Positions 1 through 64,000 of a stretch of DNA of 64,000 nt are shown one piece after another. Made by a program: the position numbers and the translations under genes. This DNA comes from Oryzias latipes (taxonomy: Eukaryota; Chordata; Actinopteri; Beloniformes; Adrianichthyidae): contig NC_019881.2 of assembly GCF_002234675.1 (NCBI RefSeq), forward strand, positions 13,501,825-13,565,824, read 5' to 3'. The notes below the pieces were generated by a model. The model ran no database searches, was not told the DNA's origin, and worked only from the letters and a program-made list of their open reading frames with translations. The first letter of the stretch is position 1; every line of letters starts with the position of its first letter.

Positions 1-902
1 ACCCCGTGACCCCAAAAGGGAATAAACGGTAAAGAAGATGAATGAAGACTCAAGCTTACTCATTCTTCATCCAAAATGTGTTCCTAACTGTTGTGAGAAA
101 CACAAGGATGTTCTGTCAGAGAGGGTTTTACATTAAAACGAGTTTTTTTTTTAACTAGCATCCAAACTGAGCAACAAAAATGATAAACAAAACCAGGATT
201 ACTTGAAAAGTCTGTCAGATTTGATATTTTTAAGTGGCTTCATCTTATTCTGGTCCATTATTTGTTGCTCCAGATTTCCTTTCATCAATGGATACGCTAT
301 CTGGATCTTGTTTATACTGAAATGAAAATAGAAGCTGATCTACTTTGCTGTCTGTCACTAGATGGTCATGTTAAACCAGCTCATTTTCATTTTCATCAAA
401 TAATAATTGAATTTCACCTGCCTGTTATGCGTGAGCATTTTTCTCTGCTAATCAGAAGGGTAGCTGATTCCCCTGGGTGGCTTTGGCCCGTCTGTTTTTG
501 CTCAGACAGCATTGCTTGGCGGAGGCTAAAAACAGGGACAGCAGCGTTTCAGCACTGCAGTGCGCACACCAGGTGCATCCACATGTCTCACTACCTGTCT
601 GTCTTTCTTTTTGGCAACACATCAACCCCCCCAAAAAATACAATGAAAAATCCAAAAGCTCCTGATCAGCCCTTCTTCATCTGCTAGCAAGCAGAAATCT
701 AAAGGCAAAATATTCTTGAAGATCCTCTTATATGTGATCAAAAACTCATCTGGAGTCATTCCCAATCTCTAAAAGGTTCTGAAGCCCTTTTCCAAAAAAC
801 AACAGATTCAGCTCATTTACATTGACCGCATAAGCGCTTCTCCATAGTGTTGCATATCTGCACAATGCTGCTTTTCTCCACTCCTGAAGCCGCTGGAATT
901 AC
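1..902. other. Intergenic, nothing recognised
   Basis: AT-rich intergenic sequence. Only short open frames without family resemblance or splice context are present. No repeat was recognised. Confidence 0.5.
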
Positions 903-1356
903 GTCTCCAATGAAAAGAGTTTTTTAACATGTTCTAGTGGCCTTTTTGTTAATCATGGAGGACATATGTTAGGAAAATTAAGCTTAAAATTCAATTTCTG
1001 AGTATTTCCTTATTCAAATTCATTGTGAATTAGGAGGAGACAAAAAAAGGTGTGTGAAAGAAAAAGCTTACTCATGAAATATGAAATATGAAATATGCAG
1101 GGCGGGCCACAAACTCCCTTCTCCACTCCACAATCCAACAGGAAGGGGAAAGGGGGCGGTGTTGCTTCATACCAACAGTCCCCTCCACATCTTAGAGACA
1201 AATTTCTAATGAACTACTTCCGCTCTGCAGAAACTATGTCATAGAAAACAACATAGTTATTTTGATTTTGGCTAAAAATTGCATATATATAGTTCAAAGA
1301 CAACTGGGAACGCTTTCCAAATTGTATAAACGGTTGAAGAGTTGGGGTAGTAAAAA
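903..1356 (-). mobile_element. NIGAI-type short inverted-repeat element, internally deleted copy
   Basis: One of at least twelve copies in this window of a roughly 570-600 bp non-autonomous DNA element. Full copies begin near AAAGTCCCACTCCGATCATC and end near ATCGGAGTGGGTCTTTAA, so the ends form an inverted repeat. This copy is reversed: it opens with the AACATGTTCT block and closes with the CTGCAGAAACTATGTC and GGGAACGCTTT blocks. The middle part that carries the short NIGAI reading frame in other copies is missing. Confidence 0.7.
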
Positions 1357-2195
1357 GGTTAACATGGATCTCAAAGGATGTTTTTGCGTTTAGCATTTTA
1401 GTTTGCAGGCTGCTTGCGATTAAAAAAAAATGCAGAATCAGCTCTGCATTCTCATTTTCCCATTGTGGAATTTTCTAAATGTAAGTGTGCAGCTGAACTT
1501 CATCCCTTGTTCCTTTCATTGTTTCCTTTGCACGTTTGCTTGCTTTGCTTGGCTTCAGTTGAACATGGGATGGCTGTCGAAACCGTCACCTGTCAGGAAA
1601 TGCCGGATGATTGCCCCCCACGGAAAATTAACGCCTGCAGATTATGCAAAGCCAAATTGAACTGTGAAGTTAAGAGGCTCGGCCCAGTGACCCCGTCGCC
1701 TCGTGCGGAAGCCGGATTGGCATCAAGCACGCACATGCTCAGTGGCTGTTCAAAAACACAAAAAAATGAGATCACTCAGCAACAGAGCTGCAAATCGCCG
1801 CTTTTCCTTTCTCTCTGTGAGAGAATACAAGCATGTGTGTGTTGTGTTCACTTGTAAGTCCATGTGGCTCTCCAGGCTGCGTGCATGATCTGAATTATAA
1901 TTTGGTCATTAGAACTGGGTCACAAATTACCACACACAAGCACAGATGCACGCAGAGGCCATTTGGTTTCTTTACAGTGGCTGTCGAGTTCGCCTTTTAC
2001 CGCATGAGTGCTGCTCCGTCTGCAAAATGCTAAAAACCTGCTGTTCTTAGACAAATATGTGCTGCAGTTCTTTGTGAAAACGTTTACCACAGGCCTAACT
2101 AATACGAAGGACTATCTAGATGCGGTATGTGCAGGTGCATTGTTTCGAAAAGGCACAAAAAGTATGATCATAATTTAATCTCAAGACAAGGAAAA
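1357..2195. other. Intergenic, no supported gene
   Basis: A 147-codon open frame (1414-1857, +) crosses this stretch. It has no recognisable domain, is Cys-rich and low in complexity, and overlaps other equally long frames, so it is not called. Nothing else was recognised. Confidence 0.5.
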
Positions 2196-2378
2196 AAAAA
2201 GAAATTTGCTAACAGTCCTGTCCACAACTCAGAGATGTATTTCTTATGTACTACTACTGCCAGTCTGCAGTAACTATGTCCTTAAAAAAGAGCCAATTTT
2301 TTTTATTTTGGCAAAACATTCCATAGTCATAATCAAAACAATTTAAAAATAGATGATCTGAGTAGGAGTTTACGATCA
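2196..2378 (-). mobile_element. NIGAI-type element, fragment
   Basis: Only the 5' part of the element remains, reversed. It shows blocks matching GTCC..CAACTCAGAG, CTGCAGTAACTATGTCC and ATAGTCATAATCAAAACAATTTAAAAATAGATGATC, which recur in the longer copies at 20.7, 31.0, 36.3 and 43.5 kb. Confidence 0.6.
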
Positions 2379-3593
2379 CTTCTTCTTTAACACTCAGGGG
2401 TTTATTTATTTATTTTTGTAAATCATGTAGTTGTTTAATTGCAAGTTATGTGTGGATTAAACTGACAGACGTTTTTAAGTGTATTTTGTTTAAAAGCTCA
2501 TTGGACTGAATTTTCATTCATTCATTTCTGTGACTGATGTTATTTTTCCATGAAAAAACAAAATCTTTTTTATTTTTCCTTCTTTTCTTCTATATTACTC
2601 CTAGAATTGTGACTTGTATTTTTTCTTCTCACAAAGAGACACTACAAAAGAACTCCAAACTGCTGTTTTGTAAAGTGTTATTTTACTTCTTCACTCAGTG
2701 AAATTTTATACACTCTCTAAAAAATGTAACTTATTTTATTGTACTTGATGTAAATGTGATGGAAATATGTTTTTTCAAATAACGTTAAACCTATATTTAG
2801 TGTTAACTTTCAACTCGATTTATTCTACAACTGTGAAAATGATGCCCAAACTACAGGAGTGGAATCCCAGTAAGTGGGGTGGAGTGATTATCTCACTTAC
2901 AGCTTCAGATCTTATTTTGATTATTTCACAGTAGTTTTATTTTATTCTGAAAATAACTAGGTAATTTCTACTAAAAAAACACTTTTGTCTGAATTAAGAT
3001 GTAAAGAAAATTAGTTTTTTTTTTGTTTTTTGTGGACATACAGTCATTTCAGCCTCATATTAGAGTTCATGTGTACCCGTTCACTCCGCCGGGTTTTAAA
3101 TCTAATGGTTATCTTTAGCTAGGTATTCCCCTGACATTTCACTGGCAAAGAGCTTCAGCTGCTAAATGTGAAGCATGTCAAAGTGTGCATGAGAGTGGGA
3201 GTGCATTTAGGGCCCTCACAGATCTGCAAGGACTGATGGCTTAGGGTGGCAAGTGGGGGAGGAAAGAGCATTGAGGGAAAGTGACTGTGGGGGAAACGAA
3301 AGGAGGAGAGAGAAAACAGTTAACTGAAATTCCACAAGACATTTCCGATCGAGAGGAAAAGTTTAGATTAAGATGCGTCCTCCAAGAGATCTTCTGACCA
3401 CTGAAGCAGCTTCACTTAAAGCTTAAAAACAAAACATTTAAAAAAAAACTGGAAAAAGGAAGTCCTATGGGATATCGCTGATTATGATGGTTTTTGAATT
3501 TTGCTAGTTTGAGTTTTATCAAATGAGTCTTCACTGACTGCATACAAGTTTTATATTTAGGGAGAATATCCAGTATCAATCATTCATCCATTG
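2379..3593. other. Intergenic, nothing recognised
   Basis: AT-rich sequence with T-rich runs. The part around 3080-3380 is more balanced in base composition and could be a conserved non-coding element, but nothing in the sequence alone shows this. Confidence 0.4.
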
Positions 3594-3880
3594 TCTTAAC
3601 CTGCTATATTTCTTTTTGGGGTCACAGGGCTTCCGGAGCCCATCCCAGTTACGGTTGGGCGAAGGTGGGCTACACGCTGGACAGGTCGCCAGTCTGTCGC
3701 AGGGCACACAATCACTCCCACGCACACACTCACAGTCACACTAAGGGACACTTTAGAGGTATCAATGAACCAATGAACAAACACATACTCAGGGAGAGAG
3801 TACAAACTCCACACAGAAAGATTCCAGCCAGGATTTGAATCAGGGAGGCAAGAGCCCCAACCACTAACCATGCAGCCCTA
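3594..3880. repeat. Teleost retroposon-like tail repeat
   Basis: Contains the sequence type that is very common in fish genomes: CATTCATCCATTG, then GGGGTCACAGGG..GGAGCCCATCCCAG, ACAGGTCGCCAGTCTGTCGCAGGGCAC, a CACACTCAC-rich stretch, and CAAACTCCACACAGAAAGATTCC..CCAGGATTTGAA. A diverged second copy of the first half lies at 26893-27062. I recognise it as an abundant retroposon-derived repeat, but I cannot assign the family. Confidence 0.6.
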
Positions 3881-4381
3881 ACCCTATCCAGTATCACTTC
3901 ATTCTAAATAACCTTCGGTCTAAATGATGGACAAACATCATTATCCGAGCAGCCATGTCCCATAAATACCTACTTTTTCCAGTTTCTTCTTTTATTTCAT
4001 TTTTTAACATTTCATTTAGATTTATTTCCATGAATCAAAATCAAAATATTCCTGAAATCTGTCATTTTTATTTCATTTTATTTTTGGGGGAATTCGGGAA
4101 CCTTGTCTTCTAAAATCGAATGTTGTTTTCATTTTTATTTGCTTTGCTTTTTTATTGTTGTTATGATCTTCAACTTGTTTTTCCATTAAGCGATTTTTCA
4201 ATTTGATTTGCACTTTAGGGTCACCACTGATTGATAATCTCAACCTGGATTATGTGAGATCAGCTCCAACCACATAATCTTATTCTGGTGTGGTTCTTCA
4301 ACATTAGGTCAACGCATGACACTTCCTGTTCAGAGAATGTTTAGATGCTTTCAAATTGAAATGCTACTAAGCTTGTTAACC
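3881..4381. other. Left host flank of the 13.7-kb element
   Basis: AT-rich intergenic DNA ending at the insertion point of the large element. No gene or repeat was recognised. Confidence 0.5.
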
Positions 4382-4388
4382 CAAATTC
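4382..4388. repeat. Target-site duplication, left copy (CAAATTC)
   Basis: The seven bases directly before the left terminal inverted repeat are CAAATTC. The same seven bases directly follow the right terminal inverted repeat at 18108-18114. This is the footprint expected of a cut-and-paste insertion. Confidence 0.85.
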
Positions 4389-5287
4389 CAACCCAGTCTC
4401 ATCCTAAAATGTGTAGTAGCTACATTTGTCCACATGGAAATGCGTGAGAGTTTTACAAAAACGCCCCCTAAACTGTGAGGGGGATACGTTTCATTTTTCT
4501 ATTCATTTTCTACGAGCCTTCTCAGGATCACGTGACTTTGGAGGTTTGGCCTGCCGTGAGCAAAAAACATGGCGGATGCACGTTCATTTTTTCGGTGGAA
4601 TATCCCATAAAACAAGATATTTTGAGGACTAATTTTTATTTTGACAACATTTCTAGTGAGAAATATACCATTTTCTTTTAAAATATGCTTTCATTTAGGA
4701 CATACAGTTTGTAGTTTGCTTGTTTCGTTCAACTTTTTCTCCCAAAAGCTCTCTGTTACGTTGGAGAAACACGTTAACTTTCATTCATATCTGCAGACGT
4801 GCGCGTGGGTCACGTGACTAATATGTTTCTCTTTTTTTCCGCAGAAAATTGTAAAATATGAGTGAATATGGACTGATTTTTTTTTGAAAACATTTCTAGC
4901 AGTATATATCCCCTTTATTTTCGTAATATTGCAGACATAAAGTTGTTAGTTTGTTACGTTCAACTTTTCCTCAAAGGATCTGAAAGCGTCTGATCTTTTC
5001 CATTCATATATGCGGGCTGACGTGGGTCACGTGACGTGCCTTTCTCTTTTTTTTCCTGTGGAAAATCTCGTAAAAAGGTACGTTGCGATTTATTAATTTC
5101 ATTTATTTACATATCTAGGGACCCGTGTATAGGTTTTCTCTTTCCGTGTTGCTGTTGCGGCGATCAGGCTTTGATTGACATGTGACAACAAACCGGAAAA
5201 ATGTTGAGTTCAGGGACGGACCAAAGAGTTCTTTAAATTGATTTTTCTGCATTTTAATTTATTTACACTACGAGTCTAATGGTGTGT
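4389..5287 (+). repeat. Left terminal inverted repeat with CACGTG subrepeats
   Basis: Pairs with 17195-18107. It is built of three diverged subrepeats, each with a TCACGTGAC palindrome (4528-4536, 4809-4818, 5026-5035) followed by a T-rich run, a TTCC..GGAAAAT-like block and ACATTTCTAG. The part beyond about 4849 is clearly diverged from the other end, with about one change in ten and indels. A 68-codon open frame here recurs in the other end only because the DNA is duplicated. Confidence 0.85.
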
Positions 5288-5579
5288 GATTAAAAAAAAC
5301 TATAAATATTATGATAAATGAGATGAAACAATTATTTTGATGGAGTTTATAAAATATTAGGATCTATTATATTCTTTTTTCTTTAACTGTCAATTTTTTT
5401 GACGTATCTCATATATTATAGTATTACAATGAAGTGCTCTAATTTATCTGTTAAAAAAGGTTTCATCACTGTTTCCTGTAGTAATTCTCAATAAAATTTT
5501 AAATAGGATATATTAAATAGGATATATTATCTAAAGTAAACAGGCTTTTAAGCCTTCAATTTGCCCCAATTGACATGAA
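5288..5579. other. Element interior before the first cargo gene
   Basis: AT-rich spacer between the left inverted repeat and the GC-rich start of the first cargo gene. Nothing was recognised beyond a short direct duplication, TAAATAGGATATAT, at 5502-5530. Confidence 0.4.
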
Positions 5580-5654
5580 GTGCGCATTTCGAAAAGCCAG
5601 TGAACGCAGCGTCATACGGGCACCCCCACCCCAATCCACCGGAAACCCCCCCGG
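5580..5654 (+). promoter_or_regulatory. GC-rich, CpG-containing start region of cargo gene 1
   Basis: The sequence changes abruptly from AT-rich to GC-rich just upstream of the ATG at 5655, with CpG-bearing blocks such as GAACGCAGCGTCATACGGG. This is typical of a vertebrate housekeeping-type promoter and first exon. No TATA box was identified. A second possible leader exon lies at about 5881-5916; it contains a CACGTGG E-box and a GAG|GTAAGT donor. Confidence 0.45.
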
Positions 5655-8600
5655 ATGAACCCGCAGGAAGGCGCGCGGCTGAAGAACTCTTGGACAGCTG
5701 GAAGGTGGGCGATGATTTGAACTTTTCTCTGTAGAAATGTAATGTTTAGATTTGGGAAACCAGAGATGGTTTTTAGTAAAAACGTGTTGGCTGTTTAGGA
5801 TTAACGTTGAATGACGAGGCGTTTTTCCATCTTAAATTGAAAAGGCCGCAGGATCACGGTGAAGGCCTCTTCTGTATAGAGGACGGGGGCGGAAACGTCA
5901 CGTGGTCTCCGCAGAGGTAAGTTTCCTTTTGGGTCATTTAGCCAGAAACGGGGGTCTGCAGCCCTTTAAACAGCTAAGAGCCTTTGTAATGTCTCACTGT
6001 CCAGAACTCAGTAGGACACACAAGGTGTCTCTTCAGCTTTTAGAAAATCAAACACTCATTTGCATTTATGTTATTTTGGAAACTTGATAACTACTGGGGT
6101 TTACAAAGGCTTTTTCTTTTTTACACATTGTAGATTTTATGTTGTTAGTACATCTCAGCCAGTATTTCTTTAAGGGCCTATATCATGCAATATCAACGTT
6201 TTAAAATTTTAAGTGTATTGTAATGTTAATTCCTCACAAAAACAAATCCACAGTAGTATTTTGATCCATTCACGAATCTCTCAGCATTCCTCTGAAACCC
6301 TCTGAGCACCAGCCCCTCCCAAATCACAATAAGAGGGTCCTCACATTGTGACGTCATCATAAGTGAGGAGCAGCCTCTTCTAGGAAGAGCCTGTGCAGCT
6401 AAACCGCCTCCAGGCTAACAGACACGCCCACTTTCTCAATGGAGCTAGCGGTGATCAGCAAAATGCTTTCATTGCACAATATTCACATCCATCTTTGCAA
6501 AAGTTTGGATGGAAGAAACGCAGAAACGCTGCCGACGCCGACTCTAGGTTGATGTCATGAAATAGGCGACACCCACAAGAAACGAAAGGCGGAGCCTCAG
6601 AGATCAAGGAAATAGTTTATTCTAAATGGCTAGCATGGTATAGGCCCTCTAAATTGTGCGTATTGACCTCAAATTTATTTTTTGTGGTACGTTGTCAGGT
6701 TTAAAAAAATTTGTCATAAATGCTGGAATTTCTTAAAATATTGTGCATCACCGCTTGATAGATTATTGAAGCATTATGGGTACTGTAGTCAGGAGCCTGG
6801 CATAGTAATACTTTGCTTCAACTGTTGAGTAGATCACCAAGTTGAGTAAAGTTTGACTTATCTGACTGTTTTGTTTTGCGTGATGCGCTGTGTCGTCTGA
6901 AAAATAGGATATTTGTTTGAATTAAAAACATTTTTATTTTTTGTCAGAGAACCGCAAAGGAGGGGTCAAGGAGCCACTTGTGGCTGTGGAGCCTCAGGCT
7001 GTAGACCCCTGGTCTAAACAATTATGGCTGATTTGGCTGACCACATTTATTTATCCTAGCGTTGTCAACAAAGTTAAAGAGCCGCTCCAATGGAAGTCAT
7101 GTTTTTAAGATCAAACATTTTTCTCATTATTGAGAACATTAACAAAAATATAAACAGATACACAATGATATAAGATTAAAACTGTTTCTGAGTATTTATT
7201 CAAATCTCGATGGATCAGGAGAAGATGAAACTCATTGTCTCAAAAAGCTCTTATTTGTGACGCTCTAACTGCCATGAATGGGCCAAAGTCTCTGCTCCAC
7301 TCCAATTCTGATGCATCCACTTGCAGACAAAAACCAGTAGATCCATTAATGTCCTGAGTTCCCTTGTCTGAGCTGGTATCTGGCTCAAAAGTGTACACAT
7401 GGATAGCTCCAATGTTGCTCATTGATTTTTTTTTTTGCTATGCTAATGTCGGCTAGGGCTTGTGAGGTGCTATAAGCTAGCGGGAGAGAGAATCAACAAA
7501 CGGTTTATGGGAAATTAGCAGAGGCAAACATCTGCACCACAGCTCTGAGGTGAAATTCTTATGAGCTGCTGTGCTGCAGAAAAATGTCTTTAAAAACAAA
7601 ATGATCGTAATTAAAAAAAACACTGGGAACGATTTTATAATAGTTAAAAATTCTGTTAGAATGTCTGATTCCTGATTCTTTTGTGTGTGTATGTATATAC
7701 ATAAAAGAACCTCATGTTTTTTTCCCTTTCCTCTCTCAGACTGGTCAGTTATTTGGAGACAACATGTACAAATAGTTCCTGGACTGATCTTCTGCTAACT
7801 TTGAGGTGGAGAGGCTGTCAGGTTCATCTGTTTCAGGGTCCTGCATGCTCTCCCTCCATGTTTGCCGTAGCAGTGGATGGAACTTGCAAAATGTACTGTT
7901 TTGAGAGCCAACTGGGGTGTGTAAATTTTTTTTCCACCTACATTTTTGATGGTATAAATGTTTTTCTTATGTAAACTTTTCTGTTCTTTTAGGCTCAGTG
8001 GTTATTTTGAAGATGCGTTTCTGACCAAAAACACTGTGGAGACCTCCTTTGTGAACTGCATTCATGGGGAAATAGAAAATGTAAAGCTATTTTCATGTCT
8101 TCTTCCTCAAGAAAAGGAACACGCCTGCATATATGTTTTATTGTATTTTGTGTCATATCATCATGTTAATATACGACATTCATTTGTTTTGATAGAATCC
8201 TGGAGATGGGAGATGTGGAGCAGGAAAGTTTGTGGCAGCACCAGAGTCCTCCAAAAAGTCTTCTGGCAAAGTAAATGAGGAAGGATCGCAGTCTACCGTC
8301 GTGGAGTTTTGCTGAAAGGACTGAACATGTTCCATCCATCCATCCATCTTCTTCCATTCATTCAGAACCAGGTTGTGAGGGCAGCAGTCTTAGCAAAGAT
8401 GCCCACACTTCCCTCTCCTCCAGCTCCTCTTGGGGGACCCCGGGGCCAGCTGAGAGACGTAGTCTCCCCAGCGTGTCCTGGGTCTCCCTTAGGGCCTCTG
8501 CCCAGTGAGACATGCATGGAAACCCCCCCCCCGGGAGGCGTCCTCCTCTGGATGTAGAGAGGAAGTGGCTCCACTCAGAGCTCTCTCCAGGTGAGCGAGC

Positions 8601-9710
8601 TTCCTGAACCTGTTCCGTTGAGATATTTTCATGAACCCCTTCTATTTGCAGAAACGGCTTTCTCCACAGACCGTGCAGTTCTTCTGCTCTGATGTAGTCT
8701 ACGAGTTCTGATCGCATTTGGAGAAGGTTGTGGTTCTGTGTCCTGAGATGCAGGACCTGTTGAACATGTGTCCTTTTCAAGTTCACTCTTGGATGTGTGA
8801 GGTAATAATTATCAACGGCTTATTTCTCATTATTCCTGTTGGAGTTTTTTTTCTAATCCCTTATGTTTCAAAAGTTTGCAAACATACATTTTGGTTGAAA
8901 TGATGAGGATCCGAGGATGAAATCAAGAAGGGACAACATCAGGGAAAGGGACTGAACCGACTGAACAGCTTCCTCTCTTCAGCAGACACATGTGTACATA
9001 TGTGTCAAATATTGGTAAATACTCATTGAAGATGCATCCTTTTTGTGTAGTTTGTTTTCTCAGTTTAATACATTTTGATCCTTTCATTCTGCACAGACAT
9101 CCTCGCCGTTCAGGCCGGTGGCTGGAACAAGCAGAAGTCAGAAAAGCTGGAGCAGACGTTACCAGAATGATACCTCCAGGTAAAGACTGTGGTAATGTTG
9201 TAGATAAATGTTGGCTTGTTTCTTTCATGTTACTCTCATGCTGTTGATGTGGAATATCTCATGATTTTTTCAGTATTATTAATACATTAATCTCTTCCCA
9301 CAAGGACCAATCAAAATGACCCAGAGAAAAACACTGAAGGGCTTTGTCTGAGCATCAGGAAAACAAGAATCAGCATATGGTAAAAATCATTTGTTACACT
9401 TTCTAAAGTTGTTGCATAACTGATCAAGCATGATGTGATGGATTGCAGGTTATGGTGCCATGGTAAAGAACTAAAGGCTCTATGATGTCATGCTGCTGAC
9501 CAGACTGTGGTTGGTGAAGTCCAGCAGCACTGCGGGTCCTTGAAGTGTGGTTGAAGAGCTCTCCTCCAGCTTTTGGAAGGTTCTGCCCCGCAAAGCCAGG
9601 AGGTTTCTCTTTGTGATCTGCATGGATGTCCAGGGCTTGTGGCATTTATGTGTTTTCCTCTTCATTTCATTCTCAGGCAGCACAGAGGCATTGATGGAGA
9701 GAGGACGTGA
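5655..9710 (+). CDS. Cargo gene 1: seven-exon gene for an unrecognised 193-residue protein
   Basis: Coding exons: 5655-5704, 7740-7916, 7993-8080, 8196-8270, 9097-9179, 9305-9379, 9677-9710. All introns are GT-AG (donors gtgggc, gtgtgt, gtaaag, gtaaat, gtaaag, gtaaaa), and the phases join without a stop to give 582 bases. The protein starts MNPQEGARLKNSW and ends WQHRGIDGERT. Residues about 17-75 include a hydrophobic stretch (TDLLLTLRW) and several Cys (CQVHLF, GTCKMYCFE). The second half is Ser/Arg/Lys-rich, basic and probably disordered. There is no signal peptide and no clear membrane span. I do not recognise the family. AATAAA at 9815-9820 fits as its poly(A) signal. The first intron carries two short inverted-repeat elements and the fourth a LINE tail, yet the exons remain open. 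The gene lies wholly inside the 13.7-kb element, so it is either a captured host gene or an element-encoded protein. Exon 4 read without splicing would instead stop at 8311-8313. Confidence 0.65.
6172..6651. mobile_element. Short inverted-repeat element, type B, full-length copy
   Basis: Ends are AAGGGCCTATATCATGC and GCATGGTATAGGCCCT, an imperfect inverted repeat. The inside matches 33475-33918 over long blocks such as CTCTGAGCACCAGCCCCTCCCA, CATCCATCTTTGCAAA, GCCGACTCTAGGTTGA and GCCTCAGAGATCAAG. It carries no open frame and sits in intron 1 of cargo gene 1. Confidence 0.7.
7084..7645 (-). mobile_element. NIGAI-type element with short reading frame
   Basis: Reversed copy in intron 1 of cargo gene 1. 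On the minus strand it keeps the 60-codon frame 7422-7240, starting MSNIGAIHVYTFEPDTSSD and continuing with LQVDASE. That frame corresponds to those at 36545 and 43775. The ends are decayed relative to the 36.3-kb copy. Confidence 0.7.
8350..8605 (-). mobile_element. LINE tail fragment (C-terminal coding end)
   Basis: The minus strand encodes GVPQEELEEREVWASLLRLLP. This resembles the recurrent C-terminal motif (..EELEEV.GEREVWASLLRLLPPRP..) found in many fish LINE-derived predictions. It ends near a CATCCATCCATC run at 8335-8350, as expected for the 3' end. It lies in intron 4 of cargo gene 1 and is not host coding sequence. Confidence 0.6.
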
Positions 9711-9814
9711 AGGACTAATTGTCTGCTGAGGAGGAGACTTTCTGCAGTTCAAGCCCCAGCTCCACCCCTAAAAAAAGGCTTATATGAAGGAAAACCTCAT
9801 TTCATTTTTGTACC

Positions 9815-9820
9815 AATAAA
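9815..9820 (+). terminator. Poly(A) signal of cargo gene 1
   Basis: AATAAA lies 105 bases after the stop codon of cargo gene 1. Confidence 0.55.
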
Positions 9821-10279
9821 TGACTTTTAATTGAAATGAGAGATTTTTTTCTGCACCGCACCAATGAAGGGTTTTTCAACCTAAATTTCAACAATTACAT
9901 TGTTTTTTACCTCCGTTCAAGTTTCTACAACACTAGCTAAACATTTCAGTGCTCACACCTGTGCTGAAGACACTTCTCATTTTAACTCAAACGTTTGGCC
10001 TTTGATTTGTATGTCCAACACCTTAGAATGAAACACTGACCTATTAAACTCATATAATAAATGTGCTATGCATCTCCAAATCCTTTGTCAGGGTACAGAC
10101 TACATTTTAATTGTAGCAAGACTGAAGTAAAATGTAGCAAAATGACAATGAGTTATCTTAAATTAGGGGTAAATGACATGAGAAATTAAGAATATTAGAA
10201 GTGTGGAGTGATACGTGTATTTATCAGTATGTTAGCTGCAGGAAGGGTGCTGTCCTTGACACGTTCCTTTACTCAGACA
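9821..10279. other. Spacer between cargo gene 1 and nested LINE
   Basis: AT-rich element interior. No gene or recognisable repeat. Confidence 0.4.
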
Positions 10280-10600
10280 GGATGACAGGTAGGGAAGGGG
10301 GTAGCCGATGATCTGCTCCAGTATCTTCAGCACAGAAGCTTCTACTGCTCTTCTTCAGTTTGATCTGAGAGCCAGACCATGATACAGTTGGACTGGCTGA
10401 GCGGTAGGTTGCCAGCAGCTTCAGACGTGCTGATGTGCCTTGTTGATAACGTCCTGGATGTTAGGAAACCAAGTTAGATCAGCTGAGATGGGGATGCCCA
10501 GGAAAGGGAAGCTGTGAACCCTCCTCTATGCCTACTAAAGTCCAAGATGACTTTCATGGTCTTTTATTTGCCGATCAGCCTTACACTATACAGTTTCCGC
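10280..10600 (-). mobile_element. Decayed LINE reverse-transcriptase fragment
   Basis: On the minus strand, short in-frame pieces read KTMKVILDFSRH and, further on, FLGIPISADLTWFPN..DVINKAHQH, broken by stops. These resemble the conserved stretch of fish LINE reverse transcriptases (..VDFRR.., ..YLGV.I...L.W..N...V..KA..RL..). It has no intact frame and is nested in the large element. Confidence 0.5.
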
Positions 10601-10849
10601 ACTTGTCTACAAAGTTCACCTCAGTGACCTTTAATAAGTCTTTGTTATTGGCAAGTTAATTACTTATATCCAAGACATGGAGATGTGGGTCCAGTATGAG
10701 CAGGATTTGGGAAATGGCAGTTGCCAAGAACTCACATGAAGTTTCAAGGTTTTTGCCTTTATTTGGAGGAAAAAAAGTTTTTGTCCTTTGTTTGTTGTGC
10801 AGAATTGCAAACCTAGAAAGAAATCAAGTTGAAAGAATTTATATAAATG

Positions 10850-11300
10850 TATTTGCCCTTCTTTTGACCCTTCTACATCATGAATATTTGGTGGCTGTTG
10901 CTTGGCGACTGTGAGATCTCTCCATAGGATTGACATGGGCTGGGCCTCTCCATGACCTTGATATGATTGTTCTTCAGCCATTCCTTGGTTGCCTTGGCTG
11001 TAGGTTCTAGGTCACTAACCTGTTGGAAGACCCATTCATGACTGATTTGAAGGGTCCTGGCTTAAGGAGGGTAGGAAGTTCTCACTCAGGATTTTCCATT
11101 AATGGCTCCATCAACGTGGTGACGTAGCTCTGTGCAGAAAAATAGCCACAAAGCATAATGCTTCCACCTCCATGTTTGACAGTGGGGAAGCTGTTCTTGG
11201 GGTCATAGGTAGCAATTCTCTTCCTCCAAACCCAATGGTTGAGTTGATGCCAAAGAGCTCAGTTCTGAGCCAAACATTCCATTATGCAGAATAAACTGAT
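10850..11300 (-). mobile_element. Tc1-family transposase remnant
   Basis: The plus strand contains the well-known reversed Tc1 transposase text: CATGACCTTGATATGATTGTTCTTCAGCCATTCC, GGAAGACCCATTC, GGTTCTCACTCA-type blocks, CACAAAGCATAATGCTTCCACCTCCATGTTTGAC and GTTGAGTTGATGCCAAAGAGCTC. Read on the minus strand, these give the Tc1 region around FGINST, HGGGSIMLW-like and ..EWSSQSPDLNP-type motifs, heavily decayed. It is older than, or inserted in, the large element. Confidence 0.65.
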
Positions 11301-11579
11301 AAAGCAAACCCTATTTTTCAGTGTGTGATTTTCATTTTTTCATAAATCTTAGGACAATTTAGATGATAAAAGTAACAAATAAATGAAAACAGTATAATAC
11401 AGCAAATATGTAAATATTTGATGTGATGAACAATGCTTATCTGATTTAGACCCAACATGAAATATTTTTTGACACACACACATCAAGTTGTGTTATTTAA
11501 TGCTCGTAATTTAGACACAAATGATAGAAATGTTAGGTTTATATGCCAAAGATATGCCATGTGAAAATTTTAGTGCAAA

Positions 11580-11720
11580 TACGCATGCGTGCGCGCCGTG
11601 CACATAAAGCCACCCCACCCCCACGTATCCGCGCGCCGGTCGGTGGGTGCTGGGCGTCAATAAAGGTAATCTGGTTGTCGCGCGTTCTGCATCTCTGCAC
11701 GAGCTAAAGAAGTCTCAAAG
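11580..11720 (+). promoter_or_regulatory. GC-rich start region and leader exon of cargo unit 2
   Basis: A CpG-rich island in AT-rich surroundings (GCATGCGTGCGCGCCGTGC, CCGCGCGCCGGTCGG) ends with a strong donor, CTCAAAG|GTAAGAA, at 11720/11721. By analogy with the start of cargo gene 1, I read this as a second promoter and non-coding first exon inside the element. A possible start codon lies downstream at 11991 (MAALAPPPVSRQKK), before a GTAATT donor. Confidence 0.45.
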
Positions 11721-12390
11721 GTAAGAAATGTGAACACACGAGGCATTAATGAAAATACTTTATGATCATCTAAAAGTATTTTCATCTGACAGATGAATGC
11801 CGCTGTTGTTATCACTGTAGAGCGGGGCTGAAAAATACGGCCTCCATCGAGAGACTGAACGTAACACGACTGCAGGTTACTATGATCATCATAGAAAAAT
11901 GTATTAATTATTTGTTTCGACTGTATAGTTATTGTGGTGGAGCAGAGGAAGGGAGGTTTGTGAGAATCGGGGTTACATTAGCTAATGATTATGGCAGCGC
12001 TCGCGCCACCGCCGGTTTCCCGGCAAAAAAAAGGAACAGTAATTTACTGATATATTAAAGTGTTATGATTGACCTATTTAGGGTTTTTCTCCAAATTTAC
12101 ACAAAAAACGTTGTAACAACGATCATCTGGACTTGGTTTTGTAAATATTTTAAAACAGTCTCTGTCTCAGAGACCAGGGGCCTGTTTCAGAAAGGAGGTT
12201 CAACCAACTCTGAGGTTAAACTTGAACTCTGAGTTGGTCAATCGGGAGATTAACAACTCTGAGTTTTCTGTTTCAGAGAAGCTGATCCGAGTTGGGTCAA
12301 TCAACTCTGAGTGGACTGATTCGGAGGTGAGCGTGCGCACCGCGACTATAAGAAGCCATTATCAATGGAGCGCAGATATCACGAGTCACC

Positions 12391-13386
12391 ATGGCAACCG
12401 TGAAAAAAAGAGGTCTGCGTATTTTTCTCCAGCTGAACTTGACGTGCTGCTGCAGAGTTACAGTGAATATGAGCACATATTCCAGAAGAAAAGCAACACC
12501 GCTGCATCTGCAAAACAGAGACAGTTAGCGTGGGAAAACATAGCTGCTCAAGTTAATGCGTAAGTTTGCATTTAAATCATTGTTATAAAATATTGACTGT
12601 AATAACTTTTTAAATAGCGTAAGGTGTGAAATAAAAAAATGGCGATATTTCGGTGTACTTTTGAAGTGTTATTCCTGGTGTAATTGCATGAAATGCTGCA
12701 TAGTGTACAGAACCAATCTGGGTGGGGGGGGGAATGCCTTTAACGTCGGTAATGTTTAGAGGACTTTTTTGTTAACCTTCCCCTCTTGCAAACGTTGGTC
12801 AGTTTAATATTAATACATGCAATTGTGTTTTTAAAAGTGAACTTTTGTCTACTGTTGAACCTTTCGCTGCGCGAAGACTTCTCCTTTCTTTTCTCTCGTC
12901 TTTCCGACCGTGGTCAGAGGCGCAGGGGAGATTTCCTTCAGGGCCGAAGGGAATTCTCCTTCGGGGTTCACTTCCCATTGGAAACCCTCAACCTCCAGAG
13001 CGGATAAAGAATGACTCCAAAACAGTTATTCTGGGAATGACACCTTCTCTTTATTTAACTAAGTGCTCCGTCCTCCGAACACACAATACATACCACGCAC
13101 ACACCTCCGCTCCGTGCTCACCCCCCCCCCCCCCCCATCTGCACCTGCACTCGCACCCCGCTCAGCACACACACTCTGCAACACTACCCTTGTATTGATC
13201 AAGTGGTATAGGTTTATATGGGATTAAGAAAGTAAGCAGTGCTAGCAAATTGTGTTTCCAAAAAGTAATTGTTACATTAATCTAATTCAATGTCCCTGAT
13301 GTCATTTTCATGTAGATGCAATCCTGCAGGAATTAAAAGAACATGGCAGCAGCTAAAAATGAAGTATAAAAACATAATTCAATCAG
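12391..13386 (+). pseudogene. Harbinger Myb/SANT-like DNA-binding protein, broken
   Basis: Two exons (to 12559, then 13316-13386) join in phase across a GTAAGT..TAG intron. They give a Myb/SANT-like domain with KRSAYFSPAELDVLLQSYSE, KQRQLAWENIAAQVNA and CNPAGIKRTWQQLKMKYKNI. This is the Myb_DNA-bind_5 type that helps Harbinger transposases bind their ends. The likely start ATGGCAACCGTG (12391) is one base out of frame with the domain at a run of seven A, so the copy is frameshifted. No clear continuation was found after 13386. Confidence 0.65.
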
Positions 13387-13402
13387 GTCAAATGTGAGCA
13401 TG

Positions 13403-13657
13403 TCATGGATGTAGGCTTTGTTGACAATATTTGACATATGAAACATCTACATAGTAATACATATCTAATGTTGTTTTCATTGTATATGTAATTGACTGCA
13501 ACGAAAAACGGTAACGCTCAAACAAAAACGTATGGAGCAATGACAAAATATCGAGTCTTCTCAAAATCCTCGTACGAGGTAAATATAATTCTCTATGAAT
13601 TAATGCAGCCTCCTCGTCTATTGGGTCCTCCAAAAAAGGACAAGCCATTCTTGTCAC
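13403..13657 (-). pseudogene. HARBI1-like nuclease, N-terminal fragment
   Basis: The minus strand encodes MACPFLEDPIDEEAALIHRE followed by RRLDILSLLHTFLFERYRFS and SIT. This matches the N-terminal pattern of Harbinger nucleases (..RDRLDPL..D..L.ERYRFS..SI.YL..). The catalytic DDE part is absent, so the copy cannot mobilise itself. Confidence 0.7.
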
Positions 13658-14780
13658 TTATACCGTCTCTGTGTGACGGACATTTGGGCAATGAAGGTTA
13701 AAGCGAAACATACCGCTTCATCTTTAAAAAGGGGAGGGGACCGGCAGAAACCTTGAGTTTGGAGAATAGAACCTGCTCCCGACCAGGTTAGGTTCACAGC
13801 ATAAGTAACCATGGATACTGACTCCGAGTATAAGTTACCTCTCTTTCAGAAACGGGTTTGACTTACTCTGCTTTCTCTGGTTTAACAAACCTCCCATTCT
13901 GAAACGGAAAACCCAGGGTTTCCCTGATTTCAGGGTTAATGCACTCAGAGTTTACACTTAACCTCCTTTCTGAAACAGGCCCCTGGACTGACTGACTCCT
14001 CCCCCTCACGTTCCAAACAGGAAGTACCCGCTGGCTCCAAGGAGCCAAAATCCTATAGACTTCTAAAGAGAAACAAACAGCTGTTAGTCAGTCATTCTAT
14101 GGGTCAGATTAACCATTCTTGTTGTGATACCCTTTTAAACATGTTTTTGCTAATTCCAGTTATTTGTTTTACAAAACTGTTTCTTTATCACAAGTTATTC
14201 AAATTATAGACTGACCAACAGATGCCTCAGTAATAGCATGTGCCACCTTGAATGTTTGTTTGACAAATTCCACCAAGCTCACTTTCAGTGGAAGCAGTGT
14301 GGACTTTCAACAAGCTTACTCCTGATTGGCGACAGTAGTTGCCATAGAAATGTTGACTCAGATCAATCACTGTCAACTGGCTCCAACGTGGTGACGTCTT
14401 TATCACAGAGAAACGACGACAGAATTGAATTTGTTATGATGGATCTGGAAGTAAATGGGTGACGTCACACTCGCTCAGACCTTTTCTCTGATCCAGTCAA
14501 ACTGCTTTTTTACCAGTTTTATTCCAGAAATCATTTTGGATAAGAGGAAAGACATCTTCAGCTCAAAACCAAGTCTTCATGACCTTTTTTTTTTATAACT
14601 TTTCTTTTTAAAATTCAGAACTAATAACCTGCACATTCTTACAAAACTGTTAGACTTCAATTGCTACCTTAATTTAATTGTAAAACTAACAACCATTGTC
14701 ATTGATATGGCAATATTTTCCCCAAATCTTATCAGAATGTGGAACTGGAGACATAAAAATTCTGCTTTTCCTATTTTCAG

Positions 14781-15475
14781 CTGAATCTGCCACGAGGCTC
14801 GACAACGTCTTCCATCAACTGCAAAGCGGTGATTGCTGTGGCCGCCAAAACATCCAAATGTCAGGCGGGCTACAAAGATTTCAGGCCAAAAGAGAACGCC
14901 TCACATGTGATGAAGTGTCTGTATTGGTATGTATTTACCATCTGTGACTCAGAGTCATTAACCAATTGTCGATCTGTTCACAGTGTTGTATGATAATTTA
15001 AATTTTGACGATGACGATACAAAAATTGCTGCCAAACCTGCCAAAAAGTCCCGCCTCTTACCACACACATGTTGTGCCCCCTAAGGTGCCCTAAGTTCCC
15101 TGATCAAGCAGAAACGTGCTTTGACTGGATGAAGGCCTTGTATCAGGTATACTGGTAATAATAATTTTACATTCACCTCAGTCTGTTGTTGTTCCTCATT
15201 ATTCATGGAAGCTTGATGACACCACATCTTCAATCTGCATGAACTCTAGTTTGATTAGAAACTTTCATTTGTGAACCGTCAGCAGATCTGGTCATGTCTC
15301 ACCAAAACAACCACACTAATCATTTTATCATTTTCATCCATTAAGGTTGGAAAAACCAGCAGCCTTCCAGTGCTTCAGCCGTCCAACCATCAACCGTTTC
15401 AGACATCCATCCTCCCACCACTTCAGCCCCACAGCCGTCCACCAGTGTGCCAACTTCGGACATTTTACTATCCTG
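14781..15475 (+). CDS. Cargo unit 2: candidate spliced exons, function unknown
   Basis: Three exons have good splice signals and compatible phases: 14781-14926 (TTTTCAG| .. |GTATGT), 15086-15146 (CCCCCTAAG| .. |GTATAC) and 15346-15475 (CCATTAAG| .. |GTACAA). Joined, they read LNLPRGSTTSSINCKAVIAV.., ..NASHVMKCLYW, then CPKFPDQAETCFDWMKALYQ, then a Pro/Ser/Gln-rich part. No start or stop exon is certain, and the last exon has a more natural-looking composition in another frame (NQQPSSASAVQPS). It may therefore be a decayed gene or a non-coding transcript. A possible poly(A) signal is at 16831-16836. I do not recognise the family. Confidence 0.3.
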
Positions 15476-17194
15476 GTACAATCTTATTTTTCTGCACAGT
15501 TAGCAAAAATGATATGTTTTTTAGATATTCCTGTGTTTTTTATCCTCAACAAATGTTTCTCCAAAGAAATATGAAAATACAGAATAATTCATCTGGTGGT
15601 TATTTTTACTCTTTTCCTCAAATCTTTAATAAGAAAAAAATAATTCAGTTCAAGTTTACTTGTGCTTCTCTTTTTAATGGGCATTACAGTTGATATAAAA
15701 CATATAACATGCAATTAAAATGTTTTGTAGTTAAAAACATTTTACACACTATTAAAAGATTCTATAAAATATTATTTAAATAAAAAAGGATTCCTTTCCA
15801 AGAAAATGTTGACTACCGTATATCTTACAATAGTAGCCCTGGCGTTTATTCCATCACAGACAGAACAGTGATGGTTAATGGGTTTATTTTGCAGCAAAAT
15901 TTCATCAAGAAATGCAGACAAACACCAGCAGATGAACATTTCAGGATTTATTCAAATGATGAGAATATTGGATTGTGTTCTGATCAGCACTGGCTGTTGA
16001 CGTTTCTTTTCTCCTTGAAGCATCAGCCTCCGTATCAAAAATCATCTTGGTTGTCATGAGGATCTCTTTCCTGGAGACACGCCCACCTTTCCGTCTTTGT
16101 GCAATAATTCATGTTCAAACCAGTTCTTCTAATTTGTCGCTTTTCTTTGCATTTCCACCAGTAAAAAGTAATACGACAAAATACTTGCAGAATTTGTAAA
16201 GATTTGGATTTTGTATTATTAATTTGCCTTTTTTAGTCTTTTATTATAAAATAACTATGCATTATTACTTTATTTTAACTAACACATTTATCTTAGTTTA
16301 CAGTAGTCCTCTTAAACATCTCTTAAACAAGTTTACACTTTTCATCTTTCAGAATGCAGCCGTGTGATTGGAGGAAAAGATTAATATGCAATGAGGACAT
16401 TTAAAGAAAAAAGGAGCAGTTTTTATTTTACATTATTACTATTTTAAAGTAGAACTCTAATGTATATAAATGCTTTTTTATTAATTTGTTTGGCATATTT
16501 ACTGTGTTAGAGTTCTGATGATTGTTTTGAGTGGTAAACGTTTTTATTTTATTTATGAAACCCAGATGGAGTTAATGGAGTGCTCGTCATGTTTTATGCT
16601 GTATATATTATTAATGAATTTATTTATTTATTTTGAAGTGCCTATTTGCAAGTAAAGAAGGCGGGGTTATGGTTAAAATACGTACGGACAATCCAGCAAC
16701 GTGCCTCTTCAACATGAATTTCCATCAGTTTTTTTGCTTGGTCGCAAATAAATAAGTCCAAATAATAATCAGCCTAATTTGTTTTTTTGTTTATTTAAAA
16801 TTATATTAATATTTTCTAATTTTCTTTGTCAATAAAAGGACAAAAGGGGTAGATGATGGATGCATGTCCAAGTTTTATTATTCATGTTCTACAAGTTGTT
16901 AGATATTGATTATTTGATGCTTTTGTGCTATGCGTTAAAAATCAATGTAATATTGTAATTATTCATAAATATAATGTATTTCTAAACTCAACTAGTTGAT
17001 GTTGAAAAAATACGCTTGCATGGACTTTACGACAGAGTACATCGGTCCCTAGAAATGTTATTAAACCTAAATATTAAACCTCAGACGATCTTATTTTACG
17101 AGATTTTTCCACAGGAAAAAAAAGAAACTCGCGTCACATGACCCCGCGTCAGCCCACAGATATGATGGAAAAGATCAGACATTGTACACAGCAT
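15476..17194. other. Element interior before the right inverted repeat
   Basis: AT-rich sequence, possibly later exons of cargo unit 2 (TTTTGCAG acceptor at 15894). AATAAA lies at 16831-16836. From about 17040 to 17190 there is one more copy of the terminal subrepeat, with GTCACATGAC at 17133-17142 in place of the palindrome. The left end lacks this extra unit. Confidence 0.45.
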
Positions 17195-18107
17195 TTAGAC
17201 TTGTAGTGTGAATACTTTAACATGTAAAAGAATATTGAATAAAAAAATCGCTAAGTAAATTTAGAGAACTCTCCAGTCCGTTCCTGAACAACATTCTTCC
17301 GGTTTGTTTAAATGTCCTTCAAAGTCGCAACAACACAGCATGAAACCTATACACGGGTCCGTAGAAATGTAAATAAAAATAATTAATAAATAGCAACGTA
17401 CCTTTTCACGAGATCTTCTATATGAAAAAAGAGAAACTCACGTCACGTCACGTGACCCACGTCAGGCTGCATATATTTATGGACAAGATCAAACGCATTC
17501 AGATCCTTTGAGGAAAAGTTGAACGAAACAAACAAACTACGAACTGCATGTCTGCAATGAATGGATATTATGAAAATAAAGGGGATATATACTGCTAGAA
17601 ATGTTTTCAAAAATAAATTAGTCCACAATCACTCCTATTTTATGGCATTTTCTGCGGAAAAAAAGAGAAACATATTAGTCACGTGACCCACGCGCACGTC
17701 TGCAGATATGAATGAAAGTTAACGTGTTTCTCCAACGTAACAGAGAGCTTTTGGGAGAAAAAGTTGAACGAAACAAGCAAACTACAAACTGTATGTCCTA
17801 AATGAAAGCATATTTTAAAAGAAAATGGTATATTTCTCACTAGAAATGTTGTCAAAATAAAAATTAGTCCTCAAAATATCTTGTTTTATGGGATATTCCA
17901 CCGAAAAAATGAACGTGCATCCGCCATGTTTTTTGCTCAAGGCAGGCCAAACCTCCAAAGTCACGTGATCCTGAGAAGGCTCGTAGAAAATGAATAGAAA
18001 AATGAAACGTATCCCCCTCACAGTTTAGGGGGCGTTTTTGTAAAACTCTCACGCATTTCCATGTGGACAAATGTAGCTACTACACATTTTAGGATGAGAC
18101 TGGGTTG
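17195..18107 (-). repeat. Right terminal inverted repeat with CACGTG subrepeats
   Basis: Reverse complement of 4389-5287. CACGTG palindromes lie at 17447-17456, 17678-17687 and 17960-17969 (GTCACGTGAT in the last). The outer 461 bp (17647-18107) match the left end with one mismatch; the inner part is diverged. Confidence 0.85.
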
Positions 18108-18114
18108 CAAATTC
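18108..18114. repeat. Target-site duplication, right copy (CAAATTC)
   Basis: Identical to 4382-4388 and immediately outside the right inverted repeat. Confidence 0.85.
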
Positions 18115-19230
18115 ACCCACAGTTGACTAAAAGAAGAAAGATCAATCTTTTATTCAATCTATGAATAAAAGGCTTTAGCAACCAACACTGAAATGTGATC
18201 CATGTCTAAAATATTTCAATTCCACTTATAGCTTTGTTTAAACAAGCTTTTATTTTGACATTTTAATTTTTTTCCCCAAATTTACCCTATTGTCAGATAT
18301 TCAATAAAAACATCTGACAGGAAACCTTCAGAAACAAACTTTCAAGTTTCCCATCGCTCTCTTGTACAATTTGCTGACATTTCCTGTCTCAGCTGTCACT
18401 TTGTACTTTCTTCACCTCTTTTTCCTGTCAAACCCCAAACATTTTTCTTTCCTTCTATTACAGTTTACTCCCTTTCCCCTTTTTTGTGACATTTCTCCTT
18501 CTCCATCTTTCCTCCTCCTCCATCCCCCCTCCTCTTCCCATCATTCTTTTTCTGGTGATACAGAATATTGGATCTTCTCTCAAGGGAAGCGGTTGTAACC
18601 TAGACCTATACGGGTCAGTAATAACATGAAAAAAATGTCTTTTATACTCAAGTCACTCAGTGAAGCCATATAGTGACTATCCTGCATTCATGCATGTGGC
18701 TGTGTCTGTTCATGCACGTCATTCCATCCAACCTCTGCAAATCATGAGGCAGAAATGTTAGTTTAAAAGCACAAAGGCCAGCAAAATAAGTTTGAAGGTG
18801 CTTATTAGCAATAAAGTAAAAGTCAATGAATATTGTCAGGGTAAAAGTGATAAACATAAAAAATGGTGAATTGATCAAAGAAGCAGTGACAAAACAAACA
18901 AAAAAAAATTTGTTTGTGAATTTAACCTCCTAAAAAGAAGGTTTTCAGATGTTAGCACGTTTTCTTCTGGTCTAAAAATCATATTGAAGTAATTTTGCAT
19001 GCAGTCGCACATCGAAGTTTCGATTAAACAAGCACTTGGGTAGCAGTTCAAATTTTCAAACCTTTTTGATATAGTCAGATTGGCAAAATACCTATAATCT
19101 GTGTTCAGAATAATGTCTAAAATGACAATTTTGAGTGACAGAAAAAGTATTTTCATTTTATCTCATTGCAATAATTCAGAAACAGGCATCGTGTATCAAT
19201 CTTTTCTCAGAAATTACCTTTTGGCAAATA

Positions 19231-19233
<3 letters not shown>
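18115..19233. other. Intergenic, pyrimidine-rich stretch
   Basis: The plus strand is strongly C/T-rich at about 18395-18555 (CCTCCTCCTCCATCCCCCC). No gene was recognised. Confidence 0.5.

Positions 19234-19301
<68 letters not shown>
19234..19301. repeat. (TA)n microsatellite, about 34 units
   Basis: Uninterrupted TA dinucleotides over about 68 bases. Confidence 0.95.
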
Positions 19302-19304
<3 letters not shown>

Positions 19305-20747
19305 GATAGTCATCGTTATAGTCATGTATTGAAAATGCTCTACTAGCATCATGCGATTACCTTACCTAGACACAAAGAAAAGACGCATAAAAGAGGCAGG
19401 CAAAGACGGGAGAAGGAAAAGCTGATGGCTGACTAGAGAAGAAGGGAAACAGAATCGCTGGGTGTAAACTTACAATTCCTCAGGGAAGGTAACATGAGAG
19501 ATGTCACACTGATTATTTGTGGAGTGATAGACTTCAGAAGCAAGTCTCATGTAAGGAGGAACATCAGAGCAGGGTTTGCATCTATTCTAAGGCGATTCGT
19601 TCAACAATTCTGCTTTCCAAGTGTCTGGGCCCTAAAAATTCAGCTGCAAAAAGGTTAAATAAGTTGCCATGTCAATTGTGATTGATGACTTTACAGTCAG
19701 CTGCTGCTGCAGTCTTGCCTGTGGTCCCTTGTCCCTTTAAATCAGACAAGAAGTCCATTATGACGAATGAAAAGAGCACATTAAATATCTACTCGAAATC
19801 ATGCTTCAAAATGTCACAAGGGATGCAAATGTGATCAATATTCAACTAAGATTCTATATAAAGCACCTTTAAAGCAGGAATAATGTACAGTATGCACACA
19901 TTATTATTCCCTTTTTGTAATGTGATAGATGATATTTTTTATTAATCTGTACAGGCATCACGGGACCTCATTAAGTGAAGGTGTTTTTCCAACCTACTTT
20001 CAATGCAACTTTATTTTTAGTAAACAAAAACATTTTTATATTGCACAAGTGTTTTTATATAGACTAATGAGATTAGAAAGCAAAAATATGAGTAATCTTT
20101 TCGTCAAAAGGTGGGAATGGGAACTGATTTTCCTATTTTACATACATGGTTTTGCAAGCATTGAGACCTTTTAAACCATTTGCAGAAAAAAAAGATCAAC
20201 CCCACCATTATGTTAAGTAACAAATTACATTTGAGACTTTTTTAGGAATATTTTCTACTACTGACATTAAAAAACAGGATTTGTAATTTGTGAAACTGTG
20301 CAGCATGAAAACTTGGCATTAAAAATAGATTTAATTCCAAATAAACAGAGCAGAGTGAAGCGGTGAACAGGAATTTGTCAAGTGTTTTTTAAACAGGTGG
20401 GGTGGGCTGCATCTGAAACGTGTAAAATTAATGTTGGGAAAAAATAACTGTCTTAAAATCTACATATTTTTGCCACTATCTGTAGTCAATATTCAGGCAT
20501 AAAAGGCTGGAATACAAAACCCAGTGTGGGTAAAAGTACAAAGATTATTTAACAAAGGACTTGGCATTGTAATTACTTAAGTGCAAAATCAATCAGACGG
20601 CAATTATATGAATCCCAGTGAGGGGATCTTTTTTTTTTTTTAGGTAAGTAATGATGGATTGATTGCAGCTGTCTACGCAGTAATTGTGAAGGAGGAGAAT
20701 GAAAGACAAGGTCATGTGACTCACTGGGTTAAGTTCAGCTAAAACAG
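19302..20747. other. Intergenic, no gene
   Basis: No coding or repeat signal was recognised. Stretches near 19660-19850 have less biased composition and could be conserved non-coding DNA, which cannot be shown from one sequence. Confidence 0.4.
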
Positions 20748-21080
20748 TTAAAGTCCCAATCATCTTTTGATCTATTGTAAAAGTGTTGTCAGTGGTTTTT
20801 TTAATTATGATTATGCTGTTTTTAGCCAGTCTAAAGAAAACTTGTGTTGCCTCTGTGTTGTAGGCACGTTCGTTTGTGTCCCGCCCCCCCTTCCCCTCCC
20901 TTTTAGTATTTTCTACACCACAAATAAGCTCTTCTTCAAACCTTTTTTTCCGTTTGCTCCTTATTCACCACAATTTAGTTTGAAAAAAATAGTTAGACAT
21001 GCAATTTTAAGCATCATTTTCTTATTAAATATCCTTCAGTATCAGAAAAATGCCACAAGACCATTTTAAAACACCAAAAA
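20748..21080 (+). mobile_element. NIGAI-type element, internally deleted copy
   Basis: Starts TTAAAGTCCCAATCATCTTTTGATC and runs through AATTATGATTATGCTG. It then jumps to the 3' part (TATTTTCTACACCACAAATAAGC..TATCAGAAAAATGCCACAAGA). The short frame and the outermost 3' end are missing. Confidence 0.7.
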
Positions 21081-23201
21081 GACCATTTTTATTGTATTGA
21101 AGACCTTTCTACAGATGAGATATTGACTCTGACTATTAAAAATGACCTATAAATCCATTTGAATAAAATTGTGAATAATACATTTAGACAAAAATATTAA
21201 AATAGGCTGTTATTCTCTTACAGTTGTTGTAAAGTCGAGCTGTGTTTATGGTGCAATGACTGGAAACTGAGTCATTTATGAAATGCCTATGTTGGGCACT
21301 CCGGCGTCCTCCCACAGTCCAACAATATGCTTCATAGGTTGATTGGTGACTAAATTGCCATTTGCCGCCCTTCATTAGGCCCCAGTATCCCCACCGGAAT
21401 AAGAAGGTATAGAAGATGGAGGAATAAATACTTTTATGGATTAAGACACAGGGAGATTTTCAAAATATATCTAAGTTCCAGTTCCAAAAATCTGCAGTTA
21501 ACGGTTCATTAACCAGAGTTTAGCTCAGGTCGCTAATGAAGCATGCCTTATCCCACATTAAAATCCTACTCTGTATTCTCCTCATTTATTTATTTTCTAT
21601 CTATTCATTTCTTTTTCTATTCATCTAAGACTTGTTTCTCTAAAACAAGAACTCTACTCCTTATAAAATCACAGAGAAGATAAAAGACACGAAAGACACC
21701 ACAGAGTGAGACAAAGGCAGCATCATCAGTCATCCATATCCATATCACTACAGGTCTATAACATGTCCCAGCTGGCGGTGGCTCGGCCAATCAGAGCCCA
21801 GCGACTTCCAGCCTCCATGGCTACAACATTCCAGGTCTCCCTCAAGGCACAAATGAAGGTGGTAAACAAAATAAGCAGAACTCACAGAGGCAGATAAAAA
21901 ACAAAATGGCATGGTCTGTTTGTTTCACGATCAATCTCCCTGTCTAATTATCCTCCTTTCTTTGTTTTTTCAACAAATATTGCATCCGGCGATTGCCCGG
22001 CCAAAAAAACAGACACCCTGCCCGGCCGCAGTTTAATCCCCAGGCGAGCAAAATCTAATCAAGACATCCGCTGGTGCTCCTGACCTGATTGTCTAGACCG
22101 AGGCAGAAAAAGGAATGGAGGGAGGCAGACAGGTCAATATATAAAGCCAAAGGCAGGCAAAGGACTTTGCTGCAACAGGTACACCGAGTGCTGGACTGAG
22201 TTAAGTCGTGTAGGGGAAAGAAGAAGAGGAGGAAGAAAGGAGTTTCAAGGACAAAACAGCAGGAGGAGGTTTAGCACAGCAAAGGTCAAAGGGGTAAACA
22301 GATGTCTCACGAACTGTCACTGAAATGACAACCAAGTAATGAAGGATAGAACAGAGGGTCATATGGGGTGAAGGACTGAGATTGCATAGCCATATGATAA
22401 AATAGGAGAGGTCGAAAGGTGAAATGTGGTTTATATAATCATTAGGAGATGACATGTTGGAGATAAGACAGTAATAGAAAAAAAACGCAGATTATTGAAC
22501 ACATATTTAGGCCATGGTGTTCACACTGGACAAACAGGGAGGGGCTTCTGTTTTTATTGTTTATTAGCGCATATCCATCACCTGCAGTTGGAAGAGGCTT
22601 GGTGCAAAATGTCTAAGCGGTGCAAATCTCGCCAATCTTGCTTCAGGCTTTTCCTTTCACAGCTCTATTCTTATATGAAAAACTTTGTTTCCAAAAAATT
22701 AATTTGGGCCAAAAACCACAATCATTATTGTCTCAAACATGATCAATTTACAAACACTTTTCAAGCACTTTCATGAATTACAAGGGACGCCATCCACATG
22801 TCACAACTAAATCAGAGTCCCTGATTGGTCGAAGTTCTACCTATTTTAAATTGCGGCACACGTTTAATAGCCATGTCGCTTATCAGAAGCATATTTCTGA
22901 TGCAGTGCTTCTGTTAGGAACCTGGGAGTGGCTTTTAACTCACATCTAATACATTAAGTTATATGCTATCAGCTTCTAGAAATTAAAAAATGGTATTCAT
23001 TGATCACTGTTCTGAAAACATTGCTAACCAGTGCTAAAAAAACAACTTTTCTGTTCAAAAAGAAAAAAAAATTGTTAAATTAATTAAGTTTTCAAATACA
23101 TTTTCTGACATGGCACTATGTGGTATCTTCACACGTTTCTTAATGAAATGTTTTGACTTCCGTATGAAAGCACATTTTAAAAAGTCACTTCACCAAAACA
23201 A

Positions 23202-23213
23202 CCACCAGGTGGC
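23202..23213 (+). promoter_or_regulatory. CTCF-like motif (forward)
   Basis: CCACCAGGTGGC matches the CTCF core CCASYAGRKGGC in plus orientation. Confidence 0.35.
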
Positions 23214-24682
23214 TTTTTACACTGTCAGGTCCCTCCATTTTTTCGAAAACTTTCTTTTTTGTTTCTAGACTTGATCAATGACAAATTTTGATTAGCTTTA
23301 TTTTAAATTTAAGATTAAGTTGAGTTGGGAGTCCAAACAAGCTTGACAATTGTTGGAGCATTACTCATAAGATCCTTTTAGAGCTGACATTTGAAATCAA
23401 ATCATCAATTAACAGGGCTCAACCCAATTAGTATCAGAGAACAAATGTTAATTCAGATTACGAGTATTAATTGTGTTGGATTATTTGTTAGCCCCACGAG
23501 GTTATTGTGAACTGCACTTGGCTTCGGATGAATTCCCTTTTTAAATGAGCTTCAATCCAGAAGTCAAGAATTGCAAATAATGAGATCTAAGAGCAAGAAA
23601 ACAAATAAAGAGGATTTAAAGTGATTTAATGTATGCTTAGTTAAAGAAAAGGCAGCTTTCCTCTGAAAGGAAAACTTGAGTTAAATTAAATAGTTTATTC
23701 AATACATCAGAAGAGGAGGGCCAGTATGTGAGCACAGCATGGTAAAATCACAAACAAATGTGTTACAAAAGAGAGGAGCGGTGGACAGCAGAGATGGGGA
23801 GAGGAGAGGTGGGATGAAGGTAAGCCAGGATGGGAAGTCAGGTCTGAGGAAGTACTGAATTCCTAATGAACAGATCTCTTTTAACAAAAAACTGAACTGC
23901 CTCCAGAAACGGTGCAAAGCCTTTGTAGATTTGCCTCTTCATCTTCTCCTCAGCCTCGCCCTTTTTTTACCCTCCTACCTCTACAGGGGGGCACAGATTC
24001 AGACTTTTTGATGCGCACCAGGAGCCCTCCTCTGTCGGGAATATCTGAACATCAAAAGTGTATTAAATGAAAACAAACAGTCTACAAGCTGATAAAAAAT
24101 TAAAAAGACAAGCCCACATAAGCAGACGTACACACTGACCTTCTTAAGTTGATCCTGCGAGTGTGGTGGGGGGAGACGGGACAACACTTCATTCAATAAC
24201 GGCTAAACTGAAGGAAATGGCTTCTAAAATTACATTTTGGGAGGTTCTTGTTTTGAAGTACATGGCTGCAGATTGACTCCCAGTCATTTCCTGTGTGACC
24301 CGGTCAGGCAGCACATCAATCAGATCCGGCGCCGCTCTGCGTGTAATGAGCGGAGCGGCACATATCTGATGAGACAAGGTTTCTGAATGCAATTTTAGTG
24401 ATGCAGTGAAGCACTTGACGTGTCTATTTTGTACAAGGCTGAGTCCCTGTGCAACTTAACGCATCCCAGGGTTTGACAGAACTCCTATTTGAGAGCAAGC
24501 TGTGTCAATTATTGATGTTTGATCAGTGCATTGTTGGAAATATTAGCCATCTTTACTACTGCATAACCCAATATCTTTTCAGTTCTGTCAACTCGTTAAA
24601 TAAAAATCATGTTTGACTTGTTTTTGTGGAAATAAACACAATTCTGGTGGAGAGGCCCACCCATGCCAAGGCGGTATCACAC

Positions 24683-24698
24683 TGCTGCCATCTAGCGG
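24683..24698 (-). promoter_or_regulatory. CTCF-like motif (reverse)
   Basis: On the minus strand it reads CCGCTAGATGGCAGCA, a close match to the CTCF core including the GGCAGC tail. Confidence 0.45.
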
Positions 24699-25480
24699 AC
24701 ATTGTGTCATTTATTTTTACACTTTTGGTCTCGACATTGACATTTGTCCTAATAATATGCATAAAAAGGTGATTTTATTGTGTTGTTTTTCTAAAAAGTT
24801 AACTATAAATATTAAACAGTAAATATATATAGCAGGATGTGATCAAAAAAAGGGAACAATTTTAATTTAGTTTGAAAAGACAAATGCATCATAGAGAATT
24901 TTTGTTTTGGGGGGGGGAATTTAAAAACAAAATGTAATTTTTTCTAGTAGACTTTTTATAAACCTTTTTATCTCAAAACTTACCAGCTTCAATTAAAAAG
25001 ATTTTAAAAATGGCAAACATAATCACAGAGATGTCTGAGACTATTCAATTCCAACACATTCATGAGAATCATTTTAGTTTTATGAAACCAACAGATCAAA
25101 ATCAGTCTGCTCACTACATCCCAGGGGTTTGTTTCAGTAGCTTTGGCCCAGATAAGTCCAAATGGATCATGGCAAAGATCCGATCAACATGAATGTGACA
25201 ACAGCTAAGGGGGAACTGTATTCAACCTTTTTTTATGCTCTTTGACATCTGTTCAGCATCAGGACCCTCAAAATCCTGCAAAGTAGTTTTTTTTTTTTGC
25301 TCTGTTGGATTTTGTTTTTCTTTTTTTCTTTTTTATAATTTGGGGTTATTAAAGATGACTAATTTCCATTTAAAAAGTGACAAAAGCTGAAGCGATCATT
25401 CCTATAATTACATCAATGTTACTTTCTTTTGTTTCAATGTACTTCTTTTTTTTAAAAACATGTCATGGTGATGGACTGTG

Positions 25481-25863
25481 TGTCATGGTTTGGGTGTCTT
25501 TGCCTTATTTTTGCTTCCTTTTGTTTCTGTCATTATTGAGTTCTGTTTCCTGTCTTATTTTGGATGGTTTCCTGTTTTATCATGCTTTTGAGTTTTTACT
25601 TCCCTGGTCCCAATCTCTCCTGATCATGTTCACCTGTGTCTTGTCAGTCCTGTTTTGTATTTAAGTCTTGCCTCTGCCTTCCTCTTGTGCTGGTCCATAA
25701 CCGCTCCTCCTTCCCTGACTGTCTTCTGCCCTGTTTTCATGTTTAGTCCACAGTATGTTTAGTTTTGTTTCCCTGCTCTGCAGCGCTGTTTGTTATTATA
25801 ACAAAACCCTTGCCCTGGAACCGTGTGCCTCCCGTCCCTGCATTTTGGCTCCTTCATGGTCAC
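25481..25863. repeat. LTR-like or retroposon-like teleost repeat
   Basis: Starts TGTCATGGTTTGGG and runs through a C/T-rich, CCTGTTTT-rich body with TATTTAAG to CCCTGCATTTTGGCTCCTTCATGG. This layout is common in fish repeats that read TGTCATGG..CCTGCATTTTGG. Neither an internal retroelement nor a target duplication was confirmed. Confidence 0.4.
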
Positions 25864-26838
25864 ATTCATTTTCATTCCACATATTTCTTCATAATAATCA
25901 AATCAACTGCAGCACAACGCAAACAAAGTTTTGCTAAACTTTTCCTCTTTCCACATGCTGCCATAAAAAAACAGAATAAATCTCTTCTGTTTTTTTTATA
26001 CTGCATATTTCATGAATGCAGTGCTTTGTATATAGGATGATGAAAGGCCCAGTAAAATGTCTAAACCAGAACAAAACATCCTTTTTCCTCTTATTCTCTT
26101 AGGTTTTTGTTTTCTTTTTTTCACTTTCTCAAACTGGCACTTCAAAGCGGGAGAACTTCAAATCAAGCATGTCATGCATAGAAAGCCAGCATTCTTACAC
26201 TTAAAATAAACTAAATAATTTATAGCACTGCACATACAAAGAGAAATACCGGTGCTGTTTCATCCCTAAGTCTATCATGTTGTCTCAAATTATGTGGAGC
26301 CGAGTGACTGTTCAGTTTCATCTACCAGCATGCCGCACCAGAGGAATGCATGTATTTGGATAGAGCTGAAAGAATCAGATGAATGTAAATAAAATATGCT
26401 GCAGTTTATGGGTGAAAATATCTTTTTATTTGTTACAAAAGCTTTTTTTTAAATCACCCACTTTCCTAATTTTCTCATATTTGAAGAAAAATAATTCATT
26501 TGAGTTTTGAAGTCAAAACAACAATGTCATTATGTCTGTCAAATTCTCCCCATTTGGCATATTGTACAAAAATGCACGAAGATTTAAAAAAAAAGACAAC
26601 AAACAATTTGACAAGCTGTTGGTAATACAAAAAAAACTAAAAAAAAACTAAAGGTAAGCTCACAGTCAGAAGTTTCGTTGGTCTGTTTCTGATGGGGAAC
26701 CTTCTAGGAACCACATGTCTTGTGTAAGCTTCCTTACAATGACTCCACGACTTTTGTGGCATGAGTCACAAAAAAAAAGAACTCAAAATCACAATGACCT
26801 CGTCAAAAGATTAAAAACTTGTTTTTCTGTGCAAACAT
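25864..26838. other. Intergenic, nothing recognised
   Basis: AT-rich with poly-A and poly-T runs. No gene was recognised. Confidence 0.4.
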
Positions 26839-27179
26839 TTAACCCCTCTATGCCATATGTGGCTAATTTGCACCCCTGTCATCCTCAGAATGCATTTCCA
26901 TCCATTGTCAGACCGCGCTGAATCCCTTTTGGGGTCACGGGGTTGCTGGAGCCTATCCCAGCTACTGCTGTTTCAAGGCAGAGTACACCATACACAGGTC
27001 GCCAGTCTGATGCAGGACCACACACTCACACGCACACTTACATGCACACCTAGGGGAAATTTATTTCCAATTTTATAAAAAGAAATCCTTCAGTGTTTTC
27101 CCTGTTCAAGCTGATGCTACAATAAGTCTTGGATTAAAAGGCATGTTGTTAGCTGCGACATATGGCATGAAGGGGTTAA
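26839..27179. mobile_element. TTAA-flanked short inverted-repeat element (piggyBac-like)
   Basis: The left end TTAACCCCTCTATGCCATATG is mirrored by CATATGGCATGAAGGGGTTAA on the right, and both ends sit on TTAA. TTAA duplication with CCC-starting ends is the signature of piggyBac-type elements. It has no coding capacity. A retroposon-like tail (26893-27062) lies inside it. Confidence 0.7.
26893..27062. repeat. Retroposon-like tail repeat nested in a piggyBac-like element
   Basis: Same family as 3594-3880: TTCCATCCATTG, TTTTGGGGTCACGGGGTTGCTGGAGCC and ACAGGTCGCCAGTCTGATGCAGG, then a CACACTCACACGC run. Confidence 0.6.
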
Positions 27180-27438
27180 CGTCAGGCCTCTCAAGCAAAT
27201 TGTAAACCAAATGTAAGTGCAGGAGAGTGAGAAAATAACAAGAAAGAACAATCATGTTAGCATACCATTCAAGGTCTATCAGAGTTCACTGTCCAGTGTA
27301 CCTAGAGATTCAAAAAGGGATTTTGAGACTCTAGAAACAAGCTGGGACTTTCCTTGGACCCAAAAAAAAATCAAGATCACCTCAGATTATTTTGAAGTGC
27401 ACCTACAAAAGCATACGACACTGGCCAGGCCCGGGCAA

Positions 27439-27459
27439 ACACACACACACACACACACA
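27439..27459. repeat. (CA)n microsatellite
   Basis: About ten CA units. Confidence 0.9.
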
Positions 27460-27949
27460 ACATGCACATGCAGACACAAAGAAACTGCAGACACATATTT
27501 GAACTTGCAGCAGTCTCACTAGTCCAAAGATTCTTTCATTTGGTAGATTTTGCAAACTCAGCTCACAGACTCACATCCTCAAATTCAGAGCTTCAGCTAA
27601 AACAAACAGCTGAGAAGGAAATGTGGTCCTTTAAATTTAGCCACTAACACAACTGCTCCCATCTATGGTCATTCACTTGGAATAGTTGCACCAAACATGG
27701 CTGTAGTTTTAGCACATAGTTAAGAATTACTGTTTCCTGAAGCTAAAATGAGTTTGATCTACAAGGCACCAACTTCTGTTAAAAAAAATACAAAATGTAA
27801 TGTTATAACTGCAGCTTCCTGTCTGCGGCTTCTGTTTGCACTAACTGAGCCACAATGTTTTCACAGGACATTGTTTTACTCAGCAGATTGTTAGAGTCTC
27901 TCACTTTTGGCAGAGCTCTCTATGAGTCACCACAGCGAGTCGTCCGTTT
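27460..27949. other. Intergenic, nothing recognised
   Basis: No gene or repeat family was identified. Confidence 0.4.
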
Positions 27950-28900
27950 CCATCAAACATCATCATCTGAATCTTCCATATTCACAACATCCATCCTCAT
28001 CGTCTCCTCCACTGGATCTATAAAATGTATCTCCCGTCTCTTTCTCACAGACTCTAATGCCTTAGTCACATGCCCCTGTATGGATGGTTGACCAGCTGTG
28101 GGTCTCTGGGTGCTTTGACGAGGCAGGTCTGGCCTCATCTTAAAGGGAAGCACAAGTCCTGCATTTTCCTTGTGGATTATGCGGCCCCATTGAGGGACGT
28201 CATGAAAAATGGAATGCAAGATTGTTGTGAAGTAAGATTATGTTGACGTATTTGTAAGGATAATGTAAGTTACACACAAAAATGATGCACGGGTGATGCT
28301 GTCCTACAGTACCCTAATGCTATATTTCGTTAGTAAGGTGCGCGTTCTTGACCCTTACTGACCGTGCAGGGACCAGTGTGCACATGATATGCAAGCTTCT
28401 GTGGAATGTCAACACAAACTACACTGATTGTCTAATTTCCTCATTTTGAACAGTCAAGCTTTGCACAAGGGCCATGCAAGGAGCCCGCACTTATCACTTG
28501 AAACAGCGTTAAAGGGCCACCTGCAAGTCCCGTATACAGGTTTGCCCATTTTGGTAACCTCACTGTTTCTCTCATTTACACACAGATACTCTGAATTGGT
28601 AACCTTCGTTCCTCTTCTTTCTAGAGCAAAACGTCACCTCTCTAGATGTTTCTTCTCCTGCTCCCTACTCTCACTACAGATCACAATGTCATCTGCAAAC
28701 ATGATGATCCACAGAGATTTTTGTCTTACCTCATCTGTCAGCCTGTCCATCACCACATCAGACAAGAAGGGGATTAAAGCTGATCCTTGTTGCAGTCCCA
28801 CCCCCACCTCAAACTCCTACTGTAGATCTCACCACCATCTTTCAGTTCTCATACAAGTCCTGATCAACTCAACTACAAACTCTTGCTCCTCTTTCTGAGA
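27950..28900 (-). mobile_element. LINE remnant with reverse-transcriptase motifs (RTE-like)
   Basis: The minus strand at 28900-28560 reads, with interruptions, GLQQGSALIPF, VVMDRLTDEVR, then the catalytic-loop text FADDIVICSESREQ and ..RFALERR. This is the fingers/palm of a fish LINE reverse transcriptase, with the FADD variant of YADD. The open minus frame 28219-27953 (..RREIHFIDPVEETMRMDVVN..) lies downstream in the same direction and is probably its decayed C-terminal part. In-frame stops make it inactive. Confidence 0.65.
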
Positions 28901-29429
28901 TCATATTACGAACACATGACAGATCTTTCAGTGAAAGCCTATCAAAGGACAAACATTTTCAGCATGTGCACACAGATGTTATCAACTTCCTCTTTACCTT
29001 AGGTTCATCTGGCATGTGTGGATTTGTGCTGCCACTAGCTCCTTTGAAACATTGATTTTAAAATGGTTATTATTATTTGTTGTTATTTTGTCTACATAAA
29101 ACATAAACAGAATTTATATTGGAAATTAGTTATAACTGGCTTCTTTTTTCTTATATTAAAATTAATGATTCAAAAAAAATCTAGAAATAAGAAAATAAGT
29201 AACAAAGCAATGGTGAATCATGTAAAAAAAATAAAAAGAAAACAATGAGTGTTTACTTAAAAATGTCCTATATTTCTCAAAAATCTTCCTCTTTTAGGAA
29301 GCTTTTAGGAATTCTACTCTTCTCTAGTTGATGGCCGTCTTCCTCCGTGTTGCTTTAACAAATGAGTTTAGTTGGTCCTACATTATAGTGCTGTAATCTG
29401 CTGTAATTATCAATAATGACATGTGATTA
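28901..29429. other. Upstream region of tmem229a
   Basis: AT-rich, with no repeat recognised. Composition turns GC-rich with CpG at about 29430, where the first exon of tmem229a probably begins. Confidence 0.4.
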
Positions 29430-29897
29430 CAGGGGCGTCACGACGTCACTGGGGACGGCGTGAGCTCACTGCGTCTGCGCAAGACGACCCGGCTCTGGCA
29501 GCGGAAAGGATGCTACCTTCACTATAATCGTAAAAGTGAGTACCAACTCTGTTTCTGTTATGAATGGAGGCGTGGCCTTGCATTCCTAGTTCTAACATTT
29601 ACATTTTTACAAGATATGGTCATAAAACGTGGTGACGTTACATTTTTATATATAGTTGTTTATCGTAAATGTTTTTCGCTTAGTACATTACCTTGTAAAA
29701 CTGACGTTTTCTTGTTTTACAGAGTTGGTTTTGAGTTTTTTACTGCGAAGTTAATAAAGTCAGTAATTCTGAGCAGCAGTGAACGCCACAGCCGCTACCG
29801 GGAGTAACAGTGAAGTAGCTCTCCTCTACAGTCAGAAGGGCACAACAACAAAACATGTGAAGGAGGAAGACGGACTAATCTGTCTACAGACTGACAG
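29430..29897 (+). promoter_or_regulatory. tmem229a promoter and 5' untranslated exons
   Basis: GC-rich, CpG-containing DNA (GGCGTCACGACGTCACTGGGGACGGCG) leads to a donor AAAA|GTGAGT at 29536. An acceptor TTTTACAG lies at 29721-29722. The 187-bp intron would join a non-coding exon ending at 29535 to the coding exon starting at 29723. The exon 1 boundary is estimated. Confidence 0.5.
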
Positions 29898-30920
29898 ATG
29901 ATGGCCAGCCGACGCGGGTCTCCAAGAGAACCCGCTCAACCAGAACCGTCCACAGAGAATCAGAGTGCGGGGGAGTCAGTGCGGGAGCTGCCGCGATGGA
30001 TGCGGCTGTACTTCTACGGGATGCACGGCGTGACTTTGGATGTCCTGCTGTCATCCTTGCATGGGGTTTTGAACCACCGGGACCCTAAGCTGGTGGGATT
30101 TTCCTCTCCGTATCTCTGCGTGATGCATTCACTGACCCACTTCGCTCTGGAGAAGATCTACTCTCAGAAGAGATGTTTCCAAGGTCGACCCGTGGCGTTT
30201 CATTTCGTCTTCTATCCGTCAGTCTACATCGGACTCCAGATCCTGATCGGGAACGTGAAGACCCTGACCGAACAGGTGCGGGTGGTTTCTGGGACGCAGC
30301 TGGTGCTGCACTACATCCTGGCTCTGTACTTCTCTCAGGTGTTTCACAGAGTGATGTCACAGCTCAAGTACCACCCTTCCTCTTTATGGACCACACTCAA
30401 GGAAGGTCACCGACCCCTCCAGACCCTGCCAGGGCCTGCGCGGTTCCTCTTCTTTGGGATGCACGGCTTCCTGGATGAGGTGATCTTCACCTCTCTGTTC
30501 AACTTGGTGGAGAAGTCCGACCGAAGCCTCTGCGGACACACGTCGCTGTGGTCCTTCTTCATGTATGGGAGCTGCAGCTTCTTGGTGGAGAAACTCTACC
30601 TTTATCTGCACTTTGGTCGAGGCTGGGGGACGCTGAGGCGGCTCCCCATCTATGTCTGCTTCATCTACACCTGGGAGTTCACCTGGGGCCTGATCTTGAG
30701 GCAGTTTGACGCCTGCTCCTGGGACTACTCCCACTACCCCCACAACTTCATGGGACTCATCACCCTCCTCTACCTCCCGGGGTGGATCTGCTTGAGCCTC
30801 TACCAGGACGTGCTCTCCAAGTTGTTGCTCAAAATAAAGTGGGTCAAAGTGGGTACCTGCTTAAATGTGGAGAACGGTGAACTTAACGGACAAGCAGAGT
30901 CAAAGAAAAAAAAAATCTAA
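29898..30920 (+). CDS. tmem229a: Transmembrane protein 229A
   Basis: Single coding exon, 340 residues. Multi-pass membrane protein of the TMEM229 family (CmpB-like fold); its molecular role is poorly known. It has a hydrophilic N-terminus to about residue 34, then several hydrophobic helices (about 36-57, 72-88, 100-120, 133-152, 182-203, 216-236, 249-268, 283-303) and a basic tail ending KKKKI. The sequence is an internal duplication: RLYFYGMHGVTLDVLLSSL (about 36-54) pairs with RFLFFGMHGFLDEVIFTSL (about 182-200), and HFALEKIY with FLVEKLY. This fits the single-unit length of TMEM229B (about 167 residues). Human TMEM229A is somewhat longer at the N-terminus. Two ATGs are adjacent (29898, 29901); the first was taken. 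The higher GC of the exon against its flanks and the linkage to wasl support the call. Confidence 0.93.
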   Translation: MMASRRGSPREPAQPEPSTENQSAGESVRELPRWMRLYFYGMHGVTLDVLLSSLHGVLNHRDPKLVGFSSPYLCVMHSLTHFALEKIYSQKRCFQGRPVAFHFVFYPSVYIGLQILIGNVKTLTEQVRVVSGTQLVLHYILALYFSQVFHRVMSQLKYHPSSLWTTLKEGHRPLQTLPGPARFLFFGMHGFLDEVIFTSLFNLVEKSDRSLCGHTSLWSFFMYGSCSFLVEKLYLYLHFGRGWGTLRRLPIYVCFIYTWEFTWGLILRQFDACSWDYSHYPHNFMGLITLLYLPGWICLSLYQDVLSKLLLKIKWVKVGTCLNVENGELNGQAESKKKKI

Positions 30921-30967
30921 AGGTTTTTTTCTTACATTTTGAACACCTTTTTGCTCAAATGTGGCTC

Positions 30968-31165
30968 AAAGTCCTACTCCGATCATCTTTTAATCTATTT
31001 TCAAAGCGTTCTCAATGGTCTTTTAATTATGATTATGCTGTTTTTAGCCAAAATCAAAAAAACTGTTGTTTTATAGGACATAGTTTCTGCAGAGCAGCAG
31101 GAGTTCATTAGAAATTTGTCTCTGACCTGTGGGCGGGACTTAAAAAAAGTACACAAATTTGAGTC
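30968..31165 (+). mobile_element. NIGAI-type element, 5' fragment downstream of tmem229a
   Basis: Starts CAAAGTCCTACTCCGATCATC and runs to CTGACCTGTGGGCGGGACT, then breaks off. It begins 48 bases after the tmem229a stop codon, so it probably lies in the 3' untranslated region. Confidence 0.7.
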
Positions 31166-33258
31166 TATGTTCTATCTATAAATTAAACAGTAAAATCTAG
31201 TTCCACATTTGAAGATATCTTACAGCAGCTCCCCTTTAGCCATGTTTTTATGGCTGTGTTTTTTTTTGTTTTGTTTTTTGCTGACAATTGCACATTTTAA
31301 ATTGCAGGAAGAAACAGCTGCCATTGAGTTTTGGGAGAGGAGATCCATCATAAACAAGACCAGCAAACAAAGGACAAATGAAATATGAGACTACGGATCT
31401 GTTTTTATTTCACATTAGTGCTGAGCAACTGTTGTTGTATCTACAGGTTAAAATCAGATAAGCTCAAAAACACATTTCTGAGACTTTTAGCCTGAATACA
31501 GATGACATGAAGGATTTTCTTTAATTTAAACCTTTAGCTATAAGCTTTAAAGCTAAAACTTAGTTTTTTTTTTGCACATATCCACTTAATTATATTACTC
31601 CTGAAAAAAGTTATATAAAATGTTAATTATTAAAGTTTTTAAGAAGGTAAAACATAAAAATATTTAAAAAACGTTGATTGTTTACCTGAGATGATTTTAA
31701 TTCTATTAATCCACTGCCATTTTGATCTTCTGATCTTCTGAGTGTTTTTTGCCGTCAACTTTTTATGCTTTTCCAACTTAAAACTTCCGGTTTTTGTAAA
31801 TTCCAGCTGCAAACTTGCCATCTTTTTGACACAATAGCAGGTTCAATTGCTGTTTTTATTAGATAGATTTGTGTACTTATATCAGCATGCTTTAACTGAC
31901 TCATCTGCATGATAAACCTGCACATTACTAGCACATCACCCTTGAAACTGCATGTAATTCTACCAAATATTTCTAAATTACGTCTTGAGAGTTCTTTTAT
32001 TTTTCCTTACGAATAAACACCACATTTTTCTGAAGATTCTTCTTCGTAGACGATTCAAACCGCAGAGTAACCGAAACGTCAATGTAGCAAAGACGAGACA
32101 GCATAAATGGATATTTGGAGCCAGGGGAGATTTTACTGTGAATATTTTATGAACCAAATATTACTTTGCTTGAGTGCCTTCATGTGCAAACAGAGACCCA
32201 ATCCTGCACAAACACTTGAACCCTGGGCTGAAATTCCATGTGTTGTGTACTTGTGACTTTTAAAAGACACATTTAAAATAATACAAATAATTTCAATAAA
32301 GGTGTTTCTTTATTGGTTTGACCTACACTGCATACTGTCAAAAAATGTCTTAAATCCGTCACATAGATTAGGACACTTAAAAATATTATGGAGCTTCTCG
32401 AATGTTTTGTTGTTAATGCTTGTTTGGGATTTGCCAGCAACGTTCTACATTTCCTCCTACTGCCACATGAATAACATGAATCTGACAAATACTTTATGGC
32501 CGAAAACTGTACTGAAATAATCCTGAACATTTGTGTTGTGCACTTTAGTTTTTATGATTTGAGAAAAAATGAGTTTTATTCAGTTTATGAAATGCATGGA
32601 AAGCAAAATAAATGCTAAATTAAATGTTCATTTTGAGATTGAAATAAAAAACATGTTAATTAAAAAAATGGCATCCTGCGAGTGTGTTGCTTTTTTTGTA
32701 ACATCGTGTATTCACCTGGAATTATTTTAATTTCTGAAACCTAAAGGAGCTATATCTTTGCTGTGCTTTTTTGTGTTATTGTGTATAGCTTGTGACAGTG
32801 GTTGAAGATTTCTTGAGTGGTAAATTCCCTTTTAATTACCTCTTCTTTCCTTTTTTTTTAAACCTTTAACACCAGAGTGTTAGCATCAGTGTTGACATTC
32901 TTTCAACAACAGTAACTTTTCAACTGTTTACACAATCAATGGATTCTGTAAAGGAGAAAAGCTGCCTTATGCTGATATGCAACACTGTACAGCAGTAAAG
33001 TGCTTACTCCATCTGCAAAAATGAAGTGATTCTGTCGTGGCTTTGCGCCGCAATGCAACCCGTTACGTTAGTAATGTGTTGCATATTGTTGTAAAACACA
33101 CATGAAAAGCTGCTTTTCTCCGAGATTTGCAGTGATCATGTGAACTGTCAAATGGGAACCGTCAAATGTTCATGATATGTCAAAGAGTGTTTGTTATTGA
33201 AAAGAAAAGAAACTGCGAAGGGGTATTTTGATGCGTTCATGCATTTCTTAGTATTCCT
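31166..33258. other. Downstream of tmem229a
   Basis: AT-rich. Possible poly(A) signals AATAAA occur near 32294, 32608 and 32642. No other gene was recognised. Confidence 0.4.
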
Positions 33259-33470
33259 TTAACCCTTGTACTATCCTATGGGGTCCAGATGACCCGATCC
33301 TTACATTACCGTGTTCTCCCTACCATGATATGGGTGGAGAAGATTTCATATAATCCATGGACACCAGTGAAGATCACATATCATTGAAGAAAAAAGGTTC
33401 AGCGCACTGTCTTGTGGGGTCTAAATGACCCCACTCCCAATGTTACAGTGCCTAGGACAGCAAAAGGGTT
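33259..33470. mobile_element. Short TTAA-associated inverted-repeat element
   Basis: Starts TTAACCCTTGTACTATCC and ends CCTAGGACAGCAAAAGGGTT, an imperfect inverted repeat. Internally GGGGTCCAGATGACCC and GGGGTCTAAATGACCCC form a second mirrored pair. The right TTAA has decayed to TTGC. Non-coding, of a type seen widely in fish. Confidence 0.55.
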
Positions 33471-33474
33471 GCAA

Positions 33475-33918
33475 ACCAGCGCTCTGAGCACCAGCCCCTC
33501 CCAATCCATGAAAACAAGCGGGTTCTTATGAGCTGACATGGACAAATGAAGAACAGCCCCTTCCAGGAAGAGACTGCTCTGCCAGCACCGCCCCCAGCAA
33601 AACACACACACACTTTCTCAGGGGAATTAGCAGTGACAGACAAAAACGATTGATTTTTATATTCACAATATGCACATCCATCTTTGCAAAGGTTTAGATG
33701 TTGTTTGTTTTTGTGGATGAAACCCAGACACGTTGCTGAGGCCGACTCTAGGTTGACTTCATGAAATGGGTGGTACCCACACGGAGCAAAAGGAAGTGCC
33801 TCAGAGATCAAGTCGTCTTACTTCCGGGTTGAAAAAGAGCTTGCAAAAATAACTCATATTTAATTTAAAAAATCGTTCTTTTGTGTGCCACTGTAATGCA
33901 TTGTATAGGCCCTTTAAT
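33475..33918. mobile_element. Short inverted-repeat element, type B, 5'-truncated
   Basis: Second copy of the element at 6172-6651, ending in GTATAGGCCCTTTAA. The left third is missing and the copy abuts the TTAA element directly. Confidence 0.65.
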
Positions 33919-34757
33919 TTTTTTTATTAACAGTAGAACATTGAAATCTCAACTCCTTAACTGTCTAACATGTTTGAACAGCCTAGTTTTTCAAACCTTC
34001 CCACCCATTCATGAGTTTGGTGACATATGTGGCAGAGATGACAGCGACTATGAAGCTAAGACGACTGGTTTGAAACATCCATCTATTTTCTAACCCTAGT
34101 CCTGACAGGGGTCAGCCACTACCCAAAACACAAATGCTGAGCTGCAGCGTCAACGTTTTATTCATTTATTTGTTAACATACAAATTTCATGCAAATTTCC
34201 ACAGGGAGCGGTACAGCTACAAACACACATCTATGAAACACTTTCATTAATACATAGTAGACTGTTTTTATTTGTTTATATATTTATTTATTTTTTCAAT
34301 CTCTATGTGCATCGATGTAACAGTCTACGTCAGGCATGGAAGTGCTTGCTTGGTGCTTTTAAACAAACCTATTTAAAAAAGTTGGAAAAGGGGAGCAAAA
34401 TCAATCATAACCAATAACTGTGAAAGAAATATTTTACAGATATGCCATTAATTGTTTTCACAGGCTAGACTATTCATTTCGGTGCATTTCCATTAAAATA
34501 GTTTGTTCCGAATTGGAGCTCATTTCCTCCAAGACCTTTAAACTCATGTGATCACTAGTGAAGACTCTGGTCCGTCTGAAAACGTAAACCTTGGCGTGAT
34601 TCCCCACAAAGTGAAATTCAGATGGACTATCCAGTTAGCCAAAGAAAAGGAAGAAAAACAAAATAGAAAAAAGGACATAAGAAATTTAAAGATTTGACAG
34701 AAGGCAAGTTTCATATGTGTGTTCAAACTTCCCTCTTTTATCACAAGAAAAGATAAA
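33919..34757. other. Intergenic, nothing recognised
   Basis: No gene or repeat family was identified. Confidence 0.4.
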
Positions 34758-35362
34758 AGACTCATGAAAATTGTGTTTTTTGGCGTTTTTAACATGTTCT
34801 TGTAGCATTTTCTTATACATACATACATACACATACGGTATATGGAAAGGTTTGCTCAAAATTCCATTTCTGAGTTATTATTTTTTCAAATCAATGTGAA
34901 TCAGGAGGAGACAGAAAAAAATGTCATTTGATAAAGAGCATAGAAAATAAGCAGGGTGGGCCACAAGCTCACTGCTCCCCTCCATTCGGATGCATCCACT
35001 CGTAGACGACCAGATCCATGTACGCCTTCATTTTCCTCATATGAGCTGACATCTGGCTTAAAACTGTAAGGCTAGATAGCTCCAGTATTGAAGGGTTGTG
35101 AAGTGCTGTAAGCTAGTGGGAGAGCATGGAAGCAGAGAGCTCACAGTCATGATTGACAGGAAGTGGAGTCAGGGTTGCCAACAGTCCCACACCCAACTTG
35201 GAGGCGAATTTTTTATAAACTCCTGTCGCTCTTCAGAAACTATGTGCTAAAAAGTTACAGGGTTTTTTTGTGTGGCTAAAAAATGGCATAATCCTAATCA
35301 AAAGACCATTGGGAACCCTTTCAAAATAGATCAAAATATGATCGGAGTGGTACTTAAAGATA
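34758..35362 (-). mobile_element. NIGAI-type element, near full length
   Basis: Reversed copy from ACTCATGAAAATTGTG..TTTTTAACATGTTCT to ATGATCGGAGTGGTACTTAAA. The DNA of the short frame is present (GGATGCATCCACTCGTAGACGACC, ATTTTCCTCATATGAGCTGACATCTGGC) but is broken by changes. Confidence 0.75.
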
Positions 35363-36297
35363 AATCGTAACACGACAAAATAGCAATGTCTGTTGGTACG
35401 GGTTTAGTCTTTTAGCTACACTTGCATGTGCTTCAGCAGTCCATTAGGTTATGTGATGATCAGTGGCTGTTTGATCTTGACTACTAACAACTATACTCCC
35501 CCCAACCTGCAAAGCAGCTAAACACAATCTGTCACAATCAAAAGAATGCTGTCCCATCATAGGTTAAAGAAATGACACTTCATTTGCAAACGTTCCTGCT
35601 GTTCCGTGAAAAGAGAACACTAAGATGACAACCACACACAGGGGTGACTACTTTAGCCGTGTGTTGTTACAGCAAAGAAACCAAACTCCCCATCAAATTG
35701 GACCTCTTGTGTGGAAACCTCTCAGTCCTGGTACAGAAGTTGTAACCCAAGACCCATCCAATCTGGTCAAGTGACTTGTCAGCCAAATGAAAATGTCAAA
35801 TCTGTTTCAGTGGTGAATTATCTGACACAGTGTGCCTCCTGTTGTTATCACCTGTATATTCTGGGAAGGCCAAACCCTTGCTACTTCCTGGACACGATTT
35901 GGAGCCATCAAAGGAGCCCTATCCGGCATTGCGCGTTAGGAGATTAGCTTTACGGAAAACAGATCCGTCAGTGTTACCAAAGCTGGGATGATGCAGAAGC
36001 TGTGCTCGCACAGACGGATCTGCCTGCTGCAGTGCCTCCTCAGTGTAGCATTACAGCTGCCAGCCATTTTTAGAGCAGCTGCTGAACAAAAAGAAACCTT
36101 CGGGATAGTTTGGTTTCAATGTTTTGCCCTCTGACTTGAATTTCTTTAGTCCTTCTTATAAAAGACGCTAATCAATATTTAAAAGATACTTTTACCCTGA
36201 TTGGACACAACGGTAAAACAGCTGAGAGGAGCAAACGCTGCTTCTCTCATTTCAATGCAATGTGCAGAAACCTGCATCCTGTTCATCACATGTCTTT
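35363..36297. other. Intergenic, nothing recognised
   Basis: No supported exon or repeat. Confidence 0.4.
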
Positions 36298-36868
36298 AAA
36301 AGTCCCACTCCAATCATGATTTTAAAAGCATTCCCACAGGTCTTTTAATTATGATTATGCCGTTTTTTGCCAACATTTTAAAAGATTACTGTAATTTTTC
36401 AGAACTTCATCAGAAATTCACATCTGTGTTGTGGGCTCAGATGCCAATTTCCCCTTCCCGTCACCAATAACTAAGAGCTGTCCCTTTTACAAGCTTTTCC
36501 ATGAGATTACACCCCCATCCTATAACATTACCAATACAGCAAAAATGTCTAGAAATATTGGAGCTATCAAGCCGTACAGTTTAGAGCCAGATGCCAGCTC
36601 AGACGAGAAAAGACACAGATGTATATGGATCTAGTCCTCTGCAAGTGGATATATCGCAACAAAGCGAGGAGCTTCTGCCCTGCCCAGTGTATTTTCTACA
36701 TCACAAATAAGCACTTTTGCTCCTGATTCACAATTATTTGAACAAAGAAATACTCAGAAATGCAGTTTTAAGCTTCATTTTATTTATAAGTGTCCTCTAT
36801 CATCAGTAAAATGCTTCAAGTACATGTTGAAAACACAAAAAACAAGATTTTCATTGGAGTGGGTCTTT
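36298..36868 (+). mobile_element. NIGAI-type element, full length with both ends
   Basis: Best-preserved ends: AAAAGTCCCACTCCAATCATG at the start and TTCATTGGAGTGGGTCTTTC at the close form the inverted repeat. A short frame starts at 36545 with [20 protein letters not shown] and is then disrupted. Confidence 0.8.
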
Positions 36869-37940
36869 CAGTTTAACATTCGATGATCACAACAGCACAC
36901 CACAACAACAACAATCTCTGGTAAGGCTGTGCCGAGAACTGAAAATGTGTTTATATGTGTTTGAAGAACCACAGATAAAATATTAGTCAACTACTATCTG
37001 AATAGTTATCTAAAACCTCCTAACTGTGGACTTCAACTTAAAAATCTGTATTTTTTTTACAAATAAGCTCCTTTAATTATTTGGATAGTCATTATCATGC
37101 CTCAAGGCCGAATGGTTGGGTCTCCTGATGTGTCATGAACCCAAAAAGTAGTGTTCCACCTACATTTTGTTCAGCTGTAAACAAAATCTGCTTCTTTTTT
37201 TCCATAATGATGTATTTTACTTCTGGGAGAAGACGCCGGTCATTTCGAGGAGAAACTTGCAAGCTGAATAAAAGTAAAGTCCAGTTTTTTCAGGTGAATG
37301 ATTTCAAGGTCGACTGCATATTAGGGAAAGTATCACTGAAAGACCAAAGCTCAAAAAACAGAGCTGCAGTGATGATCATTTGTTGGAATTTGCTTTGTAT
37401 TGAGAAGGACTTTTGGAAAAACGGTTGTGCAAAACATACGGCAGATGCTGAATGGGGTAACAGGTCAATAGAACATTGAAAAATGTGGTTGAAGGGCAGA
37501 GGAAATGGAGGTATTAAGGTTTTTGTATGTTTGTTGACCTCAAATTGGAGGGATTATGGAGTTTTTTGTGTAGCGGTTGTAATGACTAGAAAATTAGAGT
37601 TGCAGTGAGGAAAAAAAGAATATTTAAGAACAAAAAAGATGGAGACCGCACATAGAATCAAAAGGATGCATCCTCACAACAGTAAGTTTGTTCTACAGAA
37701 AAGGAGAAAAGAATATCTGAGTTGGAGGTTATGAGCTAGTTTTTGTGTGACTAAATTGCTAACTAAATAACTAACTAACTTGTCATTATACAGAATGAGT
37801 TACAAAAGAATCTGGACATTATACGACTTTCTTATTGTTTCTAAAATGTTTCAAGCCTTACATTTCTTTCTTCAAGATTATTTACAAAAAATAAAAATAA
37901 AATCTAGCAGTATCTGACGTAAAAATTCACATATGCTTTA
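36869..37940. other. Intergenic, nothing recognised
   Basis: An open frame of 114 codons (37135-37479, +) shows no domain or splice context and is not called. Confidence 0.4.
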
Positions 37941-38030
37941 GATTAGATTAGATTAGATTAGATTAGATTAGATTAGATTAGATTAGATTAGATTAGATTA
38001 GATTAGATTAGATTAGATTAGATTAGATTA
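37941..38030. repeat. (GATTA)18 pentanucleotide array
   Basis: Eighteen perfect tandem GATTA units over 90 bases. Confidence 0.95.
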
Positions 38031-38223
38031 GAAATACAGAAATACAGATTTTTCTTTTCTTTAATGGAAATATCTTCAAATCGAGTGAAGATGCTCTTTT
38101 TGTTTGTGTGACATGGATCAATCAGCAATTTGATCATCTAATTCTTGCACTATTTTGCAAAAAATGGGGTCAAATATAACTGAGTGGCACTGAAAAGGCA
38201 TCATTGATTTTAAATCTAATGCA

Positions 38224-38240
38224 GTGCTGCCATCTTGTGG
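38224..38240 (-). promoter_or_regulatory. CTCF-like motif (reverse)
   Basis: On the minus strand it reads CCACAAGATGGCAGCAC, a strong match to the CTCF core. Confidence 0.45.
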
Positions 38241-41200
38241 TTTAAAAGTGGCAGTGCACAGCAGACACAGTAAATAATCTCATAAGGTTTTACCGACCGA
38301 GAGGAGTGGTTTAGAAGTTTCACATGACTATAACAATAACCAGTTTTACAATATATATGAACACAGAAAAACACTACTAAATGACAGGTATGCCCCAGTC
38401 TTAAATTGTTTTTAGGGTTGGTTTTTCTATTATCACACTGCACAAACTGCTAAAGTAAAAAGACCTTTGTTTTTAAGAAATATCATTTTATTATTTGTAT
38501 CTCAAGAAAAATTAGGTTATCAAGAAGGTTCTTCAATACGAAAATAATCTTATTTAGAGAAAACATGTCTTAGTGACTAGAATTTGATTTTAGAATACAA
38601 ATTAGTGGTGAGATCGTTTTTTTTTAAATTAAATTTCTTGCTTATTTTAAGTAATTTTTTCCAACTTAAAACTAAATTTGCTTATTTAAGGGGCTCTTTC
38701 TTGCAGTACACTTTGCAATGAAAATCAAGTAGAGACATGTATGTTATCAAAAGTAAGGTCAGGAGTATGTGTGAGGGAATTTTCCACCGCCTCTAATGGT
38801 AATGTCAGCTGTCTGGTTCTTTTTTTTTCTTTTGTGATGTCTTTGTGAATGAGCCTGTATAATCGCTACTGTGCAATCCTCAATGGTGTAATGTTTCCCA
38901 TAAAGGAAAATGCCGGGAGATGCTGGCCTGTTTAAATGACCCAGTTGTGACATTTTCCCTCCCAAAAAACCCACATTGTTTCTCAGTATGATTACACATT
39001 CATAAAGAGGCCTAAGGGAGGTTTGTTCCACGAGACTCCAAATTTTAATATTCATGTTTCATTTTTGCCTTGTCTTTGGAACTTTTTTTTTTTTTTTTTT
39101 TGCTGAAAAAAAAAAGTCGGTTGAAAGCAAAAGCAAACAATATGCTAGCACTCACTTATGCATATTTTACCTCAAACAAGGGTTTATGTCCACACCACAA
39201 AAGCATCTGCCTGCACGTCATGTAGTCGGGATGACGTAACAACTGTTGCGTCAACTGTGTGTTGTTGCACAGACAACAATCTCTATTGTTATTGTGGAAA
39301 TACAACAAGTGTTTGTATTCAGTATCACAAAAAAAACCACAGTGAATTGTGTGGGTTTTTTTTGTTTTTACATTTCCACATTTCAATTCTGTGAAGACAT
39401 GTAGCTTTTGTTTGCTTTGTTGCATTATCAGCTTTAAGGAGTTTTGTGAACGTACAGTCCACGTAAACACATCTGTGGCTGTAAGGACTAGGAAGACTTT
39501 GTAAACTTTTGACAACATTGGACATTTTAAATACATGACACAGTCCATGAAACATAAATGCACTTCCTAATATGCCTGAATGGTGTTAAGAAGTTTACAC
39601 ATATATAATGTTATATATATTTTAAGTAATAAAATAATATAAATATATAATAAAGTATGATAATATTTGTTCAACGACTTTCCCTTTTAATTAATATTTA
39701 TTAAGGCTACAGCTTAGATTTTTTTTAATCATCGCATTGTTTTTTACTTTTGCTGCATTTGTAAATTAACTTTGTTTTATTCATCTTTGCAGCTTCACTA
39801 TTTTTACCCTTTGCTTAAATTTTTTTTTTTTTATCAGGTTTCTTTTGCACTTCTTCATTTGAATTTTTATTTTATTATTTTTAAGCTATTTAAAGACTGA
39901 GTCTTGTGATTCATGATACTTTGAGCTGTGATGTATGATTGTGTTTTAAATATTTTCTCCTTTTCCAGTGTTTTCTTTTTACTCGCTTGTAAAGAGGCAA
40001 CTATGTGAATAAAGTTTGTCAATAAAGTTTGATGACTGATGACAAAACTTTAGCTTTTACTCTTTAGCGCTGAAAGAGGCTTTGAAATAGACACGTTTGT
40101 ACCACTTCATCTGCCTGAATCATTGTGATACTTACAAAAATGAAGGTGGGCGGAGCCATGCAGCGTTTCCTCAGGTGTTTCTTCTTCTGACTCTCTGGTT
40201 TTTCAAGCTCGACAAGAGCAGAGAAAGGTTTGAGCACGAGTCAGAAGGCAGAATTGAAAAACTGTAGTCAGAATATGCAGAAGCAAAAATTTCCTAAAAA
40301 CTCGGTGAGAGGTTGCCTTTAAATTAGGAACAGAAAAATGAATCCTGTATTCAGAAAAATGAACCATGTTTATGAATTCATACAAATAGGATTGCAAAGC
40401 TGGTTGTAATTTAAGACACTGTGAATCTGCCTGAGCACCGTGTACAATCTGGATGACCTCTGCTGCTGTGCACACACAGACAACCACGTGTACTTGTATA
40501 CATATACACAGGCAGGAGCTGCAAACAGACGTGCTCTCACTCCGTCCCACCCAGAACTTAAGAGTGAGACAAAGTCATCGTGCAGTTTCAGCTGGAATAT
40601 AACCGCGCCATTGTGTAACACTGCAGACAGGAGCAGACACGCAGAAAGCAGTTTCATAGTTAGAAGTTTTACAAAAATGACTGCCAGTTTTAATAAGATT
40701 TCGTGACAAATAATCAGGTGTTTTGCATTTTTTTATTCTAATTTTGTGAGCTTTTAAGAAAATTGATTTAAATAAAGAAGGGTTTGAAAAATTACCTTTT
40801 TTTTGCTTGAGCTTTATCAAAATAGGCAAATGAGGAGCCTGTGCTTACGTCAAATGATAAAAGCCTGCAAATCAGTACTAAAAGGATTTCAAATGAGCTA
40901 GTTTTTCAACATACTCCTACATATTCTTACATAGAAAGAAACACATCAAGAAGTGTGACTTTGAGGTGGTGGTTACATAAACTTATTTGAGCTAATAATA
41001 GCTATTTCTACTTTTTCAAGCTATCTTTAATTAGAATTTCTGTGATAAAAGGATCGACGCGTGGTAAAGTGTGACACAAAACAGAAGAATTTATTTGTGT
41101 TAGTAGAACAACCTGTTTGACTGAGCATATGGCAAAGTGGGGGTAATCTCCCTAAAGCGATTGAGCTTGAAAAAAATGTAGTACGCCAGGCAGGCAGGAG

Positions 41201-41989
41201 AGCTATTGTTCAAATCCACGTTTTGCTGCACCCAATTATCTGCTTAAGTAATCATCTTTTTTTTTTATTTTCTAATTTTTTACTACATATCTGACAAATA
41301 TTTGTTGTTTCTTATCACATCTTCACTTTAATTTCTTATGCCCAGAGTATGCTTTGATTTGTAAAATAGAAAACTGTTCAGAAAATAATAAATAAAAAAG
41401 AGCCTTACTAAAAATATTAAGTTATTTTTGCGCACATGTCAGCTTGAACCCTTAGGTGATGTTAAAGAAATGGAGCGCATTTAATTTTCCCTTGCTTTAT
41501 TTACCAGTTCAGTCTAGCTGTGTGGCACAGTTCAGGAAGGTCTTCTATTTTAAATGAATGTTAATAACCTTTTAGAAATGAATCTAAAACCTAACTTGAC
41601 CTATGACTTTTAGGAGTTTTGTTATCTTTAAAAGAAAATGGTAACCTTTTTGGTTCTTAGCGAATGCCTATTAAATCCCAAAGAGTTCATTTAAAATGTG
41701 GGATTAGTTTCCTGATAATCCCTAATCCAGTAGCTGCTCATACGGAAAAAAAAATCTTATCTTTGCTGACTGAACCTTATTCCTTACTGCCTCCCATTCC
41801 CAGTACTCACATTCCTGTCATAAAAGCCAGGGGCAGATTGGATTGTACCATCTTTACGGATAACAAGCAAAAACAATAGATTTCTTTGGCAATAAATAAT
41901 AAATGGAATTCCCATTGAAATAAATGTATACGCTATAGATCTTTAAATAATTGTTTTAAGTATTATTTTTATGTTTAAAATATTTTTCA
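38241..41989. other. Intergenic between tmem229a and wasl
   Basis: AT-rich. No hyaluronidase exon (the genes found here in mammals) and no other gene was recognised. Around 38440-38715 the sequence resembles a TTTTTGCAGT-ended AT-rich fish element, but the left end is unclear. Confidence 0.4.
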
Positions 41990-42374
41990 AGGTCTATTTG
42001 GGACGCGTTAGGTGAACGTTCCCCCCTTTTCAAGAACAATGGAGTCGTCCTAACTGCCATGTTGGATGGAGCTGGTTTAGGGCTCTCTGACGGCTTGACT
42101 GCCCAAGAAAGTTTCTGCAGTGTTCCGCCTTCTCTCGGTTGTTCCCAATTTGATCTTATTTGGAGGAGCTACGGGACTTTGCTTTACATTCCTAACCAGC
42201 AACCATCTTTGGCAACGTCGCTTTGCGGAAACGCAGGACCAATCCCAACCGGTGCGAGGGGTCCGGAGGACGAAGGCCACCCATGACCGAGAGGAATTGT
42301 TTATGTGTCTTTTGGGGTCTCGTATTTAACGAGTAAACTCAGTGCATACTTAGTTAATCAATTGATCTCTCACG
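41990..42374 (+). promoter_or_regulatory. wasl promoter and 5' untranslated region
   Basis: Composition rises from AT-rich to mixed with CpGs (GGGACGCGTTAGGTGAACG, GCGAGGGGTCCGGAGGACG) in the 380 bases before the wasl start codon. No TATA box was identified. The transcription start cannot be placed. Confidence 0.45.
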
Positions 42375-45300
42375 ATGAGTGGACTTTCACAGCCACGGCG
42401 GCCCATTAATGCGGGTTCAATTCTCCTGACCAGTCAGGAAAACGACTGCCTTTTCAACTACCTTGGTAGAAAATGCACCGTAAGTATTGTTTTATATTTC
42501 ATCAATAAAATTGATTTCTGAACGATAGCTTGCTAACAAAAACTAGCTAACATTGCTAACTTGCAAAACGTTTCCTGTCCCGGGAACAGGGGATAGTGTT
42601 CAACCGGGATGTGTTTGTGGCCTGCGGTTCAATCTCCTACATGTTTATGCGCACACAGTTGAGGCATTTGAGATTTACAGGCTAGTTTGTTTTGACAGCC
42701 AGCGCGTCCGCGAGTGCGTTTAAACCTTTTTATTGATTAGAGAGGACACATGGGAAACGTAGTTTCATTCCTGGCGTGATAAATGCTTGGTCACATTTAA
42801 GTCTAGAGCTCGACCCACCTAACTAAGTCATCCAGAATTTATGCTAACAGTAGCCTAGCATTGATTGAGTCGTGTTTGACTTATCGGGGTGTTAAAGCAG
42901 TTAAAAATCCATCTGCGACATTTCCCCCCGTTTTTCCTCTCCTTTTTTTCCGTTGACATTAATATATAACGTGACTCAGCCTTCATGTTTTCGGGAAGTG
43001 TGCCACCAAAAAGAATGTGCCAACCCAGACACATGGCTTAGAACCCAGCTGACTAGCTTAAGCTTTAAAATACATTAAAAAAGCAAAGCAAAACGGGCCA
43101 GTCACCAAATGTGATGAGCTAAGCGGAAGGAGTCGTCCCCTTCTTCAGGTGTGACTGCGGCGGAGGTCTGTAGTTCCATTCCCATGGCGTCAGAAAGTGA
43201 CAGAATCTGCTTTATTGCGTAAGACATTTAGCCTTCAGCAGATTTTTTATCTTTTGATTTTTTTGGTGGAAGTCCCACCTTCTCTCATAATCCTCTGAAG
43301 TACACCATTTGCGGCTTTTAATTTTTAATTTTTGGCTTTTGATGGATGTAATGACTTTTTTCTTTTTCTTTAAAACACTAATCTTAATCAACCCATCCCT
43401 CCTTTTTTTTCCCTTCTTTTTCCATGCCACCATTCTCATGCTGGCACTTTACATTAACAATTTTTGCAAATCCCAGAGAAGACAGATTTTTAACTACAAT
43501 ATTTTTATTTGTAATGTGCATTTACTTAAAAGTCTCACTTCGATCATCTTTTGATCTATTTTTAAAGTGCTCCCAGCGGATTTTTACGTATGATTATGCT
43601 GTTTTTAGCCTAAATTTAAAAAAGTTTTGCGGAACAGCAGTAGTTAATTTACCTCTGAGTTGTGGGCGAGACTGTTGAAGCAGAGTAAGTCCACCCTCCC
43701 TTCCCGTCATCCATTTGTTTACACACTTTCCTGCAAGCAAAAACCCCCAACCTAACATTGGCGGTGAAACAAAAATGGCAAGTAATATAGGAGCTATCCA
43801 GTCGCACAGTTTGGAGCCAGATGCCAGCTCAGACGTGGAAAACAAAGACATATCTGGATCTAATTGTCTGCAAGTGGATGCATCAGAATGGAGCAGAGCG
43901 GGGAGCTTGTGGTCTACATCAAATCTACAGGCTTTTTTTAAACCGCATTTTTGCATCCTCTCCGCATTCACAACAATTTGAATAGATGTTCAGTAATGCA
44001 ATTTTAAACTTAACTTTCCTAACACATGTGTCCTCCAACGTATGAGAGAGGCTACAAGAACATGCTAAAAACACCAAAAACATCATCTGAGTGGGTCCTT
44101 AAAAATAAACCAGGGTTGGTTAAACAGAATAATTTTTGCCTGTAAAACAACACCACAATCCTAGATTTTTTTATTGAAAGGGCATAGTTATTAAGGGCAC
44201 ATGTTGTTTTTCATACATATTTGAATATTGAAAATGCACAGTAGTTTTCTCTTCTGGGCTTGTCATTGGGTTGTGCATTGCGGTCAATGTCTTGCTGCAA
44301 TAAACCCCTCTGCAGATCTGCTCTAAGGTCAGGTGCTGAATGATGCTGGCAGCAGTGCTGGAAGTTGTTAGGAATATTAAAAGTACCTGCCAACAAGACT
44401 CTTTGCGGCTTGGGGGGTGGGGGGGCACTTTAGCATACAATAACTGCTGAGCAGTTTTGTCAAACCTGACAAATGTCACCCAAGCTTTATCTGCCAGAAA
44501 GTATGCTACACCCTCGCTTGTTATTGATTTCCTTTTTAGATTAGTCTTGTTTTTAGAAACCGGTTTCATATTGATAAGAGCAAGTCTAGTTGCTGCGTCT
44601 GTCTTTGTTTCTTTTATGATGATGCAGGGTCATTTCTTAAAGTCTTAACTTTGTGGTTTTATTGCTGCTTCGCAGGGATTTTAGTGTATTGAGTTACTTC
44701 CACATAGTCGTATAACCCAGCAAATCCGCCATAATTGAAACCTCTGAGGTGCTCGTACGAACAGAAGTTTGCTTTGGGAAGGCCGCATTTCCTGTTTTCA
44801 GGATTCACACGGTCAAACCTGTACGAGAGCCGCCCGGCTTCCACCTTTATCTGAGCAAACGCAGCTCTGAGGCGTGTCCTGCAGATCTGCAACCTGTTTA
44901 AAAACCTCATGACTGTATTCTTCTGGCATCCTGTCAGTGGGATTTTACGTCATGTGACACAGACGTGTACGCAGGAGCATTCCCCACCTTTGTGCCTTGT
45001 GTACACAGGGTCTCATGGACAGGAGACAGAAAAATATACCATGATAAAGGAAGACGGAATGCATCTAAGTAGCCAACACTCGCCAGTGTTTTTGCTTTTT
45101 GTTTTAGAATCTTGATAGGAAATACCCAAAAAAATGCACTAAATGGAAATGCTGGATTATGAATCATTATTGAATTTCGGCTGGTGAAACGATAGTGTCA
45201 TTGACACGAGGCAGCCGCAGATGCCACAGACAGGTTTCCTTCATTGGTATTCCTTGTGCTCCCTTGAGCGTCAGCAGCTCTGTCTTGCTTGGTGAAAGAT

Positions 45301-48300
45301 GGAATGTGTCCAGTTCACACATCGAGTCTTCATCCGTGTGTGTGCGCGTACGTGCACACACACTGCCTGATCAGCAGTCATGTCCTACAGGAAGGAAGTC
45401 CTGTGGTCGACCTCCTCTGGTGATTTGTGCTGGACGAAATGGACGTGACTCTCCTTTTCCTTCACTTCTCTCCTCTTCCAGAGAGTTTCTCCTTTTTAAT
45501 CTTCATTTTCAGTTGTTCCGATTATTTGCTGAATCTTTTTCTTCCAGTTGGATCTCTCCTTTAGACGTTCTTTTGCATTTTCTTTTTCTGTTTTTATTGG
45601 ACCTGTTGGCTTGTTTTAATCCCTTCTTTCATTAGACTTTACATCTAAAGACCCACTATGATGAAAATTGTGTTTTTGGTGTTTTAACATTTTTTTGTGG
45701 CAGTTTTCTGATGTATTAGAACATTGTGAAAATTAAGCTTAAAATTAAAAAAAGGGTTATGCGTGATGTACACTTGGCGGGCCTTAAGCTCGCTTTGCTA
45801 AAGCATCCACTAGCAGACAAATGGATGCATGTACGTCTTTGTTTTCCTCGTCTGAACTAGCCACTGGCTCCAGACTGTGGGTCTGGATAGCTTCGATACT
45901 GCTCGCCAATTTTCTTGCACCGGTTGGGGATGTGAGGGGCTGTAAGACGGCGGGAAAGCACGCAAACGGAGAGCTCTGTTATGGGTGGCGGGAAGGGGGG
46001 GCGGTGTTGCTCTTCACCACAACTCTGAGGCGAATTTCTAATGAACTCCTGCCGCTCTGCAGAAACTATGTCCTAGAAAATGAAAAGTTTTTTTGTTTTT
46101 TGACTAAAACTGCATCATCATACGTTATAGAATAGAGGGAACACTTTTACAATAGATCTTAAGATGATTGAAGTGGGATTTTAAAGCCTTTAAAATCTAA
46201 TTATTAGTGAAGTGTCCAGGTTAAAAAGATGCACTTTTTTTTCCAATCTGTTAAATCATCTCCATTCAAGTGAATCACTACCCATTTATGGTCTGGATCT
46301 GTTGTTAAGATCCCATCTTTGACCAATTCAGATGTTTAAACTCTTGGATGGCCTGAGCAACTGTAAACTATATAAACCTATATATTATTTTACTTTTATG
46401 TTTTGTTTTTGTGGGTTACATGGGAAAGTAAGAATTTTCATAAACAGTTTTAAACGTAAAATAATTAATATTATTGAACACAAACAATTGCAGAATATCG
46501 GCAGCGATTCTCTCAAAAAAGACTATCGTTTTAAGTTAAATTTGAAAAAGGGGTTTGGACTCAAATAGTCAAACTCCATCCAAAACATTGCATACAGTTG
46601 TTTATTAATATGCCTTCATTTATGATTATTTTAATCGGTTCCAAATAGACAGAAACTAAGTAAAAACTGAATGTATGATGCTTAATATGATGGGACAGAG
46701 AGGTTAAACTTGGTGATGCTGTGGTTTAGTTCCTCTTGTAGATCAAACAATATTTTTTTGAACAAATGTCATTGAGAAACCACAGGATTTTGTGCTTTTT
46801 ATTTCAGCTAGGTAGTCCGTGTCATCCTGTTTTTGCTTTACACGTTTCTCAAGTTTAGAATTTTCAGGCAGGTCGGCAAACTAGTTTTTCTCTTCAAAGG
46901 TTGATCTCAACAGAAATGTGGTGAGGCTTTGAATTTTACTCCAGCTGATCTCCTTTTGTTTGTTTTTTCTCGTGTACTGCAAGTTTAGTGTCTTTTGGAA
47001 AGATGGATTCAAAATTATGATCATAAAGTTTTAATGAAATGGTTTTCTTTTTTTTTTTAACAAACTATTAAAAGTAGAGGGATAATTTTGTTAAATTCAG
47101 ATTTTATTTAACTCCTGAACTAAAATATTAGGGTGTTCCTCCCTGTTCATCCCGACTGCTTTGTTTACGTGCCTTTTGATTCATCAGATTAAAGCATAAA
47201 AAGCCATAACTCTGGAAGATTTCAAATAAAAATCAGAATATGCCACCGTAAGTTTCACATAAAACCATTGGAGTTTCACATAAGTGCACATATTACCTAA
47301 CCTACTGACTAAAAAAAAGATATGTTGGTGTGAACAGTGTTTGCACCGGGTCAGTGAACGCAACATCAGGCGTCTTGCAGGTAGAAACTCCAAGCTGAGA
47401 GTCACAACAATTACATTTGAGAAATACTCTTAGTTTTTGACAGAAACCACAGTTTCCCATCCTATCTGGAGAAATCAGAGCTTCATGAGCAGATCAGAGT
47501 TCAAGCTTGAAAGCCGTCATGCTAAGATGCAGCAAAAAGCAGGATTTATTATGTGATTTTATAAGCATGAAATCAGAATCTGTTTGACCAAACTGTAAAA
47601 ATGTTACCTTGATGAAATAAAATGTCAAAATCAACAGAACTGCTTCAGGTGTGACACATAGTTCAGAACATGTTGTCATTGGGATATTAGTGCAAATGTC
47701 TGCTTTTTCACTATAAATGCTTAAATCAAAGCTCTCTTGATTAGAAGGAAGTCCAGAAAAAGCTTTTGACCCGTGCAGCATATTTTCTACGTCACAAATA
47801 CCATAATTTTCCAACTGCATTTTTTCCTCCCGCTTCACAGCAATTTAAATAAAGAATTTAAAGAGCTCAATTTTCTTCAAATATGTCCTCCATCATCAGA
47901 AAAACGGCAAAAGAACATGTGAAAAAACACAGTTTTCACCAGAGTGGGTCATTAATCCTCACAGTACTGCAGCAGATTGTTTTTCTTCCTGTTTTTGCTC
48001 ACCTCAACATCCAATTTACACTAAACTACAAAGGGTCCCTGCTGTGCACGGCTACCATGAATCCTGTTGAGCTAGGCTGTAATTCCTGGAACTGGGTTCG
48101 GTTGAAAGGGCCCACAAGGCTTTTCCCTTGATGCCCCGGCTTTCATGTGTTACTCTGCAGCGGTGATGCTGGACTTCCCGGTGGGAAGGAACTCCTGCAG
48201 CAGCGTGGTAAAACTGCAGGAGTCTAATCTGGCCTTATGATCTTGTCTCGGTGTGCCATAGCTGATCCGTGTATGTGGAAGTGTTGCTACTCAGGCTTTT

Positions 48301-51300
48301 TGTAAATGACACGTGTTTGCTAGTGGTCATGTGATTTAATAGTGCAGTTAAGATTTATAAATAAATGTATAGTTTTCAATCTTTATGTTTTCGTGTATGT
48401 ACTGTAAACTGCTTTTAGGAGGCCTTTTAGTTTCTTGGTGGTCCCCTTTCCCACATTAACAACTTTTTTTTTTGCTACAAAGTTTACATTTAATTGTCAT
48501 TTCTCATCACAAATCAAATGTTTATGAATTAAATTGTAATATTTTAGCAATGATTCTCAGCAGAGTGGAGAAACATTGGTTGCAGAAATGCTACTTTGAC
48601 TCAGTCAAAAATAAAGATGCAAAGCACAAATGCACATTTTTTACAATTTAAACATGTATATTAGCATAAAATCACACAGACTTTTCTTTTCTATTTTTGC
48701 TCCTATTTGGACAACTTTTCATTTTTGAACAAACATTTCTATAATAATTTACACACATGTAAAGGTGACCCTGAATACTGAAAGACATTTTTCCCAAGGT
48801 TTTATTTGAACATCAAATTCACCAATTTTTCTTTTACATATAATCTATTACACCCTAATCTATATTACATCAATAAGGTTTAATGGGATACAAACTAAGA
48901 TCAATGAGAGCAGATGAAATACTAAACAAATACAAATTTCCTAAGGAAAGGCTAGAAAGCTGAAGATGCCCCTTACAGTCAGTCCAATTGATGAAGTCGG
49001 ACTCTTTTGCTCACTGGTAATCCTTTAAGTCCAAAATCCTAAATTTTTTTTAATCTTTTAAGTCTTGTTATATAAAATGATTGGTAGGCTGGGTCTGAGA
49101 CATTGATGGTATTTATAGGAAAATGTTGTATCTATTTAATGAAGATGTTTAGCAATAATTCTTGTTTAAATGTCCTTTATCGCTGCATTGCAGTTACAGA
49201 TATTTACCACAAGAGGGTGCTATAGGGTCTGGAAAACAAGAATTAGCTTTTAGAGTGATTTTTTTTTTCCATATAGTTTCTTTTAGTTTATTTTCTGCAA
49301 AGGTTGTGAATAAAAAACAAAGTGTCTCCATAAATGTTGAAATTTTAACTGCTGGTTTTTCTGTTTCTTGTCCTCTGCAGACACTGTCTTCAGCTGTGGT
49401 CCAGGTGTACACAGGTGATAGGAATGGCAGCTGGAACAAGAGATGCTGCGGGGTGGCCTGTCTGGTCAAAGACAACCCCCAACGTTCATACTTCATCAGA
49501 GTCTTTGACATCAAGGTAGCTTCAAGTCAATCTTCACTTTTACTTAAAGACTAGTAAAAGCACATTTTATAGTCAAACAATCCAAATATTTAGCATTAAA
49601 AGCTTCAGCAACTGTTAGATCCAGTTAGATTTGTTGGTTAATAAATGTGGTTGTCTCGTTTGTTTCTTGATGACAGGATGGCAGAATGATGTACGAACAG
49701 GAATTATACCAAGACTTCAAGATGCAGATGCCCAGGACTTATTTTGCAACATTTGCTGGAGATGTGAGTTCTCCGTTCGGAAAGAAAAATCCAGTTTTCT
49801 AAATGCACATTTCTGTGGACAAATACTTCCCTTCTTTTCGTAAAACCGCAGTTAGAGAAATCAAACTCTTTTGTGGGTTGTAGACATTAAATATAGTTGT
49901 TTCATATCCTTCAACTGTCCTAAAATAAAATAAGATTAATCTAGTATTTAGAACATTTTTGTTACCAAATTTTAATATCTTTTTTTTAATTTACTAATGG
50001 AATTTTCAAGAACATAAATGTTATTTCCATGAAATAATAGTTCAGAACTACTGCAAAAATGTCCAAAGTATGTGTGTGACACAGAAGAATAGCAGACAGG
50101 ACTGATCGGAACTAGTGAACAGTTCTGTATACATTTTCCCGCATGTGCTTTCTGACAGACGTGTCAAGTGGGCTTAAACTTTGCCAACGAGGAGGAAGCA
50201 AAGCGTTTCAGAGGCAGCGTGTCAGAACTGATGGGAAGAAGACAGAGGAGAACTGGTACCTTCCCTTTTTCCTCAGCTTTGATCTCATAAAAAAAAAAGA
50301 CAAGATTTACAACTTTTGTGTGTGGAAAAAAACTTCTTTTTGACATCTGGCGTGTAAAGCACTAAATTGGAAATGGATTTTAATAATAAAAAGTAATGGA
50401 TGCAAATACTTAAACAAGTTGACTGTAAATGTAGCAGCTGATGTTCTATCGGATAGATCCGGCTGGATTAGCACTGTACTGCTTATCCAATCCACCTTTT
50501 TTATTTAGTTAAACTTGCTTCAAAGACATTTGGAGCACAAAAAAATGAAAATGTAAACTTGTCTTTTTTTTTTTTTTAACTGTATTGACACAGAACTGAG
50601 CAAAAAAAAAAACACTGATAAAAGGTGTAACCCTATAATTTATTAAAACCTTATTCCAACTATGAAGCAGAAATCCAGCGGGGCTAAAACATATTTTTCA
50701 GACACCGATTCTACTAGTTGTGATCTCTGATGAACATTACAGACTTCTCTCATCTTTTTAAATTGGTGAACTTCCATAAGCTATGACTGATGAATAGCAG
50801 TGGCTGTAATTTATCATTTTCCTTCATGTTTTTCTTTGCTCAGGTCCGTGTTCTGCTGCCGTTCGGTTCTTGTTCTAATCTCTTGCGGTCTCTTTCCTGC
50901 TCAAACTCTCCAACCTGTCACTGCTTAAGCTGTTACTCCGATGTTTGGGCTACACACTGAGGCACAAGTTGTGCTTCTAGCTTTTTGTTTCACAAAAACT
51001 AATCACAAATCCAATAAACTGGTGCTGCAAGAAAAAAAATAGATTTGTCAAAGTCACAAATTATTATTATTATTAGTGTTCCACACACAGCTTTAGGAAA
51101 AGCTGATAATAAACGAAAAAGACATTGATCCTGTTTTGTTATATTTTCATTTCTTTCGGCACCATCATTTGTTTGGAGCTCAGAATATCAGTTTTGATTT
51201 CCTCATAGGAACAAACGTTCACTGTTATAGTGTCATGGTTTTTATACAGCCGTCTTTCTTTTACTTTCTTTCTTTGACATTTCTTTCAGATGGATCGTTC

Positions 51301-54300
51301 TCTGCCGCCGTTTCTCCTCCAAACCCTTTTGTATTTAACACTTATAACCTCGTTTCTGTTTACCTTCCAAATACTAGACAAACAAGCAATTAGGACCTTA
51401 AGTAATTCATGTTTGTGTCCAGCTCTGAGACTCTGTGCTTTCATCAACCCCACTTTTCATATTTTATTCAGTAAGGGCAATCAATTCAAGTTTCCTCCTA
51501 AATCCACTAACTGACCTTTTATTCTGAAAACCTCCGATCTTTGCTGCTCCTGCACAATCCCGCCGACTCCTGCGCCAAAACCTCAAATGATCCTCCTTCT
51601 CTCCTAATGCTAACACCGATTAACACAACCTGCTGCTCAGCCACGGATTGTAATGATATAATTTGTGTTTTCACAGAGAAGAGACGTGGCCCTGCAGATG
51701 GTATGTTTGTTGAGTTTTTGTATGTTTCCTTTTGAAAAGCCAGCTAACTGTGACATGGGATTGTATTTATTTGTCACAAATGTCACATTTTTTGTGATTT
51801 TTTTTTTTCACAAGTTGATTCTTCCTGTTTTCACCGTGAAAACCTTTAAATTTTTTAAACCAAAGACATGAAATTCATTACTTTGTCGATTTTAGACTTT
51901 TCTTTTACCCATTAGGATAAAAGGTGATTCCTCACTTTTTGCTGTGAGCATTTCTGAAACAAATGTCCATAAAGTCCAGAAGTAAAAATAGAGGTAAAAC
52001 AAATAAAACCACACCTGGTTTATACCATGACATCTTTTAATCCCCTTTAAATTTGGTCATGTGACTCCTCAAAAAACCTTTGTTGAAGTGTGTTCACCTG
52101 CTGATCAAAGACAGGAGACTCCAAAAAAAACGTAAGGATTTTCTATAGTCTCCACTAGATATCAGTTTATGTGAACTAGGTGATGTTCTTTTTGGGTAAT
52201 CTTCCATCTCCTGATGTCTGTCACTACCTCTTTAGCCTTGTAGATGTAAATGATCACACTGCTGTCTTTATTCTGCTTGGTCAGGTGAGCCAGAAACACC
52301 CTGACCCTCTGAGGTCCAACTATCTCGCACAATGCTGTGGAATAGCATGGGGCTCAAAACACTGCTCTGTGGTACCCCGCAGCTCTGAGGTTCTTAAGAT
52401 CGAGTCTTGTGTCTAGTCTGTGGTTCTTGAGTTCGAGTCGTGTGTCTAGTCTTAAGTACTTCAGGTCAAGCCTGAAGCTGTCAAGTGTCATGTCAAGTCC
52501 TGAGTACTTGAGGACAAGTCGCATGTCAAGTCCTAAGTTCATAAGGTCGAGTCTTGTCAAATCCAAACTTCTTGAGGTTAAACCTCACCAAGTCAGTAGA
52601 CCTTGAGTCTTGTGTCAATTCTGAAGTCCTTGAGGTCAAGTCTTTAGTATTGAAGCCAAGTCACAGGTTAAATCTGAAGTCCGCGTCTCTGCGACTCAAC
52701 TGTGACACGAGTCAAAGTCCCTATGACTACCATGTTCTTTCCAAAGTGATGTCACTTTTTTTCTGAGTCAAACTGCAGTTTTAGGACTACAGTTGTCGCT
52801 TTCAAAGACACAACTGGAAATGAAAATGAAAAGTTGCTGAAGGTCATTCCTGTGATCTTCTGAAAAATGTTCCACTTCCTATCTTTGTGCGTCATCAAAG
52901 GGTTTCAGTTTGTGAAAGACAATGTCTCTGTGTTTCTCTTTATCTCTTAATCCTCTGTCATTTGTCGTGTCTTGCTCTGCCTTTTTCACCTGCTGCCCTT
53001 TCCTGTTCCTCCTGTCCTCAGTTGCCCTCTGCTCTGTATTTCATCCGTCCCAGGTCTCTGCCTTTCTCGCTCTTTGTTTCACCCCCACTGATTCACCATT
53101 TTTTCTTTAACCTCCTAGATTAGTGTGAGATTATGTCGGGGGGATGGATTTTAATGGTTACGTAAAGGCCAGCGCCAAATCCCGACGGATTTTCTGGGAT
53201 TAGATGCGTTTGTGTGTGTTTTGTAGGAAAGAGCCAGAGGGGATTGTGGGTGGAGAAATGATCATTGCTCGCCAAGCGCAATATTTCAAGTCAAACCAGA
53301 AAGGAGGATTGATGGATGTCCTTTGTCCTCTCTTGATCAGTGTTGACTCTTTTGACGATGCTGAATGTCTGCATGTTTAGGGACGTTTGGATGATTTTTG
53401 AAAGTTTTTATTGGATCGTTTTGGCTTTTGAAAGAAGAAACTTTTATTAGAATTAGTTGGACTACGTTTTTCCCGATGAGCTTTTCTCTTAATCGATGGA
53501 TAAAATCCAAATTGGATGCGTTTAGTTCCTTTTAAAATGCATTTATATCCAATTCTACCCACCTTCGCCATGCCGAGCCTTCAGCTACGATGATGTTCTG
53601 CACCACCTTTCTTTCCAACCCCTCTGAGGAACTCAATTGCGACGGTGGAGGAGCGGCAGCCGCTGCCGTAGGGGGTGGAGGTCTGGGCCCGTGCTGCCTG
53701 TCCTCGTTGCACTGCCTGGTTCTCCCCCAGGATGAACTTTACCCGCCCCTCTCAAACCCCGCCGCTCGCCTCTCCCTTTGCACAGAGGAGCGAGCTTGCA
53801 GCTTTGTGGGTAAAATGCTGTTAGACGTCAACCTGAGCCCCTGCAGGTCAGGAGGGGGCAGGTGTATTTGGGACAGGGTGAGAAGGCGACACAGCCGCTC
53901 AGCATCACCTAGCCAAAACTCCCACAGTCCATGTAGAGATGATTCAAGAGGTATGTGAGACAAAAATGAAAAATGGTTTTGTTTCACAAGTTGGTTCAAA
54001 CAGTTCTTAGGAAACATGCAGGGAAAGAACACGACTAACTGTGAGCTAATGAGACCTTATTGATTATGTTTCTTTGTTGTTTTATGTTTTTTTTTTACTA
54101 ACTCGTCACTGTCCATCCATTTCACTTGCATAAGAAGATCCACCCCTCTGCACTGTTGCGTAACTATAAAATAGTTGTTCTGCGTCCCGTTAAAACTGTA
54201 CAAACCTTCATCTGCAGATGTAAACGAATTCAGAAGCAAACAAAATGAAATGGTTCCACAGGTGATTCCAGGTGTGCGACCAGGAATGGTCATCAAGTTC

Positions 54301-57300
54301 CACCTCTCATTGCTCCTTTGACATATCCGCGCCTTAACTTTCCATCTGTTCCGGTCATTCTGCAGGACCCGCGTTGCCCATGGCGACCGTAGACATCAAA
54401 AACCCAGAGATCGACAAGGAACACCGCAATTCCAACTTCAAACAGATCAACATCAACACGTCATTCCCCAGGAGGGAGAAAAAGAACAAGGGAGGAGGGG
54501 GGAAGAAGAAGAAGCTGACCAAAGCTGACATCGGCACACCCAGCAACTTCCAGTGAGATTTTTAGTTTTTATTTTTAGTTATGTTTGTTTAGTGCAGCCT
54601 GGAAAAACAACAACCTGACAAAGCTTATGTCCACCCGCATGAAACCTTAAATGGTTGCTGTGAAAAGATTATTTCTAATTTTAGCCCAAAAAAATCAATG
54701 CAAATGCATTTCTCTCTGTTATAATTGAAATCATCTCAGTGAATTATTTGTTGGTAGGTTTTTTTTGTCATTTACTAATCATTTTATTGATAATTCTCAT
54801 CATTTCATTGTCTGTAAACGCCGGAAAAAGCTAAAGCTTTTTAAAGCATGATTTGGAATGGATTTGACCATAAATGTGGATTATTTTGTCCTCTGCCTTT
54901 AGGAGATATTCTAAGAATACATATTTTACATTTCAAGTTGAGAACTGTATTAACTAAGTGGAGTTTAAAAATAAATCTATGAAGTTTAAAAAAAAAATAC
55001 AATTGGAATATACTATTATTGTTATCTCTGAGAAGGAGATGTAAACCCTACTATGGGGTGTTTTTAAAAGTTATTGCAAAGTTATCTTGTCATGTTTTAC
55101 CATATAAACTGTAGCTCGCTCAGATTTGAGGCTAACATCCCATCCGATTAACTGAGATAAATTCGGTCATCTTCATGTTATACACCAGCAGTCCACTAGG
55201 GGTCAGCTATTTACTCACTTCCTTGTTATAGTATCTCACATCAGGTTTACAGGAAACAGTTTTTCTGAAGGGATATCTGCCTTTCTGGCTTCTGCTTCAC
55301 ATCTTTTTTTTCTCTTTTCCAGACATCTGGGTCATGTAGGATGGGATCCAAACACAGGCTTTGATGTAAGCAGCATTCATGTTGCATCTCTGCACCCTTT
55401 GAACGGTGACATCGTGTCTGAGAACCGAGCCCAAGTGTCTGACATTTGTGTGCCGCTTTTTTATTTGTCAATAAGAGGTCATTTAAAAATCCAATCTGAG
55501 CTTCAGAATTTTTAAGATGATCTTTGTGATGAAGTTCTTGAGATTTTTCAGGAGGAACGCCTCCTCGTGATTCATGGCCTCATTCCAAAGGCGGCATAAT
55601 CTGTAATGATGGATTTAGGATCCTGCGGCTCAGAAAGCTTAGTCAGTCTACAGATGGAAAGAAAACATGAAATGCAGCAACTCGTGCTTGTTTGTGCTAA
55701 GACGGAAATTTCTTTAATTTACTTGTTTGACAGTTATTTTGTTTGTTTGTTTTTTACAGTGAAATCCGTTTTCAAGCACAAAATTTCAATTTTAGCTCCT
55801 CTTTTCAGCTCTTTACATTAAATATATATCTATGCAAAAACATCTATATTTTTCGAAATATAAAAACAAATATTTTGAGAATAAGAAAGAAATATGCACT
55901 TCTGTCAAAATTTGTCTTCAGGCCACTAGGTGGCAGCACTTACAGCTGTTATTGTCGGGTGCATCAGTTTGTTGTTTGGCAGCATTAAAATACAGATAAA
56001 AAAAGCCTTATTTAAGAAGTGAAATGCTTAGAATGACAGAAGAATAAGAATACTTTTTTGGGGGAAATGAACATGAAAATAATGAATTGACACTCTAAAT
56101 TCACACAGAGTTTAACCTGAACATGTCCAGATTAAATTAAAATGTTTCTCATGTTTGGAACTTTTTTTCCTCTCTCCCAGCTGAACAACCTGGATCCTGA
56201 GCTGAAGAACTTGTTTGACATGTGTGGCATCTCTGAGACTGACCTGAAGGATAAGGAGACCTCCAAGCAGATTTACGACATTATCGAGAAGAGTGGAGGC
56301 GTGGAAGCCGTGAAAAACGAGCTACGTAGACAAGGTAAGAAAAGGAGAGGCCGTACTCGCTGGTACAGCGCTCCTTGGAATGAAAAAACGAGAACTGTTC
56401 AAACCTGCAGGAAACTATCCGTGTGTTTGACGGGTTTGTCATTTGAAGACGGTCTAACATGGTGGTGGTTTTATCCTCAGGTCCACCCCGGTTGAGTGGT
56501 AGGTTTCTGTGCATGACCTGCTCCATGCTTTAGACTCTGCATGCAGGACTGAACTGTAGAAAGCCTTTGATTGACAGCCCTCAGCGTGTTTTAACCTTTG
56601 CTGTTTTGCACATCTGAACTGAACGTTCTGCCGTTCTCAGATTCTCTGCAGGACGTTTTCTGGAACCCGTTTTGTGCCGTGTTGCGTCTTTAAACTCTGC
56701 TTTTGCCGTGTATCTTCACTTGCCTTTTATTTTGAAACCTTTTTAAAGCACCAAACTGATTTTCAAAGCATGTTTTTAGTTTGATTCTTGGTGCTCACAA
56801 GTTTTTACATTTTTTTTATTATGAAGTTTAGCAGCAAAACAAGCTTGTTGAGGTTTCTGAAGGTTTTAACTTATGAGCAATAGGAGGGAAGGCTCCCCCC
56901 TGTGGCTTGATCCTGTACTGCATGTCAAAATCAAACTTAAAGAAATTACCAAACAATTTGGTTTTTCTTTAGAATGTTGTTGGTCATTCTGAGCTATTGG
57001 TACCCCCTAAAAATGTATTTAATAAAGTTAAATCTAAAGTCATTTTTACCTAAATTCTAAATTTTTGCACAATAATGTTTCAATCGTTTTCTAATCATCT
57101 TTTTCTACAGCTCCTCCCCCCCCACCTCCCTCCAGAGGTGGGCCCCCCCCTCCGCCCCCCCACCACAACAGCTCAGGCCCTCCGCCTCCTCCCCCTCCTC
57201 CCTCCCGTGGTGGTCGAGGCGCCCCACCGCCCCCTCCCCCCTCCAGAGCTCCGGTTTCTGCGCCGCCTCCTCCCCCTCCCTCCAGAGGAGGGGGCATGCC

Positions 57301-58578
57301 CGCTCCCCCTCCGCCCCCGCCCAGCCGGGGCTTTCACCCGCCTCCCCCTCCGCCAGCTCACGCCTCCGTGCCTGCCGCCCCGCCGCCACCCCCTCCGCCT
57401 CCCCCTTCATTTTCAACACCAGCCAGCAGTGGTGGGCCTCCTCCACCTCCTCCCCCCCCACCTCCAGGTCCACCGCCTGTCGCCCCCCCAATGCCCTCTA
57501 CGGAGGCTAACGGGGGAGAAAAGTCGGCGCTGCTGAGCCAGATCAGAGAAGGAGCCCAGCTGAAGAAGGTGGACCAGAAAGAGAGGCCGGTGTCCAGCAC
57601 CGGCAGAGACGCACTTCTGGACCAAATCCGACAAGGGATCCAACTGAAAACCGTAAGTGTTCTGATCCGTCAGAACCCGGGTCCAAATGTCAGCACTACT
57701 CTATAACTGCTCTGTGTCCACATCGCTTCAACAGAGGGATGAGAACACGGACTCTGCACCGGCCCCCTCCACCCCTTCAGCGGGCATCGTCGGAGCTCTG
57801 ATGGAAGTCATTCAGAGGAGGAAGGCCATTCATTCCTCAGGTGGGACAGCAGCTTTTCAGCTCCTCAAATGTCTAAAAAATCATATATTTTAGATCATTT
57901 CTGACCATTTAGGAAACATATGAAGCTGTAAGGGATGTGAGTTAAAGCACCACTCCAATAAAAATGGTGTTTATGGTGTTTTTAACTTGTTTTTGTGGCG
58001 TTTTTCGATGATAAAGGGCATTTATTAGGAATTTTAAGTTTAAATGAGCATTTCTCAGTGTATTTTTTTATTCCAATCCCTGCTCCGCTCCATTCTGATT
58101 CATTCACTTGTAGATGACTAGATTCCTTTTCCTCGTCTGAGCTGGCGTCTGGCTCTTTATGGCTGAATCGCCAATTCTTTTGCACACCGAGCTTGTGTTG
58201 CGTGTTCAAGAATGCGCAGAACGCAGGTTCTTAAACGCCCCGCACCAACAGTCCCACCCACAACTGTGAAGTGAATTTCTGTTAAACGTCTGCCACTCTG
58301 TAGAAACTGTTCTAGAAAATGATCCGCATTTCTTGATTGTGGATTAAAAATCCGGCAATAATAATCTCTAAACTGGGAACGCTTTTAAAATGGTGATGAT
58401 CCAAGTGGAACTTTAACTAAAACGTGTTCCACTTACTGAACAAACATCGGCCTTCAGTCTTTTTGTTTCTCATTTTAAAGACAAAAGCTAACTTGTTATA
58501 TTTATATTGTCCACAGATGAAGACGACGACGATGATGATGAGGAGGACTCTGAGGAAGAGGATGAATGGGACGACTAG
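42375..58578 (+). CDS. wasl: Neural Wiskott-Aldrich syndrome protein (N-WASP)
   Basis: Coding exons: 42375-42479, 49381-49515, 49677-49763, 50159-50255, 51677-51700 (24-bp microexon), 54366-54552, 55323-55365, 56181-56334, 57111-57652, 57735-57840, 58517-58578. All introns are GT-AG and all phases agree, giving 1542 bases and 513 residues (human 505). N-WASP links Cdc42, PIP2 and SH3 proteins to Arp2/3-driven actin branching at membranes. Domains in order: WH1 (about 20-140, with [15 protein letters not shown] and [14 protein letters not shown]), basic patch (about 184-199), CRIB (about 205-222, [18 protein letters not shown]), autoinhibitory segment with the phosphorylatable Tyr258 (QIYDIIEK), proline-rich region (278-410), WH2 repeats at about 414-431 ([14 protein letters not shown]) and 443-458 ([13 protein letters not shown]), central helix ([11 protein letters not shown]) and acidic tail ending DEWDD. 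Intron 1 is 6.9 kb. Whether this is the a or b fish paralogue cannot be told. Confidence 0.97.
43527..44104 (+). mobile_element. NIGAI-type element with the longest short frame (wasl intron 1)
   Basis: Starts AAAGTCTCACTTCGATCATC and ends ATCTGAGTGGGTCCTTAA. It holds a 68-codon open frame (43775-43981) beginning [20 protein letters not shown], followed by [15 protein letters not shown]. Out of frame just before it is the shared 5' leader (GTTGTGGGCGAGACTGTTG, CACCCTCCCTTCCCGTCATCC). Confidence 0.8.
44105..45647. other. wasl intron 1, unexplained open frames
   Basis: Minus-strand frames of 132 codons (44569-44171) and 83 codons (44910-44659), and a plus frame of 146 codons (45195-45635), lie here. 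None shows a recognised domain, so none is called. Confidence 0.35.
45648..46186 (-). mobile_element. NIGAI-type element (wasl intron 1)
   Basis: Reversed copy from AAAGACCCACTATGATGAAAATTG to GATGATTGAAGTGGGATTTTAAAG. The frame region survives as DNA (GATGCATGTACGTCTTTGTTTTCCTCGTCTGAAC..GGCTCCAGACTGTG) but starts with changed codons. Confidence 0.75.
47755..47955 (+). mobile_element. NIGAI-type element, 3' fragment
   Basis: Matches only the last third, from GCATATTTTCTACGTCACAAATA to CACCAGAGTGGGTCATTAA. Confidence 0.65.
49207..49222 (+). promoter_or_regulatory. CTCF-like motif (forward)
   Basis: CCACAAGAGGGTGCTA matches the CTCF core CCASYAGRGGGCGCT at most positions. It lies 158 bases upstream of wasl exon 2. 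Confidence 0.4.
52385..52690. repeat. Degenerate minisatellite, GGTCAAGTC units (wasl intron 5)
   Basis: About nine diverged units of roughly 30 bases built on CTTGAGGTCAAGTCTTGTGTC and AGTCCTGAGTACTTGAGG. Units vary in length and sequence, which indicates an old array. Open frames on both strands here are by-products of the repeat. Confidence 0.75.
53590..53950 (+). CDS. wasl: Candidate alternative first exon of wasl (WH1-less isoform)
   Basis: A GC-rich open frame in intron 5 starts at ATG 53590 (second ATG at 53593), with an upstream in-frame stop at 53533-53535. It ends at a strong donor, AGAG|GTATGT, at 53950/53951. Its 361 bases leave one extra base, exactly the phase needed to join wasl exon 6 (G|GACCCGCG), which is 415 bases downstream. 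The 120 residues begin [20 protein letters not shown], contain Ala and Gly runs, and end with an Arg/Ser-rich stretch ([14 protein letters not shown]). The product would be about 484 residues, with this N-terminus in place of WH1 and with the basic, CRIB, polyproline and VCA parts kept. No homologue was recognised. An upstream promoter is plausible at 53140-53580 but not shown. A chance open frame is the alternative. Confidence 0.4.
54553..56180. other. wasl introns 6 and 7
   Basis: AT-rich intron sequence around the 43-bp exon 7. It contains CTCF-like motifs at 55922-55938 and, more weakly, 55193-55206 (CCACTAGGGGTCAG). No repeat was recognised. Confidence 0.5.
55922..55938 (+). promoter_or_regulatory. 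CTCF-like motif (forward), strongest in the window
   Basis: GCCACTAGGTGGCAGCA matches the CTCF consensus CCASYAGRKGGCRS at every core position. Confidence 0.55.
57944..58416 (-). mobile_element. NIGAI-type element (wasl intron 10)
   Basis: Reversed copy between the last two coding exons, from AAAGCACCACTCCAATAAAAATGG to GATCCAAGTGGAACTTTAACT. The minus frame 58209-57982 keeps EPDASSDEE, then [12 protein letters not shown]. Confidence 0.75.
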
Positions 58579-59629
58579 CAATTTATTATTTTTTTCCCCC
58601 TCCAACCCTGAAATTATAGTGACACTAAAATCTGTTTTTGTCTGTTTTAAAGTGAAACGATTGATTTCAAGTTTCTAAACTTAAATGTCCTCACAGTTGC
58701 TGTACATTTTTGTTGCCTTTATGCTTTTTTTTATTATTATTATTCTGTGCAATACCTCATTAATCTGTAAATGGCATTTTCACTTCAGGTTGATTCTTCA
58801 TCTGTCAACTGAACCCCTGACGTTTGATTACAACTCTTTGTTTCTGTCATTTCTTTGTTCTTTTTCTTTGTGTAACACACTATGTTGCTTCCTGTTCTTC
58901 ACTTGGTTGATCAAACATTCTGTTATATCTGCTGCTTGGCATCCCCCATCAGCTCTACGTCACATATCCTCAAAACAATGTGCAATTTTTGACAAAAATC
59001 TCTTTTAAAATTAGAGCTGAATGTCTTTTTTTCTGTATATTTTGGTCAGTAACTGAGGAGGGCTTGCGAGATAGTTAGACCAGTTTTGACAAACCTTTGA
59101 TCTATTGTATCATTAAGAGGGAAAAAAAAGTACTATTTTCATACCCTACTGCTCCGTAGTTTATTTTTTACACATTCAGAAACTCCTAGTTTAGTGTTCA
59201 TATTTTCTTAAAATGAAGAAAACACTCAACTTTTTTTTAAATCTTTTTTTGTTTTGGAAAAGTAGCACATTAGGCTGTGGACTGTAAATTTGCTCCAGAG
59301 TTGTCTTGTTATATTTTTGCACCGATTGTTTGACAGGAAAATTTCTGTCTCGTGCATTATGGGATATATAAAAAAAATAAAAAAGAATAATGCTTAAAGA
59401 TATGGAGAGAAACGCACATGAACCATGGACATCACACTACGAACAGCAAAGAAAGCAGCCCTGAAGATGTTTGGCTCGCTATAACCGTTTTTGTTCCGGT
59501 CATTGTCACACTACAGATTATGTTGAGTTTGTGCTCTTTTCTTTTCTTTTTTTTTTTTTTTTTTGAAGTATTAATAAATGCCTGTTTGTTGTAACCAGCT
59601 CATTTATCATGTAAAGCTTAAGGAATAAA
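58579..59629 (+). other. wasl: wasl 3' untranslated region with two poly(A) signals
   Basis: About 1.05 kb of AT-rich sequence after the wasl stop. AATAAA occurs at 59573-59578 and 59624-59629. A T-run precedes the first at about 59546-59563. Confidence 0.6.
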
Positions 59630-60431
59630 GACATTTTAGTTTTACACACTTGATGCTTCTAATGGGTCCATAACATGATCCAAATCCAGTCACAGCGCAC
59701 AACGGCAGGTATTTGGCTTTATTTTGCTGACTTTTAAATTAGATGCATTTATTTTAAATAAAAAATCCTTGGATTAAGCATTGGTAATGCTTTCAAGGGG
59801 AAAAAATGGTTCAAAAGTCTTTAAGGATCAATATCATTCACACTTAAAGTGCATTAAGGATTTCTATTTGATGTAATGTATTTTTTTTACAGTTTTAAAA
59901 TTCCAAATCACTTGTATTTTAACTTGAGTTACACCTCTGCAGCTTCTCAGAGGCCAATCTGACAAATTTAACCCCAGCAGTTCCTGTACAACCACAGTGA
60001 CTAAAGCAGGCATGTTACAAAGAACAGTTTTCCTTTAAACGTGTGCATTTAGACCCTTATTTACAGATTGTAAAGTCATTTTTGATGTAATTTATTTATC
60101 GATGATAGAGAAAACTTCAAAACAAGGTATTCATTTTGCACATTTGTTTGCTCTCCAGGTGAAATTCTTGGACAAACTTTACGCTCAAACCATCAATGTG
60201 AATCATGGAACTAAAACAAATTATGACTGACTTTCAATATCAGTGCAGCAAAAAAATAAATATCGCAATATGGCAAGACTTTTTTTTTTTTTTAGCTATC
60301 TCCTCTTAGCAATAAGTAGTATGCTTGAGGTTTATTTTATTAAGTAGGTATAAATGTAGCAAGTATACTACAGATCATGGACATGAACCAACTGATTACT
60401 TCTTTAGAATAAATTGAATCATTTTAAGTTT
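59630..60431. other. Intergenic between convergent wasl and lmod2
   Basis: AT-rich. No gene was recognised. Confidence 0.4.
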
Positions 60432-60945
60432 ACACTGCAAAAAGAGGTAGCCTGAAAAGAGCATTAATCTTAAAAAGAAAATCACTAGAAAATAGTCAAA
60501 TTATCTGTCCATGCAGCAGCAAGAAATTTTATAAGATTTCAAAAAGCAAGAAGTTCTAGACAAGCATTTACAAAAGGAAAAGTAATTTTTAAAAAAAGGT
60601 AACTGTTAAATAAAACTACTCCAAATTCAATGTTATTTAGACCAAAAATAAGTATCTTTCTTTTATTTCTAATCTAATGTTTTGTATTTTTTGAGTTTAG
60701 GTCACTATGATTACAGGGAAATGAAATGACTCCTTTTAGAACAAAAAAAGACATCCTTTTTTGAGTTGTTTTGAGTCTGGAATCAAGTTTTTCATATTTT
60801 TAGATCCTAGCTCTTGATTGGACAAAACATCTGCACTGTGTTGATTTTTGAGAAAAGCCTGGAAAGATTAGTAAAAACAACTTAAAATCTGGTCAAATAA
60901 CTTGAAAGACAAAAAATAAGGTTTCAGATTTTTGCAATTATCAAA
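60432..60945. mobile_element. Possible hAT-type short element (CACTGCAAAAA ends)
   Basis: The left end CACTGCAAAAAG is typical of abundant hAT-derived short elements in fish. The right end is a decayed TTTTTGCAATT. The interior is the usual A/T-rich text with AAGATTT and TTTTGAGTTTAG blocks. No target duplication was confirmed. Confidence 0.35.
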
Positions 60946-62027
60946 TAGTGCCGATAAAATATAATAAGTAAACTTTAAGTATAATGCCTCACTTAAATAG
61001 ACTACGTTTTGCAAAGGGATCTTAGGCTGAGGTTTAAATCCATAGTAGACATTAAAGTTAGAAAATCTTTTAGATTAACATCCAAATAAGATTTGCATAT
61101 ATTTGCCAAGTACCTTTAAAAAAATACAGTAAAGTTTTCTTTAATACTTAGAAGTTGAAGACATATTCAAACTTTTCCTCAGGATAATTTTCCAGTTAGC
61201 ACACAGAACTGTTTTGGTTTGTTGACAGAAACAATTGGCAATAATTTGTATAAAAAAACATTTTGTCCCTAAATAAAATCTGGCTAAATTATGTCGCTAA
61301 CCTGGTTACACACTTTTTGGATGTTTTTTTTTTATTTTTTTGTGAGCAGAGCTTGTTGGAACGCAGATAATTCTCTTTTTTTTTAGGACACAGTACTACA
61401 ATGCTTTAATGCCTATAAAAATGCTGATGTTTTAGCTCTCACCTGAATAATGTGCTGAATGCAGCCTCATTACCTGAGGGCACATTAGGACAGTCAGGCT
61501 GTAAACAGCTAAACAGAGGATTATTACATTTACAGCAACCACTTTATCTAGAAAAGCCATCCAGCTACAAAAATACTCAGCTTGTAGCCAATCTGACTGC
61601 TTTTCAGAAATGAAAATAAATATCTTTGACCCAAATGGGAAAATCTTTTTGTAAAAGTGATCAAACATCTCAACCGGTGCAAAAAACAAATGCATGTGTG
61701 ATGGCCGAGACTTGAGGATGTTTAATTTTAGCTAATGTCCTTGTCAGCTGACCCAGTATCAGAGTCATGAAAGGGATTAAAAGCAGACGTGGCACTTTCA
61801 ACTGCCCTCTAAAAAGTTACCACTTGAGGCCTGGATGTCTTTACTTTTATTTTTGTGTGGAAAACAAAATGACACAGTTCTACTCTGACTTCCACTGTGG
61901 TTTGGATGAAATATTAATGTGCAGAACATGGGAGAAGTTACTACAAATGCAATTTGCTGAATATTTTTCGTCAAATTTAAAGCTTGAAATCCTAACACTT
62001 TCTGGGTGATCCTGAACACATCGTCTT
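60946..62027. other. Intergenic, nothing recognised
   Basis: No supported gene. Confidence 0.4.
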
Positions 62028-62145
62028 GCAATCTATAAAACATATTCTTTTGACTTTGGCTAAAAATGACATACTCATAATGAAAAAAAAAAACAATGGG
62101 AATGCTTTTAAAATAGATCAAAAGATAACCAGAGTGAGACTTTAA
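62028..62145 (-). mobile_element. NIGAI-type element, 5' end fragment
   Basis: Reversed 5' terminal 118 bases: CTTTGGCTAAAAATGACATACTCATAATG through GGGAATGCTTTTAAAATAGATC to ACCAGAGTGAGACTTTAAT. Confidence 0.65.
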
Positions 62146-63219
62146 TATTTTTCTCGAGCAAGTTACCGCTTGAAATCCTAATTTCTTTTAAAGGAATCTT
62201 GAACACATCACCCATAATTTCCTTCTGTGTTTTGAAGCGGCTTCGCTAAGGATTTTGTGAATTATATGATAGTTTCAAATGAGATTTAACTAGGATTTTT
62301 ACCTTTAACCTTTTTGGCATATGTTGGCTGCAGGAAATACTTAGAAAACTAAAGGCTTACTTTAATAAACTGTTTAGAGTTTTGCAATTTTCAAATCTTT
62401 TCTAGTGTCCTCTTTTTTTGAGAGCAGGACTTGTCTTGGAACAACTGCACTGCAAATATAGAAGATGAATAAGTCCTTCCAAGACATACCAATGTCACCA
62501 AGACCGGGCTTTGGATGGTTTACAGGCATCTGTCAGTCTCCTCATCTTTCTTTCCTCTTTCCTTTTGTTCTTGTCCTTCCCACACCGTTACTCCGATCAT
62601 CAAATATATCCTTCAAAAATTAAAAGAATCCTTAAATGAATCCGCTTGGCAGAGCTGTTTTTCATTTATCTGAGTGCATCTGAATTGTTTTTTTTTTGTT
62701 TGTTTTTTATTCCTGTAAAAAAGTATGTTTGAATATTTTCTTCTTTTTAAGGATGTATTGCTTATCACAGGGAGAAAAACAAAAGTTTACAGTTTGACCA
62801 TTGTCATCAGTCCAGTCAATTTAACTTCCCTAAAAAAAGGGAAGCGGTCCTTGTCGTCTGGCAGAGAAACTAATGTCAGCAGCAAATAACTATATTTAGA
62901 AATGACCACATAATTCATCCACCAGAAAATTATATTTACAAGCAAACAAGATAGTTTTGCAAAGACAAGATTCAGTAAACAAGAAAAAAAACAACAAGAA
63001 CTTAAAAAATACAAAAACACTCAATTTTCTATGGTGTATAAAGAGTTTTGAAGAAATCATAGCATTAAAAAAAGCAAACATCACAGTGCAAATTCCAGTT
63101 TGTCTCCTATTACTTTCCTTTTTTTAAGAATAAAATCCCCAACTTCTCATTTTTCATAACTCTTGGTCGTTCCATCATCATCATCATCGTCATTGCAAAG
63201 TTGACCTCTTTGATTTCTG
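62146..63219 (-). other. lmod2: Probable lmod2 3' untranslated and downstream region
   Basis: Follows the lmod2 stop codon on the minus strand. TTTATT at 62706-62711 is an AATAAA on that strand and a possible poly(A) signal about 510 bases after the stop. Confidence 0.4.
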
Positions 63220-64000
63220 TTACTTCAAATGATGTGGAATTTCCACCTGAAAATGAGAGGGTTTTATTGTTAGATGCAAATCAGTCCAGCAGGTGAACAC
63301 AAACCAACCAACAAACAAACAAAAAGTAATGTTTTTCATGCTGCAGCAATCGCAATGTTTCCAGCTGCTCTGGTGTGCTAATGTGTCAAATCTGCCCTTA
63401 TCAGAGCTCCGGCGGCCAGCTTCTATAAATATCTGTACTGAGTGTCTGGAATTCATCAGCAAGAACGGGAGGACCCTGTTATCAAAGGGCAGAGAGGATT
63501 TTCCATAACAGCATAATGAGCTGGGCTGCTAAAGCATCACAGGTAACACTTTTAATTTGAAAAGGCAGGTAAGGATAAATGGGCTAAAACATTCTTTGTA
63601 ATTATTTTGGCTTTTCATTAAACTTATTTCGTATCATTCTTTGGTGAGAAGAAACGTCCATAACCAAATGTTAGCCGTCTCTTGATGTCTGTGGGCAGCC
63701 TTCTGCCTGCATCCCTCCATCCAGAGACAGAACATATCAAATCATCCACAGGGGTGACTCAGACATTGCTGACAGTGTGTCATCCTCATCTAAATCCAAG
63801 TTCCACATTTGCTTTCAGAGAGCTCTTGCAGCCTGAAGTCCTTTTTCCTCTCTGAACCTGTTATCTTTTTTTTCAAACAAAAAGAAAAGGCTTTGTTTGT
63901 TTTTTTTCCTATTGGATGCCTTACCCGTCTCAGGCTGCGAATGCTGCTGGTCCGGATGGACTCCATCAGTTGGTCGTGAGCCGACCTCATTGGCGTGGAT
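63220..64000 (-). CDS. lmod2: Leiomodin-2, last two coding exons (partial)
   Basis: Minus-strand exons: one open at the window edge, 64000-63925, and the last one, 63246-63220, separated by a 678-bp GT-AG intron (donor GTAAGG, acceptor TTTTCAG). The first piece reads STPMRSAHDQLMESIRTSS, then IRSLRR; the second reads VEIPHHLK and stops. This is the C-terminal WH2 segment of leiomodin-2 (family pattern RSAHENLMEAIR..IKQLKRVEVPEALR), which binds actin monomers and helps nucleate and lengthen thin filaments at pointed ends in cardiac and skeletal muscle. The tiny final exon coding for about eight residues and the convergent position next to wasl match the mammalian gene. Which fish paralogue it is remains open. 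The N-terminal tropomyosin-binding and leucine-rich parts lie outside the window. Confidence 0.88.

Follow-up and report, generated by a model that had tools for sequence, protein, structure and literature searches.

A probable giant KDZ-type transposon with decayed genes and long terminal inverted repeats that are nearly identical in their outer parts

Within the window, the 64-kb stretch of DNA that was analyzed, a segment of 13,719 bp at positions 4389 to 18107 was found to be framed by long terminal inverted repeats (TIRs) and a perfect 7-bp target-site duplication (TSD) and to hold two decayed genes, one of them for a KDZ transposase, along with nested insertions. The segment is very probably a giant cut-and-paste KDZ transposon, Kyakuja-like by its 7-bp TSD and CA..TG ends. 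It would now be non-autonomous, because the transposase gene is broken by stops, a frame change, and an inserted piece and has no recognizable N-terminal half. The first-pass annotation had suggested a large non-autonomous carrier, and the TIRs, the TSD, the two decayed genes, and the nested insertions support that suggestion. The case is thus one of a vertebrate-type genome in which a giant KDZ element has kept nearly identical ends although its genes are dead.

The boundaries were set by the positions of the terminal motifs and by the flanking duplication. The termini, CAACCC...GGGTTG, lie at 4389 (+) and 18107 (−), so that the element begins and ends with the dinucleotides CA..TG, and perfect copies of CAAATTC directly adjoin the left end (4382 to 4388) and the right end (18108 to 18114), as the annotation had claimed. 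By simple arithmetic, a given 7-mer would recur by chance at one fixed place with a probability of ∼1e-4. The span of 4382 to 18114 originally proposed was correct as to size (∼13.7 kb) but included the duplication, and the element proper is therefore 4389 to 18107. The pattern CAACCCAGTCTCA..AAATGTGTAGTA was found only at the two ends within the 64-kb window and in 0 of 100 shuffles. No RNA families (at the gathering threshold) or tRNAs were detected in the 64-kb window.

The left TIR measures 899 bp (4389 to 5287, + strand) and the right TIR 922 bp (17186 to 18107, − strand). When the arms were aligned, their outer 461 bp (4389 to 4849 and 17647 to 18107) were identical at 460 positions, with one difference, whereas inner arm positions 462 to 899 were identical at 364 of 420 aligned positions (∼87%), with 57 gap columns. 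The ends had been described as exact reverse complements of 0.9 kb; the length holds, but the exactness does not. An inverted-repeat search returned an arm pair of 467 nt at 99%, which is not due to chance. Each end also contains three TCACGTGA palindromes, at 4528, 4810, and 5027 within diverged repeat units on the left (4528 to 5034; spacing, 282 and 217 bp) and at 17448, 17679, and 17961 on the right (17448 to 17968; spacing, 231 and 282 bp). All six occurrences of TCACGTGA in the 64-kb window fall inside the two ends, compared with a mean of 0.33 and a maximum of 3 in 100 Markov resamples.

The spliced gene-like units first noted in the interior are present. They include a KDZ transposase gene (7738 to 9755, + strand) that has introns and is decayed, contrary to the initial view that no known transposase was present. 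It can be recognized from the point corresponding to about residue 325 of a relative of 850 aa onward, in the C-terminal direction. A KDZ profile built from 120 proteins matched 7/734 open reading frame (ORF) pieces inside the element and 0/2,674 in the flanks (E ≤ 1). The seven pieces (7705 to 9167) are all on the + strand and collinear, with profile positions rising from 355 to 599. The joined read-out matched P0001, a protein carrying PF18758 (KDZ), at E = 3.1e-65, the sole match at E ≤ 10 among 1,735 candidates. Together, the P0001 match and the collinear pieces support assignment of the gene to the KDZ superfamily by way of its relatives. A direct Pfam scan of 20 of the 64 listed ORFs of the window and of three joined read-outs gave no KDZ match, NCBIfam comparison gave only matches far below the cut-off, and the KDZ profile had no significant relative in the PDB (best E, 0.071). 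An AlphaFold model of a KDZ relative, made with 26 sequences, was poor overall (mean pLDDT, 61).

Of 3,867 candidates, an X-padded P0001 query matched 299 at E ≤ 0.01. PF18758 was present in 120/120 of the P0001 matches listed, the set from which the KDZ profile was built, and CxC3 was carried by 98 of these 120 relatives and missing from 22. The cysteine clusters annotated among the relatives listed were CxC3 and, in one protein, CxC2; CxC7 is not known to be among their accessions. No piece of the element matched profile positions 1 to 350, the N-terminal half containing CxC3, at E ≤ 1. The missing N-terminal cysteine cluster, a feature that is common in the KDZ superfamily rather than defining, was likely lost through decay or deletion. 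An AATAAA at 9815 to 9820 (+ strand), read after the last transposase piece, may be the poly(A) signal. Judging by position, the ends probably belong to the KDZ gene, which would then not be a passenger.

By sequence comparison, the second decayed gene (11807 to 16387) is a member of a small family of fish proteins, whose profile matched 3/734 ORF pieces inside the element and 0/2,674 outside it. Its remnants, all on the + strand, comprise exon 1 (11807 to 11884), matched by one protein only (P0127 residues 4 to 31; 22/28 identical); an exon with the zinc-ribbon-like start MPRGSTT..CKAVI, here decayed to LPRGSTT (14778 to 14927); an exon remnant with DQAETCFDWMKALYQV (15102 to 15149); and a low-complexity repeat exon rich in Ser, Thr, Pro, and Gln (15345 to 15470). 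A possible remnant of a chromodomain-like exon start, ECSRVIGGKD followed by a stop (16352 to 16387), was placed by order and position and weakly matched P0125 only (E = 0.49). The zinc-ribbon-like and chromodomain-like ends of the family are both weak matches, and Pfam scans of the family gave nothing above the cut-off. An AlphaFold model made with seven sequences was poor (mean pLDDT, 48), with only residues 271 to 300 well predicted (blocks 81 to 87); the whole model served as the Foldseek query.

The accessory family is linked elsewhere to the same KDZ subgroup as the transposase. In three gene models from cyprinids (P0012, P0017, and P0020), its tail is fused with KDZ, and for 2 of the 12 accessory proteins the contig matches in length that of a listed KDZ gene (P0122/P0008 in Notolabrus and P0125/P0002 in Myripristis). 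The accessory gene is the feature that may be new, and its family is a candidate set of accessory proteins for fish KDZ elements. The medaka protein P0127 (LOC144990996) matched the accessory exons in three pieces whose ends overlap by a few residues (69/71, 37/41, and 22/28 identical), and it has the same internal gap relative to the family as the decayed exons here. P0127 could represent another copy, in which case the element would have moved once it had decayed, or this very locus as it stands in a related genome, and it was given no weight as evidence of mobility.

Other insertions lie within the element. A retroelement-like insertion in a transposase exon (8334 to 8603) is flanked by CTGAACATGTTCC and CTGAACCTGTTCC, which are identical at 12/13 positions, and presumably resembles the 3′ ends of fish Rex1-type LINEs. 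Nested at 12171 to 13989 is a probably PIF/Harbinger-like element whose inverted ends measure 30 nt and which carries a Myb/SANT exon (Pfam Myb_DNA-bind_5, 5.8e-10). The region from 10664 to 11300 (− strand) is possibly a Tc1/mariner relic, given a putative resemblance to that group; two of its ORFs were scanned against Pfam and one was searched against the PDB, in each case with no match.

Shorter inverted pairs also bracket the KDZ gene, the best being 18 nt at 94% (5374/16396), as might be expected if that gene were nested in, or captured by, a carrier of another superfamily, either P/Galileo-like, with a 7-bp TSD and long TIRs, or hAT7-like. A paper on Galileo, of the P superfamily, was the single literature match for a 7-bp target site, TIRs, and fish, and 7-bp TSDs are also made by hAT7 according to passages of PMC12730594. 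Such a carrier is nevertheless improbable: the inverted-pair search found no strong separate KDZ ends inside the element, no P or hAT domain was found in the 20 of 64 listed ORFs scanned with Pfam, and the two-gene layout agrees with the KDZ-linked genes of other fish.

It is less probable still that the element represents a previously unrecognized DNA transposon superfamily. None of the fish elements in the descriptions compared had ends of 0.9 kb in which TCACGTGA units recur together with a TSD of 7 bp. The terminal 14-mer CAACCCAGTCTCAT had no match in the literature searched. The KDZ transposase inside contradicts that reading, however, and the element is a member of a known KDZ kind and not a new superfamily. 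The initial impression of a first look at a new family without a standard match was accordingly not borne out, since the central gene is of the KDZ superfamily and parallels among KDZ elements exist, in the portions seen of PMC12730594, PMC12810828, and PMC12477816, for the large size, for long TIRs, for a TSD of 7 bp, for insertions nested inside, and for a dead transposase. In particular, the element is bounded by TIRs with a TSD inside the KDZ range of ∼4 to 8 bp given in parts of PMC12730594 and PMC12810828.

The excerpted text of PMC12730594 describes two Laccaria Kyakuja families in fungi that share with the present element a 7-bp TSD, 5′-CA..TG-3′ ends, a KDZ transposase, and an extra gene. 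They differ in lacking TIRs, an absence reported for these two families rather than stated as defining, and in carrying TET/JBP, which was not found in the 20 ORFs scanned here, whereas the present element has 0.9-kb TIRs and a zinc-ribbon/chromodomain-like gene. Because of its TIRs, it is called Kyakuja-like and not filed as Kyakuja, a label drawn from TSD length and end dinucleotides. Zisupton (Bohne et al. 2012, as cited in passages of PMC12730594 and PMC12062965) is likewise a fish KDZ element with TIRs and a TSD, but its TSD is 8 bp and it is linked to the CxC7 cluster (PMC12062965), in contrast to 7 bp here and CxC3 in most of the relatives listed. Cryptococcus KDZ1 to KDZ3 are also large and TIR-bounded with a KDZ transposase (9 to 11 kb), but, from the sections seen of PMC12810828, they are active and have CxC1, shorter TIRs (139 to 241 bp), and TSDs of 8 bp (KDZ1) or 4 to 8 bp (KDZ2 and KDZ3). 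The giant KDZ elements of Ectocarpus, a brown alga, are generally >10 kb, with fixed nested insertions, extra genes, and an often pseudogenized transposase, and movement in trans has been inferred for them (PMC12477816, in part); in these respects, they resemble the element here. Dada, which targets RNA genes and, in the descriptions seen, has no TIRs and a 6-bp TSD, was rejected, as were Polinton and Teratorn, with no polymerase or integrase in the 20 ORFs scanned.

The outer 461 bp of the ends are much more alike than the inner repeat part, as could arise if two separate short-element insertions flanked a host segment with an unrelated interior, but this is hardly credible given 0.9 kb common to inversely oriented ends, a TSD perfect across 13.7 kb, and transposon genes in the interior; two independent insertions would each have their own TSD.

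For a KDZ transposon with a dead transposase, movement would depend on a KDZ transposase that an intact relative encodes at another genomic site and that could bind the repeated units of both ends. Supplied in trans, it would excise the whole 13.7 kb and reinsert it through cuts staggered by 7 bp. The accessory protein, zinc-ribbon-like and chromodomain-like, may once have helped the transposase to work in, or to choose, chromatin. That the outer 461 bp are nearly identical while the decay inside is older might reflect homogenization of the ends through gap repair or gene conversion, either during a late mobilization or after it. More broadly, and with somewhat less than even confidence, we propose that transposons of one fish KDZ subgroup carry two genes, the transposase and a conserved partner whose protein has a zinc-ribbon-like head and a chromodomain-like tail, joined by a variable tether rich in Ser, Thr, Pro, and Gln, and would steer insertion to or past marked chromatin; that their ends, arrays of units bearing TCACGTGA, may borrow host bHLH factors; and that elements with both genes dead still move by means of both proteins, borrowed from elsewhere. 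Should the accessory protein prove to be a chromatin reader, fish would offer a system for studying KDZ site choice.

A 15-mer scan of viral contigs returned nine stretches, which were taken for chance. Four terminal 13-mers were matched in five papers, including in a Chaetodon microsatellite primer, GCAACCCAGTCTCACATCAA (PMC3298945), which may be a weak lead to the end motif recurring in other fish or may be due to chance. Terminal 13-mers were also matched in a salmon paper (PMC5446266) and in three non-fish papers, again possibly by chance.

When 20 of the 64 listed ORFs were scanned against Pfam, the single family above the cut-off was a Myb/SANT domain from a nested element, and the weak matches below it were to COG7, FAM135, an acetyltransferase, DUF7244, and two more Myb/MADF models; a scan of three joined read-outs gave no match. 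An exon series at 7741 to 9755 was recognized in translated frames and presumed to be KDZ-like. Searching the joined read-out against 5.8 billion proteins returned one match at E ≤ 10 (1,735 candidates), P0001 from Melanotaenia boesemani, with 47% identity over 82% coverage (E = 3.1e-65), and a repeated Pfam scan confirmed that this protein carries PF18758. With P0001 as the query, X-padded so that longer proteins were admitted, 299 proteins were found at E ≤ 0.01 (3,867 candidates). Among the 120 of these matches listed, all carried PF18758, 98 also carried CxC3 (PF18804), and every row that named an organism was from a fish.

These proteins were then mapped back to the window. With tblastn of 121 proteins (E ≤ 1e-3), matches were confined to 7.7 to 9.8 kb, save for Pro-rich simple sequence near 57.1 kb, and the nearest by BLASTP score were P0002 (Myripristis), P0008 (Notolabrus), P0003, and the cyprinid P0012, at 48 to 51% identity. 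A 120-protein KDZ profile (E ≤ 1) matched 7/734 ORF pieces inside the element and 0/2,674 outside; the seven (E = 3e-10 to 0.051) were all on the + strand and collinear with the profile, with no matching piece at E ≤ 1 for profile positions 1 to 350. At E up to 20, the 24 pieces listed of 623 comprised these seven and 17 others, which had E values of at least 2 and were scattered on both strands. Membership of the element in the KDZ superfamily, by way of its transposase, was firmly supported.

The transposase pieces contained two stops at 7764 to 7820 (in the matching frame), two at 8604 to 8804, and one at 9099 to 9179, together with a change of reading frame near 8285 to 8300 and an insertion at 8334 to 8603 with a duplication identical at 12/13 positions. 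In its present state this copy cannot yield a working transposase. At 12171 to 13989 lay a nested element, bounded by inverted ends of 30 nt and containing a Myb/SANT exon; we take it to be PIF/Harbinger-like, and no clear target duplication was seen at its ends. Positions 10664 to 11300 were considered a possible Tc1 relic; a Pfam scan of two of its ORFs and a PDB search with one of them were negative. On the minus strand, the ORF beginning MSNIGAIHVYTFEP (7240 to 7437) presumably resembles the P2X7-C-terminal-like proteins of fish transposons; it had no Pfam match and two chance matches only in PDB. Among giant DNA transposons of Ectocarpus, KDZ included, nested insertions and dead transposases are described, with movement in trans inferred (PMC12477816).

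Exon-like pieces 3' of the transposase, belonging to an accessory gene at 11807 to 16387, gave matches to the C-terminal portions (tails) of KDZ gene models from cyprinids. The P0017 tail matched two adjacent window pieces in the correct order (E = 0.007 and 0.020), and the P0012 and P0020 tails matched a low-complexity piece only (E = 0.020). The joining of KDZ to tail in these three database models may be an annotation artefact; read as sequence, the fused models show adjacency of the KDZ and accessory genes. A query combining window pieces with the P0017 and P0012 tails retrieved 12 proteins at E ≤ 1 (241 candidates), whose E values are not all evidence for the window because the query included database tails. 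A profile built from eight of these proteins, omitting P0127 (near-identical), P0128, P0132, and P0133, matched 3/734 pieces inside and 0/2,674 outside (E = 3e-5, 6e-5, and 0.003, the second of low complexity), and it is not fully independent because its members were partly recruited with window pieces. The closest protein found to the decayed exons was P0127 of O. latipes (LOC144990996), with 69/71, 37/41, and 22/28 residues identical in three pieces; what is annotated there as a medaka gene seems to be the element's decayed accessory gene.

Several of the 12 accessory proteins had in common the motif MPRGSTT..CxxCKAVIGVATKTCKxC, a region rich in Ser, Thr, Pro, and Gln, and, at the C terminus, ECSH..YYPVKRV..EWEPCSMCGKTW. 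A PDB profile search gave 10 rows, headed by an uncharacterized protein (E = 0.023); one row was HIC2, and eight were proteins of the chromobox or CDY type, the best of these at E = 0.097. Foldseek with the accessory model (mean pLDDT 48) placed chromo, chromo-shadow, or chromobarrel domains, classed by entry title or protein identity, in 45 of the best 50 of 330 rows (E ≤ 10), with a best E of 0.29 and none below 0.001 among the rows listed. The predicted C terminus thus appeared weakly but consistently chromodomain-like. Pfam scans of accessory proteins called no chromodomain, and zinc-ribbon matches in 3/7 proteins scanned fell below the cut-off (E = 0.09 to 0.45). Two of the 12 lay on a contig of equal size to that of a listed KDZ gene (Notolabrus, 42,375,795; Myripristis, 38,390,726), which suggests that both genes share a chromosome in each fish, adjacency not being implied. 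Among the matches listed from a largely open-access literature, no publication described an accessory gene for fish KDZ elements.

The element spanned 4389 to 18107 (13,719 bp) with CAAATTC directly outside each end, agreeing with Kyakuja in its 7-bp target site duplication (TSD) and CA..TG ends. The two Kyakuja families of Laccaria with these stated features are reported to be without terminal inverted repeats (TIRs), unlike the element (PMC12730594), and Zisupton is reported with an 8-bp TSD and CxC7 (PMC12730594, PMC12062965). By its TSD length and end dinucleotides, the element may be Kyakuja-like.

The TIRs aligned over 899 bp (left) and 922 bp (right). Their outer 461 bp (4389 to 4849 and 17647 to 18107) were identical at 460/461 positions, and identity then fell abruptly, with 364/420 aligned positions identical (∼87%) and 57 gap columns across positions 462 to 899. 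A near-identical outer segment followed by a sudden drop looks like homogenization of the ends by gene conversion. Both ends contained diverged repeat units with the palindrome TCACGTGA, spaced 217 to 282 bp (4528, 4810, and 5027 on the left; 17448, 17679, and 17961 on the right). The sharp edge of the outer 461 bp appeared to lie near a repeat-unit boundary. All six occurrences of TCACGTGA in the 64-kb window were in the element ends; Markov resamples (n = 100) gave a mean of 0.33, the largest count being 3. Four of the six sites had the form GTCACGTGAC, which we take to be a consensus sequence for binding of TFEB/USF and other bHLH-zip factors. The terminal 13-mer of the element, CAACCCAGTCTCA, is included in the Chaetodon microsatellite primer Lun05 for a (CAA)30 locus (PMC3298945), and it is possible that other fish carry the end motif as a repeated sequence.
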